Assembly: GCF_013403975.1 (NCBI RefSeq)
Contig: NZ_JABFDH010000004.1
Coordinates: forward strand, 186,001-250,000
From: Winogradskyella ursingii
Lineage (GTDB): Bacteria; Bacteroidota; Bacteroidia; Flavobacteriales; Flavobacteriaceae
Length of the DNA: 64,000 nucleotides
Direction: 5' to 3'
In this document: piece after piece, positions 1-64,000 of the stretch
Layout: every line of letters begins with the position of its first letter
Numbering within the stretch: position 1 is the stretch's first letter
Notes under the pieces: model-generated
What the model was told of the DNA's origin: nothing
Databases searched by the model: none
The model's input: the letters and a program-made list of their open reading frames with translations, nothing else
Position numbers and translations under genes: made by a program

Positions 1-153
1 AATATAGATTTAGAAGAAATAATTAATAATAAGGAATTAGAAGGTGTGGTTTCCAACGCTATTTATATTAACTATCTCAGTAACATTGAATCTCAAAGTG
101 TTAGGGAACGAATTAATCAGATATTGAATTTGATAACCGAAGAAATAGAATAA
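1..153 (+). CDS. 3' end of a gene, probably another DUF6090-family protein
   Basis: Only the last 50 codons are visible; the gene starts before the window and stops with TAA at 151-153. The visible tail is rich in Ile, Asn and Glu, as are the C-termini of the four DUF6090 genes that follow, and it ends five bases before the first of them. Family membership is inferred from position and composition, because the diagnostic N-terminal membrane segment is outside the window. Confidence 0.5.
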   Translation, partial: NIDLEEIINNKELEGVVSNAIYINYLSNIESQSVRERINQILNLITEEIE

Positions 154-158
154 AGATT

Positions 159-932
159 ATGATAAAATTCTTCCGCCATATCCGTCAACGATTAGTTACT
201 GACCCGCCCGAACGTGCCGTTTCGGTGCGGGCGGGAAGTAAATTCAGCAAATATCTGCTCTATGCCATAGGAGAAATCATCCTTGTAGTCATTGGGATAT
301 TAATTGCGCTTCAGATAAATGATTGGAACGAAAATCGTAAAAATCAAATTCGCGAATCAAAAATATTAAACAATTTACGGGAAGACCTAGAAAGGACTAA
401 GCTCAATTTAGAAACTACAATTGCTGAGTATCCTGAATACATCAATAGAATTGAAGCAAAAATTAATTATATAGGAATGGAATCAGATTCCCTTACTACA
501 GAAATGAAACAGAACATTTCAGATACAGGTGTGCCTATCGTGAATATTGTAGATGGTAGTATAAACGCTTTATTGGGTTCAGAGAAATTAGAACTTATAT
601 CAAACGATTCACTAAAGTTAATGTTAACGGAATATCCAACCTTTGTAAGCAGGCACAAAGAAGTAGAAGAAAAACTGCAAAATGTATTGCTGGACATTCA
701 CAGACCAGTTTTAGAACGCTACTTCTCGTTAACAGACAGAATAGAAAACGAGAAAGATAAATTTCCCAATCTCAAAAAAAGAGCGATACCTTCTGACTTT
801 AATAATTTAATGAAAGATAGAGCTTATCAAAATGTACTTGTGAATGAGAGATACCATCTGATATATACAGAAGCAAGTGCTAAGGAGCTATTAAGCAAAA
901 CCATTAAAATTCTTGATAAAACTAAAATGTAA
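159..932 (+). CDS. DUF6090-family single-pass membrane protein, copy 1, with an 11-residue insert
   Basis: The protein has 257 aa. It opens with the family signature MIKFFRHIRQ and carries one membrane segment at about residues 34-53 (YAIGEIILVVIGILIALQIN), followed by a long, mostly helical, charged region. The family is restricted to Bacteroidota and has no known function. Compared with the next three copies it has about 11 extra residues between residues 14 and 27 (DPPERAVSVRAG), encoded by a GC-rich palindrome at 203-235. The start ATG lies five bases after the previous stop, so the array may be co-transcribed. The role of the C-terminal part (periplasmic or cytoplasmic, binding partner) cannot be read from the sequence. 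Confidence 0.85.
   Translation: MIKFFRHIRQRLVTDPPERAVSVRAGSKFSKYLLYAIGEIILVVIGILIALQINDWNENRKNQIRESKILNNLREDLERTKLNLETTIAEYPEYINRIEAKINYIGMESDSLTTEMKQNISDTGVPIVNIVDGSINALLGSEKLELISNDSLKLMLTEYPTFVSRHKEVEEKLQNVLLDIHRPVLERYFSLTDRIENEKDKFPNLKKRAIPSDFNNLMKDRAYQNVLVNERYHLIYTEASAKELLSKTIKILDKTKM
203..235 (+). repeat. GC-rich palindrome inserted in frame in a coding region
   Basis: The arms CCCGCCCG (203-210) and CGGGCGGG (228-235) are perfect inverted repeats around a 17-base loop, which itself contains CCG TTT CGG. The GC content is far above that of the surrounding gene. The three paralogous genes downstream lack the segment, so it looks like a short palindromic element that entered the gene and is translated. 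Confidence 0.75.
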
Positions 933-985
933 ATAATGTTGTGTATAGGTAATATGAAAAAATTCAACAAATATCCATTATCCAA

Positions 986-1693
986 ATGCTAAAATTCTTC
1001 CGCCATATTCGCCAACACTTGCTTTCAGAGAGTAAGTTTTCAAAGTATATGCTCTACGCCATAGGAGAAATCATCCTTGTAGTCATTGGGATCTTGATTG
1101 CGCTTCAGATTAACAATTGGAATGACAACCGAAAGAATGACATTAAGGAAAGAAATGTTTTGATAAATCTTAAAACAGACCTAACAGCTGATATGCAAAA
1201 GTTAGATACACTTAAAATTCAATTTGAAAAAGCAGCTGAATCCAAAGAAGTTTTTGAATCTTTTCTTTATTATAAAGACCGTATAAATATTCCGCTTTCA
1301 GAGCATTTTAAAAATCAATTTATACACATATGGGGTGATTTCAATCCAAATACAATTACAATAGACGAGCTAAAAAACAGTAATTCTGCCAATTTAATAT
1401 CCAATCCTGAGTTGAGCAGAGCGCTTTATGCCCTTTATGATAATTATAATGACTTATCTACCAAATTAAAGTTAGGAATAGAAAGAACGCAGCTAATGAT
1501 AAATTATTCGAGTAATTACATGTTACATGTTCTGAATCCGAGTGAAGAAGACATTATACCTATGCTAAATGAAAAATATTTTGTTAATCAAGTTGAAGCC
1601 AATTACATATTTGGGCGCTTAAGCGCAATAAAGGCAGCAAGAGAAAAATGTCAGTTTGTACTTGATCTTCTTAATAAAGAACTTAATGATTAA
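986..1693 (+). CDS. DUF6090-family membrane protein, copy 2
   Basis: The protein has 235 aa. The N-terminus MLKFFRHIRQHLLSESKF leads into the membrane segment YAIGEIILVVIGILIALQIN at about residues 25-44, and the rest is a charged, probably helical domain. At the DNA level the stretch coding for the membrane segment is almost identical to copy 1, while the C-terminal two thirds have diverged. It lacks the in-frame palindrome of copy 1. It follows copy 1 after 53 bases and stops 102 bases before copy 3. Function unknown. Confidence 0.85.
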   Translation: MLKFFRHIRQHLLSESKFSKYMLYAIGEIILVVIGILIALQINNWNDNRKNDIKERNVLINLKTDLTADMQKLDTLKIQFEKAAESKEVFESFLYYKDRINIPLSEHFKNQFIHIWGDFNPNTITIDELKNSNSANLISNPELSRALYALYDNYNDLSTKLKLGIERTQLMINYSSNYMLHVLNPSEEDIIPMLNEKYFVNQVEANYIFGRLSAIKAAREKCQFVLDLLNKELND

Positions 1694-1795
1694 GTTTTTT
1701 AGATTATCAAAACGAAATTTTGTAGAACAAAGTCAAAGGGCTAGTGGACCTTTGGTGGAGATACCCGCTTGCGGAAATAATACAATACAACAATT

Positions 1796-2545
1796 ATGAT
1801 AAAGTTCTTCAGAAAAATAAGATACAACCTTATGAGTGAAAACAAAACCGGCAAGTACTTCAAATACGCCATTGGCGAAATCATCCTAGTCGTCATTGGG
1901 ATTCTGATTGCACTTCAAATTAATAATTGGAACAACACTCAAATCGACAAAAAAGAGGAGAAGTCTATTTTAAAAAATCTCAATTTTGAATTCAAAAAAA
2001 ATCGGAGTGATCTTGAGCTGGTAAAAAACGACTATCGTGGGTTTATAAATTCCACAAAAGAGGTCATTGGTCTCATAGGAGAGGATAGAGGCACTTTAAA
2101 ACAGCACAACACAGATAGTCTTATCTCTGAAAGCATTAATTATTATGATTATAGACCAACCGAGAACGTACTTTCAGATTTGATTTCATCAGGGAAACTA
2201 AAATTGATTGCGTCAGATTCTTTACGATTGCATTTGTTTCAATGGTCCAGTTTTCTAAATGAAAAGGAAGAAGCGTGGGATACTCTCGATGATTTCTCTC
2301 AAAACATGATGATGCCATATCTTACAAAAAATGCATCGCTCAAAAACATAGACAGCTACGGATTTTTAGATTGGGAAGAACCATCTAAATTAAATCCCGA
2401 CACCTATAAAATATTTCAGGATATCGAATTTGAAAACAACATAGACAACCACGCTTGGTGTTTAACCAACTATATCCAGGCCTTGGAAAATCTTGAAACC
2501 ACCATTGATAAAATTTTAGCTGAAACCATGGAAATAAAAGACTGA
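1796..2545 (+). CDS. DUF6090-family membrane protein, copy 3
   Basis: The protein has 249 aa. The start MIKFFRKIRYNLMSENKTGK and a membrane segment at about residues 27-47 place it in the DUF6090 family. The C-terminal part is acidic and helical with several Trp residues. The stop TGA is four bases before the ATG of copy 4, so these two are very likely translated from one message. Function unknown. Confidence 0.85.
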   Translation: MIKFFRKIRYNLMSENKTGKYFKYAIGEIILVVIGILIALQINNWNNTQIDKKEEKSILKNLNFEFKKNRSDLELVKNDYRGFINSTKEVIGLIGEDRGTLKQHNTDSLISESINYYDYRPTENVLSDLISSGKLKLIASDSLRLHLFQWSSFLNEKEEAWDTLDDFSQNMMMPYLTKNASLKNIDSYGFLDWEEPSKLNPDTYKIFQDIEFENNIDNHAWCLTNYIQALENLETTIDKILAETMEIKD

Positions 2546-2549
2546 GAAA

Positions 2550-3347
2550 ATGATTAAATTCTTCCGACAAATAAGACAATCTATGATCAACCAAAATAGA
2601 ACAAAGAAATACTTGCTCTATGCCATTGGCGAAATCATCCTTGTGGTCATTGGAATTCTCATTGCACTTCAAATTAATAATTGGAATGAAAACAGAAAAG
2701 CACGAGCAATTGAAATCAACTATTTAAAAAACATCAAAAATGATTTAAATCAAGAGGTGCTTAATAATAAACACTTTGAAGACTTTAGATTCAGTAAGGT
2801 GAAAGCAGCATCTTATTTGTTAAACACAAAGGAGCCTCAAAGTATTGAAGATGCCAAAGCATACGTAGATAATTATGAAACTGTATTTAGATGGAACACG
2901 TTTGTTCCCAATAACAATACGTTTAAAGAGCTGCTGAGTTCTGGAAAGTTGAGTTTAATAACAAACGACAGTATAAAAAATCAGCTTTTAGAACTCGACA
3001 AATTTTATGCGGACATCTCTATAAACGAAGACCACATGCGACGAGAATTTCAGGATTATTTATACGATATACAAATTTATAATACGTCAGGACTCGATTT
3101 TTTTGACAATGCCGACCCTAATTATGGTGCGCCAAAACGGTTGTCACTTTCAGATATCCCAGACTCGAGATATCAAAAAATAATAGAAGATTCGCAATGG
3201 TTATTTAATGATCAAACTTTTGGAAATGGCTTAAAATTGGCTATTCTAAATAATGGGTTAATAGCAAAAACCCATAAAGATTTAGATGAAGATTTTAAAG
3301 CATTGATATCGTTGATTGAAGAAGAAATTTTAATTGATAAATATTAA
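2550..3347 (+). CDS. DUF6090-family membrane protein, copy 4
   Basis: The protein has 265 aa and is the last of the array. It opens with MIKFFRQIRQSMINQNRTKK and has the family membrane segment at about residues 27-47. The mid-region contains the motif FKELLSSGKLSLITNDSIKN, which resembles LSDLISSGKLKLIASDS in copy 3 and INALLGSEKLELISNDS in copy 1. The soluble parts are therefore homologous too, although they diverge faster than the membrane segment. No terminator is evident after the gene. Confidence 0.85.
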   Translation: MIKFFRQIRQSMINQNRTKKYLLYAIGEIILVVIGILIALQINNWNENRKARAIEINYLKNIKNDLNQEVLNNKHFEDFRFSKVKAASYLLNTKEPQSIEDAKAYVDNYETVFRWNTFVPNNNTFKELLSSGKLSLITNDSIKNQLLELDKFYADISINEDHMRREFQDYLYDIQIYNTSGLDFFDNADPNYGAPKRLSLSDIPDSRYQKIIEDSQWLFNDQTFGNGLKLAILNNGLIAKTHKDLDEDFKALISLIEEEILIDKY

Positions 3348-3596
3348 TGCCATGCCTTTTGCTAAGTAACTAAATCGTTGAGTTCTAAGTTTTACTTTTT
3401 TTAAATTACGAACAAGTCATCATAGGCAACGCTTAGTAAGCCAATACTTTACTTAATTAGTTTTTATTTGTAGGAAAAATATTTTAAAAGTTAAATAAAC
3501 ACGTTATTCATCTAATAAATAAGAGTTTAACCTGCTTAGTCACTTTGCTTTTAATAACTTAATTCTTCCCAAAATCTATTAATAAAATTAAAAGTT

Positions 3597-4283
3597 ATGG
3601 TAAAAAAAATACAATTTATTGTAGTGGTTCTTTTTAGTTATATGGGATTTGCTCAAGTGGGTATAGGAACTACTGGTCCTACAGCTGCGTTAGATATTAA
3701 TGGAGATTTAAGAATAAGAACTATCTCTGAAGAATTTGACGTTGACCTTGCAAAAGATTCAATATTAGTTATATCTAGGGACGGAACAGTTAAAAGGATT
3801 CCATCAAGAATTGTTATAAGTTCTGCACTAAAAACTGCGGTTAAAGGAAATTTTGCTGGTGGAGGAACCGTTAACCTCAACTTAGGTGTTGGTGCGACTT
3901 ACACCATGTTACCTTTTAATAATGAGGACTTTGATTTTAATGATGAATTTGATACCGCGACAAATACATTCACAGCCAAACAAGATGGTATTTATGAAGT
4001 TTCTGTTCAAATTAATTCAAGTTCAGGTATTGCTGCATCCTCAAATTACGGTGTGTGTATTTTAAAGAATGGTCTTGTAGAAGCGAAGGAAGATTATGCA
4101 AATGTCAATATTTCTGTTTTGTCAATTAATATAGATGTAACACCAACTGTTAGAAAAACCAAAACACTACTTCAACTTAATGCTGGCGACACAATAAGCT
4201 TTCAATTATATTCAGATTTATCGGTAGTGGATATTTCTGGTAATTCCCAAGATAGCTTTTTTACTATTGTTCAAATAAGGTAA
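3597..4283 (+). CDS. Secreted protein with a C-terminal C1q/TNF-like domain
   Basis: The protein has 228 aa. A signal peptide (residues 1-19, ending GFAQ) is followed by VGIGTT and the segment AALDINGDLRIRT, a module very common at the N-terminus of secreted Bacteroidota structural or adhesin-like proteins. The C-terminal half (about residues 85-228) has a beta-rich pattern with FTAKQDGIYEVSVQI and LLQLNAGDTISFQLYSD. This resembles a C1q/TNF jelly roll, but that assignment is by eye. No T9SS sorting domain is seen. It stands alone between the DUF6090 array and gyrB. A structural or adhesive surface role is inferred. Confidence 0.6.
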   Translation: MVKKIQFIVVVLFSYMGFAQVGIGTTGPTAALDINGDLRIRTISEEFDVDLAKDSILVISRDGTVKRIPSRIVISSALKTAVKGNFAGGGTVNLNLGVGATYTMLPFNNEDFDFNDEFDTATNTFTAKQDGIYEVSVQINSSSGIAASSNYGVCILKNGLVEAKEDYANVNISVLSINIDVTPTVRKTKTLLQLNAGDTISFQLYSDLSVVDISGNSQDSFFTIVQIR

Positions 4284-4491
4284 GTTTGGATGATTTTAAT
4301 TTTATAAAAATTTTAAAATTTCACTTCTAAGCTTTTCTATTGGTTTCTTATCATTTTGGGAAAGTAAAAAATCATCAAAATCGATTTTAAACCACTTTAT
4401 AGCCATTTTAAGCCACTTTTGAGTAATTAACAAATGTTGATAATTATCACTATCAATCGACAAAATGCTTTTAAAATGGCTCAGTATTTTG

Positions 4492-4499
4492 TATCTTTG
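4492..4499 (+). promoter_or_regulatory. Putative -7 element of gyrB
   Basis: TATCTTTG matches the Bacteroidota -7 consensus TAnnTTTG and lies 73 bases before the gyrB ATG. No convincing TTTG -33 box is seen at the expected distance. Transcription would start just before the hairpin at 4514-4535. Confidence 0.5.
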
Positions 4500-4503
4500 A
4501 TAG

Positions 4504-6522
<2,019 letters not shown>

Positions 6523-6533
6523 TAAAGTATAAA

Positions 6534-6667
6534 CGTCAGTTCGAGTGGTTTTAATCCCCAAAAAACTTTTAGGATTAAAATTTTATCGAGAAGTTTTTAT
6601 TTATTAAAATTCTTTTTCTCGATACAAATTTTTCTCATTTCAATCGAAAAACCCACTCGAAGTGACG
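6534..6667. repeat. 134-bp element with terminal inverted repeats and internal hairpins
   Basis: The ends CGTCAGTTCGAGTGG (6534-6548) and CCACTCGAAGTGACG (6653-6667) are inverted repeats matching at 14 of 15 positions. Inside are two further hairpins: TTTAATCC/GGATTAAA (6550-6579) and TATCGAGAA/TTCTCGATA (6584-6624). There is no open reading frame. This looks like a non-coding palindromic or MITE-like intergenic repeat. A shorter element with similar ends lies at 22909-22978. Confidence 0.7.
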
Positions 6668-6699
6668 AAGTTTAATATTACCTACAACAGGTAAATTGA

Positions 6700-6726
6700 A
6701 AAACCGCATATTTCTATGCGGTTTTT
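6700..6726. terminator. Bidirectional intrinsic terminator between gyrB and the convergent gene
   Basis: AAAACCGCATA and TATGCGGTTTT form an 11-bp stem with loop TTTC and T-runs on both strands. It can serve gyrB (plus) and the outer-membrane protein gene (minus). Confidence 0.85.
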
Positions 6727-6812
6727 ACTTGATTAATAGCAAATCCTTTTTGCTAGGCAAAAAGAATACCTTACGTTCTGGCAAATCTTAAAAGTGGCCA
6801 GAATTAATATTT

Positions 6813-7403
6813 TTAAAAATCAAATCCTAAAGAGAATTGCCAAACCCTGTTTTTAGGACTGCCATCATCGTAGATATCTCCAAGTCCTAAGTGGTATCTT
6901 ACTCCAAGACTTACACCAGAATCGGTTTTAAAGCCACCTCCAAAATTAACGCCCCAATCAAAATTGTTAGGATCAAATTCCTGAGAGGTGTCAAACAGAT
7001 TAAAATTACTGTCAAATTCTTCTTTGTGTGAAACGGCCAATCCAATCTGCGGACCAGCTTCTAAAAAGAAATTATCAACTGGGTAGAGTTTTAAGAATAG
7101 TGGCAGGTTGATGTAATTCAATTTTTGCGTAAATGTTCCGCCACCATCTTTTATTTCGTAGCCTTGTTGAGAGTATAAAAGCTCAATCTGAAGCGCTACA
7201 CTCTCCGCCAAAAATGACTCACCATAAAACCCGATATGAAAACCATGACGCTGTCCTGTTTCAGAATCACCATCAAAACTTACTGCGGCTAGATTATAGC
7301 CAAATTTTAATCCTGCGTTGGATGCGTTTGTATTTGTATCCTGTGCATTCAAAGAGCAAAATATAAAAAGTGATGCGGTTATAGTTAAAATTAAATGTTT
7401 CAT
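6813..7403 (-). CDS. Outer-membrane beta-barrel protein (PorT/OMP_b-brl type)
   Basis: The protein has 196 aa from the chosen ATG at 7403, which puts a clean signal peptide first (MKHLILTITASLFIFCSLNA, cut before QDTN). An ATG 27 bases further upstream would add nine polar residues ahead of it and is less likely. The body alternates Gly/aromatic beta strands (LKFGYNLAAVSF, FFLEAGPQIGLAVS, VSLGVRYHLGLGDIY) and ends in Phe (FSLGFDF), as expected for a small eight-stranded barrel inserted by BAM. It lies 30 bases downstream of the metalloprotease gene, so the two are probably co-transcribed. Ligand or role unknown. Confidence 0.75.
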   Translation of the reverse strand: MKHLILTITASLFIFCSLNAQDTNTNASNAGLKFGYNLAAVSFDGDSETGQRHGFHIGFYGESFLAESVALQIELLYSQQGYEIKDGGGTFTQKLNYINLPLFLKLYPVDNFFLEAGPQIGLAVSHKEEFDSNFNLFDTSQEFDPNNFDWGVNFGGGFKTDSGVSLGVRYHLGLGDIYDDGSPKNRVWQFSLGFDF

Positions 7404-7433
7404 TGTATGATATATTTTATTCGTTTTCAAAAT

Positions 7434-8210
7434 TTATTTTCCACCATTGGCCTGTAAATCTGCCTTACATTGCGCATCTAATTCAGGAGCAGAAGACATG
7501 TTCACCATTTCGTCAATTCCAGCTGAGGATTCTTGTGTCCAAAACATCAAGCAAGATTCTACATCACAATGTTTGGGGTGATCTTCATCTTCGTGCTCCT
7601 GCTGCATATCCGAACCTAAATTGGTTAATCCAAGTATGTGACCAAACTCATGATTGATGACAGTTGTTTCCAACAACGTTCTATCAGGTTCAAAAGCGCT
7701 GTCACTTAAATTTCTAACTGTCTCCTCAAAGATTACAAACGAGGTGTTCCAATAAGCAGAGCCCAATGTAAATGTATTATTAGTATCATTTGAAGATTGT
7801 CCATCGGCGAAAAATGCCCAAACTGCAATTTGGTTATCAGTATTATAAAATTGTCTGTTTTCTCTTTCAATATCTGCAATTTCTTGTATTGTAAAAGTGT
7901 CTTTATTTGGTGATGGAATTGATCTTTTTTCTATTGTAATTCCATCAGGTTTAAAAGAAGTGCTCTGGATAAATGAAATAAAATTGTTAACAGTTGATGC
8001 ATTCGGCTCAAACCCTTCAACATATACAAGTTCTATTATCATATTAGTAAATTTATCTGCAGATAATAAATCGTTGGCAGAACTTCCGACAGTCTGTCTG
8101 TTTAAGTTGACATCGATTTCGTTGTCATTGTCACTCGAAATAGAATCGTCCTTAGAACAACTAACAATAAGCGTTAGAATTAAAATAAAGTAGAAAATTT
8201 TGTGCTTCAT
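7434..8210 (-). CDS. Putative zinc metalloprotease lipoprotein (metzincin-like)
   Basis: The protein has 258 aa. The ATG at 8210 gives a lipoprotein signal, MKHKIFYFILILTLIVSC, with the lipobox Cys at residue 18; the ATG 30 bases upstream would spoil it. The C-terminal part holds HEFGHILGL (HExxHxxG-type zinc site) followed by a His/Glu/Asp-rich loop (DMQQEHEDEDHPKHCD) and SCLMFW, which could provide the third ligand region and the Met-turn. Two Cys (CDVESC) may form a disulfide. It lies between a beta-barrel gene and a duplicated-domain lipoprotein on the same strand. Substrate unknown; activity is inferred from the motif. Confidence 0.75.
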   Translation of the reverse strand: MKHKIFYFILILTLIVSCSKDDSISSDNDNEIDVNLNRQTVGSSANDLLSADKFTNMIIELVYVEGFEPNASTVNNFISFIQSTSFKPDGITIEKRSIPSPNKDTFTIQEIADIERENRQFYNTDNQIAVWAFFADGQSSNDTNNTFTLGSAYWNTSFVIFEETVRNLSDSAFEPDRTLLETTVINHEFGHILGLTNLGSDMQQEHEDEDHPKHCDVESCLMFWTQESSAGIDEMVNMSSAPELDAQCKADLQANGGK

Positions 8211-8230
8211 TGTTTTAATATTTTTTATAA

Positions 8231-8259
8231 AAGCAGCCACTAAAGTATAGTGGCCGCTT
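8231..8259. terminator. Possible hairpin between two lipoprotein genes
   Basis: AAGCAGCCACTA and TAGTGGCCGCTT pair at 11 of 12 positions around a 5-base loop. The T-run is weak on both strands, so termination or message processing after the upstream (8295-9347) gene is only a suggestion. Confidence 0.35.
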
Positions 8260-8294
8260 TACCCTAACATACGTAGCTAATACCTTTCTAGTTT

Positions 8295-9347
8295 TTAAAT
8301 TTGGGATAAAACTAAAGTTATAGCGGCATTAGTCGAACTTTTTAACTCAATTGAGCTTTCTGAAAAGCTAGAAACTTCCCACGTTTTGTTCAATAGTTCA
8401 AAAGAAGCATTTCCTGAAAAAGATAATGTTAAGAAAACCTCCATTTCTGAAGCAACTTCATAAGTACCTTCCACATCTGATACAGTTGCGTTTACTGTGT
8501 TTTCTGCTCTAACTGTCATATCATTAGCAAAATCGATAGTGAACTCAGTATAATCTGTAGCAGTATCTACTCCTGCGTTAATAAAAGCATCTACTTTGAA
8601 AAGCCCATCAACCAATATATCATTAAGGTCATCTGCACTTTCTTCAGCTTCTTCTTCAGCCTCTTCGTTTACCAAACATTCTGTGATTTGTGCCTGCAAA
8701 TCAGCATCACTCATTATCTCAACTGTTGTTCCGTTACTTAAAGTTGCAGTAATTGGATAACTAACAGCAAAGAATGCATTTTCATCAAAATTGGTCATAA
8801 AGTTGAATAATTGCTCTTCGGATTCTATTACAACACTTCCGGTTTGCTCAACATTTACATCATAGGTTAAAATTGTTATAGGTAAATCGATATCTAAACA
8901 ATTTATAGCATCTTCAGCTTGTGCTTCTGCCTCTTCACAGGCGTCCATGATTTCTTCAAATTCAGCTTGATTGGCAACTTGTACTTCTGTGTAATTGCTC
9001 AATCTCACGGTTAAAGGAAATTGAAACTCTACTGAATCGTCATCGTTTGTAAATTCTCCTAAGATTTCTAGAACTAAGTTGTAATCAGACTCGCTAATAA
9101 TTGTAATCTGAGTATCATTCACAGTAGCGGTTACTGGTAACAAGATAGATGAACAAGAAATGCCATCTAAAAAGTCATCAAAACTTCCGTCGTATCTAGA
9201 AGTGCGTTCTAGGTTGTTTGCGGTAGGTGAGGTCGCCGAATTTGTATTCGGATTATCTCCCATTTCTTCATCAATTTCGTCTTGACATGATGTGAAAACT
9301 AAAACTGACATTAATAATAGTGCGGTTAAGAATTTTAAATTTTTCAT
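8295..9347 (-). CDS. Lipoprotein with two duplicated beta-rich domains
   Basis: The protein has 350 aa. Lipoprotein signal MKNLKFLTALLLMSVLVFTSC with the lipobox Cys at residue 21. Residues about 60-140 and 145-230 are two copies of one unit. Each begins with Cys and a hydrophobic strand (CSSILLPVTATV; CLDIDLPITILT), then an SE(S/E)-type Ser/Glu motif, then F-P-[LI]-T or Y-P-I-T strands with LSN-T-V, and ends in a Glu/Ala-rich helix with Cys (DACEEAEAQAED; ECLVNEEAEEEAEE). The C-terminal 100 residues form a different beta-rich domain. No named family recognised. It is divergent from the ECF sigma/FecR/TonB operon, 202 bases away. Confidence 0.7.
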   Translation of the reverse strand: MKNLKFLTALLLMSVLVFTSCQDEIDEEMGDNPNTNSATSPTANNLERTSRYDGSFDDFLDGISCSSILLPVTATVNDTQITIISESDYNLVLEILGEFTNDDDSVEFQFPLTVRLSNYTEVQVANQAEFEEIMDACEEAEAQAEDAINCLDIDLPITILTYDVNVEQTGSVVIESEEQLFNFMTNFDENAFFAVSYPITATLSNGTTVEIMSDADLQAQITECLVNEEAEEEAEESADDLNDILVDGLFKVDAFINAGVDTATDYTEFTIDFANDMTVRAENTVNATVSDVEGTYEVASEMEVFLTLSFSGNASFELLNKTWEVSSFSESSIELKSSTNAAITLVLSQI

Positions 9348-9514
9348 GATTCTAAATTTTTGGGTTAATATGTTTTAAATTTAACTGCGATTTCTTCGCT
9401 TTCTATATTTAAGACGTTCTAGTTTAAATTTACCCTATGATTTTTTGAAATAAAAATTAAAATAAAACATAAATAGCTGATAATCAATTTAATAAAATGT
9501 ATAATTTTTATGCC

Positions 9515-9522
9515 TATTTTTG
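9515..9522 (+). promoter_or_regulatory. Putative -7 element of the ECF sigma operon
   Basis: TATTTTTG fits TAnnTTTG and lies 28 bases before the sigma factor ATG. The -33 region is A/T-rich without a clear TTTG, so an alternative (ECF) promoter is also possible. Confidence 0.4.
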
Positions 9523-9549
9523 TGAAATCGTACATTGTAATTAGAATAT

Positions 9550-10071
9550 ATGAGTAGCTCCAAACCTAAACTTTGTAATGAAACGCATTTTAAGGCCTTT
9601 TATTTAGATCATATCCAAGCGGTAAGTAATTTTGCATATTATAAGTGTGGAGACAACGCAGCTGCCCTTGATTTTGTTCAGGATGCTTTCGCAAAAATAT
9701 GGGAGAATTGTGCCAAGATTGATTTTTCTAAAGCCAAAACCTACCTCTTTACAACGGTTAATAATTTATTTCTCAATACGGTAAGACATCAAAAAGTAGT
9801 CTTGTCTTATGCCAAGGCTTCACCATACTTAGACAAGACTAACCAAAATCCTGAATATTTATTAGAAGAAGAAGAATTTAAAAAGAAGTTACAATCTGTC
9901 ATTGCAGATTTAAGCGATGACCAACGCGAAGTTTTTTTGCTTAACAGGATTGAAGATAAAAAATACAGAGAAATAGCAGAGTTACTAGATATTTCTCAAA
10001 AAACGGTTGAAAAAAGAATGTCTGGGGCTCTAAAGGTTCTTCGGGAAAAGTTGGGCCATGAAAATTTTTAA
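9550..10071 (+). CDS. ECF-type RNA polymerase sigma-70 factor
   Basis: The protein has 173 aa. Region 2 (about residues 8-80) shows the helix pattern ending DFVQDAFAKIWEN and TYLFTTVNNLFLNTVR. Region 4 (about residues 110-170) has LSDDQREVFLLNRIEDKKYREIAE followed by the recognition helix in ISQKTVEKRMSGALKVLREK. It probably directs RNA polymerase to the TonB-receptor genes beside it and is held inactive by the FecR-like protein encoded 64 bases downstream. The classical FecI/FecR/FecA circuit is the model. Confidence 0.93.
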   Translation: MSSSKPKLCNETHFKAFYLDHIQAVSNFAYYKCGDNAAALDFVQDAFAKIWENCAKIDFSKAKTYLFTTVNNLFLNTVRHQKVVLSYAKASPYLDKTNQNPEYLLEEEEFKKKLQSVIADLSDDQREVFLLNRIEDKKYREIAELLDISQKTVEKRMSGALKVLREKLGHENF

Positions 10072-10135
10072 TTTTTTTATTTAAGTATAGGGTAAATATA
10101 TATTAAGGTGTCTTAAAGGTGTAAAGCAGCACAGA

Positions 10136-11050
10136 ATGAATAAGGAAAACGACATATTAAAATGGTTTAATGGCGAATTGTCCACGGAGGAAATAAAGAA
10201 ATTATATCCTAATGAGGACTTAACTGCGCTCGAAAAATCTAGATTTTATTCCAGGCAACTAGAGGCGCCAAAAGTGGATGCGCAAAAAGCGCTTGCCGAT
10301 TTTAGAAAAAGAAATTCTAAGAAAGAAGACACTAAGGTTATACCATTAAATTTCAAATCATTTTTGAAGATTGCTGCTGTTTTGGTATTAATGTTGTCAG
10401 CATCTTATTTTCTATTTTTTAACAATGAAAAATCTTTTGCTACTGAAATCGCCCAGACGGAAATTTTAAATTTACCCGATAATTCAGAAGTGATTCTTAA
10501 TGCAAAATCAAATTTATCATTCAATAAAAAATCTTGGAAAAAGAATAGATTGTTAGAACTGGATGGAGAGGCATTTTTTAAGGTTTCTAAAGGTGAACAA
10601 TTTACAGTAAAAACAGATGCTGGAGATGTAAAGGTTTTGGGTACGCAGTTTAATGTAAAGGAACGTGATAATTATTTTGAAGTCAAATGCTATGAGGGCT
10701 TGGTGAGTGTTACTCATAAGGAAAAGGTAAAAATGATAAATCCTGGAGAGACCTTTAGAGTAGTCAATGGGACTATTGTAAATGTTGAAAAATTCAACAC
10801 AAAAAATCCAGCCTGGCTATCAAAAGAATCTTCATTTGATAAGGTGCCGTTGTGGCAAGTTATTGATGAATTAGAAATTCAATATGATATAAATATTTCA
10901 GCTGAAGATATTGAAACTACCACTATGTTTTCAGGTAGTTTTACGCACACTGACAAAAATATTGCCTTGCAATCCGTTACCATACCGCTAAACTTGAGTT
11001 ACAAAATAAATGGCAATCAAGTAGAGTTATACAGCTATGGGTCTCAATAA
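10136..11050 (+). CDS. FecR-family anti-sigma regulator
   Basis: The protein has 304 aa. A short cytoplasmic N-terminal part (residues 1-75, sigma-binding, with DILKWFNGELSTEEI) precedes one membrane segment (about residues 77-95, KIAAVLVLMLSASYFLFF). The FecR domain has LPDNSEVILNAKSNLSF, LDGEAFFKVSKGEQFTV and VLGTQFNV. A C-terminal DUF4974-like segment (FDKVPLWQVIDELEIQYDI) is where the STN domain of the receptor is thought to dock. Its 3' end overlaps the receptor gene by 14 bases, so translation is probably coupled. Confidence 0.92.
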   Translation: MNKENDILKWFNGELSTEEIKKLYPNEDLTALEKSRFYSRQLEAPKVDAQKALADFRKRNSKKEDTKVIPLNFKSFLKIAAVLVLMLSASYFLFFNNEKSFATEIAQTEILNLPDNSEVILNAKSNLSFNKKSWKKNRLLELDGEAFFKVSKGEQFTVKTDAGDVKVLGTQFNVKERDNYFEVKCYEGLVSVTHKEKVKMINPGETFRVVNGTIVNVEKFNTKNPAWLSKESSFDKVPLWQVIDELEIQYDINISAEDIETTTMFSGSFTHTDKNIALQSVTIPLNLSYKINGNQVELYSYGSQ

Positions 11051-13577
11051 ATTTCTCACGTTTTGTATTATATTTTTGTTTTCTGCTATGACTGCCATAG
11101 CTCAGGAACAGAAGCCTTTATTAGAAGTTATTAATGATTTAGAGTACAATTTTGACGTAAAATTTTCCTATGCCGTTGAAGATGTTGAGAATGTCAAAGT
11201 GGTACAGCCTGATGTGAACAATACATTACAAAGTATCATTGCTTATCTCAACGCTACCACGTTACTCAATTTTAAGTTTTTAACCGAGCGATACATCACC
11301 ATTTCTACAAGTGATAAAACTATTGACATTTGCGGTACTCTTTATACCGAGAATGACAATTTACCTCTATATGGTGCGTCTGTCGTTGTAGAAAACACAA
11401 ATAAAGGTGTCATTTCTAATACAGAAGGACAATTTATAATGGAAGATGTTCCTATTAATTCCCAAATTGAAATTTCATATTTAGGTTTTGAAAAGCTAAT
11501 GCTTAAAGCAATAGACTTAAGGTCAAATACAGATTGCAACGTCTTGAAACTTATTGAGAAAACTGAAATCCTAAATCAGATCCTAATCACAAAATTTTTG
11601 ACTACAGGTTTACAAAAACGAATTGACGGAAGCACAGTTTTAAATACGGAACAATTTGGGATTTTACCTGGATTGACAGAGCCAGACGTACTACAATCCA
11701 TTCAAGCGCTTCCGGGAGTCGAGAGTCTTAACGAAAGTGTCGCCAATATCAACGTGCGTGGTGGCACCAATGACCAGAATCTCATTCTTTGGGATGATAT
11801 AAAAATGTACCATTCCGGACATTTTTTCGGTCTTATTTCTGCCTATAATCCTTATTTAACGGAAAAGGTTACCGTAATAAAAAACGGAACATCGAGCCAG
11901 TTTAGTGATGGTGTTTCGAGTACCATTAATATGAAAACTAAAAATGACATCAAACCACAAATTTCGGGTGGTTATGGTGCGAATTTAATTCATGCAGATG
12001 CTTTTTTAGAAATTCCTATTTCAGAAAAACTGGCTTTTCATATCTCTGGTAGGAGATCGTTTACTGATTTTTTAAGCTCACCAACTTACGAGAACTATTT
12101 TGAGCGTAGTTTTCAAGATAGTGAGATAGAGACCAATAGTGATAATATTAATGAGAGCAATCGGTCTTCAGAATTTTTCTTCTATGATTATTCGGCGAAG
12201 CTCTTATTTGACCTTAATGAAAATCATAAATTTCGTGCCAACTTTATAGGAATTCACAATAATCTAGATTATGAGGAATTTTTTACAAATGAAAATGACG
12301 AAACAGAGTCAAAAACGAGCAATCTGCAACAACGAAATCTTGGCTTTGGAGCAAACTGGAATGCGGAATGGAGTAAACGCTTTAGTACAAATTTAAGTGG
12401 TTATTATTCTCAATATAATGTAGATGCTACTGATTTTAGAATTGATACCGACCAAAGATTATTTCAAGAAAATGAAGTAATTGAAACAGGTTTAAAATTG
12501 AATTTTAATTTCAGAATTAGTAATGCTTTCAATCTTCTAAACGGTTATCAATTTACCGAAGTTGGTATTCTTAACGCTACGGATGTTAGTGTACCAGCAT
12601 TCAGTCGAACCAAAAAAGATGTACTGTTAAATCATGCGGTTTTTAGCGAGATTGAATTCAATAATAACAGTACTTATATCAGAGCAGGAGTGCGTGTAAA
12701 CTATTTCCAGAAATTCGATAAAACAATTATTGAACCACGATTGAACTTACGACAAAACCTCTCGAGCCACTTTGCATTAAAGATGCAAGGTGAGTTTAAA
12801 AATCAATCGGCCACGCAGATTATCGATTTTCAAGATGATTTTTTAGGTGTTGAAAACAGACGTTGGATTTTGGCCGATGAACAAAATATCCCAATTTCGG
12901 AAAGTAAACAAGGTTCGTTCGGAGTAGAATACAGTAAAAATGATTTTGTGGTAGATATTGAAGGTTTTTACAAAAAAGTAGATGGTATTACGGCATCTAA
13001 TCAAGGATTTTATAACAACTTTCAATTTATAAATGCAATTGGAAGCTATAATGTCAAAGGGATTGAATTGCTCTTAAATAAAACAGCGTCAAAATACAGT
13101 ACATGGTTAAGCTATACTTATAGCGTCAACGATTATGAGTTTAAAACTTTGACGCCATCAATTTTTCCAAATAACGCAGATATTAGACACTCGGTTTCAC
13201 TCGCTTTTAATTATAGCATTTTAGATAATTTGGAAATGTCCGTTGGTGGTATTTGGCGTTCGGGACAACCTTTTACACAACCTGTTGAGGGTAATGAAAC
13301 AGTACAGGACGGTAACAATACATTCGTAAATTATGACACACCCAATAGCGATAATTTAGATGATTTTATGCGGTTGGACGCTTCGCTCAACTATGATTTT
13401 CAACTGACAAAGAATGTGCAATCTTCATTAAGATTTGGCGTTATCAATATGTTAAATCGAAAAAACGACATTAACACCTATTTTGAAGTAGACCCTAATG
13501 ACAATGAAAATGCTATAAGAATTGAAAATAAATCTTTGGGTCTTACACCAAACATCAGTTTCAGGTGTCAATTCTAA
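11037..13577 (+). CDS. TonB-dependent receptor with STN signalling and carboxypeptidase-regulatory domains
   Basis: The protein has 846 aa: signal peptide (1-22), STN domain (about 25-95, KPLLEVINDLEYNFDVKFSY), carboxypeptidase D regulatory-like domain (about 97-180, TNKGVISNTEGQFIMEDVP), plug domain (about 190-300, LQSIQALPGVESLNE and VRGGTNDQNLILWD) and a 22-strand-type barrel ending in Phe (SFRCQF). It is an outer-membrane energised importer that can signal through the adjacent FecR and sigma factor. No SusD-like gene follows, which argues against a polysaccharide utilisation locus. The substrate is not evident. Confidence 0.9.
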   Translation: MGLNKFLTFCIIFLFSAMTAIAQEQKPLLEVINDLEYNFDVKFSYAVEDVENVKVVQPDVNNTLQSIIAYLNATTLLNFKFLTERYITISTSDKTIDICGTLYTENDNLPLYGASVVVENTNKGVISNTEGQFIMEDVPINSQIEISYLGFEKLMLKAIDLRSNTDCNVLKLIEKTEILNQILITKFLTTGLQKRIDGSTVLNTEQFGILPGLTEPDVLQSIQALPGVESLNESVANINVRGGTNDQNLILWDDIKMYHSGHFFGLISAYNPYLTEKVTVIKNGTSSQFSDGVSSTINMKTKNDIKPQISGGYGANLIHADAFLEIPISEKLAFHISGRRSFTDFLSSPTYENYFERSFQDSEIETNSDNINESNRSSEFFFYDYSAKLLFDLNENHKFRANFIGIHNNLDYEEFFTNENDETESKTSNLQQRNLGFGANWNAEWSKRFSTNLSGYYSQYNVDATDFRIDTDQRLFQENEVIETGLKLNFNFRISNAFNLLNGYQFTEVGILNATDVSVPAFSRTKKDVLLNHAVFSEIEFNNNSTYIRAGVRVNYFQKFDKTIIEPRLNLRQNLSSHFALKMQGEFKNQSATQIIDFQDDFLGVENRRWILADEQNIPISESKQGSFGVEYSKNDFVVDIEGFYKKVDGITASNQGFYNNFQFINAIGSYNVKGIELLLNKTASKYSTWLSYTYSVNDYEFKTLTPSIFPNNADIRHSVSLAFNYSILDNLEMSVGGIWRSGQPFTQPVEGNETVQDGNNTFVNYDTPNSDNLDDFMRLDASLNYDFQLTKNVQSSLRFGVINMLNRKNDINTYFEVDPNDNENAIRIENKSLGLTPNISFRCQF

Positions 13578-13633
13578 AACATCGATTAAAAACAAATAAA
13601 ACCGATTAAAAGTTATAAATCTGATTAATTTTC

Positions 13634-13641
13634 TATATTTG
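13634..13641 (+). promoter_or_regulatory. Putative -7 element
   Basis: TATATTTG matches TAnnTTTG 25 bases before the ATG of the DUF6588-like gene. Confidence 0.5.
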
Positions 13642-13666
13642 TCAATGACAATAAAATCTTAACCTC

Positions 13667-14683
13667 ATGAAAAAAATATTAATTACAGTCGTTGTTAGCG
13701 TCTTGGCATTCTCGGCTAAAGCTCAGAACGATTTTGACGTATTGCTAGCAGCAGGAGTTGATGATGCCCAGCGATTTGCTAATGATTATCTGGCACCTGG
13801 TACTAATGGTTTAATGCATAGTATGAATGCCAACTGGTTCAACTCAGCAGAGGTGAAACCTCTTGGTGGTTTTGAAATATCTATTATTGGAAATGCATCC
13901 TTGATAGCGGATGAGAATAAAACGTTCACACTAAATACAGCTGATTATAACAACGTACAGTTTGTTAGTGGACCTAGTTCTCAATTGGTCGCTTCGGTTC
14001 TGGGTGAAAACAATCCAAGCATTTTTGTAGAAGTTGAATACGACGATCCAATATTCGGAAATCAAACCCAACAGATAGAATTGCCACAAGGTTTTGGTGA
14101 CCAAAGTGCAAATCTATTGCCAACGGCATTTATTCAGGGAGCTATTGGTCTTAGCAGTGGTATTGAGCTCAAGGCACGATTTGTACCAAAAATTGAAGAG
14201 GAAGATGTTTCCTTGAGTATGTATGGTGCAGGTATACAGTTAGAATTTACTAAATGGTTGCCTGCAGATAAAATATGGCCAGTTGCTCTTTCTGGTTTAG
14301 TGTCATATACCCATTTGGATGGGTCTTACGATTTAACGGAATCCTCAGGCATAAATGGAGATAACCAACGGGTAGAAAATGATACAAACACATGGTTGTT
14401 TCAATTGGTAGCATCAACTCGTTTGCCTGTAATAAATTTTTATGGAGGTATTGGTTATATTAAAGGAACGTCTGACTCAGACTTATTAGGAGACTATCGT
14501 GTAACAGATGGCACATTTACCTCAGAAACAATTACTGATCCATTTTCAGTTTCAAGTGAAGTGGCTGCTGTTAGAGGTACCATCGGAACAAAATTGAAGT
14601 TGGGATTCTTTAGGCTTAATGCCGAATACCATTTGTCTGAATATGATGCGTTTTCAGTTGGTGTCAACTTCGGGTTCAGATAA
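13667..14683 (+). CDS. DUF6588-like outer-membrane protein
   Basis: The protein has 338 aa with signal peptide MKKILITVVVSVLAFSAKAQ. The conserved start of the mature part (NDFDVLLAAGVDDAQRFAND, then YLAPGTNGLMHSMNANWF) fits the DUF6588 family of Bacteroidota. The C-terminal half alternates amphipathic strands (LGFFRLNAEYHLSEYDAFSVG) and ends NFGFR, which suggests a beta-barrel. The family name is from memory. It is monocistronic by context, with its own -7 element and a weak terminator. Function unknown. Confidence 0.65.
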   Translation: MKKILITVVVSVLAFSAKAQNDFDVLLAAGVDDAQRFANDYLAPGTNGLMHSMNANWFNSAEVKPLGGFEISIIGNASLIADENKTFTLNTADYNNVQFVSGPSSQLVASVLGENNPSIFVEVEYDDPIFGNQTQQIELPQGFGDQSANLLPTAFIQGAIGLSSGIELKARFVPKIEEEDVSLSMYGAGIQLEFTKWLPADKIWPVALSGLVSYTHLDGSYDLTESSGINGDNQRVENDTNTWLFQLVASTRLPVINFYGGIGYIKGTSDSDLLGDYRVTDGTFTSETITDPFSVSSEVAAVRGTIGTKLKLGFFRLNAEYHLSEYDAFSVGVNFGFR

Positions 14684-14708
14684 AAGAATTTTCAATATAA
14701 CATATAGA

Positions 14709-14735
14709 AAAGCATGGGAGTAAATCCTGTGCTTT
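14709..14735 (+). terminator. Weak intrinsic terminator
   Basis: AAAGCATGGGA pairs with TCCTGTGCTTT (two G-T wobbles) around a 5-base loop, followed by a T-rich but interrupted stretch. Confidence 0.45.
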
Positions 14736-14736
14736 C

Positions 14737-14767
14737 TTCGTTTACAGTAATTTTATTTGTAATTTTG
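14737..14767 (+). promoter_or_regulatory. Promoter of mdh
   Basis: TTCG (14737-14740, near-match to the -33 TTTG box), 19 bases, then TAATTTTG (14760-14767). The mdh ATG is 45 bases after the -7 element. Confidence 0.5.
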
Positions 14768-14812
14768 CAATCCATTAAAATAACAATTTTTCACTTTAAA
14801 AACTTATAACAC

Positions 14813-15739
14813 ATGAAAGTAACAGTAGTTGGAGCTGGCGCAGTTGGAGCAAGTTGTGCAGAATATATTGCAATTAAAAATTTTGCTTCAGAAGTCGTTT
14901 TATTAGACATTAAAGAAGGCTATGCAGAAGGTAAAGCTATGGATTTAATGCAAACCGCATCGCTTAACGGGTTTGATACTAAAATCACGGGAAGCACAAG
15001 CGATTATTCTAAAACTGCAAATAGTGACATCTGCGTAATTACTTCAGGTATTCCTCGAAAGCCAGGTATGACTCGTGAAGAATTGATTGGTATTAATGCA
15101 GGCATTGTAAAATCGGTATCATCTAGTTTGGTAGAGCATTCACCAAATACAATTCTGATTGTAGTGAGTAACCCTATGGATACGATGACCTATTTGGTAC
15201 ATAAGACTACGGATTTACCAAAGAACAGAATTATTGGAATGGGTGGTGCTTTGGATTCTGCACGCTTCAAATACAGATTGGCCGAGGCTTTAGAAGCACC
15301 AATTAGTGATGTAGATGGAATGGTAATTGGAGGCCATAGTGATACTGGTATGGTACCGTTGACCTCACACGCGACTAGAAATAGTATTAAGGTGTCTGAA
15401 TTCTTATCCGAGGATAGGTTAAATCAAGTAAAAGAAGACACCAAAGTTGGTGGAGCCACATTAACAAAATTATTGGGCACTTCTGCTTGGTATGCGCCTG
15501 GTGCTGCTGTAAGCGGACTTGTTCAGGCCATTGCATGCGATCAAAAGAAAATGTATCCATGCTCAACCTTATTAGATGGTGAATATGGTTTAAATGATCT
15601 TTGTATCGGAGTACCGGTAATTCTAGGTAGAGAAGGTATTGAAAAAATAGTAGATGTACCACTTAGTGATGCTGAAAAAGAACACATGGCAGCAAGTGCC
15701 GAAGGTGTTAAGAAAACTAATGGCTTGTTAGAGCTTTAA
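14813..15739 (+). CDS. mdh: Malate dehydrogenase (LDH-like, NAD-dependent)
   Basis: The protein has 308 aa. It interconverts malate and oxaloacetate in the citric acid cycle in the cytoplasm. The Rossmann motif GAGAVGASCA is at residues 7-16. The substrate loop has ITSGIPRKPGMTREEL with the Arg residues expected in MDH, and the catalytic His lies in VIGGHSDTGMVP (about residue 174). The length and GGALDSARF fit the LDH-like MDH group common in Bacteroidota. A secreted DUF4412-type gene follows after 12 bases. Confidence 0.97.
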   Translation: MKVTVVGAGAVGASCAEYIAIKNFASEVVLLDIKEGYAEGKAMDLMQTASLNGFDTKITGSTSDYSKTANSDICVITSGIPRKPGMTREELIGINAGIVKSVSSSLVEHSPNTILIVVSNPMDTMTYLVHKTTDLPKNRIIGMGGALDSARFKYRLAEALEAPISDVDGMVIGGHSDTGMVPLTSHATRNSIKVSEFLSEDRLNQVKEDTKVGGATLTKLLGTSAWYAPGAAVSGLVQAIACDQKKMYPCSTLLDGEYGLNDLCIGVPVILGREGIEKIVDVPLSDAEKEHMAASAEGVKKTNGLLEL

Positions 15740-15751
15740 TTAAAATAATAA

Positions 15752-16414
15752 ATGAAAAAATTAATATTACTTTTTGTCGCGGCATTAACGTTATCCGTAA
15801 GTGCTCAAGAAAAAATCAAAGAGGGTGTTATTACTACTAAGCAGACTATCTCTAGTGATAATGAGCAAATGAATGAAGCTTATGCTCAAATGGGAGATAT
15901 GATTGGTACCACTTATTTTAAAGAAAGCAAGTCCCGTTCAGAATTATCAAATCCAATGACCGGAGACATTACGGCAATTTCTCATACTACTCCAAAAAAG
16001 ACAGAGACTTTAACCTTAATGGATACTCCTGCAATGGGTAAAGTGTATATGACGCAAACTGTTGAACTCACCGAAGAATTAATGAACAGCGTATCTGTAG
16101 AAAAAGGAGAAAGAACTAAAACAATTCTTGGTTATGAGTGTAAAGAGCACATTGTTACGATAACGCAAAATGGGGTGGATATGAAAATGATTCTTTTTAC
16201 AACCGATAAGATCGAACCGGCTCTTAACCAGCAAACAGCAGTATTGGGTAATAAGATTAAAGGATATCCCATGTATATGGAAATGGAGATGGATCAGCAA
16301 GGGATGAAAATGAATATTATTACAGAGGTGACTGATTTAAAAAAACAACCAGTCGATGATGCTAAATTTAATATGACTCCACCAGATGGCTATAAAGAAA
16401 TGCCTGGTATGTAA
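15752..16414 (+). CDS. Secreted DUF4412-like protein
   Basis: The protein has 220 aa with signal peptide MKKLILLFVAALTLSVSAQ. The mature part (about residues 22-210) is a Met-rich beta domain with KTILGYECKEHIVTI and FNMTPPDGYKEM, the pattern of the DUF4412/GLPGLI-like group of exported Bacteroidota proteins. It lies 12 bases after mdh and before a strong terminator, so the two form an operon. The reason for this pairing is not evident. Function unknown. Confidence 0.65.
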   Translation: MKKLILLFVAALTLSVSAQEKIKEGVITTKQTISSDNEQMNEAYAQMGDMIGTTYFKESKSRSELSNPMTGDITAISHTTPKKTETLTLMDTPAMGKVYMTQTVELTEELMNSVSVEKGERTKTILGYECKEHIVTITQNGVDMKMILFTTDKIEPALNQQTAVLGNKIKGYPMYMEMEMDQQGMKMNIITEVTDLKKQPVDDAKFNMTPPDGYKEMPGM

Positions 16415-16431
16415 CATCAATTTTTAATCAT

Positions 16432-16464
16432 AATAATCCCGATAGCTATCGGGATTATTTTTTT
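16432..16464 (+). terminator. Strong intrinsic terminator of the mdh operon
   Basis: A perfect 28-bp palindrome (16432-16459, core CCCGATAGCTATCGGG) followed by eight T. Confidence 0.92.
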
Positions 16465-16471
16465 ATATTTG
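16464..16471 (+). promoter_or_regulatory. Putative -7 element giving a leaderless message
   Basis: TATATTTG directly follows the terminator T-run and ends five bases before the ATG at 16476. A start site five to seven bases downstream would fall on or beside the initiation codon. Confidence 0.5.
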
Positions 16472-16475
16472 CCGC

Positions 16476-17066
16476 ATGAAGGCGAAAGGCTACTTTGGCG
16501 TTTTAATAATTATTCTAATCGCGTTGGTACTGCGTCATAACGATGCGCATGTAGCTAATCAACAAATTCTACTACAATTTAATACCTCCGAGACTACCTC
16601 AGAGATTACGGAACAAACGCTTACTACCTTAAAAAGACAACTTACAGATGCTGGTGCTGATAATATTATTGTAGAACACCTGCCAAATGGTGAGTTAAAA
16701 ATCACATACCATAGTATTTTTGATGTTGATTATATCAAGTCTTTGTTGCAACAAGAGAATGTGCTTTATGCTCAAGACGACAAAAGTGATGATCAATTCC
16801 CAACTAAAAATAACTATGAATTAGATATCTTCGAAATTCAAAAAGGGGTTGATTCCGATTTAAGTCTTGCAGGCTTATTAATACCAACTTCACCACAAAA
16901 ATCGGATTCATCTTTTCATCAGAACCATACTTTTTTCGATGGTAATTTAGATAATCCACTTTATAGTCTCATTGAAGTGGCTTTTCAAGTCAATCAAGAT
17001 GTTCAAAATAAATTAAATAAAACTTCAAGAGATATTCCTGAGGTAAGGGCAGGACCTATAGCTTAG
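16476..17066 (+). CDS. Small membrane-anchored protein, possibly related to the SecD P1 domain
   Basis: The protein has 196 aa. An N-terminal membrane anchor (residues 5-20, YFGVLIIILIALVL) is followed by a segment at about 30-95 reading LLQFNTSE, TLKRQLTDAGADNIIVEHLP and ELKITYHS. This follows the helix-strand order of the SecD first periplasmic region (normally R-x-R-V-D-x-L-G-V, then I-x-V-x-L-P-G). The C-terminal 90 residues look disordered. It lies 163 bases upstream of secDF on the same strand. A role beside SecDF is inferred from similarity and position; no family name is recognised. Confidence 0.55.
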   Translation: MKAKGYFGVLIIILIALVLRHNDAHVANQQILLQFNTSETTSEITEQTLTTLKRQLTDAGADNIIVEHLPNGELKITYHSIFDVDYIKSLLQQENVLYAQDDKSDDQFPTKNNYELDIFEIQKGVDSDLSLAGLLIPTSPQKSDSSFHQNHTFFDGNLDNPLYSLIEVAFQVNQDVQNKLNKTSRDIPEVRAGPIA

Positions 17067-17164
17067 GGAATAGCTTATCACAATAAATTCCCATCTTCAT
17101 TTTATTATAGCTTTTATTCATCAATCAAGGAGCTATCAAAAAAACATTAATAACATAAAAACAA

Positions 17165-17195
17165 TTGTCAATCTATGGGCTAAATTCTATATTTG
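17165..17195 (+). promoter_or_regulatory. Promoter of secDF
   Basis: TTG (17165-17167), 20 bases, TATATTTG (17188-17195) fit the Bacteroidota housekeeping consensus. The leader would be about 28 bases. Confidence 0.75.
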
Positions 17196-17229
17196 CCCGT
17201 TTTAAAAATTTGACATAAATAAAAGAACA

Positions 17230-20200
17230 ATGCAAAACAAAGGAATAATAAAGCTTTTTGCGATTCTATTTGGCTTGGTAAGTATTTACCAATTATCATT
17301 TACATTCAAAGCCAATCAGATAGAGGATAACGCAGAAATCCACGCATACGCTAAATTTAGTGATGATGTTGAGGATTACCAAACAAAACGCAACATTGCC
17401 GAGATCAATTACATTGACTCTCTTAAAACTTCAAAAGTTGAAGTTGATGGTAATTTAGAACCTATTAAAGTTTATGATTTAGGGGTTGCCGACTATACTT
17501 ACACAGAAGTTGAAGACAACGCCATGAAACTTGGTCTGGATCTTAAAGGTGGTATTAATGCCATAATCCAAATATCTGTAAAAGATATTTTGAAAGGTTT
17601 GGCTAACAATAGTAAAGATCCAGTATTCAATAAAGCTCTGGATGATGCAGATGAGCTTCAAAAAGATGCACAAGAATCTTATTTAGAATCTTTTTTTAGA
17701 GCTTTTGATGAAATTAAGGGTGATACAAAATTAGCATCACCAGATATTTTTGCCAACCGTGATTTGAGTGACGATATCAAATTCGATATGTCAGATGATA
17801 AAGTTAAAGGGATCATCAGAACAAAAATAGATGAGTCTATTGTTTCTGCTTTTGAGGTATTACGAAATCGAATTGATGGTTTTGGTGTATCGTCACCAAA
17901 CATACAGCGTTTAGGTAATTCTGGTCGAATTCTTATTGAACTACCAGGTGCAAAAGACAGAGAGCGTGTGGTGGATATCATCACAAAAACAGCGCAACTA
18001 CAGTTCTGGGAAACCTTTAAAACTGAAGAGGTTGCACCATATTTATTACAAGTGAACCAAGCATTGGTGGAAGCCGGTGAGACTGCTGAAAATACAAGTG
18101 AAATTGAGGAAGGTGAAGAAGTACAGGACACTACATCAAGCACTATTGATGATTTAACAGGACAAATTGAGTCTGATTCTACAAATGTGGCAGATGTTAA
18201 TCCTTTGGGTATTCAAGGTTTTGGACAAGGTGGACCAGTTATCGGAATTTTCTTGGCGAAGGACAAGGAAAAGGTAATGGATATCTTAAACCAACCACAA
18301 AACAGAGCACAGTTGCCTTCTGAAATGCGTAACCTAAAATTTGTTTGGGGCATCGAACAAGAAGAATCTGAGTTTGTAGAATTATACGCAATAAAAAGTA
18401 ATAGAGAAGGCGTACCAGAATTAAGTGGTGCGGTAATCACTGATGCTAGGCAAGATTACGATCAATTGAGCAGACCTGCAGTAAGCATGCAAATGAATGC
18501 GAAAGGAGCAAAAATTTGGGAAGAAATGACCAAAAGAGCTTATGAAACAAGAGGCAATATCGCAATCGTTTTAGATAATATTGTGTATTCTGCTCCTGGT
18601 GTTTCTACAGGTCCAATTTCTGGTGGTAACTCACAGATTTCTGGGTCATTCTCACTAACTGAAGCTGTCGATTTAGCCAATGTTTTAAGAGCTGGTAAAT
18701 TACCTGCTTCGGCAGAAATTGTACAAGCTGATGAGGTAGGACCTTCTTTAGGTCAAGAAGCTATTGATAGCGGTATGAAATCATTCATTATTGCTTTAGC
18801 ATTTGTATTACTTTGGATGGTATTCTATTATGGTAAGTCAGGAATTTTTGCTGATATAGCTTTATTGTTAAACATCCTATTAATATTTGGAGTATTAGCA
18901 AGTCTAGGTGCTGTATTAACCTTGCCAGGTATTGCTGGTATAGTATTAACTATTGGTATTTCGGTCGATGCGAACGTACTTATTTTTGAACGAATTAGAG
19001 AGGAACTCGCTAAAGGAAAATCCCAAAAGGAATCCATTAAAGATGGTTTCTCAAATGCATTATCTTCAATTTTAGATGCGAACATCACAACGGGTTTAAC
19101 AGCTTTAATTTTATTTGTATTTGGTACAGGACCAATTAAAGGTTTCGCGACAACATTGATCATAGGTATTTTAACATCGTTATTTACCGCGATATTCATT
19201 ACGCGTTTATTGATCGATTGGTATGCAAATAGAGGTGGGAAGCTGGATTTTTCAACGTCCATGACCAAGAACTTATTCAAAAATGTGAATATCAATTTCT
19301 TGAAGAAGCGCAAGATTGCTTACGTTATTTCTGGTGTTTTAATAGTAGCGAGTTTAGGTTCGTTATTTACAACAGGCTTGGATCAAGGTATTGATTTTGT
19401 TGGTGGTAGAACCTATCAAGTGCGATTTGACCAAGAAGTGAGTACGGAAGAAGTCGGTTCTACATTAAACGATGTTTTTGGAAGTGCTGAAGTGAAAACC
19501 ATTGGTGGTGCCAACCAGTTAAAGATCTCGACAAAATATAAAGTTAACGATAACTCAACCGAAGCAGACGAGGAAGTTGAGTCTAAATTATTTGAAGCGT
19601 TAAAACCATATTTACCAGCTGGTATGTCTTACCAAGAATTCTTGGATGGTTCCGGAGATGCTAAAATAGGTAAAATGCTATCGAGTAAAGTAAGTCCAAC
19701 CATTGCAGATGATATTAAAAAATCATCAGTGTGGGCGGTTTTAGGCTCATTGGTAGTTGTATTCTTATATATACTATTCCGTTTTAAGAAATGGCAATTC
19801 TCCTTAGGTGCTGTTGCGGCTGTATTCCATGATGTATTAATTGTATTGGGAATTTTCTCTTTAACATGGAAGTTTATGCCTTTTAGTATGGAAATTGACC
19901 AGGCGTTTATCGCAGCGATATTAACAGTAATTGGTTACTCGCTGAATGATACCGTGGTTGTATTTGATAGAATTAGAGAATTCTTAAACGAGCACACCAG
20001 TTGGAAATTCGATCAAACCATCAATCAATCCTTAAATAGTACATTGAGTAGAACATTGAATACCTCTGTAACGACTTTGGTAGTGTTATTGGCAATGTTC
20101 ACGTTTGGTGCTGATTCTTTAAGAGGTTTGTTGTTTGCGTTAATAGTCGGTGTTTTAGTAGGTACATATTCTTCGTTGTTTATTGCAACACCAGTTATGT

Positions 20201-20271
20201 ACGATACTGCTAAAAAAGGTGATGCTGCAGAATCGTTAAAGAAGAAAGTTAAAGAAGAGGAGGAAGCGTAA
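17230..20271 (+). CDS. secDF: Protein translocase subunit SecDF (fused SecD and SecF)
   Basis: The protein has 1013 aa. It is the proton-driven accessory of the SecYEG channel in the inner membrane. The SecD half (to about residue 650) shows MKLGLDLKGGINA, the periplasmic LRNRIDGFGVSSPNIQRLG, an acidic low-complexity insert (about 290-325), NIVYSAPGVSTGPISGGNSQ, and transmembrane motifs TIGISVDANVLIFERIREE and TTGLTALILFVFGTG. The SecF half (about 670-1000) has GLDQGIDFVGGRTYQV, VIGYSLNDTVVVFDRIRE and TSVTTLVVLLAMFTFG. The conserved Asp residues of the proton path are present. The fused form is usual in this phylum. A bidirectional terminator follows. Confidence 0.97.
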   Translation: MQNKGIIKLFAILFGLVSIYQLSFTFKANQIEDNAEIHAYAKFSDDVEDYQTKRNIAEINYIDSLKTSKVEVDGNLEPIKVYDLGVADYTYTEVEDNAMKLGLDLKGGINAIIQISVKDILKGLANNSKDPVFNKALDDADELQKDAQESYLESFFRAFDEIKGDTKLASPDIFANRDLSDDIKFDMSDDKVKGIIRTKIDESIVSAFEVLRNRIDGFGVSSPNIQRLGNSGRILIELPGAKDRERVVDIITKTAQLQFWETFKTEEVAPYLLQVNQALVEAGETAENTSEIEEGEEVQDTTSSTIDDLTGQIESDSTNVADVNPLGIQGFGQGGPVIGIFLAKDKEKVMDILNQPQNRAQLPSEMRNLKFVWGIEQEESEFVELYAIKSNREGVPELSGAVITDARQDYDQLSRPAVSMQMNAKGAKIWEEMTKRAYETRGNIAIVLDNIVYSAPGVSTGPISGGNSQISGSFSLTEAVDLANVLRAGKLPASAEIVQADEVGPSLGQEAIDSGMKSFIIALAFVLLWMVFYYGKSGIFADIALLLNILLIFGVLASLGAVLTLPGIAGIVLTIGISVDANVLIFERIREELAKGKSQKESIKDGFSNALSSILDANITTGLTALILFVFGTGPIKGFATTLIIGILTSLFTAIFITRLLIDWYANRGGKLDFSTSMTKNLFKNVNINFLKKRKIAYVISGVLIVASLGSLFTTGLDQGIDFVGGRTYQVRFDQEVSTEEVGSTLNDVFGSAEVKTIGGANQLKISTKYKVNDNSTEADEEVESKLFEALKPYLPAGMSYQEFLDGSGDAKIGKMLSSKVSPTIADDIKKSSVWAVLGSLVVVFLYILFRFKKWQFSLGAVAAVFHDVLIVLGIFSLTWKFMPFSMEIDQAFIAAILTVIGYSLNDTVVVFDRIREFLNEHTSWKFDQTINQSLNSTLSRTLNTSVTTLVVLLAMFTFGADSLRGLLFALIVGVLVGTYSSLFIATPVMYDTAKKGDAAESLKKKVKEEEEA

Positions 20272-20331
20272 TTAGAATGATAACATGCGCTCAATATTAC
20301 ACCGAGTGTAATTGAAAAGTTGAATATATTT

Positions 20332-20366
20332 AAAAAGCCTTTCCAAATTTACGGAAAGGCTTTTTT
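20332..20366. terminator. Bidirectional intrinsic terminator after secDF
   Basis: AAAAAGCCTTTCC and GGAAAGGCTTTTT form a 13-bp stem with an 8-base loop and T-runs on both strands. It serves secDF and the convergent hydrolase gene. Confidence 0.9.
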
Positions 20367-20410
20367 GTTTTTTAAATATGCGGATCTGCTCGATTTATTG
20401 ATAAAAAGTT

Positions 20411-21277
20411 TTAAGAATGTTCTTCAATCCATTTATGCAATAAAGTCCATAAAGAATCTTGAAATTTATCTCTAAAGAATCCAAAGTGTCCAATATTTGG
20501 GATACCTAAATCTCCGGGAACGACATGGCGTCTATCTACGTTTGAATTTATAAATTGCTTTGTTAACCAATCTACAGATGAAACAGAAGCATACTCATCA
20601 TTTGGAAAACTTAGGGACAATAAATCTTTATGAAAATTTTTAAACTGAAGATCATCATAATTATATTCAGAGAGCATGTAATCTTTTTGCCTTCCCCAAC
20701 GTCTCCATTGATATACCATTTGCTTTGGTAGATTTTCAAAAAGATTTATGGTTTTAGCCGGGAAATAACCAAATATTGGTGTGAGCATAGGTATCATTAG
20801 ATACCAAAACGTGAACATTCTATAACGTTCGTAGCCTTTCCAATGTTTCCAATAACCACTTTGTGAAGCTACAGTTATGATAGCGTCAATTTGATGTATG
20901 TTCTGGTTGAAAGCCAAAATTTGTCCACCAATGCTATGTGTAATTACGATAATCTTATGGTCAACATTTTGGGACTTGACATACGCTACAACAGCTGCTT
21001 GGTCATTTTCTCCCCAAGATTTTAGATTGATTTTGTTCTGTTTTAGAGATGTTACGTTTGAGTTAGACTTGCCAATTCCGTAGTAATCAAAGGTGTAGAT
21101 CGTATATCCTAATTCTGAAAAATACCGAGCAAATTTGTGGTAAAACCGCTGTAGTACTCCCGTAGCAGAAGATATGATTATACTTTTATTATTTTGATTT
21201 TTGGGTTTAAAAACCGTTGCACCTAAGTTGTGCCCCATTACTGTTTTTATGGAAACTTCTATTGGTTCAGTCATCAA
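20411..21277 (-). CDS. Alpha/beta hydrolase (serine aminopeptidase S33-like)
   Basis: The protein has 288 aa. An alpha/beta hydrolase fold is indicated by the oxyanion-side strand SIIISSATG (residues 32-40), YTFDYYGIGKS (61-71) and the nucleophile elbow THSIGG, with Ser115 as probable nucleophile. The first Gly of the usual GxSxG is Thr here. The catalytic His would be in NIGHFGFF near the C-terminus. It is cytoplasmic by absence of a signal. Its start overlaps the end of the DUF192 gene by 11 bases, so translation is probably coupled. Substrate unknown. Confidence 0.82.
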   Translation of the reverse strand: MMTEPIEVSIKTVMGHNLGATVFKPKNQNNKSIIISSATGVLQRFYHKFARYFSELGYTIYTFDYYGIGKSNSNVTSLKQNKINLKSWGENDQAAVVAYVKSQNVDHKIIVITHSIGGQILAFNQNIHQIDAIITVASQSGYWKHWKGYERYRMFTFWYLMIPMLTPIFGYFPAKTINLFENLPKQMVYQWRRWGRQKDYMLSEYNYDDLQFKNFHKDLLSLSFPNDEYASVSSVDWLTKQFINSNVDRRHVVPGDLGIPNIGHFGFFRDKFQDSLWTLLHKWIEEHS

Positions 21278-21764
21278 TAGAATTAGAAGCTATCTTATCT
21301 CCAACTTCAAATCCCCAAACATCAGCCAATCCAGCATTGATCTCCAGAACATACTTTGCAGGAACATTGGACGGCAAAGAAGATTCATCCATAGGTTGTG
21401 CATTTTTCTGAAAACTGACTATGGTCTTGTCTTCGTCAATATAAATAATATCTAGAGGGATTTTGGTATTCTTCATGTAGAAACTACGTAATTGTTCATC
21501 GGGAAAAATAAACAGCATCCCTTGGTTTTGTTCCATTGAAGTGCGGTACATCAATCCCGTTTGAGTTTCGTATTCGTTGTCTGCAATTTCAATATCCAAG
21601 GTTTTTATTATGGAATCTGAATCCGCTTTTTTAATACTGAGCACTCCTTCTTTTTTAAAATTAACAACAACCTTATCTGAAGATGTGCTTCGTACTTCCT
21701 CTTTACAATTTACAAGAAATGTAAATATTAAAAGGACTATAGTGTATTTGATTATATACTTCAA
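21267..21764 (-). CDS. DUF192-family lipoprotein
   Basis: The protein has 165 aa. Lipoprotein signal (MKYIIKYTIVLLIFTFLVNC, Cys at 20), then a DUF192 domain at about residues 45-160 with TQTGLMYRTSMEQNQGMLF, SFYMKNTKIPLDIIYID and the terminal NAGLADVWGFEVGDKI. The domain is widespread and of unsettled function. The gene follows lgt after two bases and overlaps the hydrolase gene, in a tight minus-strand operon. Confidence 0.88.
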   Translation of the reverse strand: MKYIIKYTIVLLIFTFLVNCKEEVRSTSSDKVVVNFKKEGVLSIKKADSDSIIKTLDIEIADNEYETQTGLMYRTSMEQNQGMLFIFPDEQLRSFYMKNTKIPLDIIYIDEDKTIVSFQKNAQPMDESSLPSNVPAKYVLEINAGLADVWGFEVGDKIASNSIDD

Positions 21765-21766
21765 AC

Positions 21767-22594
21767 CTACTTTTTTAATTTTATTTTCGGCTTATACACA
21801 AACATAAAATACAATCCTACTAAAACTAAAGGAATACTCAATAACTGACCTGTATTGAGAGCCCAATCTGCACGTTCTATATTTTGTGCTTCTTTTACAA
21901 ATTCTACAAAGAATCTCACGGTAAATAATAAAACTAAGAATAGTCCAAAAAGAAAGCCTTGTTGTTCGGATTTATTAGTTTTCCAATAGAAATAGAATAA
22001 AATCAGGAATACAAAAATGTAGAAAAATGCCTCGTAAAGTTGGGCTGGATGTCTTGGTTCGGTTTCTCCCAATTGTGTAAAAACTACACCAAAGTCGCTA
22101 TCGGTGTATTTTCCGATGATTTCAGAATTTATAAAATTTCCAATTCTCACAAATACGGCACCTGATGCCACGGGAATAACCACACGGTCCAATATCCAAA
22201 GAACTGATTTATGCAATTTTTTCTTATTAAAAATATACATGGAAATAATCATGGCAATAGCGGCACCATGGCTTGCCAGGCCCTGAAAACCTGTAAATTC
22301 GAACCCGCCTTTGAATTTAAAAGGTAAAAAGATGCTAAAGAAATCTTCGGTAATAAGTTCGGGTTGATAAAATATCACATGACCTAATCGCGCGCCAAGC
22401 ATAATCCCCAAAACCGAATAGATAAAAAGTGAATCTAAAGATTCTTCGGATTGGTTTTCGTTTTTCCAAATGCGCTTCATAATGTAAAAGCCAAGTATAA
22501 AGGCAACAATCCACATTAAGCTATAGAAGTGTAATTTAAAAAATCCTAAATCTATAAATTTAGTAGGATCCCATTCAATTTGTAAAAAATGCAT
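21767..22594 (-). CDS. lgt: Prolipoprotein diacylglyceryl transferase
   Basis: The protein has 275 aa. It transfers diacylglycerol from phosphatidylglycerol to the lipobox Cys of prolipoproteins in the inner membrane. Seven hydrophobic segments are visible. Signature stretches are GARLGHVIFYQPE, ASHGAAIAM (catalytic His region), FVRIGNFINSEIIGK (the Lgt signature) and RHPAQLYEAFFY. The DUF192 lipoprotein gene two bases downstream would be one of its substrates. Confidence 0.96.
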   Translation of the reverse strand: MHFLQIEWDPTKFIDLGFFKLHFYSLMWIVAFILGFYIMKRIWKNENQSEESLDSLFIYSVLGIMLGARLGHVIFYQPELITEDFFSIFLPFKFKGGFEFTGFQGLASHGAAIAMIISMYIFNKKKLHKSVLWILDRVVIPVASGAVFVRIGNFINSEIIGKYTDSDFGVVFTQLGETEPRHPAQLYEAFFYIFVFLILFYFYWKTNKSEQQGFLFGLFLVLLFTVRFFVEFVKEAQNIERADWALNTGQLLSIPLVLVGLYFMFVYKPKIKLKK

Positions 22595-22660
22595 ACGTAT
22601 TGGCTTTAAAGTGGTAAATATAATATTTTGAAAAGGATTGAAAATGGGATTAACGTATTA

Positions 22661-22894
22661 TTAATCCTCTTTTGGTGGTACTGGATCAAAACCACTTCCT
22701 CCCCAGGGATGACAACTAAAAATTCGCTTTACAGCTAACCAGCCTCCTTTAAAAAATCCATGAACTTCTAAAGATTCTTTGGCATAATGTGAGCATGTGG
22801 GTTGATAACGACAGGTTGCAGGTGTGATAGGCGAAATGAAAGTCTGATAGATTTTGATTAAGAATAAAAATGGTGCAACTAGTACTTTTTTCAT
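22661..22894 (-). CDS. yidD: Membrane protein insertion efficiency factor YidD
   Basis: The protein has 77 aa. The small YidD family aids YidC-dependent insertion at the inner membrane. The whole conserved core is present: an N-terminal hydrophobic/amphipathic helix, then [19 protein letters not shown] and [19 protein letters not shown] with the three conserved Cys. It lies 66 bases upstream of lgt on the same strand. Confidence 0.95.
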
Positions 22895-22908
22895 AATTAT
22901 TACTCTCT

Positions 22909-22978
22909 GTCATTTCGAGCGTAGTCAAGAAATCTCATAGTTAAAAATAATAGACGTTTCAAATGCGATCGATATGAC
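22909..22978. repeat. Short intergenic repeat with imperfect terminal inverted repeats
   Basis: GTCATTTCGA (22909-22918) and TCGATATGAC (22969-22978) are inverted repeats matching at 9 of 10 positions. The sequence GTCATTTCGAGCGTAGTCAA resembles a motif common between flavobacterial genes and the ends of the element at 6534-6667. It is non-coding and lies between cysS and yidD. Confidence 0.5.
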
Positions 22979-23015
22979 TGTTTTAGGCAAAAAAATTATT
23001 TAAAACAACTAGCAA

Positions 23016-24494
23016 TTAATACGTAAAAGTCGTGCCATCACGACCATCATTCAATTGAATGCCAGCTTCAGCCAACTCATCACGAATTTTATCGGATAAT
23101 GCAAAATCCTTGTTTAATCGCGCCTCTTTTCTTAATTCTATTAAAATTTGAACAGCACTAGCCAATTTCTCTGCCCCAGAATTGCTTTTTGATTCTTTTT
23201 CTAAACCTAGAATATCAAAAGTAAATGTATTCAACGTGTTTTTTAAAAGTTCTAAGTCTGCAGATGTAATGGTCGCTTTTTCAGCTTTGATCTGATTGAT
23301 GAATTTTACCGCTTCAAATAAATGAGCAATTAAAATAGGAGTATTAAAATCATCATTCATGGAGTCATAACATTTCTGTTGCCATTCAGAAATATCAATT
23401 GTTGATGTGTTTCCTGTTTTTAGACTTTCAACAGTTTTAATAGCATCTAACAAACGGTGTAGTCCTTTTTCGGCTCCCATCAGTCCATCATCCGTTAAAT
23501 CCAAAACACTTCTGTAAGACGCTTGCATCATAAAAAAGCGTACCACACTTGGGCTATAGCCTTTAGACATTATATCATTGTCACCAGAAATTAATTCCGC
23601 AGGATTAATGTAATTACCACTGGATTTGCTCATTCGGCTGCCGTTAAGTTCCAACATGTTGGCGTGCATCCAATACTTCACAGGACTTTGACCTTTTGCC
23701 GCTTGGTTTTGCGCAATTTCACATTCATGATGCGGAAATTTTAAATCCATACCACCACCATGTATGTCAAATTTTTCGCCTAGATATTTGGTACTCATAG
23801 CTGTACATTCTAAATGCCAACCTGGAAAACCGTCACTCCAGGGAGAAGGCCAGCGCATAATATGGGTTGGTTCTGCACGTTTCCATAATGCAAAATCCTG
23901 TGGGTTCTTTTTGTCGCTTTGACCGTCTAAAGCACGTGTGTTATGAATAAGATCTTCAAGTTTTCTTTTACTTAGAATACCGTATTCATTGTTTTTGTTG
24001 TATTTGTGTACATCAAAATAAACAGAGCCATTTTTGATATAAGCAAATCCATTATCTATGATATTCTGAATAAGTTCAATCTGCTCAATTATGTGACCTG
24101 TTGCTGTTGGTTCAATACTTGGAGATAAAAAGTTGAAAGTGTTTAAAACGTTATGAAAATCTACTGTGTAGCGCTGTACAATTTCCATGGGTTCAATAGA
24201 CTCCAGCCTCGCTTTTTTCGTGATTTTATCCTCACCACGGTCTGCATCATCTTCAAGATGTCCAGCATCGGTAATATTACGAACATAACGCACCTTATAA
24301 CCTAAGTGCTGAAAATAGCGAAAAATCATGTCGAAAGACATGAAAGTTCTCACATTGCCTAAATGTACATTGCTATAAACCGTTGGTCCACAAACATACA
24401 TGCCTACATAGCCTTTGGTTAAAGGCTCAAACAGCTCCTTCTCTCCAGATAGTGTATTGTATATTTTAATGGTTTGGTCTTTGTATAAAGGCAT
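23016..24494 (-). CDS. cysS: Cysteine-tRNA ligase
   Basis: The protein has 492 aa, of usual length. Class I synthetase charging tRNA-Cys. Zinc and HIGH-type motifs appear in [20 protein letters not shown] (HIGH replaced by HLGN, as in this family). The zinc-site Cys/His lie in WHLECTAMS and [10 protein letters not shown], and the KMSKS loop is [11 protein letters not shown]. The C-terminal helical anticodon-binding domain ends [10 protein letters not shown]. The start lies 54 bases after the folE stop. Confidence 0.97.
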
Positions 24495-24548
24495 GCCGTA
24501 AAAATTGAATCAGAATAAAATATTAAAAAAAAAGCCTAGAAAAAGCGT

Positions 24549-25226
24549 TTAAAATTGAGTGTCTAAATTAATATAATCCAAAAATTCTCTTTTGGTTTCT
24601 TTATCTTTAAACTTACCACCAAATTCCGAAGTTACTGTGCTACTTTCAATATCTCTAATGCCTCTTGAATTCACACAAAGATGTTTGGCGTCAATAACAC
24701 AAGCTACATCTTCTGTGTTTAATACTTCTTGCAGTTCCTTTACAATTTGAATGGTTAAACGTTCCTGTACCTGAGGACGCTTTGCAAAATAATCTACGAT
24801 TCTGTTCATTTTGGATAGACCAACAACCGTTCCGTTAGATATATAGGCTACATGTGCGCGTCCAACAATAGGTAATAAGTGGTGCTCACAAGTAGAGTAA
24901 ACGGTTATGTTTTTTTCAACAAGCATTTCTCCATATTTATACTTGTTGTCAAAAGTTGAGGCACTTGGTTTTTTATCTGGGTTTAGTCCGCCAAAAATTT
25001 CGTTTACAAACATTTTAGCTACACGGTTTGGTGTACCTTTTAAGCTATCATCTGTAAGATCTAAACCGAGGGTCTCCATAATATGCCGAACATCATCTCT
25101 TATAATTTCAACCTTTTCGGAAGATGAGAGTTTAAAAGCATCTTTTCGCATTGGAGTATCACTAGAGGAACTTATGTGGTCATCTCCAAATGCATCAATT
25201 TCATTGTAGTTATTTTCAACTTTCAT
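24549..25226 (-). CDS. folE: GTP cyclohydrolase I
   Basis: The protein has 225 aa. It makes dihydroneopterin triphosphate from GTP, the first step of folate and pterin synthesis. The zinc and catalytic motifs are CEHHLLPIVGRAHVAYI and AKHLCVNSRG, with FAKRPQVQERLTIQI between them. About 45 N-terminal residues (acidic, Ser-rich) precede the catalytic domain. It has its own -7 element at 25259-25266 and is followed by cysS. folP, another folate gene, lies 18 kb away. Confidence 0.97.
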   Translation of the reverse strand: MKVENNYNEIDAFGDDHISSSSDTPMRKDAFKLSSSEKVEIIRDDVRHIMETLGLDLTDDSLKGTPNRVAKMFVNEIFGGLNPDKKPSASTFDNKYKYGEMLVEKNITVYSTCEHHLLPIVGRAHVAYISNGTVVGLSKMNRIVDYFAKRPQVQERLTIQIVKELQEVLNTEDVACVIDAKHLCVNSRGIRDIESSTVTSEFGGKFKDKETKREFLDYINLDTQF

Positions 25227-25258
25227 AGTAGCAAACTAATATTCTATAAATCAAGGTG

Positions 25259-25266
25259 CAAAGATA
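25259..25266 (-). promoter_or_regulatory. Putative -7 element of folE
   Basis: On the minus strand TATCTTTG matches TAnnTTTG, 32 bases before the folE ATG. Confidence 0.5.
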
Positions 25267-25418
25267 AGTAATAAAAATAGTATTAAAAGGGTAGGGATTT
25301 TAGAATTATACCTGTATTATAATAAAGTTCGTTAATGAGTAGCTGTAATCGATGAACCAACAGTTGTTTACTTATTTTTTTAGTAAATTTCACATCTTAA
25401 ATTTCCTATTTGTAATTA

Positions 25419-28400
25419 ATGAAAAATACAAAATTTTTATCCTTAATATTAATTATTGGTTTAGCATTTTCTACTCATGCCCAAGGTTTGCTATGTTCTG
25501 ATGTTGAACCATTTTGCGCAGGGAATAGTGCCTTAACATTTCCTAATTCTCATCCAGGAGTTTCAGGTGCTTCTAACTCTGCAGAGTCAGGAATTGATTA
25601 TAGTTGTACTACTGGTGGAGGGCCTAACAACCCAACAGACTGGCCTTATCCATCTTGGTATTTTATGAGAGTTGATAATGATGGCGATTTAAATTTCTCA
25701 ATAAGCCAAACCCAAAATGCCGATGGTAGTGGTGCAGCTTTTGATGTAGATTTTATTGCTTGGGGACCTTTTAATGATGCAGATATAAATTGTGGAGCTG
25801 ACCTGACACCCGCAAATAAAATTGATTGTAGTTGGCTACCAGCAACAACAGAATTTATGGAAATACCAAATGCACAGGCAGGGCAGATTTATATAGTTAT
25901 GATCACTAATTTTTCTGAAAATGCTGGTTTTATTACGCTTCAACAAACTAATGCCGGAGATTCAGATTCTGGTAGCACGGATTGTTCTATAGTAAATACT
26001 GTCGATGCTTGCGATAATGAAACCCTAAGTCTAGATGCTACAACCACTGGTGCAACAAGATATGAATGGTTTAGAGATGGAAATCCTTTGCCTGAAACAG
26101 GACCAATATTAAACAATGTTGTGGCGCCAAGTGCTGTTTACCTGGCAGAAGCTTATGATGCAGCGGATGTTATTATTGCAGTTGTTGAATTTAACGTTAA
26201 TTTCGTTGAGCAGCCCATTGCCAACCCAGTTACAGATCAGTTAATTTGCGATGATAATAATGACGGATTTTGGAACTTTGATTTAGAGGCATTAGAAACC
26301 ACAATTTTGGGAGGACAATCCATATCAGATTTTGAGATCTCTTTTCATATTAGTCAAAATAATGCAGACATGGATGCTGCACCATTACCTGGAATATATA
26401 CCAATCAAAATCCTTATCAAGCTGAAACAATTTTTGTGCGGATTGAAAATACAGCCAACACAACATGTTATGAAACCACAAGCTTTTTAATTGATGTGTT
26501 TGATCAACCCTCAGCAACACCGTTTTCCTATCAATTGTGTGACGACGATGCAGATGGCGATGATACCAATGGCTTGGTGGAGTTCAACCTTTCATCTATT
26601 GATTCGCAATTATTGGGTGCTCAAAATCCAGCACAATTCACCGTTAGTTATCACGAAGATCAGGCCAATGCTGATGCAGGTAGTGCTCCTCTTGCTAATT
26701 TGTACACAAATGTGATAATCAATATAGATCAGATTGTAGCAAGGGTGCAAAATAATGACAATCCCGATTGCTACGAAACTGCAATAGTAGATTTAGTAGT
26801 TAATGAGTTGCCGGTAGTTACAAATGCCGTGGAGCTAGTTCAATGTGATGATGATTCAGACGGATTTTCGAATTTTAATTTAACTGAGTCAGAAACACTT
26901 ATATCGAACAATTCGGCAAACGAAATATTTACTTATTATGATAATTTAGTGGATGCAGAAACAGGTGGTGCTGGTATTGCCAATGTTACGGCTTATACCA
27001 ATACAGATCCATCTTCTGCACCAGATATTCTATATGTAAGGGTTGAAAATGCCAATTCGTGTTACAGAGTGGCCCAATTAGATTTGTTGGTCCAGGCCAC
27101 ACAGATACCTTCTAATATAGAAATTCTTTATGAAGAATGTGATACAGAAGATATTGATAATAGTATAACCAATGGTGTAACTACTTTTGATTTTAGCGAT
27201 GCTGAAGTACAAATAAGAGCTCAAGCGGGATTGCCGACTGGACAGAATTTAAACTTTACATTCTACCAAAATGAAGCAGATGCATTGGCAGAATTGAATG
27301 CAATTTCAGATATTTCTAATTATAGAAATGACAGTTCTCCTTTTGAGCAGGAAATTTACGTAAGGGTAGATGGTGATATTGATAATTCTTGTGTTGGCTT
27401 TGGTGTACACGTGAGATTGCGGACTATAAATCCAACACCAAACATAGACCCAGATGATATTCTGTTATGTGATGATGTGACTGTCGGCGATTTGATAGAA
27501 ACTTTCGATTTAACTCAGAATGAAGCATTCATTATTAATGGAGATTCAGATGTTGTGGCCACTTATCACTTATCATATACGGCTGCCAATGATGGAGTGG
27601 ATGCCATCCCAAACCCTGCTTCATATGAAAATACAAATCCAACAGAAACCATTTTTGTAAGAGTAACCAATTCGATGACCAATTGTTACGCCATTGTAGA
27701 TTTTGACATCGTTGTTAATCCATTACCACAAGCAACAGTTATAGTAAGTGATTTTTTTGAGTGTGAAAATAATACGGATTTTGAGTTTGATTTTGACCTT
27801 GAAAGTAAAACCTTGGAAATTCTCGATGGACAAGATCCAACGCAGTTTACGGTAACATATCACGATTCTCAAATGAATGCGGATAATCTTAACGCACCGC
27901 TAACAAGTCCTTATACCAACATGAGTAACCCGCAGACTATTTATGCGGCGATTACCAATAATGATACAGGATGTTCCATTAGTATTATAAATTTTGAAAT
28001 CGAGGTCAATGAAGGTGCTGATGCCAACTCTGATGGCGAAATAATTTTATATGAAATTTGTGATGAAGTTGGAGATAATGATGGTTCTGCCCAGTTCGAT
28101 TTAACTACTCTAGATGCCGAAATCTACGATGGTCAAGATCCATTGGATTTCTCCTTGACCTATCATGATAGTATGGATGATGCGTTTAATAACGTACAGC
28201 CATTACCCACCTTGTATGAAAACTTCAATAATCCACAGGTGATTTATGCTAGGGTAAGTAACAATATAAGACCGGACGAGTGTTTTGAAATTGCTGAATT
28301 AACCTTACAAGTAAATCTATTGCCTATTTTTGAATTAGAGGATAGGTATATCTTGTGTTTATCTAGCAATGGAACTGAAGCTGTAGATATTCCTCCAGTA

Positions 28401-29087
28401 ATCGATACAGGGCTTTCTGATACAGATTATGACTTTGAATGGTCTTTGGATGGCAATGTCCTCCCTGGTGAAACACAGTCTAGTCTCATCCCAAATCAAG
28501 GAGGAATTTATTCCGTAGTGGTAACTGATACTAGTACCTCAATGGTAACCATGTGTACTAATACAGATAGCACTGAGGTCATTGAAAGTGAACCTCCGGT
28601 GTTAACAGTTGAGGTTTCTACAGAAGCTTTTTTAGGCAATAATATTATAGAATCAAATGCGTCTACGACAGCAACAAATACAACTTTTGAATATAACTTG
28701 GATAATGGCCCATGGCAAGACGAAGGAACGTTTACCAACGTCACAGGTGGAGAACATACAATTACTGCAAGAGATAAAAACGGATGTGGTTTTGTTTCCG
28801 AAACGGTAGTTGTGATCGATTATCCACTTTATTTTACACCTAACGGTGATGGAACTAACGAAACTTGGAATATTACAGGAATAGACTCGCAACCAAATGC
28901 TCGAATATTTATTTTTGATCAATATGGTAAATTATTAAAAGAACTAAGTCCAACTGGTGAAGGTTGGGATGGTACATTCAATGGAAATAAAATGCCAACT
29001 AGCGATTACTGGTTTAGGTTGGTGTATGATGAGCCATTAACAGCAGAGCGTAAAGAATTTCGGGCACACTTTACATTAAAACGATAA
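25419..29087 (+). CDS. Large surface protein with T9SS type B C-terminal sorting domain and seven repeats
   Basis: The protein has 1222 aa with signal peptide ending STHAQ. An N-terminal domain (about 22-185, CSDVEPFCAGNSALTFPN) is typical of gliding-motility-associated proteins. An Ig-like stretch follows, then seven repeats of about 90 aa from residue 275 to 970. Each starts CDDxxDG-type, contains F-[DN]-L, a (T/S)[YF]H motif and a (Y)TN/EN...[IV]xVR[VI]xN stretch, and ends in a Cys-containing strand. The C-terminus (about 1140-1222, YFTPNGDGTNETWNI then YGKLLKEL and GWDGTFNGNKMPTSDYW) is the CHU_C-type T9SS type B signal. An exported, surface-attached adhesin-like protein is inferred. Confidence 0.9.
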   Translation: MKNTKFLSLILIIGLAFSTHAQGLLCSDVEPFCAGNSALTFPNSHPGVSGASNSAESGIDYSCTTGGGPNNPTDWPYPSWYFMRVDNDGDLNFSISQTQNADGSGAAFDVDFIAWGPFNDADINCGADLTPANKIDCSWLPATTEFMEIPNAQAGQIYIVMITNFSENAGFITLQQTNAGDSDSGSTDCSIVNTVDACDNETLSLDATTTGATRYEWFRDGNPLPETGPILNNVVAPSAVYLAEAYDAADVIIAVVEFNVNFVEQPIANPVTDQLICDDNNDGFWNFDLEALETTILGGQSISDFEISFHISQNNADMDAAPLPGIYTNQNPYQAETIFVRIENTANTTCYETTSFLIDVFDQPSATPFSYQLCDDDADGDDTNGLVEFNLSSIDSQLLGAQNPAQFTVSYHEDQANADAGSAPLANLYTNVIINIDQIVARVQNNDNPDCYETAIVDLVVNELPVVTNAVELVQCDDDSDGFSNFNLTESETLISNNSANEIFTYYDNLVDAETGGAGIANVTAYTNTDPSSAPDILYVRVENANSCYRVAQLDLLVQATQIPSNIEILYEECDTEDIDNSITNGVTTFDFSDAEVQIRAQAGLPTGQNLNFTFYQNEADALAELNAISDISNYRNDSSPFEQEIYVRVDGDIDNSCVGFGVHVRLRTINPTPNIDPDDILLCDDVTVGDLIETFDLTQNEAFIINGDSDVVATYHLSYTAANDGVDAIPNPASYENTNPTETIFVRVTNSMTNCYAIVDFDIVVNPLPQATVIVSDFFECENNTDFEFDFDLESKTLEILDGQDPTQFTVTYHDSQMNADNLNAPLTSPYTNMSNPQTIYAAITNNDTGCSISIINFEIEVNEGADANSDGEIILYEICDEVGDNDGSAQFDLTTLDAEIYDGQDPLDFSLTYHDSMDDAFNNVQPLPTLYENFNNPQVIYARVSNNIRPDECFEIAELTLQVNLLPIFELEDRYILCLSSNGTEAVDIPPVIDTGLSDTDYDFEWSLDGNVLPGETQSSLIPNQGGIYSVVVTDTSTSMVTMCTNTDSTEVIESEPPVLTVEVSTEAFLGNNIIESNASTTATNTTFEYNLDNGPWQDEGTFTNVTGGEHTITARDKNGCGFVSETVVVIDYPLYFTPNGDGTNETWNITGIDSQPNARIFIFDQYGKLLKELSPTGEGWDGTFNGNKMPTSDYWFRLVYDEPLTAERKEFRAHFTLKR

Positions 29088-29102
29088 TGTTTAGGTAGCT
29101 AG

Positions 29103-29150
29103 AATAATAAAGCCCAAACAACATACTTTTGTTTGGGCTTTATTATTTTT
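29103..29150. terminator. Bidirectional terminator with a 17-bp perfect stem
   Basis: AATAATAAAGCCCAAAC (29103-29119) and its perfect complement (29131-29147) enclose an 11-base loop, with T-runs on both strands. It separates two convergent genes. Confidence 0.93.
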
Positions 29151-29165
29151 CTATAATACTTAATA

Positions 29166-30686
29166 CTAAATGCTGAAAGCTAAAGTTAGTATAACATCAT
29201 CGAATGTATTTTGTATCGTAGCTGCATTTGTGAGACCAACTGAATACAATTGACGATTGATGTCGCGCTCAGCATGGCTGTAAGCTAAATCTAAACTTAA
29301 ACTACCAAAATTATAACCTAATCCGAGAGAGTAACCGTATAAATCTCCATAGAAGCTATCATCTTTATAAGGACTACCTTCAAATCGATATCCACCTCTA
29401 AAGCTAACTTGTTTGTAGCGATATTCTCCACCTAGTTTGTAGGATTGAGATGAATCTAAAAGATCATTTATATCAGAATTAAGAGTACCAAATACAGCAT
29501 CAGAATCTGGTCTAAACTGTGCGTTGGAATAATCTTTAATGGAATAATCAAAGCTAATTAATCCACTTCTTCCAAATATATACGCTAAACTTCCTGTGAG
29601 CTTACTTGGAGTTTTAAATTTATATTCCTCATAAATATTTATCACATTGGGATTGACAACGGTATTGAAACTATCGCCATTTTCGATTCGGGTAGATTCA
29701 AAATACTGTGAAGTTTCATCAGAAATTCTATACCAAGTAGGTGAGTTATAAGCTAAGCCAACTCTAAATTCTTCAGATAGTTTAGCAATTCCTCCAAGTT
29801 GAAATGAAAAACCACTTCCAGTTGTCAACAAATTATTTTCAAAACCAACGCTGCTGACAGAAGATTGGTCGTTATTGTTGGTTTCATTTAAGAATGTGCT
29901 TCTTTCAAAATCTATAAAATGTGAATTAAGATTCAATCCAAAGTACAATTTATCATCATAGCTTGTTGCTGCGTTAAAAGCTAATTTTCCATTATAACCT
30001 CTACTGGCATAAGAATATCTTTGGTTATAGTTGCCACCAGAAATATTTGACGAATAAGTATTGTTCTCATCATTATTAGGGTCGATTATGAACCCTTCAA
30101 ACCCTAAAAATGCTTGCTGATTTCCAAAACCAAAGATTGAACCGATCTCGGAATACGCTTCAGAAATAGATTCACCCGGTAGAGCAGAAATATTATCCAA
30201 AGGTTGACCGTTGGCATAACCAACAAAATACGATGCAATACTCGTATTTGGGTTAACACCATTGGCTCTCCAACTGTCGTCAAAATTGTTTGTCCTGTCG
30301 TATGCAATACTTAAGCTGAATTTTTTCCAAGGAGAATTCGTATTTGTATTTCTAAAAACGAAGGCAGCTCCAAGCTGATTTAAATCCGTATCAGAATTTG
30401 AGCCCGTAGTAGTGCCATTGAAATAAGATACAATATTGTCTTTGCCAAACACTCCCAAAGAAAGCGATGCATGACTATTGTTAAAGATGGCAGAACCTGC
30501 AGGATTTACGTTTACAGCAGACATATCTCCACCGAGTGCCCCAAAAGCACCGCTCATACCTCTGTATCGAGCAGAACCTTGAATATCTTCAACTGAGAAT
30601 CGCACAGCATCAGCTACACTGATCTCTTGGGCTAAAATATAGGACGTACTTAACAGTCCTATGCTTAACATAAGTAATTTTTTCAT
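29166..30686 (-). CDS. OmpP1/FadL-family outer-membrane transporter
   Basis: The protein has 506 aa. Signal peptide (1-19, ending ILAQ), then the FadL-type N-terminal segment with ARYRGMSGAFGALGGDMSAVNVNPAGSAIF split over residues 38-70 (G-A-[FL]-G-x-x-x-N-P-A-G pattern). Long alternating beta strands end DVILTLAFSI. The family moves hydrophobic compounds across the outer membrane; the ligand is not known here. It lies 33 bases downstream of the low-complexity lipoprotein gene on the same strand, probably as an operon. Confidence 0.9.
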   Translation of the reverse strand: MKKLLMLSIGLLSTSYILAQEISVADAVRFSVEDIQGSARYRGMSGAFGALGGDMSAVNVNPAGSAIFNNSHASLSLGVFGKDNIVSYFNGTTTGSNSDTDLNQLGAAFVFRNTNTNSPWKKFSLSIAYDRTNNFDDSWRANGVNPNTSIASYFVGYANGQPLDNISALPGESISEAYSEIGSIFGFGNQQAFLGFEGFIIDPNNDENNTYSSNISGGNYNQRYSYASRGYNGKLAFNAATSYDDKLYFGLNLNSHFIDFERSTFLNETNNNDQSSVSSVGFENNLLTTGSGFSFQLGGIAKLSEEFRVGLAYNSPTWYRISDETSQYFESTRIENGDSFNTVVNPNVINIYEEYKFKTPSKLTGSLAYIFGRSGLISFDYSIKDYSNAQFRPDSDAVFGTLNSDINDLLDSSQSYKLGGEYRYKQVSFRGGYRFEGSPYKDDSFYGDLYGYSLGLGYNFGSLSLDLAYSHAERDINRQLYSVGLTNAATIQNTFDDVILTLAFSI

Positions 30687-30719
30687 AACCTTTTTAAATT
30701 GGGAATTTAATAATTTCGA

Positions 30720-31799
30720 TTAACCTCTTCCACCACCACGTCTGCTACTAGAACCTCTAGAACTTCCTGAAGATCTACTGCTAGATCCACCTGAAGATCT
30801 TACAGATCCTGAAGATCTTGAACTTCCAGACGAACGCCTCACTGTACCCGATGAACCTCTTGAACTTCCAGAAGATCTTCTAACTGTGCCAGATGAACGG
30901 GAGTTACCAGACGATCTTCTAACCGTTCCGGATGAACTAGATCTTCTAGATGGTCTAGTTATTCTATTATTAGATGATCTTGTAGACCGTGTACCTCTAT
31001 TGATACGGGTAGATGAAGAATTTCTAATAGATCTCGAAGAGCTATTTGACCTAATTCTAGTGTTATTGTTAGCATTAAGTCTACTTGTTGAATAATTTCG
31101 CCTAGCTAATGCGGCATTACTTCGACCATTAAGGCTTGAGTTACTGGTTCTAAGTAAAGAACCTCTTCTGCCTGCAGAATAAGCATATCTATTATTGTTT
31201 CTGTAAAAATTGTTGTTATAGCCCCAATTGTTCCAGCCCCAACCATAATTGTAGGCCCAGCCAGCATTCCATCCGTATCCATAATATCCACCATAGAACC
31301 AAGGATCATTCCATCCATATCCATAGCCCCAACGATTAAAGCCCCAAGGGCGTGCCCATCCGTAACCGTAGCCAAAGCCACCGTTCCATAACCATGGGTC
31401 GTTCCAGCCATACCATCCATTATCAATAATATTTATGGAAATATTACTATTCGATTGTCCCCATCCACCATACATTGGTTCTTGTTCAAGGGTGTCGATT
31501 GCTCTTTCAGTATAGTCTCCTGCATAGCCATCAATATCGGTAAAAATATCGCCGTCAGCGGTAATCGCATCAACTTCAGCCTTGTTTTCAGCGAAATAAT
31601 TTTTATAATAGTTTGATTCTTTAGTAGATGTTGTAACTACTGGCTGTTCAACTTCATTTTCATATTCGTAATCACCAGAATATATGCCATCATTATCGTA
31701 GCCCACATATTGGTAGGAGCCACAAGATGTTAACAAGGCCAAAAAGCCCAGAGCAACAAAAAATGGCAATTTTTGGTTTGTAAATTTTTTAAATTGCAT
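30720..31799 (-). CDS. Low-complexity lipoprotein with Gly/Tyr/Trp-rich and Arg/Ser-rich regions
   Basis: The protein has 359 aa. Lipoprotein signal with lipobox LLTSC (Cys at 26). An acidic part (30-110) precedes a Gly/Tyr/Trp/Asn-rich region (about 110-210, with many GYGWNDPW-like units). The last 140 residues are Ser/Arg-rich, with repeats such as SSGTVRRSSGSSR. The sequence is repetitive at DNA level too. No domain is recognised. Position next to an outer-membrane transporter gene and the lipoprotein signal suggest an envelope location. Equivalent low-complexity lipoproteins occur near proS in relatives, from memory. Confidence 0.7.
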   Translation of the reverse strand: MQFKKFTNQKLPFFVALGFLALLTSCGSYQYVGYDNDGIYSGDYEYENEVEQPVVTTSTKESNYYKNYFAENKAEVDAITADGDIFTDIDGYAGDYTERAIDTLEQEPMYGGWGQSNSNISINIIDNGWYGWNDPWLWNGGFGYGYGWARPWGFNRWGYGYGWNDPWFYGGYYGYGWNAGWAYNYGWGWNNWGYNNNFYRNNNRYAYSAGRRGSLLRTSNSSLNGRSNAALARRNYSTSRLNANNNTRIRSNSSSRSIRNSSSTRINRGTRSTRSSNNRITRPSRRSSSSGTVRRSSGNSRSSGTVRRSSGSSRGSSGTVRRSSGSSRSSGSVRSSGGSSSRSSGSSRGSSSRRGGGRG

Positions 31800-31875
31800 A
31801 TCTCTTTTATTTTATTGTTGAACATTGTAAAAATAGTTAGTTTTGCTGAACTATTTTTTTATTTAACATAAGCAC

Positions 31876-31883
31876 AATATTTG
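31876..31883 (+). promoter_or_regulatory. Possible -7 element of proS
   Basis: AATATTTG differs from TAnnTTTG at one base and lies 16 bases before the proS ATG. Confidence 0.4.
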
Positions 31884-31899
31884 TGCCAAAATCCTAATA

Positions 31900-33378
31900 A
31901 TGAGCAAAAATCTTACAAGTAGGGCTGAAGATTATTCAAAATGGTATAATGAGCTTGTAGTTAAAGCAGATTTAGCCGAAAATTCTGCGGTTCGCGGTTG
32001 CATGGTCATTAAACCTTATGGTTATGCTATTTGGGAAAAGATGCAAGCTGAATTGGATAGAATGTTTAAAGAAACAGGGCATCAGAATGCCTATTTTCCA
32101 CTTTTTGTTCCTAAAAGCTTGTTTGAGGCAGAAGAAAAAAATGCTGAAGGTTTTGCGAAAGAATGTGCTGTTGTTACGCATTACCGTCTTCAAAATGATC
32201 CTGACAATCCTGGTAAGCTAAGAGTGGATCCAGAGGCAAAATTAGAAGAAGAATTAGTTGTTAGACCCACGAGTGAAGCTATTATTTGGAATACCTATAA
32301 AGGATGGATCCAAAGTTACCGAGATCTCCCAATACTTATTAATCAATGGGCAAACGTCGTCCGTTGGGAAATGAGAACGAGATTGTTTTTGCGTACTGCA
32401 GAATTTTTATGGCAGGAAGGCCACACGGCACATGCAACAAAAAAAGAAGCATTGCATGAAGCTGAGCAGATGAACGATGTCTATGCTGAGTTTGCCGAGA
32501 ATTTTATGGCAATACCAGTAATTAAAGGAGTGAAAACTGAAAGTGAACGTTTTGCAGGTGCTTTAGAAACTTTTTGTATCGAGGCACTGATGCAAGATGG
32601 AAAAGCCTTACAAGCTGGTACATCTCATTTTTTGGGTCAGAATTTTGCCAAAGCTTTTGATGTAAAGTTCACCAACAATGAAGGGAAGCTAGACCATGTT
32701 TGGGCAACATCTTGGGGAGTGTCTACCCGATTAATGGGTGCTTTGATTATGACGCATAGTGATGATAAAGGTTTGGTATTACCTCCAAATTTGGCACCAT
32801 CCCAAGTAGTAATTGTTCCTATATATAAGACTGATGAGCAATTCGAAATTATTTCGGAAAAGGCTAAGGATATAATAAAATCATTAAAAGAGATTGGTGT
32901 TAGCTGTAAATTTGATAATAGAACAACACATAGACCAGGTGCCAAATTCGCACAACACGAATTACAAGGTGTTCCTTTGCGTATAGCTATTGGACCTAAA
33001 GATCTGGAAAATGGTACGGTTGAATTAGCTAGACGGGATACGCTAACGAAAGGTATTGTTCTAATGGATGATTTAGCAGATACAATAAAAAGTTTACTAG
33101 AAACAATTCAAAAAGAACTTTTTGATAGAGCTTTAGATTATAGAGATTCTCACATAACAGAAGTGGATAACTTTGAAGAATTTAAAAAAGTTCTCGAAAC
33201 CAAAACAGGATTTGTGTCCGCTCATTGGGATGGAACTAGCGAAACAGAGCAAAAGATTAAAGAAATTACAAAGGCAACTATAAGATGTATACCAATGAAC
33301 AATGAATTAAAGGAAGGTGAATGTGTTTATAGCGGTAAAAAATCTATGCAGAGGGTGTTATTTGCAAAGGCCTATTAA
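31900..33378 (+). CDS. proS: Proline-tRNA ligase (type without the insertion editing domain)
   Basis: The protein has 492 aa. Class II synthetase charging tRNA-Pro. Motif 2 region [20 protein letters not shown] and [20 protein letters not shown] are clear, and the motif 3 region is present ([18 protein letters not shown]). There is no editing insertion between motifs 2 and 3, and the C-terminal extension ends [16 protein letters not shown]. This is the archaeal/eukaryotic-like form usual in Bacteroidota. It is divergent from the low-complexity lipoprotein gene. Confidence 0.97.
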
Positions 33379-33406
33379 AAAAAAATCAAAAAAAATTAAA
33401 TAGGTG

Positions 33407-33436
33407 TTGCAACATTTAAAAATAGTTGTATTTTTG
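33407..33436 (+). promoter_or_regulatory. Promoter of tRNA-Glu and rpsT
   Basis: TTG (33407-33409), 19 bases, TATTTTTG (33429-33436): a close match to the housekeeping consensus, 52 bases before the tRNA. Confidence 0.75.
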
Positions 33437-33488
33437 CATCCGCAATGGAAACGTTGTAGGTTCATTTAATTAGTAGAATAACCAAAAT

Positions 33489-33560
33489 GGCCCGTTCGTC
33501 TATCGGCTAGGACGCCAGGTTTTCATCCTGGTAAGAGGGGTTCGATTCCCCTACGGGCTA
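33489..33560 (+). tRNA. tRNA-Glu (anticodon TTC)
   Basis: The gene is 72 bases and folds as a full cloverleaf: acceptor GGCCCGT/ACGGGCT, D arm GTCT...AGGAC, anticodon stem CCAGG/CCTGG with loop TTTTCAT (anticodon TTC), T arm AGGGG TTCGATT CCCCT, discriminator A. CCA is not encoded. rpsT starts 25 bases downstream and shares its promoter. Confidence 0.96.
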
Positions 33561-33585
33561 CAATTTTTAATAAGAAAGAAAAATA

Positions 33586-33837
33586 ATGGCAAATCATAAG
33601 TCAGCTTTAAAAAGAATAAGAAGTAACGAGAAGAAAAGAGTGCTCAATAGATACCAGCACAAGACGACTCGTAGTGCTATAAAAAAGTTACGTGAAATCA
33701 CTGATGCTAAAGAAGCAAAAGAGATGTTACCATCTGTTCATAGCATGATTGATAAATTGGCTAAGAAAAATATTATTCACGATAATAAAGCAGCCAACTT
33801 AAAATCTCAGTTAACTAAGCACGTTGCCGCTATATAA
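33586..33837 (+). CDS. rpsT: Small ribosomal subunit protein S20
   Basis: The protein has 83 aa, of usual length. Primary 16S-binding ribosomal protein. The N-terminus MANHKSALKRIRSNEKKR is diagnostic, and the rest is a Lys-rich helical bundle. Its only visible promoter is the one upstream of tRNA-Glu, so the tRNA and S20 are probably made from one primary transcript. A strong terminator follows. Confidence 0.98.
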   Translation: MANHKSALKRIRSNEKKRVLNRYQHKTTRSAIKKLREITDAKEAKEMLPSVHSMIDKLAKKNIIHDNKAANLKSQLTKHVAAI

Positions 33838-33860
33838 TTGTAGATTCTTACTAAGAGATT

Positions 33861-33893
33861 AAAAAGTCTTTCCATATGGAAAGACTTTTTTTT
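33861..33893 (+). terminator. Strong intrinsic terminator of rpsT
   Basis: A perfect 30-bp palindrome (core AAAGTCTTTCCATATGGAAA) ending in eight T. Confidence 0.92.
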
Positions 33894-33931
33894 GCTAGAG
33901 GGTAAGGGTTTTGTTTTTCATTCAGAAAATA

Positions 33932-34468
33932 TTAGGCACGCTCCTTTTCAAGAATAGGTTTCTTTTCTGTTTTTTCTGGCGGAATAAGATAGCGGTGGTT
34001 ATTATTGAAAAATTGCTGTTGCATCGCTTCCATACGTTTCATTATGTCCTCTAAGTTTGGAAATCCATTTGGCATTCGTTTAGAGAAAGAATCATCTGAA
34101 AAGAAATCATCCGAAAAAAATTGTTTCATTATAGAGTCGCTGTCAATGGAATTCGACAGGTTTGGACTGTTGAACATAGAAAATTGTCGGCGCAACATAG
34201 AACGCATCTTATTTAGTAAACTGTCATTTTCAATTTGTTTGAGACCTTTTAAATTTCCTGACGATGACCAAGTGTAGATCGAGTCGTATTTAATTATGTT
34301 TCCGTTTTCGTCGAGTTCCTTGTTAACCTTCCAACTTCCTTCTGGTGATGTAATAGTGTCGATCTTTATTTTTGTTTTCGCAATGTCGTCTTTAGTGATT
34401 TTGGAATCCTGCGCATTGCAACTTGTAGCCAAAATTGCTACAAACAAAAAGAGTTTTACTTTTTTCAT
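33932..34468 (-). CDS. Exported protein of unknown function
   Basis: The protein has 178 aa. The N-terminus MKKVKLFLFVAILATSCNAQ is a signal peptide, with a possible lipobox Cys at 17. A short beta-type segment follows (SPEGSWKVNKELDENGNII, then YDSIYTWSS), and then a Met/Phe/Ser/Asp-rich region (about 85-160) of probable helices. No family recognised. It lies downstream of rho on the same strand with a terminator between them, so it is probably transcribed separately. Confidence 0.6.
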   Translation of the reverse strand: MKKVKLFLFVAILATSCNAQDSKITKDDIAKTKIKIDTITSPEGSWKVNKELDENGNIIKYDSIYTWSSSGNLKGLKQIENDSLLNKMRSMLRRQFSMFNSPNLSNSIDSDSIMKQFFSDDFFSDDSFSKRMPNGFPNLEDIMKRMEAMQQQFFNNNHRYLIPPEKTEKKPILEKERA

Positions 34469-34580
34469 TTTTTACAATTTTTAAGTTAAACATATTGGAC
34501 TTGATTATGCAAAAAAAATGCCATTCTGTTTTAAATAACATTTTTGTCAGATTAAAGTATTGATTAGATTTAAGACAAAT

Positions 34581-34611
34581 AAAAAACCTCAAACTAGAGG
34601 TTTGAGGTTTT
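34581..34611 (-). terminator. Intrinsic terminator of rho
   Basis: AAAACCTCAAAC (34583-34594) and GTTTGAGGTTTT (34600-34611) form a 12-bp stem. On the minus strand the hairpin ends in a T-run, 26 bases after the rho stop. Confidence 0.85.
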
Positions 34612-34636
34612 GAAATATGTTATGTCTTATAGTTGT

Positions 34637-36298
34637 TTACCCATTCATAGAAATCAAAAACTCTTCATTGTTTTTGGTTTGCTTAAACCTGTCATTAATA
34701 AATTCCATAGCTTCCACAGGGTTCATATCTGCAAGGTACTTGCGCATTACCCACATTCTTTGAATAGTATTATCATCCAATAACAGGTCATCACGTCTTG
34801 TACTTGATGATGTAAGATCAATGGCAGGGAAAATTCTTCTGTTAGAGATTTTACGATCCAACTGTAATTCCATGTTGCCAGTTCCTTTAAATTCTTCAAA
34901 AATTACTTCATCCATTTTAGAGCCAGTTTCAGTAAGTGCAGTTGCAATGATGGTTAAAGAACCACCATTTTCAATATTACGAGCAGCTCCAAAGAAACGT
35001 TTTGGTTTGTGCAAAGCATTGGCATCTACACCACCGGAAAGTATTTTACCAGATGCTGGCTGTACAGTGTTATAAGCTCTTGCTAATCTTGTAATTGAAT
35101 CTAAAAGTATAACGACATCATGGCCACATTCTACCAAACGCTTCGCTTTTTCTAAAACGATATTGGCGATTTTCACATGTTCATGCGCTTCTTTATCAAA
35201 AGTAGAAGCAATAACTTCTCCACGTACGTTCCGTTGCATGTCCGTTACCTCTTCAGGTCTTTCATCAATTAACAATATCATTTGATATACCTCAGGATGG
35301 TTGGCGGCAATTGCATTAGCAACATCCTTTAATAACATCGTTTTACCCGTTTTTGGTTGCGATACAATCATACCACGCTGTCCTTTACCAATAGGGGCAA
35401 AGAGATCCATGATTCTCGTAGAGATTGTACTTTGTCTTTCTGCTAGATTGAACTTCTCTTTAGGAAAAAGTGGTGTTAAATGCTCAAAAGCAACTCTGTC
35501 TCTTACCACCTGTGGACTTTGACCGTTTATTTTACTCACTTTAATAAGTGGAAAATATTTTTCGCCTTCTTTTGGTGGTCTAACATGACCTAAAACAGTA
35601 TCACCAGTTTTAAGACCAAATAGTCTAATCTGTGATTGCGAAACATAGATATCATCGGGAGAAGTGAGGTAATTGTAATCTGACGACCTTAAAAACCCGT
35701 AACCATCTTGCATGATATCAAGAACTCCTTCACTTTCTATAATGGCATCGAATTCAAAATCTGGTTCACGATAGCGATTTCTACTATCCTTATTGCCATT
35801 ATTTTTTGGATTATTGCTGTTCCTGTTGTTATTACTTTTGGAGCGTTGCTGTCTATTGTCGTTTTTTTGATTCCTTTTGTTATCGTCACTGCGATCATTG
35901 GATTTTTGATCCTGACCTTTATTGCTCGACTTGTCATTATTTGACTTGTCGTTATTAGGTTTTGACGTGCGAGGCTTGCGTTCTTGAGGCTTACGTTCTT
36001 GAGTTTTAGACTTATTGTCGTCTTTATTGTCAGAAGTATCTTTATTGTTTTGTCCTTTATTGCTTTGTGGTTTCTGTTGTCTAGGACTTTTTTGAGCAGG
36101 CTTTTTGTCTTGGGTATCAACTTTTTTATCAGTTTCAACTTTAGCCTTCACAGCATCAGGATTTGCGGCTTGGTAATCTAGAATCTTATAAACTAGATCT
36201 AATTTTTTTTGTGTACGGTATTTAGGTACATTGAGAGTTTTGGCTATTTCCTGTAGTTCTGGAAGTTTTTTAGCCTTTAACTGAGAAATTTCAAACAT
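34637..36298 (-). CDS. rho: Transcription termination factor Rho with Bacteroidota-type insert
   Basis: The protein has 553 aa. Hexameric RNA-dependent ATPase that ends transcription. An N-terminal helical Rho_N domain (1-45) is followed by a disordered insert (about 50-175) of Asn, Lys, Asp, Arg and Gln with repeated QERKP and DNK units. The cold-shock-like RNA-binding domain follows ([17 protein letters not shown]). The RecA-like motor has Walker [38 protein letters not shown] and SGGVDANAL. The insert makes it over 100 residues longer than E. coli Rho. Confidence 0.97.
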
Positions 36299-36482
36299 TC
36301 TTATGTGTATAATGTATTATAATTTGATAGTATTAATTCAAGATTCTCTAGATATTGTAAAAAGAAAAAAAGTGAAATTAATTTTGAAGATTAGAGTGAT
36401 GCAACTCAGATTGTTGCCTCATTTACTGCAATAATACGATTTTATTTTAATATAATTTCTATCTTTTTCAAAAATAAACTAC

Positions 36483-36490
36483 TAATTTTG
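36483..36490 (+). promoter_or_regulatory. Putative -7 element of the DUF4293 gene
   Basis: TAATTTTG matches TAnnTTTG, 22 bases before the ATG. Confidence 0.5.
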
Positions 36491-36512
36491 TGCTGCTTTT
36501 TAAAACGAAGTC

Positions 36513-36923
36513 ATGATTCAACGCATACAAACCTTATACTTAGTTTTAGCTGCTGCAATTTCTGCAGGGTTGATATTTGTATTTCACCTTTGGACAAACG
36601 ACGAAGGTTTAAAGGTGTACGCACAAGATAATATATACTATTTTGGCTTGTTTTTAGGATCGGCTGTATTATCTTTAATTTCAATTTTTAGTTATAAAAA
36701 CAGGAAATCCCAATTTGTATTGGGACGACTTAATATCATATTAAACTTTATTTTACTAGGAGTCTTTGTGTATCAATCTCTAAACTTATCTGGAGAAACT
36801 AGCGTTTCTGAGAAAGGTATTGGGATTCTTCTTCCAATTTTTTCTATTGTGTGTTTGGTCTTGGCTAACAAGGCTATTAAAAAGGACGAAGATCTCGTAA
36901 AATCTGTAGATAGATTACGATGA
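36513..36923 (+). CDS. DUF4293-family membrane protein
   Basis: The protein has 136 aa. Four hydrophobic segments at about residues 7-26, 44-61, 70-88 and 104-122. The start MIQRIQTLYLVLAA is the family hallmark. Bacteroidota-specific, function unknown. It commonly sits beside rho, which is divergent here. Confidence 0.88.
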   Translation: MIQRIQTLYLVLAAAISAGLIFVFHLWTNDEGLKVYAQDNIYYFGLFLGSAVLSLISIFSYKNRKSQFVLGRLNIILNFILLGVFVYQSLNLSGETSVSEKGIGILLPIFSIVCLVLANKAIKKDEDLVKSVDRLR

Positions 36924-36950
36924 ACCTAACATCTTAGTAGTATTAGTGTG

Positions 36951-36981
36951 AAAAACCCAGACGCTGCCGTCTGGGTTTTTT
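36951..36981. terminator. Bidirectional intrinsic terminator
   Basis: AAAAACCCAGACG and CGTCTGGGTTTTT form a 13-bp stem with a 4-base loop and T-runs on both strands, between convergent genes. Confidence 0.92.
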
Positions 36982-36985
36982 AATG

Positions 36986-37480
36986 CTATCGTTTTTCAAA
37001 TTCTATAATCTCTAATTCTTTTATTTGCTTACCATCTATCTTAAACCGAAGCATTGTTCTCGCTTTATGAAATCCGTGTTTGCCTACAGCACCAGGATTC
37101 ATATGTAGAAGATTCAGTTTTTTATCTGGCATTACTTTTAGAATATGCGAATGTCCTGTAATAAAAATATCTGGTGGATTTAACTGCAATTCTTCTCTTA
37201 CCCGATTATTATACTTAGGTGGGTAACCACCAATATGCGTCATCCAAACATCTACCTCTTCGCATCGAAACCTATTGTGGAGAGGAAATTCTCTTCTGGC
37301 CTTAGCATCATCAATATTACCATATACCGCTTTTAATGGTTTCAGTATTTTTATTTGATCTGTAACATTTAGATCGCCAATATCACCTGCGTGCCAGACT
37401 TCATCGGCTTTTTTTACGTGTTTTAAAATGGCGTCGTCAATGTAGCTATGGGTATCAGATAATAGAAGTATTTTTTTCAA
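36986..37480 (-). CDS. YfcE/MJ0936-type metallophosphoesterase with TTG start
   Basis: The protein has 164 aa. Motifs of a calcineurin-like phosphoesterase: DTHS (after LLLS), AGDIGD, GNIDD, MTHIGGYPP and GHSH. The TTG at 37480 is chosen because it gives MKKILLLSDTHS at the N-terminus, as in the family. The reading frame is open a further 20 codons to another TTG, but those residues (FTIRIFIGIKK...) do not fit. No ATG exists before the catalytic motifs. Probably a cytoplasmic phosphodiesterase; substrate unknown. It is divergent from truA. Confidence 0.85.
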   Translation of the reverse strand: MKKILLLSDTHSYIDDAILKHVKKADEVWHAGDIGDLNVTDQIKILKPLKAVYGNIDDAKARREFPLHNRFRCEEVDVWMTHIGGYPPKYNNRVREELQLNPPDIFITGHSHILKVMPDKKLNLLHMNPGAVGKHGFHKARTMLRFKIDGKQIKELEIIEFEKR

Positions 37481-37606
37481 TTGTGGTAAACTTGATTCAG
37501 TAACTTTTTTTATCCCAATAAAAATCCGGATTGTAAACAAAAGAGTTTTTTGCGTAATTTTTGTTAATAATCTGAAAATTTCAGATTTGCCTCTTAAGTA
37601 ATTAGC

Positions 37607-37614
37607 TACCTTTG
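37607..37614 (+). promoter_or_regulatory. Putative -7 element of truA
   Basis: TACCTTTG fits TAnnTTTG, 24 bases before the truA start. TTTG at 37586-37589 is 17 bases upstream of it, slightly closer than usual. Confidence 0.5.
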
Positions 37615-37638
37615 TGAATTACAAAAATAAGGTTTCTC

Positions 37639-38385
37639 TTGCGGTTTTTTATAGAACTTTCGTACAATGGCAAAGCATATCATGGTTGGCAAAATCAGCC
37701 GAACGCCATCACTGTTCAGGAAGTAGTTGAGAAAGCTTTGAGCATCTTACTAAAAAGAAAAATCTCAATCATGGGAGCTGGGAGAACCGACGCTGGAGTA
37801 CATGCGTCACAAATGTTCGCCCATTTTGATTTTTATGAAGCGATCAATTCAAAAGATTTAGTTTACAAATTAAATTCTTTGTTACCTAAAGATATCGCTG
37901 TTGCAAATGTGTTTCAGGTAAAGGATGATGCTCATGCGAGATTTCACGCTTCAGGCAGAACATACCATTATAGAGTTTCGACTTCTAAGAATGTATTTAG
38001 TTATGATTATGCTTATCAAATGCAGCTGCCTTTAAATGTTGATAAAATGAATGAGGCTTGTAATATTCTATTGCAGTATAGTGATTTTCAATGTTTTTCT
38101 AAAAGTAATACAGATGTGAAAACGTATTATTGTAATGTGAAAGAGGCGAGATGGGAGAGAAAGGAAAATGAACTGATTTTTGTAATTTCGGCAGACCGAT
38201 TTTTAAGAAATATGGTAAGAGCAGTGGTCGGAACGATGATAAGTGTTGGATTAGGGAAATTTAAACCAGGAGATTTACATCAGATTATAGCATCTAAGGA
38301 TAGGTCTGAAGCGGGGTTTTCGGTTCCTGGGCACGGCCTTTATTTGGTCAGGGTTGATTATCCTGATTGTATTAAAATGAGTTAA
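37639..38385 (+). CDS. truA: tRNA pseudouridine(38-40) synthase TruA, TTG start
   Basis: The protein has 248 aa. It converts U38-40 in the anticodon arm to pseudouridine. The catalytic Asp is at 51 in MGAGRTDAGVHASQ. The start MRFFIELSYNGKAYHGWQ is conserved but is encoded by TTG. No ATG or GTG is available in frame nearby, so TTG initiation is required. The ABC exporter gene follows after 43 bases on the same strand. Confidence 0.95.
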   Translation: MRFFIELSYNGKAYHGWQNQPNAITVQEVVEKALSILLKRKISIMGAGRTDAGVHASQMFAHFDFYEAINSKDLVYKLNSLLPKDIAVANVFQVKDDAHARFHASGRTYHYRVSTSKNVFSYDYAYQMQLPLNVDKMNEACNILLQYSDFQCFSKSNTDVKTYYCNVKEARWERKENELIFVISADRFLRNMVRAVVGTMISVGLGKFKPGDLHQIIASKDRSEAGFSVPGHGLYLVRVDYPDCIKMS

Positions 38386-38428
38386 TTACGAATTTAATTA
38401 AATAAATACCAAAGGAAGTTTGGCATAC

Positions 38429-40198
38429 ATGACACAGACAAAGAAGAAAATATTTGATGTTTCACTCTTCACGAGATTGCTAACATACATTAGGCCATAT
38501 CGAATGATTTTCATTCTTTCTTTAATATGTGTTATTGGTTTAGCAATTTTTGGTGCCACAAGACCTTATGTTTTAAAAGAGGCCATTGATGTACAAGTGG
38601 CGACCAAACAATACGATGGTTTTGTGTTTTACATTGGCATCATGTTAGCTTTATTGCTTTTAGAAGTGGTTTGCCAACTGTTGTTTATTTATTATGCTAG
38701 TTGGTTAGGGCAATCCGTTGTAAAGGATGTAAGGGTAAAATTGTTCCGGCATATGCTTAAGTTCAAAATGACTTATTTTGATAAATCTTCGGTTGGTGTA
38801 TTGATTACTCGGGCAGTAACGGATATGGAACGTATAGCCGATATTTTTGGTGAAGGTTTATTTATGATATTTAGTGACATCCTAAAAATGTTGGTTGTTG
38901 CTGGTTTTATGACTTATATGAACTGGAAATTGAGTCTAATAGTATTTACCACTTTGCCGCTCATTCTTTTTGCTACAAAGATATTTCAGAAATATATGAA
39001 ACGTGCGTTCGAAGATGTACGCACAGAGGTGTCAAACCTCAATTCGTTTGTTCAGGAGCGTGTTACGGGAATGAAAATACTTCAATTATTTACTAGAGAA
39101 ACTACTGAATATAAAAATTTTAAAACTATAAATGAGCGTCATAAAAAAGGATGGTTAAAAACGGTTTGGTACAATTCAATTTTCTTTCCTATTGCAGAAT
39201 TCTTGTCATCACTTACCATGGCAATGGTGATTTTAGTTGGTGGTTATGATATTGTATCGAGTGATCCAGGAACAACTTTGGGTCATCTAATTGCATTCAC
39301 CATGTTTGTGCCAATGTTATTTAGACCATTGAACCAAATTGCAAATAAATTCAACACGTTGCAAATGGGAATGGTAGCAGCAGACCGTGTATTTAAAGTG
39401 CTCGATACAGAATCAAATATCGATGATTCTGGTACTCATGAAGCCAATCAATTTAAAGGCAACATAAAATTTGAGGATGTTCGTTTTTCATACATTAAAG
39501 ATGAAGAAGTATTAAAAGGAATTTCTTTTGATGTAAAGGCAGGCGAAACAGTTGCTATAGTGGGTGCCACAGGTGCAGGAAAATCAACTATTATAAATCT
39601 ATTAAATCGTTTTTATGATATTGATTCTGGCACTATAGAAGTAGATGGTACTAACATTAAAGACATGACGTTAAGTTCATTGAGAGAACAAATAGCTGTA
39701 GTGCTACAAGATGTCTTTTTGTTTGCAGATACTATAGTTAATAATATAACCTTGAATAATGAATATGTAACTGAGGCCGACGTGATAGATGCCGCTAAGG
39801 CCATCGGGATTCATGATTTTATTTCAAGTTTACCTAATGGTTATCATTATAATGTAAAAGAACGAGGTGTGATGCTTTCTTCAGGTCAGCGACAGCTAAT
39901 TTCATTCTTGAGGGCTTACGTAACCAACCCGAGTATTTTAATTTTGGATGAAGCAACTTCTTCCGTAGACTCCTATTCAGAACAGCTTATACAGGACGCC
40001 ACTGACACTATTACTAAAGGAAGAACCTCAATTGTAATTGCTCACAGGTTGGCAACCATTCAGCAAGCCGATAAAATAATTGTAATGGATGCTGGTAAAA
40101 TTGTAGAAATCGGTACACACCAATCGCTACTTAAATTACAGAATGGTTACTACAAAAATCTATACGAAGTTCAGTTTTTAAAGGCTGAAGCGGTATAG
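38429..40198 (+). CDS. ABC exporter, fused permease and ATPase (MsbA-like)
   Basis: The protein has 589 aa from ATG 38429; a TTG nine bases upstream would add three residues. Six-helix exporter domain (about 25-315) and nucleotide-binding domain (about 340-585) with Walker A GATGAGKST, Q-loop VVLQDVFLF, signature LSSGQRQL (LSGGQ with Ser in position 3), Walker B ILILDEATSS and the H-loop IAHRLATI. It works as a homodimer or heterodimer half in the inner membrane. The substrate cannot be told; lipid or drug export is typical. It converges on the DUF3667 gene with only two bases between stops. Confidence 0.93.
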   Translation: MTQTKKKIFDVSLFTRLLTYIRPYRMIFILSLICVIGLAIFGATRPYVLKEAIDVQVATKQYDGFVFYIGIMLALLLLEVVCQLLFIYYASWLGQSVVKDVRVKLFRHMLKFKMTYFDKSSVGVLITRAVTDMERIADIFGEGLFMIFSDILKMLVVAGFMTYMNWKLSLIVFTTLPLILFATKIFQKYMKRAFEDVRTEVSNLNSFVQERVTGMKILQLFTRETTEYKNFKTINERHKKGWLKTVWYNSIFFPIAEFLSSLTMAMVILVGGYDIVSSDPGTTLGHLIAFTMFVPMLFRPLNQIANKFNTLQMGMVAADRVFKVLDTESNIDDSGTHEANQFKGNIKFEDVRFSYIKDEEVLKGISFDVKAGETVAIVGATGAGKSTIINLLNRFYDIDSGTIEVDGTNIKDMTLSSLREQIAVVLQDVFLFADTIVNNITLNNEYVTEADVIDAAKAIGIHDFISSLPNGYHYNVKERGVMLSSGQRQLISFLRAYVTNPSILILDEATSSVDSYSEQLIQDATDTITKGRTSIVIAHRLATIQQADKIIVMDAGKIVEIGTHQSLLKLQNGYYKNLYEVQFLKAEAV

Positions 40199-40200
40199 TT

Positions 40201-40983
40201 TTAATGTGGTTTAAAATCTTCTAAATTTATGGACCCAGTAAAAAACATAATTAGACCTCCTATAATTGTGCTTATAATGTAAACTACTATAAATATAAAA
40301 ATCGCCATAAAAGATCTCAATATTAACTGTGACGGACTAATCTTAAATATCTGTTTCAGTAAATAACAATGATAAATAAACATTAATGGGAAGGTCAAAA
40401 AAGAAAACAGAATATAATAGTTGGGTATAGCTAATAGAATTAATTGAGAAACAAACACCATTAATATACTCATTAGAGACATAGAATATAGATAGATTAT
40501 GATATGCTCAGTAAAATTATATTTCTTATCTAAAAAAACAACCCATGAGATTAAGGCAAAAACAGGCACAAAAAGCGAATAGATTATAGAACTGTATTCT
40601 AATGAGCCATTAGTGGATTCGGCAAGAACTTCCTTCGGAATGTTGAAGCCTTCAAAAATACTCGACATATCTAAATACCTCATGTAAAATTTCTTTATAA
40701 TAAATAAAGAAAAACCTGAGAGCGTCAATGCCAATCCAAAGAAGCTAATAGGGTTTATATATTTTTTTCTAACACCGTTGATATACCCAACAATGACATC
40801 TTCAGGGTTTTTAAAAAGTTGAACAAAAGTGCGTAATAGCTTATTATCATAATTAAAAAAGGTTTCACTCAGATGCTCAAATAAATTTCTGAAACTTAAA
40901 CGATTTCTGATAACTTTTCCGCCACAGCTTCTACAGTAATCATCGTTTTCTAATAGTTCGGTATGGCAGTTTTTACAATTCAT
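40201..40983 (-). CDS. DUF3667 membrane protein with zinc ribbon, copy 2
   Basis: The protein has 260 aa. The N-terminal zinc ribbon CKNCHTELLENDDYCRSCGG (two CxxC pairs) is followed by the DUF3667 core (NLFEHLSETFFNYDNKLLRT, then PEDVIVGYINGVRKKYINP) and four to five membrane segments. It is a paralog of the gene one base upstream and the last gene of the cdaA run. Function unknown. Confidence 0.88.
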   Translation of the reverse strand: MNCKNCHTELLENDDYCRSCGGKVIRNRLSFRNLFEHLSETFFNYDNKLLRTFVQLFKNPEDVIVGYINGVRKKYINPISFFGLALTLSGFSLFIIKKFYMRYLDMSSIFEGFNIPKEVLAESTNGSLEYSSIIYSLFVPVFALISWVVFLDKKYNFTEHIIIYLYSMSLMSILMVFVSQLILLAIPNYYILFSFLTFPLMFIYHCYLLKQIFKISPSQLILRSFMAIFIFIVVYIISTIIGGLIMFFTGSINLEDFKPH

Positions 40984-40984
40984 T

Positions 40985-41773
40985 TTATTTAGTGGACATT
41001 ATTACAAATACAGCTAGTATCGCAAAAATTGAAAAAATTATGATATATGATAAAAGATAGACAAAGCAAACGATTAAAAACTTGGCAATGGTCTCTAAAT
41101 GACTTTCATTAAAAACCCGTTTTAATATATAATATAGATATATAAATAACGGTATCATAATAATACTGGAGACTATTAAATAATTGAGGCCAAAAAGTAG
41201 AAACAGAATACTAAACACTGAGGTAATAATAATTATCTGTGCAGAATAGTAAAGGTTAAGCACTAAGTGCTCTGTAAAATTAAAGCGTCTCTTGCCACAA
41301 ATGTAATAGGTAACCCAAGTGGCAAATGCTGATATAGGTACACCGATAATGTAAATTAGACTTTGGTAACTATTAAAAAAATCATAATCGAAATCCTTAA
41401 AAGGGTTGTTTTGTTGGGCAGCTGATTCTTTCACTTCAAGTATAGATCCAAAATCAATATTCATGGCATCTTCAAAAAAAGTACTCATTAAAAAAACTTG
41501 AATACCTGCTAACGTCAGAGAAATACCAAAATAGCTAATAACATTAACATACTTTTTTCTGACCCCTTCTACATAACCAACAATAACCTCTTCTGGTTTG
41601 GTAAAAAGTTCAATAAAAGTACGCAGTAGCTTGTTGTCATAGTTAAAAAAGGTTTCACTGATGTGCTCAAATAAATTACCAAAAGTTAGTCTATTACGAA
41701 TTACCTTAGCACCACATTCATCACAAAAATTTTGTGATTCTCTCAAAGAGCTATTACAGTTTTTGCACTCCAC
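40985..41773 (-). CDS. DUF3667 membrane protein with zinc ribbon, copy 1, GTG start
   Basis: The protein has 262 aa. Zinc ribbon CKNCNSSLRESQNFCDECGA, then the DUF3667 core nearly identical to copy 2 (NLFEHISETFFNYDNKLLRT) and five hydrophobic segments. The start is GTG overlapping the cdaA stop by one base (TAGTG), so translation is probably coupled to cdaA. It carries an extra loop (KESAAQQNNPFKDFDYDFF) absent from copy 2. A functional link with c-di-AMP synthesis is suggested only by the coupling. Confidence 0.88.
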   Translation of the reverse strand: MECKNCNSSLRESQNFCDECGAKVIRNRLTFGNLFEHISETFFNYDNKLLRTFIELFTKPEEVIVGYVEGVRKKYVNVISYFGISLTLAGIQVFLMSTFFEDAMNIDFGSILEVKESAAQQNNPFKDFDYDFFNSYQSLIYIIGVPISAFATWVTYYICGKRRFNFTEHLVLNLYYSAQIIIITSVFSILFLLFGLNYLIVSSIIMIPLFIYLYYILKRVFNESHLETIAKFLIVCFVYLLSYIIIFSIFAILAVFVIMSTK

Positions 41774-42555
41774 TAAGTCAAATCTTCTTTTATTTTTGCT
41801 GTGAGTTCATCAGTATCCTTAAACATTACAAATTCACCATTTTTCAAATAGGAAATCTGTCCGTTTTCCTCACTTACCGCAATAGCTAGTGCATCTGTCT
41901 TTTCGGTAATGCCAACGGCTGCTCTGTGTCTGAGCCCAAAGCGTTCTGGTATATTTTTTTCATTGTTCACTGGCAGAATAACACGCGTGGCCTTCACCAC
42001 GTTATTGTCTATAATAATTGCTCCATCATGTAAAGGACTATTTTTAAAGAAAATACTTTCTATAATGGGTTGGGACACCAGAATGTTCATTTCATCACCA
42101 GTATTGGTCAAAAAATCGAGATTGTTGTTACGTTCTATAACAATCAGTGCTCCGGTATTAGTAGATGCCATCCGATTACAGGCATTGATAATGGCATCAA
42201 CGTCTGTAGTAGTTGGGTCGTCATTTTTAAGGAATTTAAAATTTTTGAAAATATTGCGTTTGCCACCAATTTTGGTAGATCCTACCATTAATAGAAATTT
42301 TCTTATTTCAGGTTGAAATACCACAATTAGCGCAATAATTCCAACTTTCATAAAGCCATCGAAAATACTGTATAACATCACCATGTTGAGGTAATCCGTA
42401 AGACGCCAAACCAAGTAAACGATCAGAATACCAATGAAAATATTGATTGCAACTGTGCCTTTTACTAATTTATAAATATAATATAGAAGAATAGCGACAA
42501 GAAAGACATCTACAAAATCTATAAATCTAAAATCCCAAAGTTGTAAGTTGTCCAA
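41773..42555 (-). CDS. cdaA: Diadenylate cyclase CdaA
   Basis: The protein has 260 aa. It makes cyclic di-AMP from two ATP. Three membrane helices (about 10-85) precede the DAC domain with the substrate motifs SPLHDGAII (DGA) and GLRHRAAVGI (RHR). The order and length are those of CdaA rather than DisA. It lies 54 bases after folP on the same strand. The folP-cdaA pairing is frequent in Bacteroidota, from memory. Confidence 0.95.
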   Translation of the reverse strand: MDNLQLWDFRFIDFVDVFLVAILLYYIYKLVKGTVAINIFIGILIVYLVWRLTDYLNMVMLYSIFDGFMKVGIIALIVVFQPEIRKFLLMVGSTKIGGKRNIFKNFKFLKNDDPTTTDVDAIINACNRMASTNTGALIVIERNNNLDFLTNTGDEMNILVSQPIIESIFFKNSPLHDGAIIIDNNVVKATRVILPVNNEKNIPERFGLRHRAAVGITEKTDALAIAVSEENGQISYLKNGEFVMFKDTDELTAKIKEDLT

Positions 42556-42609
42556 AAGCTAGTGTTTTTGCTAATTTAAGAATTTATGTTAATAAATGAA
42601 TTTAAAAAT

Positions 42610-43434
42610 TTAACCATTAAGCTGGTTGTATAAACTGATGCATTCTACAGCTTCCTTTACGTCATGAACTCTTAACAGTTTCGCTTTTTTTTGCAGAGCG
42701 ACCATATGTAAGGCTGTTGTGCCATTTAACGAATTTTCTGAGGTGATATTTAAAGTTTTATAAACCATTGACTTTCTAGAAATACCAGCTAACAGAGGTT
42801 TGTCTAATATTTGTAATAAATCTAGTTGGCTTAAAAGCTCATAATTTTGAGCTATAGTTTTGGCAAACCCAAAACCAGGATCTATAATTATATCATTGAT
42901 TTTCTGGGCGTGAGCAGCGGCAATACGCTCGGCAAAATAAGAGATGACTTCTTTCGTTAAATCCTCATAGTCTGTTTGCTTTTGCATTGTTTTTGGATTA
43001 CCTCTCATATGCATCATTATATAAGGTACACCCAATTTACCAATAGTCTCAAGCATAGAACCATCAAGTTTTCCTGCAGAGATATCATTAATAAGGGCTG
43101 CACCAGCTTCAACACTTTTTACTGCAACTTCGCTTCTAAAGGTGTCAACTGAAAAGAGTGTTTCAGGAAAACGTTTCAAAATTAGTTCTATAATAGGGAC
43201 CACGCGATATAATTCCTCTGAAATTGACACATTATCAGCATTTGGTCGAGAACTATAACCACCAATATCAATAAAGGTTGCCCCATCTCTAAGCATGGTT
43301 TCGACTTGACTCAAAATTGCAGATTCATTGTTGTATTTACCACCATCGTAAAATGAATCTGGTGTTACGTTTAAGATTCCCATTACTTTGGGTTGCTTTA
43401 AATCTATGAGTTTACCTTTGCAATTTATAGTCAT
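42610..43434 (-). CDS. folP: Dihydropteroate synthase
   Basis: The protein has 274 aa. It condenses p-aminobenzoate with the pterin diphosphate in folate synthesis. All signature segments are present: MGILNVTPDSFYDGGKY, FIDIGGYSSRP, SVDTFRSEVA, INDISAGK, IIDPGFGFAKT, LLAGISRKSM and RVHDVKEA. It is the first gene of the minus-strand folP-cdaA-DUF3667 run. Confidence 0.97.
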   Translation of the reverse strand: MTINCKGKLIDLKQPKVMGILNVTPDSFYDGGKYNNESAILSQVETMLRDGATFIDIGGYSSRPNADNVSISEELYRVVPIIELILKRFPETLFSVDTFRSEVAVKSVEAGAALINDISAGKLDGSMLETIGKLGVPYIMMHMRGNPKTMQKQTDYEDLTKEVISYFAERIAAAHAQKINDIIIDPGFGFAKTIAQNYELLSQLDLLQILDKPLLAGISRKSMVYKTLNITSENSLNGTTALHMVALQKKAKLLRVHDVKEAVECISLYNQLNG

Positions 43435-43560
43435 TGTTTTATTCAGAATTAAATTTGAATTTTAAAATTGTGATAATGTTGTTAATATTTTGAATTTAGA
43501 ACGTTCAACTTTGAACTCTAAATAATTTAAGCGAAATTTACGGAAATTATAATATACCAA

Positions 43561-44103
43561 ATGAAGGATACTTCAAAACAATACGATACTGTGGTTGCTA
43601 AATGCCAAGCTCTTTTTGAAAAAAAAATGAGTGATTACGGTAGTGCGTGGCGCATATTAAGGTTGCCATCTTTGACCGATCAGATATTCATTAAAGCCCA
43701 GCGAATAAGAGGATTGCAACAAAATGATGAAAGGAAAGTAGATGAGGGAGAAGTAAGCGAATTCATAGGCATAATTAATTATTGCGTAATGGCATTGATT
43801 CAACTTAAAAAAGGAGTGGTGGAGCAACCTGATTTGAATACTGCTGAATCAATTAAATTATACAACGAACAAATTAAAATCACCAAACAGTTGATGCTTG
43901 ATAAAAATCACGATTATGGTGAGGCATGGCGTGATATGAGAGTGAGTTCTTTAACAGATTTAATTTTGCAAAAACTATTAAGAGTAAAACAAATTGAAGA
44001 TAATTCTGGGCAAACATTAGTAAGTGAAGGCATTGATGCCAATTATCAAGATATGATTAATTATGCTGTTTTTGCGATGATTCATCTCAATGAAGCTAAC
44101 TGA
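43561..44103 (+). CDS. DUF1599-family protein
   Basis: The protein has 180 aa. Two internally related halves, each with a (K/D)-x-x-DYG-(S/E)-AW motif: MSDYGSAWRILRLPSLTDQI and NHDYGEAWRDMRVSSLTDLI, each followed by a helix with Ile/Asn-Tyr. DUF1599 is also called the nucleotide modification-associated domain. It is divergent from folP. Soluble, enzymatic role unknown. Confidence 0.88.
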   Translation: MKDTSKQYDTVVAKCQALFEKKMSDYGSAWRILRLPSLTDQIFIKAQRIRGLQQNDERKVDEGEVSEFIGIINYCVMALIQLKKGVVEQPDLNTAESIKLYNEQIKITKQLMLDKNHDYGEAWRDMRVSSLTDLILQKLLRVKQIEDNSGQTLVSEGIDANYQDMINYAVFAMIHLNEAN

Positions 44104-44104
44104 T

Positions 44105-44181
44105 TGTCATTTCTGCGAAAGCAGCAATCCATAATTAGATAAATTTTAAATAAGTAGATTACTGCTAGCGCAGGAAGGACA
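44105..44181. repeat. 77-bp imperfect palindromic repeat
   Basis: TGTCATTTCTGCGAAAGCAG (start of the left arm) and the right arm GCTAGCGCAGGAAGGACA (44164-44181) are inverted, matching at about 20 of 25 positions over the full arms. It is of the widespread 'TGTCATTCCTGCGAAAGCAGG' type of intergenic repeat. Non-coding, between the DUF1599 and BT_3928 genes. Confidence 0.65.
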
Positions 44182-44189
44182 AAAACATT

Positions 44190-45284
44190 ATGAAATACAT
44201 AGTACAAATAAGCAGAATTCTAGTTGGAATTCTCTTCATCATATCGGGATTTATAAAACTCAATGATCCCTTAGGATTTTCATATAAATTACAGGAATAC
44301 TTTGGAGCTGATGTTTTAAATATAGAATTCTTGATTCCTTATGCGCTTGGTATTTCGGTCATTGTGGTTGTGTTTGAAGTCGTTCTTGGTGTGTTTTTAC
44401 TCATTGGCTATAAACCAAAATTTACAGTTTGGAGTTTACTTATAATGATAGTATTCTTCACATTTTTAACATTTTATTCCGCATATTTTGACAAAGTAAA
44501 AGATTGTGGATGTTTTGGTGATGCATTGAAACTTACACCTTGGGAAAGCTTTACAAAAGATGTGATTCTTTTGGTATTGATTGTGATTCTATTTGTTGGT
44601 TTAAAACACATTAAACCACTATTCTCAAAACTGCCAACAACGGTGATTGCCTTATTAAGCTTCATACTATCCTTATGGTTTGGCTATCATGTGCTTATGC
44701 ATTTGCCGGTAATAGATTTTAGAGCTTATGCTATTGGCAAGAATATTCAAAAACAGATGGAAGTTCCAGAAAATGCTCAAAAACCTGTTCTAGAATACAC
44801 ATGGACTTTTAATGTCAATGGAGAAGAGAAGGAATTTGTAACCAATGGTAGTTATCCAAATGTTGATGGTGAATATGTGGGTGTAGAGACCAAAACTATT
44901 GATGAGGGATATATTCCACCTATCCAAGATTTTTCCATTGAATCTGATGATGAGGACTTAACTAATTATTTTTTAGAGAAAGAAAACTTGGTAATCATTG
45001 CAATGTACGACATCAATAAAGCTGAATTAGAAGGCTTAAAAATGTTAAAATCCTTTTCTGAAAGAGCGTTGAAAAAAGGCTATACGGTAATTGGATTAAC
45101 ATCGTCTGGAGCGCAAGACAAGCAACAATTAAAAGAAGATTTCAACCTTAATTTCGATTTTTATCTTTGTGACGAAAAGGTGATTAAAACTATTGTACGC
45201 TCAAATCCAGGTATTGTAATTTTAAATAAAGGTACAATAGAACAAAAAGCTCATTGGAATGACATTGAAGATGTAGAATTATAA
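44190..45284 (+). CDS. BT_3928-family membrane protein (DoxX/MauE-like with thioredoxin-like tail)
   Basis: The protein has 364 aa. The N-terminal half has four membrane segments (about 5-160) of DoxX/MauE type with GFIKLNDPLGFSYKLQEYF and the conserved KDCGCFGDALK. The C-terminal half (about 190-364) is soluble and thioredoxin-like in pattern (NLVIIAMYDINKAELEG, then YTVIGLTSSG), but has no CxxC. The family is Bacteroidota-specific, probably in envelope redox or respiratory functions; that role is inferred from MauE. It is followed by an ABC permease on the same strand. Confidence 0.85.
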   Translation: MKYIVQISRILVGILFIISGFIKLNDPLGFSYKLQEYFGADVLNIEFLIPYALGISVIVVVFEVVLGVFLLIGYKPKFTVWSLLIMIVFFTFLTFYSAYFDKVKDCGCFGDALKLTPWESFTKDVILLVLIVILFVGLKHIKPLFSKLPTTVIALLSFILSLWFGYHVLMHLPVIDFRAYAIGKNIQKQMEVPENAQKPVLEYTWTFNVNGEEKEFVTNGSYPNVDGEYVGVETKTIDEGYIPPIQDFSIESDDEDLTNYFLEKENLVIIAMYDINKAELEGLKMLKSFSERALKKGYTVIGLTSSGAQDKQQLKEDFNLNFDFYLCDEKVIKTIVRSNPGIVILNKGTIEQKAHWNDIEDVEL

Positions 45285-45379
45285 TTTTGCATAAATAGAA
45301 AAAAGAATTAATTCTCAAGAACCCATAAACTCTGATCAACTATCTTCTAAATAAAATTTTTTACGCTTTTATCACATTA

Positions 45380-46408
45380 TTGGGTGTAGTTACTGTCATT
45401 TTCTTTTTGTTTACCATTCTGCCAGGTGATCCGGCCAAAATGATGTTGGGTCAGAATCAAAATTCAGAACAAGTCGAAGCTGTAAAGAAAAAATATGGTT
45501 TTGATAAGCCAATTAGCACACAGTATTTGTACTATTTAAACGATTTGTCGCCAATTTCATTTCATTCTAACTCAACAGAAGATTATACCTATCTGCGAGA
45601 CAATAAATATACAGCTACAGAATTGTTTACCATTGGAAATACCACAACAGTAATCAAAACTCCTTATTTACGTGAGTCATTCACTAAACAGGGCAAAAAA
45701 GTAACCGAAGTCATTGGAGAAACCATTCCGAATACATTCGTTTTGGCGGTTTCAGCTATTGTCATAGCTATAAGTCTTGGGATTATATTCGGTATCATTT
45801 CGGCATTATTTAAAGACACATGGATCGATAAATTAATTCAAGTGCTGAGTACTTTTGGCATGAGCGTACCTTCATTTTTCAGTGCCATATTATTCGCTTG
45901 GCTGTTTGGTTTTGTATTGCATGAATACACCAATCTAGAAATGACAGGCAGTCTTTACGAGCTTGACGATTTTGGCGAAAAAATGACTATCCAGTGGAAA
46001 AATTTAATACTTCCTGCCATAGTCTTGGGTATTCGTCCATTGGCTGTAATTATTCAATTGATGCGTAATTCTTTATTGGATGTCATGAATCAAGATTACA
46101 TCCGGACTGCTAGAGCAAAAGGCCTGAGCGAATTTCAGGTTATTAAAAACCATGCTGTTAAGAACGCCTTAAATCCAGTTGTTACTGCTATTTCAGGATG
46201 GTTTGCGTCTATGTTGGCTGGAGCCGTTTTTGTGGAATATATTTTTGGGTGGAACGGTCTTGGAAAAGAAATCGTAAACGCACTCAACACTTTAGATCTA
46301 CCAGTAATAATGGGAGCCGTTTTAGTCATTGCTATCGTATTTATCACCATTAATATTCTGGTAGACTTTATTTACGCTTGGTTGGACCCAAGAGTTAAGT
46401 TGTCCTAG
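45380..46408 (+). CDS. DppB/OppB-type ABC transporter permease (non-standard start likely)
   Basis: At least 342 aa. Six-helix permease of a peptide/nickel-type importer: the N-terminal ILPGDPAKMMLGQNQ motif, a long periplasmic loop (about 40-115), and the conserved EAA-type loop DYIRTARAKGLSEFQVIKNH. The listed start is a TTG inside the first membrane helix. The frame is open 16 codons further to CTG at 45332, giving LINYLLNKIFYAF, which matches the family N-terminus. The true start is therefore probably CTG 45332 or ATC 45335. The partner permease, ATPase and binding protein are not next to it. Confidence 0.88.
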   Translation: MGVVTVIFFLFTILPGDPAKMMLGQNQNSEQVEAVKKKYGFDKPISTQYLYYLNDLSPISFHSNSTEDYTYLRDNKYTATELFTIGNTTTVIKTPYLRESFTKQGKKVTEVIGETIPNTFVLAVSAIVIAISLGIIFGIISALFKDTWIDKLIQVLSTFGMSVPSFFSAILFAWLFGFVLHEYTNLEMTGSLYELDDFGEKMTIQWKNLILPAIVLGIRPLAVIIQLMRNSLLDVMNQDYIRTARAKGLSEFQVIKNHAVKNALNPVVTAISGWFASMLAGAVFVEYIFGWNGLGKEIVNALNTLDLPVIMGAVLVIAIVFITINILVDFIYAWLDPRVKLS

Positions 46409-46473
46409 TAATTTAGTTTTTTGAAATTTTGAGTTCCTCATTCTTAGAAAGCTTAGGATAGGAATAATATCTT

Positions 46474-46481
46474 ATTTTTGT
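46474..46481 (+). promoter_or_regulatory. Putative -7 element of tpiA
   Basis: TATTTTTG matches TAnnTTTG, 57 bases before the tpiA ATG. Confidence 0.45.
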
Positions 46482-46538
46482 TATTCAAGTTTAATGTTAA
46501 CCAAAAAAATCCCTTCATTCAAAGAGGTACCTATAATA

Positions 46539-47288
46539 ATGAGAAAGAAAATTGTAGCAGGAAACTGGAAAATGAATAACGATTTGGCCCAAACCGAACG
46601 GCTAATTACTGATTTAAGAAAACAGAGCAAAACCTCAAAAGCAGAGGTGATGATTGCGCCAGCATTCACTAATTTGTGGCAAGCCTACCAAACCTTAAAA
46701 GAAAGTAGTATAGAAGTCATTGCACAGAATATGCATTTTGCTGAAAATGGTGCTTACACAGGAGAGGTCAGTGCTAGTATGCTTAAAAGTATAGGTATCC
46801 AAACCGTTATATTGGGACATAGCGAACGTCGCGCGTATTATAATGAAACCGATGAGTCACTCACCAAAAAAGTAGATGCAGCATTGGCTAATGATATGCG
46901 GATTATTTTCTGTTTTGGCGAGGAATTGGAAGACCGCAAGTCGGGTAATGAGGAAAAGATTGTCGGTGACCAAATCAAAAATGCACTCTTTCATCTCAAG
47001 GATTCTGCATTCAAAAATATTATTTTGGCATACGAACCAGTTTGGGCCATCGGAACCGGAGAAACTGCGAGCCCGGAACAGGCACAGGATATGCACAAAT
47101 TTATTCGAAAAACACTAACCGACGAATACGGTAGTGACGTATCGGATGCTGTATCCATTCTTTACGGAGGCAGTGTAAAACCAAATAACGCTAAGGAGAT
47201 TTTCGGAAAACCAGACGTGGATGGTGGCCTAATCGGTGGAGCATCCCTAAATGCCGAAGACTTTTTTGCTATCGTTAACGCATTTTAA
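46539..47288 (+). CDS. tpiA: Triose-phosphate isomerase
   Basis: The protein has 249 aa, the family length. It interconverts dihydroxyacetone phosphate and glyceraldehyde 3-phosphate. The start MRKKIVAGNWKMN (ATG 46539) contains the catalytic Lys. An in-frame ATG at 46494 would add 15 non-conserved residues. The catalytic His is in VILGHSERR, the catalytic Glu in LAYEPVWAIGTG, and the phosphate loop in YGGSVKPNNA. Confidence 0.97.
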   Translation: MRKKIVAGNWKMNNDLAQTERLITDLRKQSKTSKAEVMIAPAFTNLWQAYQTLKESSIEVIAQNMHFAENGAYTGEVSASMLKSIGIQTVILGHSERRAYYNETDESLTKKVDAALANDMRIIFCFGEELEDRKSGNEEKIVGDQIKNALFHLKDSAFKNIILAYEPVWAIGTGETASPEQAQDMHKFIRKTLTDEYGSDVSDAVSILYGGSVKPNNAKEIFGKPDVDGGLIGGASLNAEDFFAIVNAF

Positions 47289-47307
47289 AAAAAATATATG
47301 GGCGTTT

Positions 47308-47332
47308 CCCAGATGACGCAGCGTCATCTGGG
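47308..47332. repeat. Perfect 12-bp palindrome with one-base loop
   Basis: CCCAGATGACGC and GCGTCATCTGGG flank a single A. Upstream is GGGCGTTT and downstream TCGCGCTATTCACTATATCT followed by six T, an arrangement seen as a recurrent intergenic repeat in flavobacteria, from memory. It may also terminate tpiA, although no T-run directly follows the stem. Confidence 0.6.
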
Positions 47333-47495
47333 TCGCGCTATTCACTATATCTTTTTTTCTTTAAAGCTCTCAAACGTCGAGGTATATTAAAATATTTAAT
47401 TCAAAATTGATAGTTAATTCATTCCAAGCCACTAAAAAAAAGGATATCGTTTCTATCGCTAACGCACTAATCAGCTCAATAAAAGTTAAACATCC

Positions 47496-48332
47496 ATGTC
47501 CAATCCAATTTATTTAGGTTACCACTTTAAAGTTTCGCCATTACAGCCAGCAACAGAAATCTTAATTGCCGAACTGGGTTATGCGGGTTTTGAGAGTTTT
47601 GTAGAAACTGAAGATGGTGTTACGGCATACATTCAGAAAGAAGAGTGGTATGATGAAATTCTTAATGATATTCAGATTTTAAAATCGGACGAATTTGAAA
47701 TTACTTATAGTTCAGAAGAAATAAAACAAACCAACTGGAATGAGGAATGGGAAAAAAACTTCACACCTATTGAAGTAGACAATCTGGTAACTGTACGAGC
47801 ACCTTTTCATAAAAAACCTACTACGAAGTACGATCTTATCATAGAACCAAAAATGAGCTTTGGTACTGGTCATCATGAAACAACGCATATGATGATTCAG
47901 CATATTTTAAAAAATGATTTTAAAAACAAATCGGTTTTAGATATGGGTTGTGGCACTGGCGTTCTCGCTATCCTGGCCGAAAAAGTAGGAGCAACAAAAC
48001 TAGACGCTATTGATATAGATAATTGGTGCTATTTGAATAGTTTAGAAAATGTGGAGCGTAATCATTGTGAACATATATCAGTTTTTGAAGGTGATGCGTC
48101 CGTAATTAAAAATTCTTATGATGTTATTATTGCAAACATTAATAGAAATATTCTCTTACAGGACATTTCGACCTATGTAAATCACTTAAACAATAACGGA
48201 ATATTGTTCTTAAGCGGTTTTTATGATGATGATTTTGAAATTATTAATAGAAAATGTCAGGCAAACGGACTTAATTTTATCGATAAACTGCATAAAAATA
48301 AATGGAATGCCGTAAAATTTGTTAAAATTTAA
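47496..48332 (+). CDS. prmA: Ribosomal protein L11 methyltransferase
   Basis: The protein has 278 aa. It trimethylates L11 using S-adenosylmethionine. The N-terminal substrate-binding part ends NWNEEWEKNFTPIEV. The Rossmann methyltransferase domain has KMSFGTGHHETTHMM, LDMGCGTGVLAILAEKVGA (SAM loop) and VIIANINRNIL (motif IV). A weak terminator follows at 48396-48421. Confidence 0.95.
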   Translation: MSNPIYLGYHFKVSPLQPATEILIAELGYAGFESFVETEDGVTAYIQKEEWYDEILNDIQILKSDEFEITYSSEEIKQTNWNEEWEKNFTPIEVDNLVTVRAPFHKKPTTKYDLIIEPKMSFGTGHHETTHMMIQHILKNDFKNKSVLDMGCGTGVLAILAEKVGATKLDAIDIDNWCYLNSLENVERNHCEHISVFEGDASVIKNSYDVIIANINRNILLQDISTYVNHLNNNGILFLSGFYDDDFEIINRKCQANGLNFIDKLHKNKWNAVKFVKI

Positions 48333-48395
48333 GTATTTCTCAATATATATTCTAATTAATTGTGTTATTGTCAATAAGTTAAGATAAATTAACAT

Positions 48396-48421
48396 AAAAA
48401 CCGAAAAAATGTGCGGTTTTT
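48396..48421 (+). terminator. Probable terminator of prmA
   Basis: AAAAACCG and CGGTTTTT enclose a 10-base loop, with the T-run inside the arm. Confidence 0.5.
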
Positions 48422-48586
48422 CCGTAATCCAAAACCACCTCCGATCCGTACCTTTATATAGATAATATTATTCAGTCTTAGTGTATTTTTTAGTCGATGT
48501 TTCACAATATGTCGACCGTGGAAATCCTATATCCAAGTTTATATAAACGACTTAATCAAAGTATTAACAATTTAAATTTTTCTAAA

Positions 48587-49624
48587 ATGAAAAAAATAAT
48601 AAAATATTTCGCATTTGCCATACCTGTGTTCGCACTGTTGTTTACAGCATGTGAAAAAGAAGAGGCAATTGAAGATGTTTCAAACTTTAGTGAGGAGATC
48701 ATCATCAATATGAACCAACTGGAAAACAGAACGCTCGTTGACGATAAGGAATTATTAGATGCAATTAAGACTTTAGATATTGATGTCGGAATCGTTTCTA
48801 AAGGCGAATTTCACTTACCAGATGGAACAACTGAAGAAAGGATTTTTATTGGTAGCGATATTACCTTTACCAGAGCAGAGTTAGATCAACTTATTGATGG
48901 AACTGATCCCAATAGCCGTCAGTACAGAACCTTTAATTTAGTAGAAGGAAACAACCGTACTATTGATATACTAGGTTATACCGGTGGAAGCCAGGCATTG
49001 TCCACAAAAGCTCGAACAGCTTTACAAATGGCGGTGGATAATTTTAATAATTTAAATATCACTTTACAATTTAATCTCACTTTTGGTACCAACTATCAAG
49101 CGGCCGATATGGTTGTTTATGATAATTCTGTAAATAATCCGAATGGTACAGGTGGTGTTGCTGGATTCCCAAATTCAAGTGGACAAGCCAATAAGTTTGT
49201 GCAGATTTATGGGATTGAGCAATTTTCAACAAATGTAAACGAACATGTGATTACTCATGAAATTGGTCACTCTGTTGGTTTTCGTCATACAGACTGGTTT
49301 GACCGTTTGAGTTGTCCGTCTTCATCTCAAGGAAATGAAGGCTCTGGATCGGATGGAGCTGTTCACATTGCTGGTACTCCAACGGGTAGGGATGTGTCTT
49401 CGGTAATGCAAGCATGCTTTTCGACGAGTGCAAATGGAGAATTTAACGGCAACGATGTTACAGCATTGCTGGCAATGTACCCTCAAAGTACAGCTGGTCC
49501 TTGTGATGGAGTAGACGAGTGGCAAAGTGGTAGAAGCTATAATATTGGTGACCGTGTTACATATTTTGGGAATTTATACGAGCGCGTGTCAGGTGGATGG
49601 AGTAATTTGGGTCCTTGTAATTAA
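48587..49624 (+). CDS. M57-like dual-action HEIGH metalloprotease lipoprotein with chitin-binding-like tail
   Basis: The protein has 345 aa. ATG 48587 gives a lipoprotein signal (KYFAFAIPVFALLFTAC). An ATG 30 codons upstream (48497) would bury it and is rejected. The catalytic site HEIGHSVGFRHTDWF gives HExxHxxGxxHxD, and the Met-turn region is SVMQACF. The C-terminal 35 residues (DEWQSGRSYNIGDRVTYFG, then LYERVSGGWSNLGPC) look like a carbohydrate-binding module of family 5/12. Lipid-anchored, probably surface or periplasmic. The propeptide-like region lies at 30-140. Confidence 0.88.
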   Translation: MKKIIKYFAFAIPVFALLFTACEKEEAIEDVSNFSEEIIINMNQLENRTLVDDKELLDAIKTLDIDVGIVSKGEFHLPDGTTEERIFIGSDITFTRAELDQLIDGTDPNSRQYRTFNLVEGNNRTIDILGYTGGSQALSTKARTALQMAVDNFNNLNITLQFNLTFGTNYQAADMVVYDNSVNNPNGTGGVAGFPNSSGQANKFVQIYGIEQFSTNVNEHVITHEIGHSVGFRHTDWFDRLSCPSSSQGNEGSGSDGAVHIAGTPTGRDVSSVMQACFSTSANGEFNGNDVTALLAMYPQSTAGPCDGVDEWQSGRSYNIGDRVTYFGNLYERVSGGWSNLGPCN

Positions 49625-49654
49625 TAACGAGCTAGATTAATATACCAATCAATT

Positions 49655-49695
49655 AAAATGGATTGTTTGATTTTACTCAAACAATCCATTTTCTT
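49655..49695 (+). terminator. Strong intrinsic terminator
   Basis: AAAATGGATTGTTTGA and its perfect complement (16 bp) enclose a 6-base loop and end in a T-run. Confidence 0.9.
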
Positions 49696-49811
49696 ATGTT
49701 TTAATTTCAGGATTATATAAATAAAAAAATGATTTTTTTAAAGATTTGTATATACTGCTCTTTTTTATATTTACTTAATATTTTTTAACTTTACATAAAT
49801 TCCGATATATT

Positions 49812-50087
49812 ATGAGCACTAAAGAAAAAGTTGAATCTGATGTTTTGCTTGCAGAGGAAATTGTAGAGCAGAATGAAATTGTTTTGTTCAATGATGATGT
49901 CAATACGTTTGATCACGTTATTGATACCTTAATTTACGCTTGCGATCATATGCCGGAACAAGCAGAACAGTGTGCTTTATTGGTGCATTATAAAGGCAAG
50001 TGTACGGTTAAAACTGGTGAATATGATGATTTAAAGCCAAGATGCTCCAAGCTATTGCAAGCTGGATTAAGTGCAGAAATTGTTTAA
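49812..50087 (+). CDS. clpS: ATP-dependent Clp protease adaptor ClpS
   Basis: The protein has 91 aa. It delivers N-degron substrates to ClpAP/ClpCP. The core LFNDDVNTFDHVIDTLI holds the Asn and Asp residues of the N-degron pocket, and the middle has YACDHMPEQAEQCALLVHYKG. About 20 N-terminal residues form the flexible tail. A bidirectional terminator lies between it and the convergent sulfur gene cluster. Confidence 0.95.
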   Translation: MSTKEKVESDVLLAEEIVEQNEIVLFNDDVNTFDHVIDTLIYACDHMPEQAEQCALLVHYKGKCTVKTGEYDDLKPRCSKLLQAGLSAEIV

Positions 50088-50108
50088 TCAATATAATTTA
50101 TAACATAC

Positions 50109-50145
50109 AAAACCTCACAGGTATTTCACTTGTGAGGTTTTTCTT
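50109..50145. terminator. Bidirectional terminator between clpS and the sulfur cluster
   Basis: AAACCTCACA (50110-50119) and TGTGAGGTTT (50131-50140) with an 11-base loop and T-runs on both strands. Confidence 0.88.
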
Positions 50146-50147
50146 TT

Positions 50148-51554
50148 TTATAATGTTGACGGACAAACAAAATCCGTAGTGGGCAAATCTGTTTTTTTTA
50201 TGGCGCCAAAACCACCTGCAATATCTACTAATTTATCATAACCTCTAGCTTTTAGAATAGATGCTGCAATAACCGAACGATAACCGCCTGCACAATGTAT
50301 GTGGTAGGTTTTGTTTTTATCGATTTCATTCATTTTCTCATTGATAAAATCCAAAGAAAAATGTTGTGCATTTTCCAAGTGCATAGATTTATATTCGCCA
50401 TCTTTTCTAACATCGAGGACGTTTAGGTCATTAGACTTTGCGCGATGTGCAAATTCGTTAGCCGAAATAGATTCAAGTGTGTCAATGTCTTTTCCAGCGG
50501 CTTTCCAAGCTTCAATTCCGCCATCCAGATACCCTAAAGTGTTGTCATATCCCACTCGTGATAATCTTGTTACAGCTTCTTTCGATTTTCCTTCTGGAGC
50601 CACTAATATAATGGGCTGCTTAATATCTGTAATCAATGCTCCAACCCAAGGAGCAAACGAACCATTTAATCCAATAAATATAGAATTTGGTATATGACCT
50701 TTAATATATTCAGATTGTGGTCGTACGTCTAATACCAAAGCTGATTCATGGTTTGCCATTGCTTCAAACTCCTCTGGGTTTAATGGTACGTTGCCTGTTT
50801 TCAGAACATTATCAAAAGTATCATATCCCATCTTGTTCATCATTGCATTTTTTGCGAAGTATTGTGGAGGAGGAGCAATTCCATCCAAAACTTCTTTTAC
50901 AAATTCTTCTTTGGTCATATCCTCTCTAAGCGCGTAGTTGGTTCTCTTTTGTTCTCCCAAGATACCGACCGTTTCTTTACTTAGGTTTTTTCCGCAGGCA
51001 GAACCTGCACCATGAGCAGGATAAACAATTACATCATCTGCCAAAGGCATTATTTTGTTTCTAAGGGAATCGTAAAGCATTTCTGCTAAATCTTCTTTGG
51101 TCAAATCAGACTTAATGGCCAAATCAGGTCTACCTACATCTCCTAAAAACAAAGTGTCTCCAGAAAAAATAGCGTGATCCTTTCCGTTTTCATCTCTTAA
51201 TAAATAAGTGGTAGATTCCAAAGTGTGGCCTGGAGTATGAAGTACTTTCAAAGTGACTTTTCCGAGTTTTAATTCTTCACCATCCTTAGCGGAATAAATA
51301 TCATAATCTGTAGAGGCGCCAGGACCGTAAACAATCTTAGCTCCAGTTTTGTTGGCTAAGTCTACATGGCCTGAAACAAAATCTGCATGAAAATGAGTCT
51401 CTAAGATATATTTTATTTTAGCATTGTTTGACTGCGATTGGTCAACATATTGCTCAATTTCACGAAGTGGATCAATTATAGCAACTTCACCTTCGGATTC
51501 AATGTAGTAAGCACCTTGTGCCAAACATCCTGTATATAATTGTTCAATTTTCAT
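50148..51554 (-). CDS. CstB-like persulfide dioxygenase with two rhodanese domains
   Basis: The protein has 468 aa. The metallo-beta-lactamase-fold persulfide dioxygenase domain (1-245) has ETHFHADFVSGH (His54, His56, Asp58, His63) and HTPGHTLESTTY. The first rhodanese domain (about 265-355) has APEGKS where the active-site Cys should be, so it is catalytically dead. The second (about 370-468) has active HCAGGYRS (Cys421). This order equals staphylococcal CstB, which oxidises persulfide to sulfite/thiosulfate. A palindromic operator and a -7 element precede it, so it can be expressed apart from the permease genes upstream. Cytoplasmic. Confidence 0.9.
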   Translation of the reverse strand: MKIEQLYTGCLAQGAYYIESEGEVAIIDPLREIEQYVDQSQSNNAKIKYILETHFHADFVSGHVDLANKTGAKIVYGPGASTDYDIYSAKDGEELKLGKVTLKVLHTPGHTLESTTYLLRDENGKDHAIFSGDTLFLGDVGRPDLAIKSDLTKEDLAEMLYDSLRNKIMPLADDVIVYPAHGAGSACGKNLSKETVGILGEQKRTNYALREDMTKEEFVKEVLDGIAPPPQYFAKNAMMNKMGYDTFDNVLKTGNVPLNPEEFEAMANHESALVLDVRPQSEYIKGHIPNSIFIGLNGSFAPWVGALITDIKQPIILVAPEGKSKEAVTRLSRVGYDNTLGYLDGGIEAWKAAGKDIDTLESISANEFAHRAKSNDLNVLDVRKDGEYKSMHLENAQHFSLDFINEKMNEIDKNKTYHIHCAGGYRSVIAASILKARGYDKLVDIAGGFGAIKKTDLPTTDFVCPSTL

Positions 51555-51570
51555 CTTAATATGTTTTATA

Positions 51571-51578
51571 CGAAGTTA
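51571..51578 (-). promoter_or_regulatory. Putative -7 element of the CstB-like gene
   Basis: On the minus strand TAACTTCG differs from TAnnTTTG at one base. It lies 16 bases before the ATG and 36-37 bases below the centre of the palindrome at 51600-51615. It overlaps the small palindrome GAAGTT ACAA AACTTC (51572-51587). Confidence 0.45.
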
Positions 51579-51599
51579 CAAAACTTCAATTTTTTGGTC

Positions 51600-51615
51600 T
51601 GTTACAATTGTCACA
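51600..51615 (-). promoter_or_regulatory. Candidate Crp/Fnr operator 1
   Basis: On the minus strand it reads TGTGACAATTGTAACA, an imperfect palindrome of the Crp/Fnr type (TGTGA-N6-TNACA). It lies 46 bases upstream of the CstB-like ATG. The same pattern occurs at 53444-53459. The regulator gene is the first gene of the cluster. Confidence 0.6.
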
Positions 51616-51620
51616 AACTG

Positions 51621-52424
51621 TTAAATCAGTTCTTTATAAATGATATAGATAGCCATAACTAGGGTAAAATATCCAAATCCTGTCTTTAATTTTTTGCCAC
51701 TGAAATATTTTGAGACATATCCACCGATAATTATTCCAATAATCGAAATTGACGTAAAAATCACTAAAAAAGTCCAATCGATATCTAGATTTGAAACATC
51801 TCCTAAAAATCCGATTAGTGATTTTATAGCAATAATTAATAATGATGTGCCAACGGCTTTTTTCATTGGTAACTTTGCCAATAGTACCAAAGCAGGAATA
51901 ATTAAAAAACCTCCTCCAGCACCAACAATACCAGTTAAAACACCAACTATAAAGCCTTCAGCGGCTATCAAGAGGTAATTAAATTTGGGTTTAATATCTT
52001 TAGAATTTTCAATATCTGTACGCTTATCTCTGATCATTGAGAAACTGGCCAATAACATAATAATGGCAAAAAGCACCATGATAAATATGCTATTGGTTAC
52101 CTCAAAATCACCTATGCTAAAAACCACATCGGGAATCATGTGTACCAAAAACCGTCGCGTCACATAAACTGCGATAAATGCAGGAATAGAGAAAATAATG
52201 GCTGTCCTTAAATCTACCAACCCTTTTTTAAAATTTTGAAATGCGCCAATAATCGCCGTGATACCCACAACAAAAAGGGAATATGCTGTCGCAACTATTG
52301 GGTTAAGGCCAATAAAATAAACTAAAATAGGAACAGTTAAAATTGAACCACCACCACCAATGAGTCCTAGTACCAAACCAACAACTAGCGCACCTAAATA
52401 TCCTAAGATTTCAGTCATTTCCAT
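51621..52424 (-). CDS. TauE/SafE-family sulfite exporter-like permease
   Basis: The protein has 267 aa. About eight membrane segments. The two halves each carry the family Gly/Pro pattern: GLIGGGGSILTVPILVYF and GIVGAGGGFLIIPALVLLA. The family moves sulfite, sulfoacetate or other organosulfur anions. Its ATG follows the DUF6691 stop directly with no spacing, so translation is coupled. In this cluster it probably exports sulfite made by the CstB-like enzyme; that role is inferred. Confidence 0.9.
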   Translation of the reverse strand: MEMTEILGYLGALVVGLVLGLIGGGGSILTVPILVYFIGLNPIVATAYSLFVVGITAIIGAFQNFKKGLVDLRTAIIFSIPAFIAVYVTRRFLVHMIPDVVFSIGDFEVTNSIFIMVLFAIIMLLASFSMIRDKRTDIENSKDIKPKFNYLLIAAEGFIVGVLTGIVGAGGGFLIIPALVLLAKLPMKKAVGTSLLIIAIKSLIGFLGDVSNLDIDWTFLVIFTSISIIGIIIGGYVSKYFSGKKLKTGFGYFTLVMAIYIIYKELI

Positions 52425-52841
52425 TTAATGAGGTAATTTATTTTTAAATATTCCATATACAAAGGTGCCTAATAGAGCTGCTGCAATAACAATTAGTATT
52501 GAAAATGCGCCAGTGCCTAATAAAATGTACATAGGTCCAGGGCAAGCGCCACAAAGTGCCCAGCCCAAACCGAAAATTGTACCTCCCAATATATATCGTG
52601 TAAAACTTCTGTCTTTTAATGGGACATTAAGTTCTGAACCTTCTATTGTTTTTATGTTTTTCAGTTTTGATACCTGAAGCAGTACAACACCTGTTAAGAT
52701 TGCTGTACCAATAATCCCATACATATGGAAGGATTGAAATTTAAACATTTCAAAAATGCGATACCAGGATACGGCTTCGGATTTTACTAAAACTATTCCG
52801 AATAAAATACCAACTAAAAAGAATTTTATATACTTGCCCAT
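52425..52841 (-). CDS. YeeE/YedE-type membrane protein (DUF6691)
   Basis: The protein has 138 aa. Four membrane segments and the conserved LGWALCGACPGPMYILLG with two Cys, the counterpart of the YeeE thiosulfate-transport motif. It is half the length of YeeE and pairs with the gene one base upstream, which carries the other half-type (GGCTSGHAITG). The two probably form one transporter for thiosulfate or a related sulfur species. Confidence 0.88.
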   Translation of the reverse strand: MGKYIKFFLVGILFGIVLVKSEAVSWYRIFEMFKFQSFHMYGIIGTAILTGVVLLQVSKLKNIKTIEGSELNVPLKDRSFTRYILGGTIFGLGWALCGACPGPMYILLGTGAFSILIVIAAALLGTFVYGIFKNKLPH

Positions 52842-52842
52842 A

Positions 52843-53400
52843 TTAAAATAGAATTGGATAAATTAAATGAATCATAATAAGGCCACCTAAGAAAAAGCCA
52901 ATTACGGCAATAAATGACGGTATTTGCAAACTACTTAATCCGGTTATGGCATGGCCAGAAGTACAACCACCTGCGTAGCGTGTACCGAAACCAACAAGAA
53001 ATCCTCCAATAATAAGAATCAATAGCCCTTTTAAGCTAAGCACATTGTCCCAACTAAATAATTCTGGTGGTAAAAGACTTTGACCTGCATTTTCAAAACC
53101 TAAAGCGTCCAAATCCTTTACGGTATTTTGGTTTAAATCAATGTTAATAGGATTTGATAACAGAAAATACGCGATAAACCCTCCAACAATTGCTCCGAGA
53201 ACAACAATTAGGTTCCAACGTTGTGATTTCCAATCGAATTTAAAAAAATCAGAATGCTTGCCTGCACCACCAATGGCACATAGTGTCCTTAAGTTAGAGG
53301 ACATGCCGAATGTTCTTCCAAAATAGAGTAGAAGATACATAACGATAGCTATCAAAGGCCCAGAAACGTACCATGGCCATGGCTGTAAAATATAATCCAT
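52843..53400 (-). CDS. YeeE/YedE-family sulfur transporter subunit
   Basis: The protein has 185 aa from ATG 53400 (MDYILQPWPWYVSGPLI). A TTG 18 bases upstream would add six residues. Four to five membrane segments, with the family motif RYAGGCTSGHAITGLSSLQ near the C-terminus. YeeE moves thiosulfate through conserved Cys; the Cys here is in GGCTSGH. It is the first structural gene after the Crp/Fnr gene, with a -7 element (53416-53423) and a palindromic operator (53444-53459) between. Confidence 0.9.
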   Translation of the reverse strand: MDYILQPWPWYVSGPLIAIVMYLLLYFGRTFGMSSNLRTLCAIGGAGKHSDFFKFDWKSQRWNLIVVLGAIVGGFIAYFLLSNPINIDLNQNTVKDLDALGFENAGQSLLPPELFSWDNVLSLKGLLILIIGGFLVGFGTRYAGGCTSGHAITGLSSLQIPSFIAVIGFFLGGLIMIHLIYPILF

Positions 53401-53415
53401 AAGTTTAATTTGACA

Positions 53416-53423
53416 CAAAAGTA
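53416..53423 (-). promoter_or_regulatory. Putative -7 element of the sulfur transporter genes
   Basis: On the minus strand TACTTTTG fits TAnnTTTG, 15 bases before the ATG. No -33 box is seen; the operator at 53444-53459 occupies that place. Confidence 0.55.
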
Positions 53424-53443
53424 TGATTCTAGAGTTAAATCTA

Positions 53444-53459
53444 TGTGACTAAAGTTACT
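53444..53459 (-). promoter_or_regulatory. Candidate Crp/Fnr operator 2
   Basis: On the minus strand it reads AGTAACTTTAGTCACA. Together with operator 1 it gives the consensus WGTRAC-N4-GTMACA. Its centre is 35-36 bases above the end of the -7 element, the same as operator 1. It overlaps the last base of the regulator gene. Confidence 0.6.
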
Positions 53460-54094
53460 TAGAAGTCTACAACTGTAATTTTATTTCTTCCCAATTCTAT
53501 TTTTGCTTCATTTTCTAATTGCTTAAGAAGCCGTGAAATTACAACACGTGAAGTATGAAGATCTTCGGCAATTTCTTGATGGGTAACAGTTAAAACGGTA
53601 GAACCTGATAATTTTACGAGGTCGGTTAAATGCTTAAATAAACGTTGGTCCATTTTCATAAAAGCAAGAGTATCTATGGTTTCCAGCATTTCATCAAAGC
53701 GAATCTGATAACTTTGCAAAATGAAATTTCTCCAGCTCTCATTAGTATCAAACCAAAGTTTCATATTTTCTATTGGAATCATTATTACCGTAGCATCTAT
53801 ATCTGCAACCGCACGTATTTTGCTCATAGAGTTTGCCATACAACACGTAAGAGACATAGCGCAAGTGTCACCAGATTCCAAAACGTACAGTAAAAGTTCG
53901 TCGCCATTATTGTCCTCTCTTAAAACCTTTATATTTCCTTTTATTAAAAGTGGAATGAAATTTAAGTCCTGTCCAATATCTATAATAATATCATTTTTCT
54001 GAAAAGATTTAAGAAAAGCAACATGAGTGATGTTGTCAATAATTTCTGAATCAAATAGATAGTGAAAAGGTTGAAGCGTTTCTGTAGAAATCAT
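53459..54094 (-). CDS. Crp/Fnr-family regulator with a Cys-rich cNMP-binding domain
   Basis: The protein has 211 aa. Cyclic-nucleotide-binding-like domain (about 15-120), dimer helix (about 125-150) and C-terminal winged helix-turn-helix (HQEIAEDLHTSRVVISRLLK, about 172-191). The phosphate-binding cassette region reads GDTCAMSLTCCM with Cys78, Cys84 and Cys85, an arrangement unlike CRP and different from the N-terminal Fe-S cysteines of FNR. It probably activates the downstream sulfur genes through two palindromes. A redox or persulfide signal sensed by the Cys is inferred from context. A -7 element at 54099-54106 would give a leaderless message. Confidence 0.9.
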   Translation of the reverse strand: MISTETLQPFHYLFDSEIIDNITHVAFLKSFQKNDIIIDIGQDLNFIPLLIKGNIKVLREDNNGDELLLYVLESGDTCAMSLTCCMANSMSKIRAVADIDATVIMIPIENMKLWFDTNESWRNFILQSYQIRFDEMLETIDTLAFMKMDQRLFKHLTDLVKLSGSTVLTVTHQEIAEDLHTSRVVISRLLKQLENEAKIELGRNKITVVDF

Positions 54095-54098
54095 ACTT

Positions 54099-54106
54099 CA
54101 AAAATA
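54099..54106 (-). promoter_or_regulatory. Putative -7 element of the Crp/Fnr gene
   Basis: On the minus strand TATTTTTG fits TAnnTTTG and ends four bases before the ATG, so a leaderless transcript is expected. Confidence 0.45.
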
Positions 54107-54132
54107 ATCATTTACAAATTTGAAATAAATAG

Positions 54133-54165
54133 TTTGGTAGATTTTTAATTTATGTAGTATATTTG
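54133..54165 (+). promoter_or_regulatory. Promoter of tRNA-Arg
   Basis: TTTG (54133-54136, within AGTTTGG), 21 bases, TATATTTG (54158-54165), 14 bases before the tRNA. Confidence 0.7.
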
Positions 54166-54179
54166 CATCCCAATAAAAA

Positions 54180-54253
54180 GGCCTCGTGGCGCAACTGAAT
54201 AGCGCACTTGATTACGGCTCAAGAGGTTACAGGTTTGAATCCTGTCGAGGTCA
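54180..54253 (+). tRNA. tRNA-Arg (anticodon ACG)
   Basis: The gene is 74 bases. Acceptor GGCCTCG/CGAGGTC (one G-T pair), D arm GCGC...GCGC, anticodon stem CTTGA/TCAAG with loop TTACGGC (anticodon ACG), T arm ACAGG TTTGAAT CCTGT, discriminator A. ACG as a wobble-A (inosine) anticodon is normal for arginine tRNA in bacteria and would need TadA. CCA is not encoded. Confidence 0.96.
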
Positions 54254-54274
54254 CGAATAATTAGTTTCAAAAAG

Positions 54275-54306
54275 AAAAACGCCAAGCTAGCTTGAGCGTT
54301 TTTTTT
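54275..54306 (+). terminator. Terminator of tRNA-Arg
   Basis: AACGC-CAAG and CTTG-A-GCGTT pair (one bulged A) around CTAG, followed by eight T. Confidence 0.82.
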
Positions 54307-54321
54307 GTTGAAACTATTTTT

Positions 54322-54368
54322 AAAGCGGAGCGCAATGGATGCGATAGCAATCCTGGGTGCTCCGCTTT
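54322..54368. repeat. 47-bp palindromic intergenic repeat
   Basis: AAAGCGGAGC (54322-54331) and GCTCCGCTTT (54359-54368) are perfect inverted repeats. Inside, GGAT and ATCC form a second short stem around GCGATAGCA. It is GC-rich relative to its surroundings, lies beyond the tRNA terminator, and has no T-run, so it is not a terminator. Confidence 0.6.
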
Positions 54369-54458
54369 GTTTTGAATACAGGTCTTGCTATAATCTAAAA
54401 TAGTTATAACACTGTGCTTTCTGTGATTAACTGTTTTAGTTTTTAACAGTATCTATTT

Positions 54459-55670
54459 TTAGGTGATCGGTGCGCTAGCTTTATAAATAACGGCAGAATT
54501 GGGTGTTGATATGCTATATCGGCTTCCTGCAATTAAAAATGCAGATTGGCCTTTGTGCAAACTCAATGATGTAGTTCCCTCAATAATTTCTACCGTACCT
54601 TCAATAACGATTAGTATCTCAGCTGTCTTGGTTTTAGTTTGATATACATCTATTGCGGAAATAACTATTTGGCTAAGTTCAAAGTCTGGAACAGGGCTTT
54701 TATAAATACGCTCTAAATGATTCTTTTGTATTTGCCCAGACAAAATATGTGGTTTAGTTTCTTCAAATTTAATATGCTTTAATAGCTCAGGTACATCAAC
54801 ATGTTTTGGTGTTAAACCTCCACGCAATACATTGTCTGAATTGGCCATTAACTCCATGTTCTGACCTTCTAAATAAGCATGCGGAATTCCTGCATCCTGA
54901 AAAAGAGCTTCACCTTCATCCACTTTCACGATATTAAAAAAGTAAATGGAATAGATTCCTTTGTCTAAAATAGTTTTGTCTTCTGAAGTATCTACCGCTT
55001 TGGCTGACCAATAATCTGCACTCGATTTTTCTAGTTTTCCAGATAAATAAAGTGGCATTATTCGATCAACTAACGGTTGCAATATTTTATTGCTTTCCTC
55101 TTGGGATTGTTCCATCACATGTTTATAAAGACCCAAATATCCTTTTTCTTCAAAAACAGTTAAAAAATGATTGAACTCTGGCGTGCTTCTTAATACTTGT
55201 ACCAACTTTTCTTTGGGCAAAAAACCATGTAATAACCAAAACTCACTAAGTGCCACCATAATTTCTGGCTTATGGTTATCGTCTTTATAATTTCTATGTG
55301 GTGCAGTTAAAGGTATTCCCTCTTCGTTTTCGCGTTTATATCCTTTTTCAGCCTCTTTTTTTGAGGGATGTACTTGTATCGATAGCATGTCATTGACATC
55401 CAAAACCTTGAATAAAAACGGCAATCTCCCAAATTTCATCGCGATTTGATCTCCCAAAGTTTGATGGAGATTTGAATTTATATAATCATTTAAGGGTTGA
55501 TCCCCTTTTGATGTTTTTAAGATTGAAGGCGCATTCACGTGAGCACCAAGCCAATATTCCGCTTTTGGTTCTACGTTTGATTGTAGTCCTAACAACTCAG
55601 GTATAAAGTCAGTTCCTCCCCAAGCATAATTTTGTATTACTCCCTTTACTTCAAATAATCTTTGAGTCAT
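54459..55670 (-). CDS. manA: Mannose-6-phosphate isomerase, class I
   Basis: The protein has 403 aa. It interconverts mannose 6-phosphate and fructose 6-phosphate; the enzyme is zinc-dependent. The N-terminus has VIQNYAWGGTDFIPELL. Zinc ligands are in IQVHPSKKEAEKGY and NHKPEIMVAL, and a His in HVDVPELL. The active-site Arg is in LRGGLTPKH. The C-terminal cupin-like domain ends near residue 400. Cytoplasmic, feeding GDP-mannose or using mannose. Monocistronic by context. Confidence 0.95.
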   Translation of the reverse strand: MTQRLFEVKGVIQNYAWGGTDFIPELLGLQSNVEPKAEYWLGAHVNAPSILKTSKGDQPLNDYINSNLHQTLGDQIAMKFGRLPFLFKVLDVNDMLSIQVHPSKKEAEKGYKRENEEGIPLTAPHRNYKDDNHKPEIMVALSEFWLLHGFLPKEKLVQVLRSTPEFNHFLTVFEEKGYLGLYKHVMEQSQEESNKILQPLVDRIMPLYLSGKLEKSSADYWSAKAVDTSEDKTILDKGIYSIYFFNIVKVDEGEALFQDAGIPHAYLEGQNMELMANSDNVLRGGLTPKHVDVPELLKHIKFEETKPHILSGQIQKNHLERIYKSPVPDFELSQIVISAIDVYQTKTKTAEILIVIEGTVEIIEGTTSLSLHKGQSAFLIAGSRYSISTPNSAVIYKASAPIT

Positions 55671-56077
55671 ATTTGTCCTTCTTTCTGCGATATTAATAAT
55701 TTATTTATAAATGGTAATTATTTCTTTCAACCTAATATTTTCGCTTGTAATCCCAATCTAAATGCAAAATCTTTTAGATTTCAAGATATATTGGAGAAAT
55801 GCATCAACATAAATAGTTCCGGATTTTGCTTCACCTTGTTCGATATTGACAAAGTTACCAAATGCACAAAACGATAGCTCATTTAAACCTATCTAGTTTT
55901 AGTTAATTTGAATTCTCAGTTTAAATCACTCAATACTCAATAGGAAGTAGCTTTCTTAGACTTCAATTTTAATGACACATGTCTTAATATGTTTTTAATT
56001 GCTGAATTAGGGCACTCGACTTATTTATTTCGCTATTAAATTAATAAATGATATTTTTCAACATTAAAATTTTGAAA
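55671..56077. other. 407-bp non-coding region between manA and the peptidase cluster
   Basis: No gene, RNA or terminator is recognised. It is A/T-rich. A minus-strand stretch at about 55740-55890 is open for 43 codons without a start (including NIEQGEAKSG) and continues after a one-base frame change, which may be a decayed gene. The region must hold the promoter of the plus-strand lipoprotein/caspase operon, but no clear TAnnTTTG was found. Confidence 0.5.
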
Positions 56078-56977
56078 ATGAAAAAATGTTTACTACTACT
56101 TGCATTAATAATATTAAATTCATGTGCAGTACACCAACGCTCAAACATCCAATCTAACGAAGAGTTTGTTGTGGAAATGAAACGCGCCAATACCAGAGGT
56201 GGACTCGTAGAAGCAGTGCTACAAGGTGTGTTTTTTGGTGCATCTTATTTGGCAGAAAAATCGTCAAAATCCTTAACGAGTACTTACTCACAATCCATAT
56301 CGATCAATAACTATTATAACACAGATTTAGGCGACGTAGAAAAGACCTATAACGAAATTCATATTAAAAAATTCTCAAAACCGACAGACCTGAACGAAAA
56401 AGAAAATATGAAAACTCTTATTACGGAAGAAGTGAGTAACATGCCAAAATCCCGTGGTAATAATGCAGCTTTAAGCCTTAATGATGTTATTAGGATTGAA
56501 CAAGATGATTTATTGAATTTTCATGCCGTAATTGAATTAATCAGCGATCCTCAAAATCCAGGAATTACAAGATTGAGTTTTAATCAGCTGCGTGTGTTTT
56601 TCTCAAAGACAAAAGTTTATAGTGATGAGGATCTAAATGCAAAAATTTCAATTGCTATAGAGGGACAGTGGCGTGGTGAGGACGGAACTCCAAAAAATGC
56701 CACCTTAATTGAACAGGAATACGATTTTAAGAAACTAAAATACGGGGTTAAAAATCTTATAGAAACACCAATTTTATCTCCATGGTACTACGATATTCCA
56801 ATTACAACTCAATTGGATAAAAACGATAAATATGGAGTTGTAAAGGTAAATGTAAGATTAGAAGAGTACGAAGGTAATAAGAGCAAATACATCAATAAAC
56901 TGCCAAGTATGCTCAGTGATAACAAAGATGCTATTATAAGCGATGGTGCTTCCGCAATTGAGAAAATCGCAAATTAA
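56078..56977 (+). CDS. Lipoprotein of unknown function, partner of a caspase-like gene
   Basis: The protein has 299 aa. ATG 56078 gives a lipoprotein signal (MKKCLLLLALIILNSC, Cys at 16); an ATG ten codons upstream is less likely. The next segment has a Gly-rich patch (TRGGLVEAVLQGVFFGASYLAE, about 37-58). The rest is a mixed alpha/beta domain with no recognised family. It is eight bases upstream of the caspase-propeller gene, so the two are co-transcribed and probably act together in the envelope. Confidence 0.7.
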   Translation: MKKCLLLLALIILNSCAVHQRSNIQSNEEFVVEMKRANTRGGLVEAVLQGVFFGASYLAEKSSKSLTSTYSQSISINNYYNTDLGDVEKTYNEIHIKKFSKPTDLNEKENMKTLITEEVSNMPKSRGNNAALSLNDVIRIEQDDLLNFHAVIELISDPQNPGITRLSFNQLRVFFSKTKVYSDEDLNAKISIAIEGQWRGEDGTPKNATLIEQEYDFKKLKYGVKNLIETPILSPWYYDIPITTQLDKNDKYGVVKVNVRLEEYEGNKSKYINKLPSMLSDNKDAIISDGASAIEKIAN

Positions 56978-56985
56978 TTTGCCTT

Positions 56986-59900
56986 ATGAGATATTCTGTT
57001 TTATTAGTATTTTCTTTAATATGTAGCCTAGTCTCTTCGCAGCAGAATGAAACAATAAAGTTAGAGTTCACAAAACTTAATTCTACAGACCGAAGTATTT
57101 CTGCACCCCAAACCGAAAAATACATTCAACTTTCAAAAGCTACTTTTTTACCAAAGGATCATTGGATGGTTTTTAATACTGCTATCGGAAAAAATGGTCT
57201 TGCAGGATACAACCATCAAATAAAACTATATAGTCCAGGTACGTTTCAAAATCGATTTTCAAAATTGGGCTATAAAGGATATTTGGAGGCCAATCACCGA
57301 ATAGTTGATTTTGGATCTTCCACTTTTAAATACAATAAAACTAATGGAATCCATCCGTTTTATGGTTATAAAATCGCAAAAAGCAATGAGTTTGTCTACG
57401 GATTTTATGCTTACGATTTGGTGGAGGATAAAATTAGAGCCATCAGTAACTTTGAAACTTCCCAACGTCAAATATTAGACTATAATGCAAGCGATAATCA
57501 ATTGCTTCTGAGCTTGAAAGAATTTTATAATTCAGGTTATACCGAACCTCAGGAATTTGTTTTGCTCAAAGGAAATGAAATCACCAAAATCGAAGGTAAA
57601 TACAAATTCGGAAAATTTTCAAATGATGGTGATTACCTGCTATTGATTTCGGATAAAAATGAATTGCTTTTAAAAAAATTGGATAGTTTAAAAACGATTC
57701 TAAAAGAACAATTGGTAGATGGAGAATACTACATTAACAGTTTTGGAGAGAATGAATTTTCCGTTGGAGTCGATTTTTATACCATAGATTTCGGTAAATG
57801 TAATCAGGAATCCATTATTATATTCAAAAATGAAAAAGGTGAACACCAAGCACAAAAAACAGATTGTGCCTTAATCACAGATATTGCAACAAAAGGTGAA
57901 GATAAGGTTTCAATGATTTCTAAAGGTCTAGGTCTCTTTTTGGAAAATAAAGTGATGCCTTACGAGCTGACCGAATTCCCCGAACAGATTTCTTACAATA
58001 GTGATGGCTCAAGGTTGATACTCAGCTTCAATAATGGTAAAATTGAGGTGTTTAATCCACAAACAAAAACTGTTTTGGGAGCTATGCAACATCCTACTCC
58101 AGACAGTCACGTCTATTACGATGCTCAAGGTAATTATTTTAGCAACGTTGACCCTGAAGATTATCTAAAAGCCATCAAGAATGACAAATCGATATCATTT
58201 AAAACTATTGAAAACACTTATTTCAGACCAGAAAAAATACTAAAAATTTTTGGCCATCCAAACCCTGAATATGTTGCTTTATTAGAACGAGCAATGGCAT
58301 TAAAAGCCAAAAACAAATTTGAAATTGCCAATGTAGAATCTAATGAAAGTAAACAAATACCTGAAGATAAAAAGGGAGATTTGTATTTGCTTTCGGTCGG
58401 AGTTTCGGAGTATGAACAATCTGATTATAATCTCACTTTTGCAGACAAAGACGCATTGGATATGGCTAAAATATATGGTAAGTTATCCGAAGATGATTTA
58501 GCTGAATACAAAACCAAGTTTTATGGTAATCAATTCATTTTACATAACACCAATGATGCTATCGCAGAATTAAGAAAGTACTCTGGCAAGTATAATAGTT
58601 TACATGAGTTACATCCTTTAACAACTGACGGCAACTATTGGCTTGAGGCATCGAATGACTCATTCTTAATTTGGAATTTTAAGTCAGAAAGCATCCAACC
58701 TATTGCAATGCCAAAGGATTTTAGTATGGGTGTTTATAATTTTGAACCTGTGCTTTTTGCCAATCCAGATAATGATGGATTTTATCTGAAGACTAATAAT
58801 AATGAGTTTTTTGAATATTCGTTTTCAAAAGAAAGATTCAATAAAATAGAAATCCCAAAATCTTTGGCCGATCAGGATATTTCCACAAATGATTTGGTGC
58901 TGCTAAAAAACAATAGATGGGCACATTTTGCATCCAATTTTGATGGAAGTAAAAATGAAATTCTAATAACATTTGGAGAAATTGATAAAGAGGATGTAAA
59001 ATATCAAGCATTTAATCCTAATGTATATAAGTTAAATCCACAAGATAATAGCAAAGTCATTGATTCGGCCGATATATATTCTACACAAATTAAAGCACTC
59101 TCAACAAATGGCGCACATTTGGTTTATGGGGATTTAGAAGGGCATTTGTTCTATAAGGATTTAAGAATAGAAAATGAATTACCTCAAAAACTAAATATAG
59201 AAAATCTGGAATCTTCGGATGAGGTTTCAATTTCTGATGATGGTCAAACCCTTTCAGTTATAAGAAGAAACTCAAAAGTCTCTGGATTCAAAATTGAGAA
59301 TTATGATAGAAAGGGCGATTTGCTCGATACTAGTATAATAAAGGAAAATGTAGTTGGTTTTTCCAATTTTGATAATAATCCGAAGTGGATTTCTATGACG
59401 GATGCTTTGGTGAAAGAAGAATTTATAAATCCCGATGATTTACTGGAAAAGGCGCAGCCAGTTTCATTTACTAGTGTAACTGTGAGGCATTTAGTTAATG
59501 AGGGGGCAACTTCAAAATCTATAGTAAAAGAAATTAAAGAGGTTTTTAAAAATGCAAAACCTGAAGATCAAATAGTTCTATTTTTGGCTGGGCACGGTGT
59601 CTTGGATCGAGAATTAAATTACTACTATGCAGCTCACGATATGGATTTTAACGATGTAAATTCTAATGGTTTGGGTTTTAGAGCTATAATCGAAAGCCTT
59701 AATAGTTCCAAGGCCAACAATAAATTATTGCTTATGGATACTTGCCATTCGGGTAATACTCTAGATATGGAATCTGGTCAGGAAATTTCGGCAACTGGAA
59801 ATAATGGAATAGGGCAAAGAGGTTCTAAATCCAGAAGTACTGAAGATCCAAAACCTGAATTTAAATTATCGGATATTGTGTCGGATGTTTTTGAAGATTT

Positions 59901-60189
59901 CTTGTCTAAAAGCGGTATTACCGTAATTTCCGCATCATCGGGAGAAGATGTGGCCTATGAGAATAAGGCCTTAGGCAATGGAGCGTTTACAAGTGCATAC
60001 ATTGGTTTGTTAAAAACTAAACTTAAAGCTGGCGGTTTTGTGATTACTAAGGAAGAATTAAACAATCCAATAACACTGACCGATACCGATATTACTGAGC
60101 TTTTAAAACGGGTCAATATTTTAACTAACGGCAAACAAACACCAGATTTGCGTGAATTAAATAGTGAGAGTACGCTAAAAATGTGGTAG
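56986..60189 (+). CDS. Secreted caspase-like (C14) protein with a propeller-like insert in the catalytic domain
   Basis: The protein has 1067 aa. Signal peptide (1-18). Residues about 20-430 have repeated beta strands of WD40/propeller type. A caspase-like domain begins at 465 (DLYLLSVGVSEYEQ; FADKDALDMAKIYG to 498), then is broken by about 325 residues with propeller-like repeats (LTTDGNYWLEASND; YDRKGDLLDTS). It resumes at about 826 (FTSVTVRHLVNEGATSKSIV) with catalytic His870 in LFLAGHGV and Cys920 in MDTCHSG. Exported. It converges on the next gene with no bases between the stops. Confidence 0.85.
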   Translation: MRYSVLLVFSLICSLVSSQQNETIKLEFTKLNSTDRSISAPQTEKYIQLSKATFLPKDHWMVFNTAIGKNGLAGYNHQIKLYSPGTFQNRFSKLGYKGYLEANHRIVDFGSSTFKYNKTNGIHPFYGYKIAKSNEFVYGFYAYDLVEDKIRAISNFETSQRQILDYNASDNQLLLSLKEFYNSGYTEPQEFVLLKGNEITKIEGKYKFGKFSNDGDYLLLISDKNELLLKKLDSLKTILKEQLVDGEYYINSFGENEFSVGVDFYTIDFGKCNQESIIIFKNEKGEHQAQKTDCALITDIATKGEDKVSMISKGLGLFLENKVMPYELTEFPEQISYNSDGSRLILSFNNGKIEVFNPQTKTVLGAMQHPTPDSHVYYDAQGNYFSNVDPEDYLKAIKNDKSISFKTIENTYFRPEKILKIFGHPNPEYVALLERAMALKAKNKFEIANVESNESKQIPEDKKGDLYLLSVGVSEYEQSDYNLTFADKDALDMAKIYGKLSEDDLAEYKTKFYGNQFILHNTNDAIAELRKYSGKYNSLHELHPLTTDGNYWLEASNDSFLIWNFKSESIQPIAMPKDFSMGVYNFEPVLFANPDNDGFYLKTNNNEFFEYSFSKERFNKIEIPKSLADQDISTNDLVLLKNNRWAHFASNFDGSKNEILITFGEIDKEDVKYQAFNPNVYKLNPQDNSKVIDSADIYSTQIKALSTNGAHLVYGDLEGHLFYKDLRIENELPQKLNIENLESSDEVSISDDGQTLSVIRRNSKVSGFKIENYDRKGDLLDTSIIKENVVGFSNFDNNPKWISMTDALVKEEFINPDDLLEKAQPVSFTSVTVRHLVNEGATSKSIVKEIKEVFKNAKPEDQIVLFLAGHGVLDRELNYYYAAHDMDFNDVNSNGLGFRAIIESLNSSKANNKLLLMDTCHSGNTLDMESGQEISATGNNGIGQRGSKSRSTEDPKPEFKLSDIVSDVFEDFLSKSGITVISASSGEDVAYENKALGNGAFTSAYIGLLKTKLKAGGFVITKEELNNPITLTDTDITELLKRVNILTNGKQTPDLRELNSESTLKMW

Positions 60190-63180
60190 TTATTGGGATA
60201 GTATATATTTGTCAATTGTATTTTGGGTGTAAAAATCCTTAAGTTTGTTTGAGCGTAGTAAATTTTGGTCAACTCGCCTTCGGTAATTTTCACTGCTATT
60301 TAAATCGCCAATAAATTGTGCATAAACAGCAGCTAAAAGCATATCAGGATTGTTATCTAATTTCGTAAGATTTTGATAATAATAATTGGCATTATCTCCA
60401 GCGTCTGCATCAATGGCGGCTTTCACCATAGTTTCTAAAAGAGCAATATTCAATTTATTGGAATTGTCTTTGTGCAGTGCTGGTAATGCAACCTCCAATG
60501 CTCTTATAGGTTCGCCTTGTAAGTACAGAAAATTAGAATAGACTACAGCAGTTTCCGCTGAGTTGTCAATCGTAAATGCTATGCCGTAGAGTTTTTTTGC
60601 TTCTGCAGGAGTACCAAATTTTAATTTGTTTTTTGCCATGGTTAAGACAAATTCAGAAATTTCTTTTTGGCGCTTACCAAAGACGTCAGAATTTGATGAA
60701 CGTACTAAATTATGTTGTGCATCTTCAATTTGATTAGTTTCCAGTTGGCTGTAACCAAGGTTTTGAGAACTCTTTACGTAGGTAGGATCAATTTCAGCTA
60801 CTTTTTTATAGGCCTTTATAGCTTCAGAATAATTGCTTTTAGAAAAATAGGTTTGTCCTAAAAGATGATAAAAATCTGGAACATCATTAGTCTTTGCAAT
60901 AGCCTTGTTTAAAAGGGCTATTGTTTTTTCCTGCTGGTTTTCGGAGTTGTAAAGATTGACCAAAGCTTCGTAAGCCGGAATGAAATAATCGTTTTTTTCT
61001 ATAGCTTTAAGATAAAATGCTTGCGATTTTTCAGCATCATTAAGTTGTTCCTTGTTATAGTTGGCGTAATGAAAGTAAGGTTCTGGACTATCTTCATTAG
61101 CGTCTATGGCTGCTTCAAAAGACTTCTTAGCACCCAAAGGCTTACGCATTGAAGATAGTAGCCAACCACGACCAGCATAAGCTTTAGCATTAAAAGGATC
61201 TATGCTTATTGCTTTTCTGTAAAGTGAATCCGCAAGACGTAATCGAGATAGTTTAGATTTTTTCAACCTTAAAAAATCAGCATATTCAAAATATACTATG
61301 GCATTTTCAGGTTCATAATCTATGGCGTTGAGTAATAATAACTCTGCTTTGTCTTCTGGTATTTGGTTGTCGGTGATATAATTTAATAGACCATACCCAA
61401 TAAAAGTATTTATGGAGTCTGTCTTTACCGCTTTGTTGTAATATTCTAAAGATGCTTTTGTATTACCTTTTAATTTTTGGATGTTGCTCAGTCTTTGTAA
61501 CGTTTGTGTGTTATCCTTATCCAATGCTAAGGCCTTTTGGTAGTAAGTTTCTGCAATGGCATATTTGCCTTGTTTTTCGTTGATTTCTCCTAGTTTTAAA
61601 TTGGAGTTTAAACCCTTTTCACCTAAAGCTATATTGAGGGTGTTTTTAGCATCTTCAAACTGATATTGATCCATAAAATTGTCGCTGATACTAGTAACAG
61701 GTTTCTCCCATGTACCAATTAAATTTTTCGCTTTGTTGTAATGGTAATATGCACTGTCGTAAACTTTTAGTTGATTGTAAACTTCACCTAGCGCATTGTG
61801 GATATAAGCTGCTCTAGGTTCTAGCTTTATGGCTTGCTGAAGCTGACGTTTTGCCCTTGGAAATTTTGAATAATTCTTGGTGCGAATAATAGCATAAGCT
61901 TCTAATAGCAATTGTGAAGCTTTAATCCGTTCTGTTAAAAAACCATCTTCACCCATCAGTTCCAAACAAATTTCAAGATGTTTGGATTGTTTTGTAAACT
62001 CCTTGCTAGAGGGTAAATTTTTGGTTCCATCTATATATAAGTTGATTAACTCTTGCGCTTCACTAGATAATAACTTTAGTAACGTACTTTTCATTTTGTC
62101 GGTAACCGTCTCTGGAACTGAGGCATCATTTACCGAGGATTTATAAATTTCATAAGAGCTAGAGCTTTTTCCATAGTAAGATTTTCGTTCAATGGCATCT
62201 TTAAATTTTTTAATGGTTGTACCAGCGGTTTTATCTTTTAAATCTGTTTCTGTAATGCCTCTGGCAGCCAGTTTCTTGGTGTTTTCTATAGCCTCGCTCA
62301 AGGTTTCAAAAGCGATGATGTTATCACTTGGTTGAACAGTTTTAAAAACGGCCCTATCATTTTTGGTTCTTACAACAGGTGTTTGGGTTTTATTGTGTTT
62401 TTGAGCCACTGTTGTATTGACGTTGTCATAGAGATAATCATCAATTTCCCTAAAAATAATGGTGTTGTCTGTATTGGCATCTGCATTTCCAGCCAATCCT
62501 TTGACCAGATAATAGGTGAAATATCCATGTTTTAAATCGCCACTTTCGTAAGACAGTTCATTAGAACCACAACTTAAGAATTTTGAAGAATTCTCAAACA
62601 TCGCCTGTATCGTTCCCATATTTTTTTGGGTTCCGTCTTCAAAAACAAAACCAGATCTACAAGCATCTAGAATAAGATAAACCTTAACGCCTTTTGTAGA
62701 AAGATTGTTAATCACGGTATTGAGTAAATTGAGCGTAAGCACACCACCAGAATAATACTCTTGGTGCGCGTTGGCATCTGATGCTAAAAGAAAACCTTCC
62801 TTTTGCCCAAAGTCGTCAACCACATCACCATGACCTGCAAAATAGAGGTAAAGCACATCATTTTTTTGTGAACTATTGAAAAGCTGCTTGAGCTCTTGTA
62901 CAATATTTAGTGCAACGGCATCTTCATTAATAAGGAGTGTGATGTTGTCATCTTTTATGCCTTCTACATCACTTAAATAATTTTTAAAAAGAGCGGCATC
63001 GTTGTCTGCATACTTAAGTTTTAGGGCATCTTCCTTGTAATCTGAAACACCAATAACCAAAGCTCGTTTAGTGCCTACAACATCAATTTCTGTTGAGGTC
63101 GCTTTAGAACCGCGAGAATCTTCTTGGGAAAAAACTGCGGTTGCGAGAAATAAAAATGTATAAAGTAGGGCTTGTTTCAT
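60190..63180 (-). CDS. Secreted caspase-like (C14) protein with TPR repeats
   Basis: The protein has 996 aa. Signal peptide (1-18, ending AVFS). Caspase domain about 36-275: RALVIGVSDYKEDALKLKYA, His117 in FAGHGD and Cys174 in DACRSG. It also has LRS-type surroundings and the terminal GYFTYYLVKGL of C14 domains. From about residue 400 to the end there are many TPR-like helix pairs (AAYIHNALGEVYNQLKVYDS; FYHLLGQTYFSKSNYSEAIKA). It lies 16 bases downstream of the CHAT gene, in one operon. A protein-processing scaffold in the envelope is inferred. Confidence 0.9.
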   Translation of the reverse strand: MKQALLYTFLFLATAVFSQEDSRGSKATSTEIDVVGTKRALVIGVSDYKEDALKLKYADNDAALFKNYLSDVEGIKDDNITLLINEDAVALNIVQELKQLFNSSQKNDVLYLYFAGHGDVVDDFGQKEGFLLASDANAHQEYYSGGVLTLNLLNTVINNLSTKGVKVYLILDACRSGFVFEDGTQKNMGTIQAMFENSSKFLSCGSNELSYESGDLKHGYFTYYLVKGLAGNADANTDNTIIFREIDDYLYDNVNTTVAQKHNKTQTPVVRTKNDRAVFKTVQPSDNIIAFETLSEAIENTKKLAARGITETDLKDKTAGTTIKKFKDAIERKSYYGKSSSSYEIYKSSVNDASVPETVTDKMKSTLLKLLSSEAQELINLYIDGTKNLPSSKEFTKQSKHLEICLELMGEDGFLTERIKASQLLLEAYAIIRTKNYSKFPRAKRQLQQAIKLEPRAAYIHNALGEVYNQLKVYDSAYYHYNKAKNLIGTWEKPVTSISDNFMDQYQFEDAKNTLNIALGEKGLNSNLKLGEINEKQGKYAIAETYYQKALALDKDNTQTLQRLSNIQKLKGNTKASLEYYNKAVKTDSINTFIGYGLLNYITDNQIPEDKAELLLLNAIDYEPENAIVYFEYADFLRLKKSKLSRLRLADSLYRKAISIDPFNAKAYAGRGWLLSSMRKPLGAKKSFEAAIDANEDSPEPYFHYANYNKEQLNDAEKSQAFYLKAIEKNDYFIPAYEALVNLYNSENQQEKTIALLNKAIAKTNDVPDFYHLLGQTYFSKSNYSEAIKAYKKVAEIDPTYVKSSQNLGYSQLETNQIEDAQHNLVRSSNSDVFGKRQKEISEFVLTMAKNKLKFGTPAEAKKLYGIAFTIDNSAETAVVYSNFLYLQGEPIRALEVALPALHKDNSNKLNIALLETMVKAAIDADAGDNANYYYQNLTKLDNNPDMLLAAVYAQFIGDLNSSENYRRRVDQNLLRSNKLKDFYTQNTIDKYILSQ

Positions 63181-63196
63181 TAGTTAAATATAGATA

Positions 63197-64000
63197 TTAT
63201 TCAAATAGTACAAAAGCAGCCCATTTCTCTGGGTTGTTTTTGTATTTGGTTGACATTTCTAGTTGTGTATTTCTAAACGCAGTTCTTATGTCTTGTCCGC
63301 TAAGCCAATTGCTGTAAAACTGTTGCATAAACTCTGAGGTTTCTTCATCTGGTACTTCCCAGAGGCTCATGATTATGATATCCACACCAGCCATTTTAAA
63401 CGCACGTTGTAGGCCATAAACCCCTTCGCTACCATCTATATCGCCAAGACCAGTCTCACAGGCACTTAAAACCACTACATCCGTTTTGGATAAATTTAGA
63501 TTAGAAATTTCTAAAGCGGTTAAAATACCATCATCATCGGTATATGGGTTGTTTCCATTTTTCCATGCATAATTTGCCCCAGCAAACAATAATCCTGAAC
63601 GTAGTAATGGGTCTTCGGATACTTTATAAAGATTGTTTTGTGAAGAAATTATAACATCGTCTAAATCATTTTTTGGATTCTCAAAAAAGAAACCATGAGT
63701 CGCAATATGAATAATATTCGGGCTATTGCCACTTAGTGCTTTAAAAGCTGTTTCGGTGGCATCTTTACCAATTAGATTTGAATAGATTTTTCCACTTTTT
63801 GAGAACAGGTTCTCTACGGATTTTACTTCTTCAAGTGTACCTTGTAAGTACGACCAATTAGAACCTAAACTCCGTGTGCCTGACGTATTTCTAAACGCAG
63901 GTATATTAGACGTACTTTTTGTGTTATCTATTTTTTGATTGGTCGGTACAAAATCGTAATCTACGCCACCGATAAATATCGTGTTTTCTGGTGTTGGTTC
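63197..64000 (-). CDS. CHAT-domain peptidase, 3' part (5' end beyond the window)
   Basis: The frame is open from the window edge to the TAA at 63197, giving 267 residues of a C-terminal CHAT (caspase HetF-associated) domain. It shows HIATHGFFF with the catalytic His, LLFAGAN, LEISNLNLSKTDVVVLSACE with the catalytic Cys (SACETGLGD), EGVYGLQRAF and the terminal WAAFVLFE. CHAT proteins usually have N-terminal TPRs, which would lie past the window. It is 16 bases upstream of the TPR-caspase gene. Signal peptide not visible. Confidence 0.9.
   Translation of the reverse strand, partial: EPTPENTIFIGGVDYDFVPTNQKIDNTKSTSNIPAFRNTSGTRSLGSNWSYLQGTLEEVKSVENLFSKSGKIYSNLIGKDATETAFKALSGNSPNIIHIATHGFFFENPKNDLDDVIISSQNNLYKVSEDPLLRSGLLFAGANYAWKNGNNPYTDDDGILTALEISNLNLSKTDVVVLSACETGLGDIDGSEGVYGLQRAFKMAGVDIIIMSLWEVPDEETSEFMQQFYSNWLSGQDIRTAFRNTQLEMSTKYKNNPEKWAAFVLFE

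Follow-up and report, generated by a model that had tools for sequence, protein, structure and literature searches.

The metacaspases and orthocaspases of subfamily C14B cleave after basic residues (PMC6426788), and Asp211 of TbMCA2 is part of a potential S1 pocket (PMC4357240). A 2012 survey reported operons that contain several metacaspases (never more than three), some metacaspases that are extracellular, and 14 metacaspase operons with OmpA domains (PMC3501461). In System 3 (trypsin-NucA) of Kaur et al. 2020, several proteases occur per operon and a proteolytic cascade was proposed by the authors (PMC7159879). The canu caspase-nuclease and HamM gated-nuclease systems employ a protease that frees a pro-enzyme by cleavage at conserved residues in inserted segments (PMC12799240). 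Gingipain R, a clan CD protease of family C25, has Arg at P1 and its prodomain is cut off after Arg (PMC4357240).

In this article, we analyze a locus of Winogradskyella ursingii in which, by sequence comparison, almost every component carries a conserved basic-Gly site at a boundary. We found no published description of this module, as judged by titles and the beginnings of abstracts, with bioRxiv and most subscription journals outside the scope of the search.

Organization of the locus

The analyzed stretch of 64,000 nucleotides (the window) corresponds to contig positions 186001-250000, and the contig continues past it. The locus at its end consists of nine genes, two on the plus strand and seven on the minus strand, and the features are as follows (window-equivalent positions continue the numbering of the window past its end):

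56078..56977, plus strand: lipoprotein, 299 aa, with lipobox LNSC
56195..56200, plus strand: codons of lipoprotein R40-G41, close to the lipid anchor, a candidate site of release
56986..60189, plus strand: propeller-caspase, 1067 aa, C14 match (E 1e-7) at residues 839-1054, with AGHG and DTCHSG
59818..59823, plus strand: codons of propeller-caspase R945-G946, candidate processing site in the p20-p10 linker
60190..63180, minus strand: casp-TPR, 996 aa, C14 domain (E 1.4e-20) at residues 38-273 with AGHG and DACRSG, followed by TPR repeats
63109..63114, minus strand: codons of casp-TPR R23-G24, candidate propeptide site
63197..64000, minus strand: C-terminal part of TPR-CHAT (1290 aa), CHAT domain (PF12770, E 1.7e-58); the whole gene extends to window-equivalent 67069 (contig 249197-253069), with ATHG and SACETG inside the window
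67073-69139 (window-equivalent), minus strand, outside the window: caspC, 688 aa, C14 domain (E 9.2e-17)
69143-71122 (window-equivalent), minus strand, outside the window: caspD, 659 aa, C14 domain (PF00656, E 1.7e-17)
71137-72573 (window-equivalent), minus strand, outside the window: barrel protein, 478 aa, no family match
72599-74062 (window-equivalent), minus strand, outside the window: DUF900 a/b-hydrolase, 487 aa
74105-75631 (window-equivalent), minus strand, outside the window: trypsin-ankyrin protease, 508 aa (PF13365, E 2.1e-15)

The first-pass annotation, made from the window, described two small convergent operons with three clan CD proteins. Its plus-strand pair of lipoprotein and propeller-caspase is confirmed (genes, lipobox and C14 match), as are the His/Cys pairs of the two window caspases and the CHAT protein. 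The minus-strand operon is larger than described: its seven genes follow one another closely, only 3-42 bp apart, and it runs out of the window and extends 11.6 kb beyond its end, and following it raises the number of clan CD proteins to five, in the company of a trypsin-like protease, a hydrolase and a barrel protein. The two caspase genes of the window abut at 60189/60190. Judged by eye, all nine proteins have signal-peptide-like N-termini.

Co-occurrence and distribution

Among 299 family genomes, strong matches form nested sets for the barrel (7 genomes, leaving aside as weak two of nine, G297 and G044, both without module neighbors), trypsin-ankyrin (6, with 40 of 46 genomes left aside as weak at E 1e-5), caspD (6, with 28 of 34 left aside at the same threshold) and the lipoprotein (5, with one of six left aside as weak); the next-best matches are far weaker, at E 4e-8, 3e-18, 1e-12 and 1e-4, respectively. 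Such genome-search counts are lower bounds, because a PF00656 search of the own genome recovered only two of the four caspases. The barrel adjoins caspD in all 20 testable loci of the 21 outside loci, and a comparison of module loci shows that CHAT, casp-TPR and propeller-caspase vary between species; the caspase/CHAT members probably form an interchangeable set. The constant pair is the barrel and caspD, both outside the window; the four families named in the first-pass annotation do not show such constancy. The lipoprotein was detected in 14 of 20 module genomes. Full-length trypsin-ankyrin is missing from 6 of the 20: in five, nothing matches it at E 1e-10 (an apparently 84% complete MAG is among these), and one retains a 97-aa remnant.

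The module is sporadic within the genus (11 of 68 genomes) and was found across several genera, also in Parapedobacter. By coordinates, six of the 11 genus carriers have the barrel close to one shared right-flank gene, whereas in five it is elsewhere or at an unresolved place; in a one-contig relative the module slot holds two small genes only. Carriage by phages or plasmids was considered and rejected, since the barrel has no match in PLSDB and no confirmed match in IMG/VR, and caspD yielded a single weak partial match to phage records (23% of the query covered, with 28% identity). Multi-caspase loci of other genomes (L097-L101), which show no visible signal peptides and have, by eye, TIR-like neighbors, were not accepted as relatives of the module, the barrel being absent and caspD matches only weak, nor were distant trypsin homologs in L102-L105, where the gene context differs.

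One could suppose that unrelated exported proteases have come together by chance, particularly as TPR-CHAT-like proteins are widespread, with matches at E 1e-8 in 65 of 149 genomes of the family, but the nested co-occurrence and the adjacency, repeated in several genera and in Parapedobacter, make such a neighborhood extremely improbable.

Catalytic residues and family membership

The catalytic His and Cys of caspD are present in 20 of 20 sequences, as is an Asp two residues before the Cys, a position that we take to be that of Asp211 in TbMCA2. CaspD shares its C14 domain, His/Cys pair and acidic Cys-2 residue with C14B, and its solved relatives are yeast metacaspase-1 (4f6o), GSU0716 (3bij) and metacaspase-4 (6w8s). 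The His and Cys of the CHAT protein are found in 15 of 17 aligned rows, the other two having gaps there. Trypsin-ankyrin retains the His-Asp-Ser triad in all 15 sequences, together with an Asp at the trypsin-189 place (counted by eye). In two loci, L028 and L033, tail caspases do not fit the strict Cys pattern, the one in L033 reading DVCFGA.

The model NF047832 (caspase, EACC1-associated type) matches all four caspases with E from 8e-20 to 2.5e-6, although at 27 to 71 bits these matches are far under its 140-bit cut-off. PADLOC, applied to eight of the nine proteins, returned caspase and TPR models only, plus a Csx19 match (E 0.018) that we regard as noise; it found no Cas gene of the kind that would accompany a type III CRISPR CHAT protein (Csx29-like). 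Pfam and PADLOC gave no match to a gasdermin pore protein, but the barrel and lipoprotein match no family (for the lipoprotein, Pfam, NCBIfam, PADLOC and PHROGs were searched). Among the nine own proteins, Pfam detected neither a nuclease family as in canu nor a NucA endonuclease as in System 3.

A recurring basic-Gly motif

The tripeptide [ST]RG occurs 13 times in the own locus compared to 1.24 expected, and is present in eight of nine locus proteins compared to five of 54 control ORFs; the most highly ranked tripeptide of the locus is SRG, with TRG next. Over the pooled loci the count is 167 against about 16 expected, where orthologs are not independent, while the pooled-loci controls gave 13 against 9.7 and 2 against 3.4. 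The 13 sites are encoded by 13 different [ST]-R-G codon triples, which rules out an origin of the motif as a DNA repeat. The residue preceding R-G varies (S, T, D, P, Q or others), some propeller-caspases have K-G, and CHAT, casp-TPR and propeller-caspase share RGSK-like extensions.

We also scanned seven families, excluding propeller-caspase and caspC, for near-invariant dipeptides isolated in variable flanks. RG accounts for five of nine such dipeptides compared to 11 of all 455 near-invariant ones (hypergeometric 3.5e-7, with both the choice of RG and the 55% flank-identity line set after inspection of the data), and its lead weakens under looser flank limits, to 6 of 18 under 60% identity and 6 of 35 under 65%. 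Four control families, mostly well conserved, contain one isolated dipeptide in total.

In the lipoprotein, TRG (residues 39-41) lies 24 residues past Cys16 and is followed by SRG at 125-127; R40, G41 and R126 are present in 15 of 15 sequences and G127 in 13 (the predicted model, with a mean pLDDT of 44, is unusable). The propeller-caspase has QRGSK within its p20-p10 linker (R945), and KG is found in five of nine propeller-caspases, where it may be a chance product of the long linker. In casp-TPR, SRGSK directly follows the signal peptide (R23), with RG exact in 8 of 8. The boundary site of caspC, before the caspase domain, is LRG or similar; its own [ST]RG (R192) is retained in two of four, and there is no RG in its linker. 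RG is exact in 23 of 23 sequences at each of two linkers of the barrel and in 12 of 12 ahead of the DUF900 hydrolase domain. It is also exact in 15 of 15 ahead of the trypsin domain and occurs in 21 of 22 rows of the caspD p20-p10 linker (the odd row being a CHAT protein), but these last two sites lie in well-conserved surroundings (flank identity 0.74-0.81), so that conservation there says little. We placed the trypsin-ankyrin activation site by presumed likeness to glutamyl endopeptidases; PDB alignments begin downstream of this candidate site, and the N-terminus did not align to solved enzymes of that type. The Foldseek search with the barrel was weak, its top match being a FadL mutant at E 1.9e-3 and the VIA rows lying mainly over the helical bundle; we therefore go no further than the AlphaFold outline (mean pLDDT 75) in describing its fold.

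The TPR-CHAT loop TRGSKAKST (R948) is encoded just outside the window. All 17 module rows that are readable at this loop have RG (four of them short CHATs with doubtful loop alignment; an eighteenth row, ending before the loop, was not counted) compared to 0 of 23 non-module rows, which are mostly distant, with three close relatives only and the rest aligning poorly in the loop. The control loci were drawn from the best 30 of the 65 genomes matched at E 1e-8; 25 were given, of which L132 (237 aa) yielded no row. The Bizionia CHAT of L124 also has RG and comes from a genome that bears the module, though on a different contig; it was left out of the controls beforehand and would otherwise make the count 1 of 24. 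The RG-bearing CHAT of L131 was moved to the module side because its contig (G048:C268) starts with a caspD fragment. A further CHAT protein (L028:14869-16835), not among the loop rows, carries RG immediately ahead of the CHAT domain.

Proposed cascade and alternative explanations

The first-pass annotation had suggested one exported pathway with possible activation of one member by another, and had named co-occurrence in relatives and catalytic residues in orthologs as the checks. Both were carried out: the clustering is upheld across the family genomes and the catalytic residues are retained in the families checked, which supports a single conserved exported pathway. Proteolytic activation of one member by another has become the favored interpretation, since nearly every component has basic-Gly sites at boundaries; both cleavage and purpose are inferred. 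We propose, with a probability of roughly 0.6, that the module is an extracytoplasmic zymogen or proteolytic cascade whose sites are cut after Arg or Lys and before Gly, mainly by the metacaspase-like caspD with its presumed preference for basic P1. The members that vary, namely CHAT, TPR-caspase and propeller-caspase, may act as sensors or input selectors feeding caspD. Cleavage would produce an active trypsin-like protease and an active DUF900 hydrolase and would free barrel and lipoprotein domains, thereby altering the envelope; the barrel, the lipoprotein and the DUF900 hydrolase would be the candidate effectors. The likeliest use would be defense or competition, in which an envelope breach would lead to lysis or altruistic death, and this step is the least certain of all.

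The same sites could be cut by another enzyme, either a general exported Arg-specific host protease or trypsin-ankyrin, with the caspases serving only as recognition or scaffold proteins. The triad of trypsin-ankyrin and its Asp at the trypsin-189 place speak for such a cutter, but four named isolates among the six module genomes that lack the full-length enzyme, all without a match at E 1e-10, keep RG in the barrel and caspD, which makes caspD the likelier cutter, and with a general protease there would be no reason for the motif to mark the members of the module; we consider this explanation unlikely. Alternatively, RG could be a motif for docking (binding to a scaffold) or for modification of the Arg, and the module an envelope complex. 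A common binding partner would also select one motif in unlike proteins, and the RGSK-like extensions fit this possibility, yet the positions of the motif resemble processing sites (before the trypsin, DUF900 and caspC catalytic domains and in p20-p10 linkers), and Arg is replaced by Lys in some propeller-caspases, so docking seems to us quite improbable.

Instead of a conflict system, the module could be one of ordinary proteolysis, for housekeeping or nutrition, or of surface processing, which would be compatible with the exported location and with a module slot that is not constant. We assign such a role a low probability, as the sporadic presence, the near-empty slot in a relative and the changing caspase set fit an accessory system better. 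It is conceivable, and we advance this only tentatively, that the proposed cascade is a bacterial counterpart of complement or clotting, in which a single basic-Gly cleavage code ties a master metacaspase to a zymogen of the trypsin type, to the hydrolase, to the lipoprotein and to a barrel of outer-membrane type, and in which strains exchange an immune- or competition-like caspase/CHAT repertoire. A multi-caspase cascade outside the cytoplasm would mean that bacteria have protease cascades like those of complement or clotting. The candidate cut sites can be read from the sequence, giving testable cleavage positions in nine proteins.

Comparison with known systems

Gingipain R, which is exported, differs from the module in belonging to family C25 and in having no multi-member array with marked partners. 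System 3 is built around a NucA endonuclease core with EAD1 adaptors and is found mostly in alphaproteobacteria (PMC7159879), whereas Pfam detected none of these domains in the nine proteins. The canu and HamM systems have a nuclease effector, and where cuts have been mapped, in HamM, they come after Ile rather than Arg (PMC12799240). The metacaspases and orthocaspases are resembled by caspD in its structural relatives, its His/Cys pair and its Asp at Cys-2. The available text of the 2012 survey describes no shared cut site or exported cascade (PMC3501461); while metacaspases outside the cell, and OmpA domains in metacaspase operons, were already on record, the partners in the module are a barrel, CHAT, trypsin-ankyrin, a hydrolase and a lipoprotein, and the new element is the RG motif that recurs across these components as a common site.

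Gene content of the module

The module continues past the end of the window (positions 186001-250000 of its contig) as a run of minus-strand genes with intergenic gaps of 3 to 42 bp. Its genes, the first three lying wholly in the window, are as follows.

56078-56977, plus strand, lipoprotein
56986-60189, plus strand, propeller-caspase
60190-63180, minus strand, casp-TPR
from 63197, crossing the window end, minus strand, TPR-CHAT, 1290 aa
beyond the window, minus strand, caspC, 688 aa
beyond the window, minus strand, caspD, 659 aa
beyond the window, minus strand, barrel protein, 478 aa
beyond the window, minus strand, DUF900 hydrolase, 487 aa
beyond the window, minus strand, trypsin-ankyrin protease, 508 aa

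Pfam places a C14 domain in four of these proteins and a CHAT domain in one, with an additional weak CHAT match in casp-TPR; it also identifies DUF900 in the hydrolase (E 1.7e-49) and Trypsin_2 and ankyrin domains in the trypsin-ankyrin protease. None of Pfam, NCBIfam, PADLOC and PHROGs assigns the lipoprotein or the barrel protein convincingly to a family. Judged by eye, the N-termini of all nine proteins resemble Sec or lipoprotein signals. The name of the barrel protein is taken from the predicted outline of its AlphaFold model (mean pLDDT 75), where an N-terminal beta domain (29-88), a segment with pLDDT below 50 (90-139) and helices up to 281 precede strands (286-476) resembling an outer-membrane barrel.

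The shared RG motif

The proteins of the locus contain 13 copies of [ST]RG, compared to 1.24 expected by shuffling. The copies are spread over eight of the nine proteins, the ninth (propeller-caspase) carrying QRGSK, and they are encoded by 13 different codon triples; among control ORFs, 5 of 54 contain the motif. Pooling of loci yields 167 copies versus ~16 expected, a count over orthologs, which are not independent, and the pooled controls yield 13 versus 9.7 (64 proteins) and 2 versus 3.4 (34 proteins).

RG is retained in every available sequence of the barrel protein (two sites, 23/23 each), the DUF900 hydrolase (12/12), the trypsin-ankyrin protease (15/15) and casp-TPR (8/8). In the lipoprotein, R40-G41 is found in 15/15 sequences and a second site keeps R126 in 15/15 and G127 in 13/15; caspC has RG immediately ahead of the caspase domain in 4/4 and a site at R192 in 2/4; and the p20-p10 linker of caspD has two sites, kept in 21/22 and 20/22. 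The conservation in the trypsin and the caspD linker is not telling, because neighbouring residues are conserved as well. Nine readable linkers of the propeller-caspase contain RG (four) or KG (five), which is in keeping with a basic P1 residue and also with chance.

Dipeptides were scanned in seven family alignments (4514 positions; propeller-caspase and caspC left out). Near-invariant dipeptides occupy 455 positions, 11 of them RG. RG accounts for 5 of the 9 with flank identity below 55%, for 2/3, 6/18 and 6/35 at cut-offs of 50%, 60% and 65%, respectively, and for all five strictly invariant isolated dipeptides. The hypergeometric value for the 55% cut-off (3.5e-7) is a guide only, as it assumes that positions are independent and that RG and the cut-off were fixed beforehand. 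Four flanking-gene families, mostly more conserved, have one isolated dipeptide and no RG in 1920 positions.

CHAT proteins allow a comparison within one family: the loop RG is present in 17/17 module sequences (13 long, 4 short) and in 0/23 non-module sequences, of which three (L117, L122, L123) are close relatives and the remainder distant. A CHAT on a separate contig of a module-bearing genome, probably Bizionia echini, reads NTRGSEGS at the corresponding place, as expected of a dispersed module member.

Distribution and neighbourhood

Among 299 genomes of the family, the barrel protein has seven strong matches, one at the end of a contig in an 84% complete assembly (G015); strong matches to the trypsin-ankyrin protease (6), caspD (6) and the lipoprotein (5) occur in the same genomes only. 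A GTDB scan found 21 loci in Winogradskyella, Flavivirga, Bizionia, Flaviramulus, Flagellimonas, Paenimyroides, Parapedobacter and MAGs, six of them apparently in genomes also within the 299. By ORFs, caspD directly follows the barrel gene in 19 of the 21; in the remaining two the contig stops within caspD (L035) or within the barrel gene (L045). In 20 of these genomes searched, the lipoprotein is present in 14, and so is the trypsin-ankyrin protease at E 1e-120 or better.

The genes downstream of caspD vary in number and type. Pfam detects a caspase or CHAT domain in 10 of 13 scanned and WD40 only in one from L043; genes outside this set were named by similarity to proteins of our locus. The other two of the 13, which lie past CHAT (L039:16455-19676, L046:16759-20445), encode large proteins without a peptidase domain in Pfam, probably surface proteins outside the module, and were excluded from the member count.

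The barrel gene was found in 11 of the 68 genomes of the genus. Judged from coordinates, six of these carriers have the module close to one shared right-flank gene; the other five have it elsewhere or on a different contig. In G352, a single-contig genome without the barrel gene, the left- and right-flank genes are close, with two small genes between. A phosphomannose-isomerase-like gene (54459-55670) adjoins the module in the window. None of the 67 further genomes of the genus has a match to it at E <= 1e-30, and it may have arrived together with the module.

Proposed mechanism

Of the module proteins, caspD is the strongest candidate for making the cuts: it is present wherever this could be assessed, its relatives of known structure are metacaspases and GSU0716, C14B enzymes cleave after basic residues (PMC6426788), and its own p20-p10 linker bears two RG sites. 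The trypsin-ankyrin protease is a likely substrate because its RG stands just before V[FY]GxD, which we take to resemble the mature start of glutamyl endopeptidases; its alignments to solved structures begin downstream of this point. It is not the sole cutter, as the barrel protein and caspD keep RG in genomes without a full-length copy: it was not found in the module genomes of Flavivirga, Parapedobacter, Paenimyroides and Flagellimonas, and in Winogradskyella KYW1333 it is reduced to a 97-aa remnant (L032:8168-8461). This remnant joins residues 1-65 to 484-508, the protease and most ankyrins being gone; the remaining module genes of that genome keep long open frames.

Cutting would set the DUF900 hydrolase domain free, divide the barrel protein at its two linkers and let the lipoprotein go from its anchor. 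We infer both the input sensed by the module and the outcome of the cascade. The sporadic presence and changing caspase set point to a role in conflict rather than in housekeeping.

A CHASE2 protein (Pfam E 1.6e-22) adjoins the propeller-caspase in Parapedobacter (L041:17055-18979), and in G302 (L167) and G354 (L154 and L155) genes for a membrane protein that looks CHASE2-like, accompanied by an exported partner of ~259 aa, lie between the lipoprotein and the propeller-caspase. The CHASE2 or similar membrane protein with this partner is a possible input sensor.

Comparison with known systems

Other genomes of the family have a different multi-caspase arrangement, in which caspase clusters without visible signal peptides adjoin TIR-like (by eye) and other genes (L097-L101). 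Four genomes (L102-L105) have a distant trypsin homolog of 407-470 aa downstream of a large gene, which encodes 780-980 aa where complete; three of these large neighbours share an APVAG segment close to the N-terminus.

PMC3501461 describes metacaspase operons with at most three metacaspases each, in four groups including Bacteroidetes, some of the metacaspases being extracellular and 14 operons containing OmpA. The parts of our module are of kinds known from these operons, from System 3 (PMC7159879, section 32), from canu and HamM (PMC12799240) and from gingipain (PMC4357240), but neither the arrangement nor the shared site is described in the available portions of these sources.
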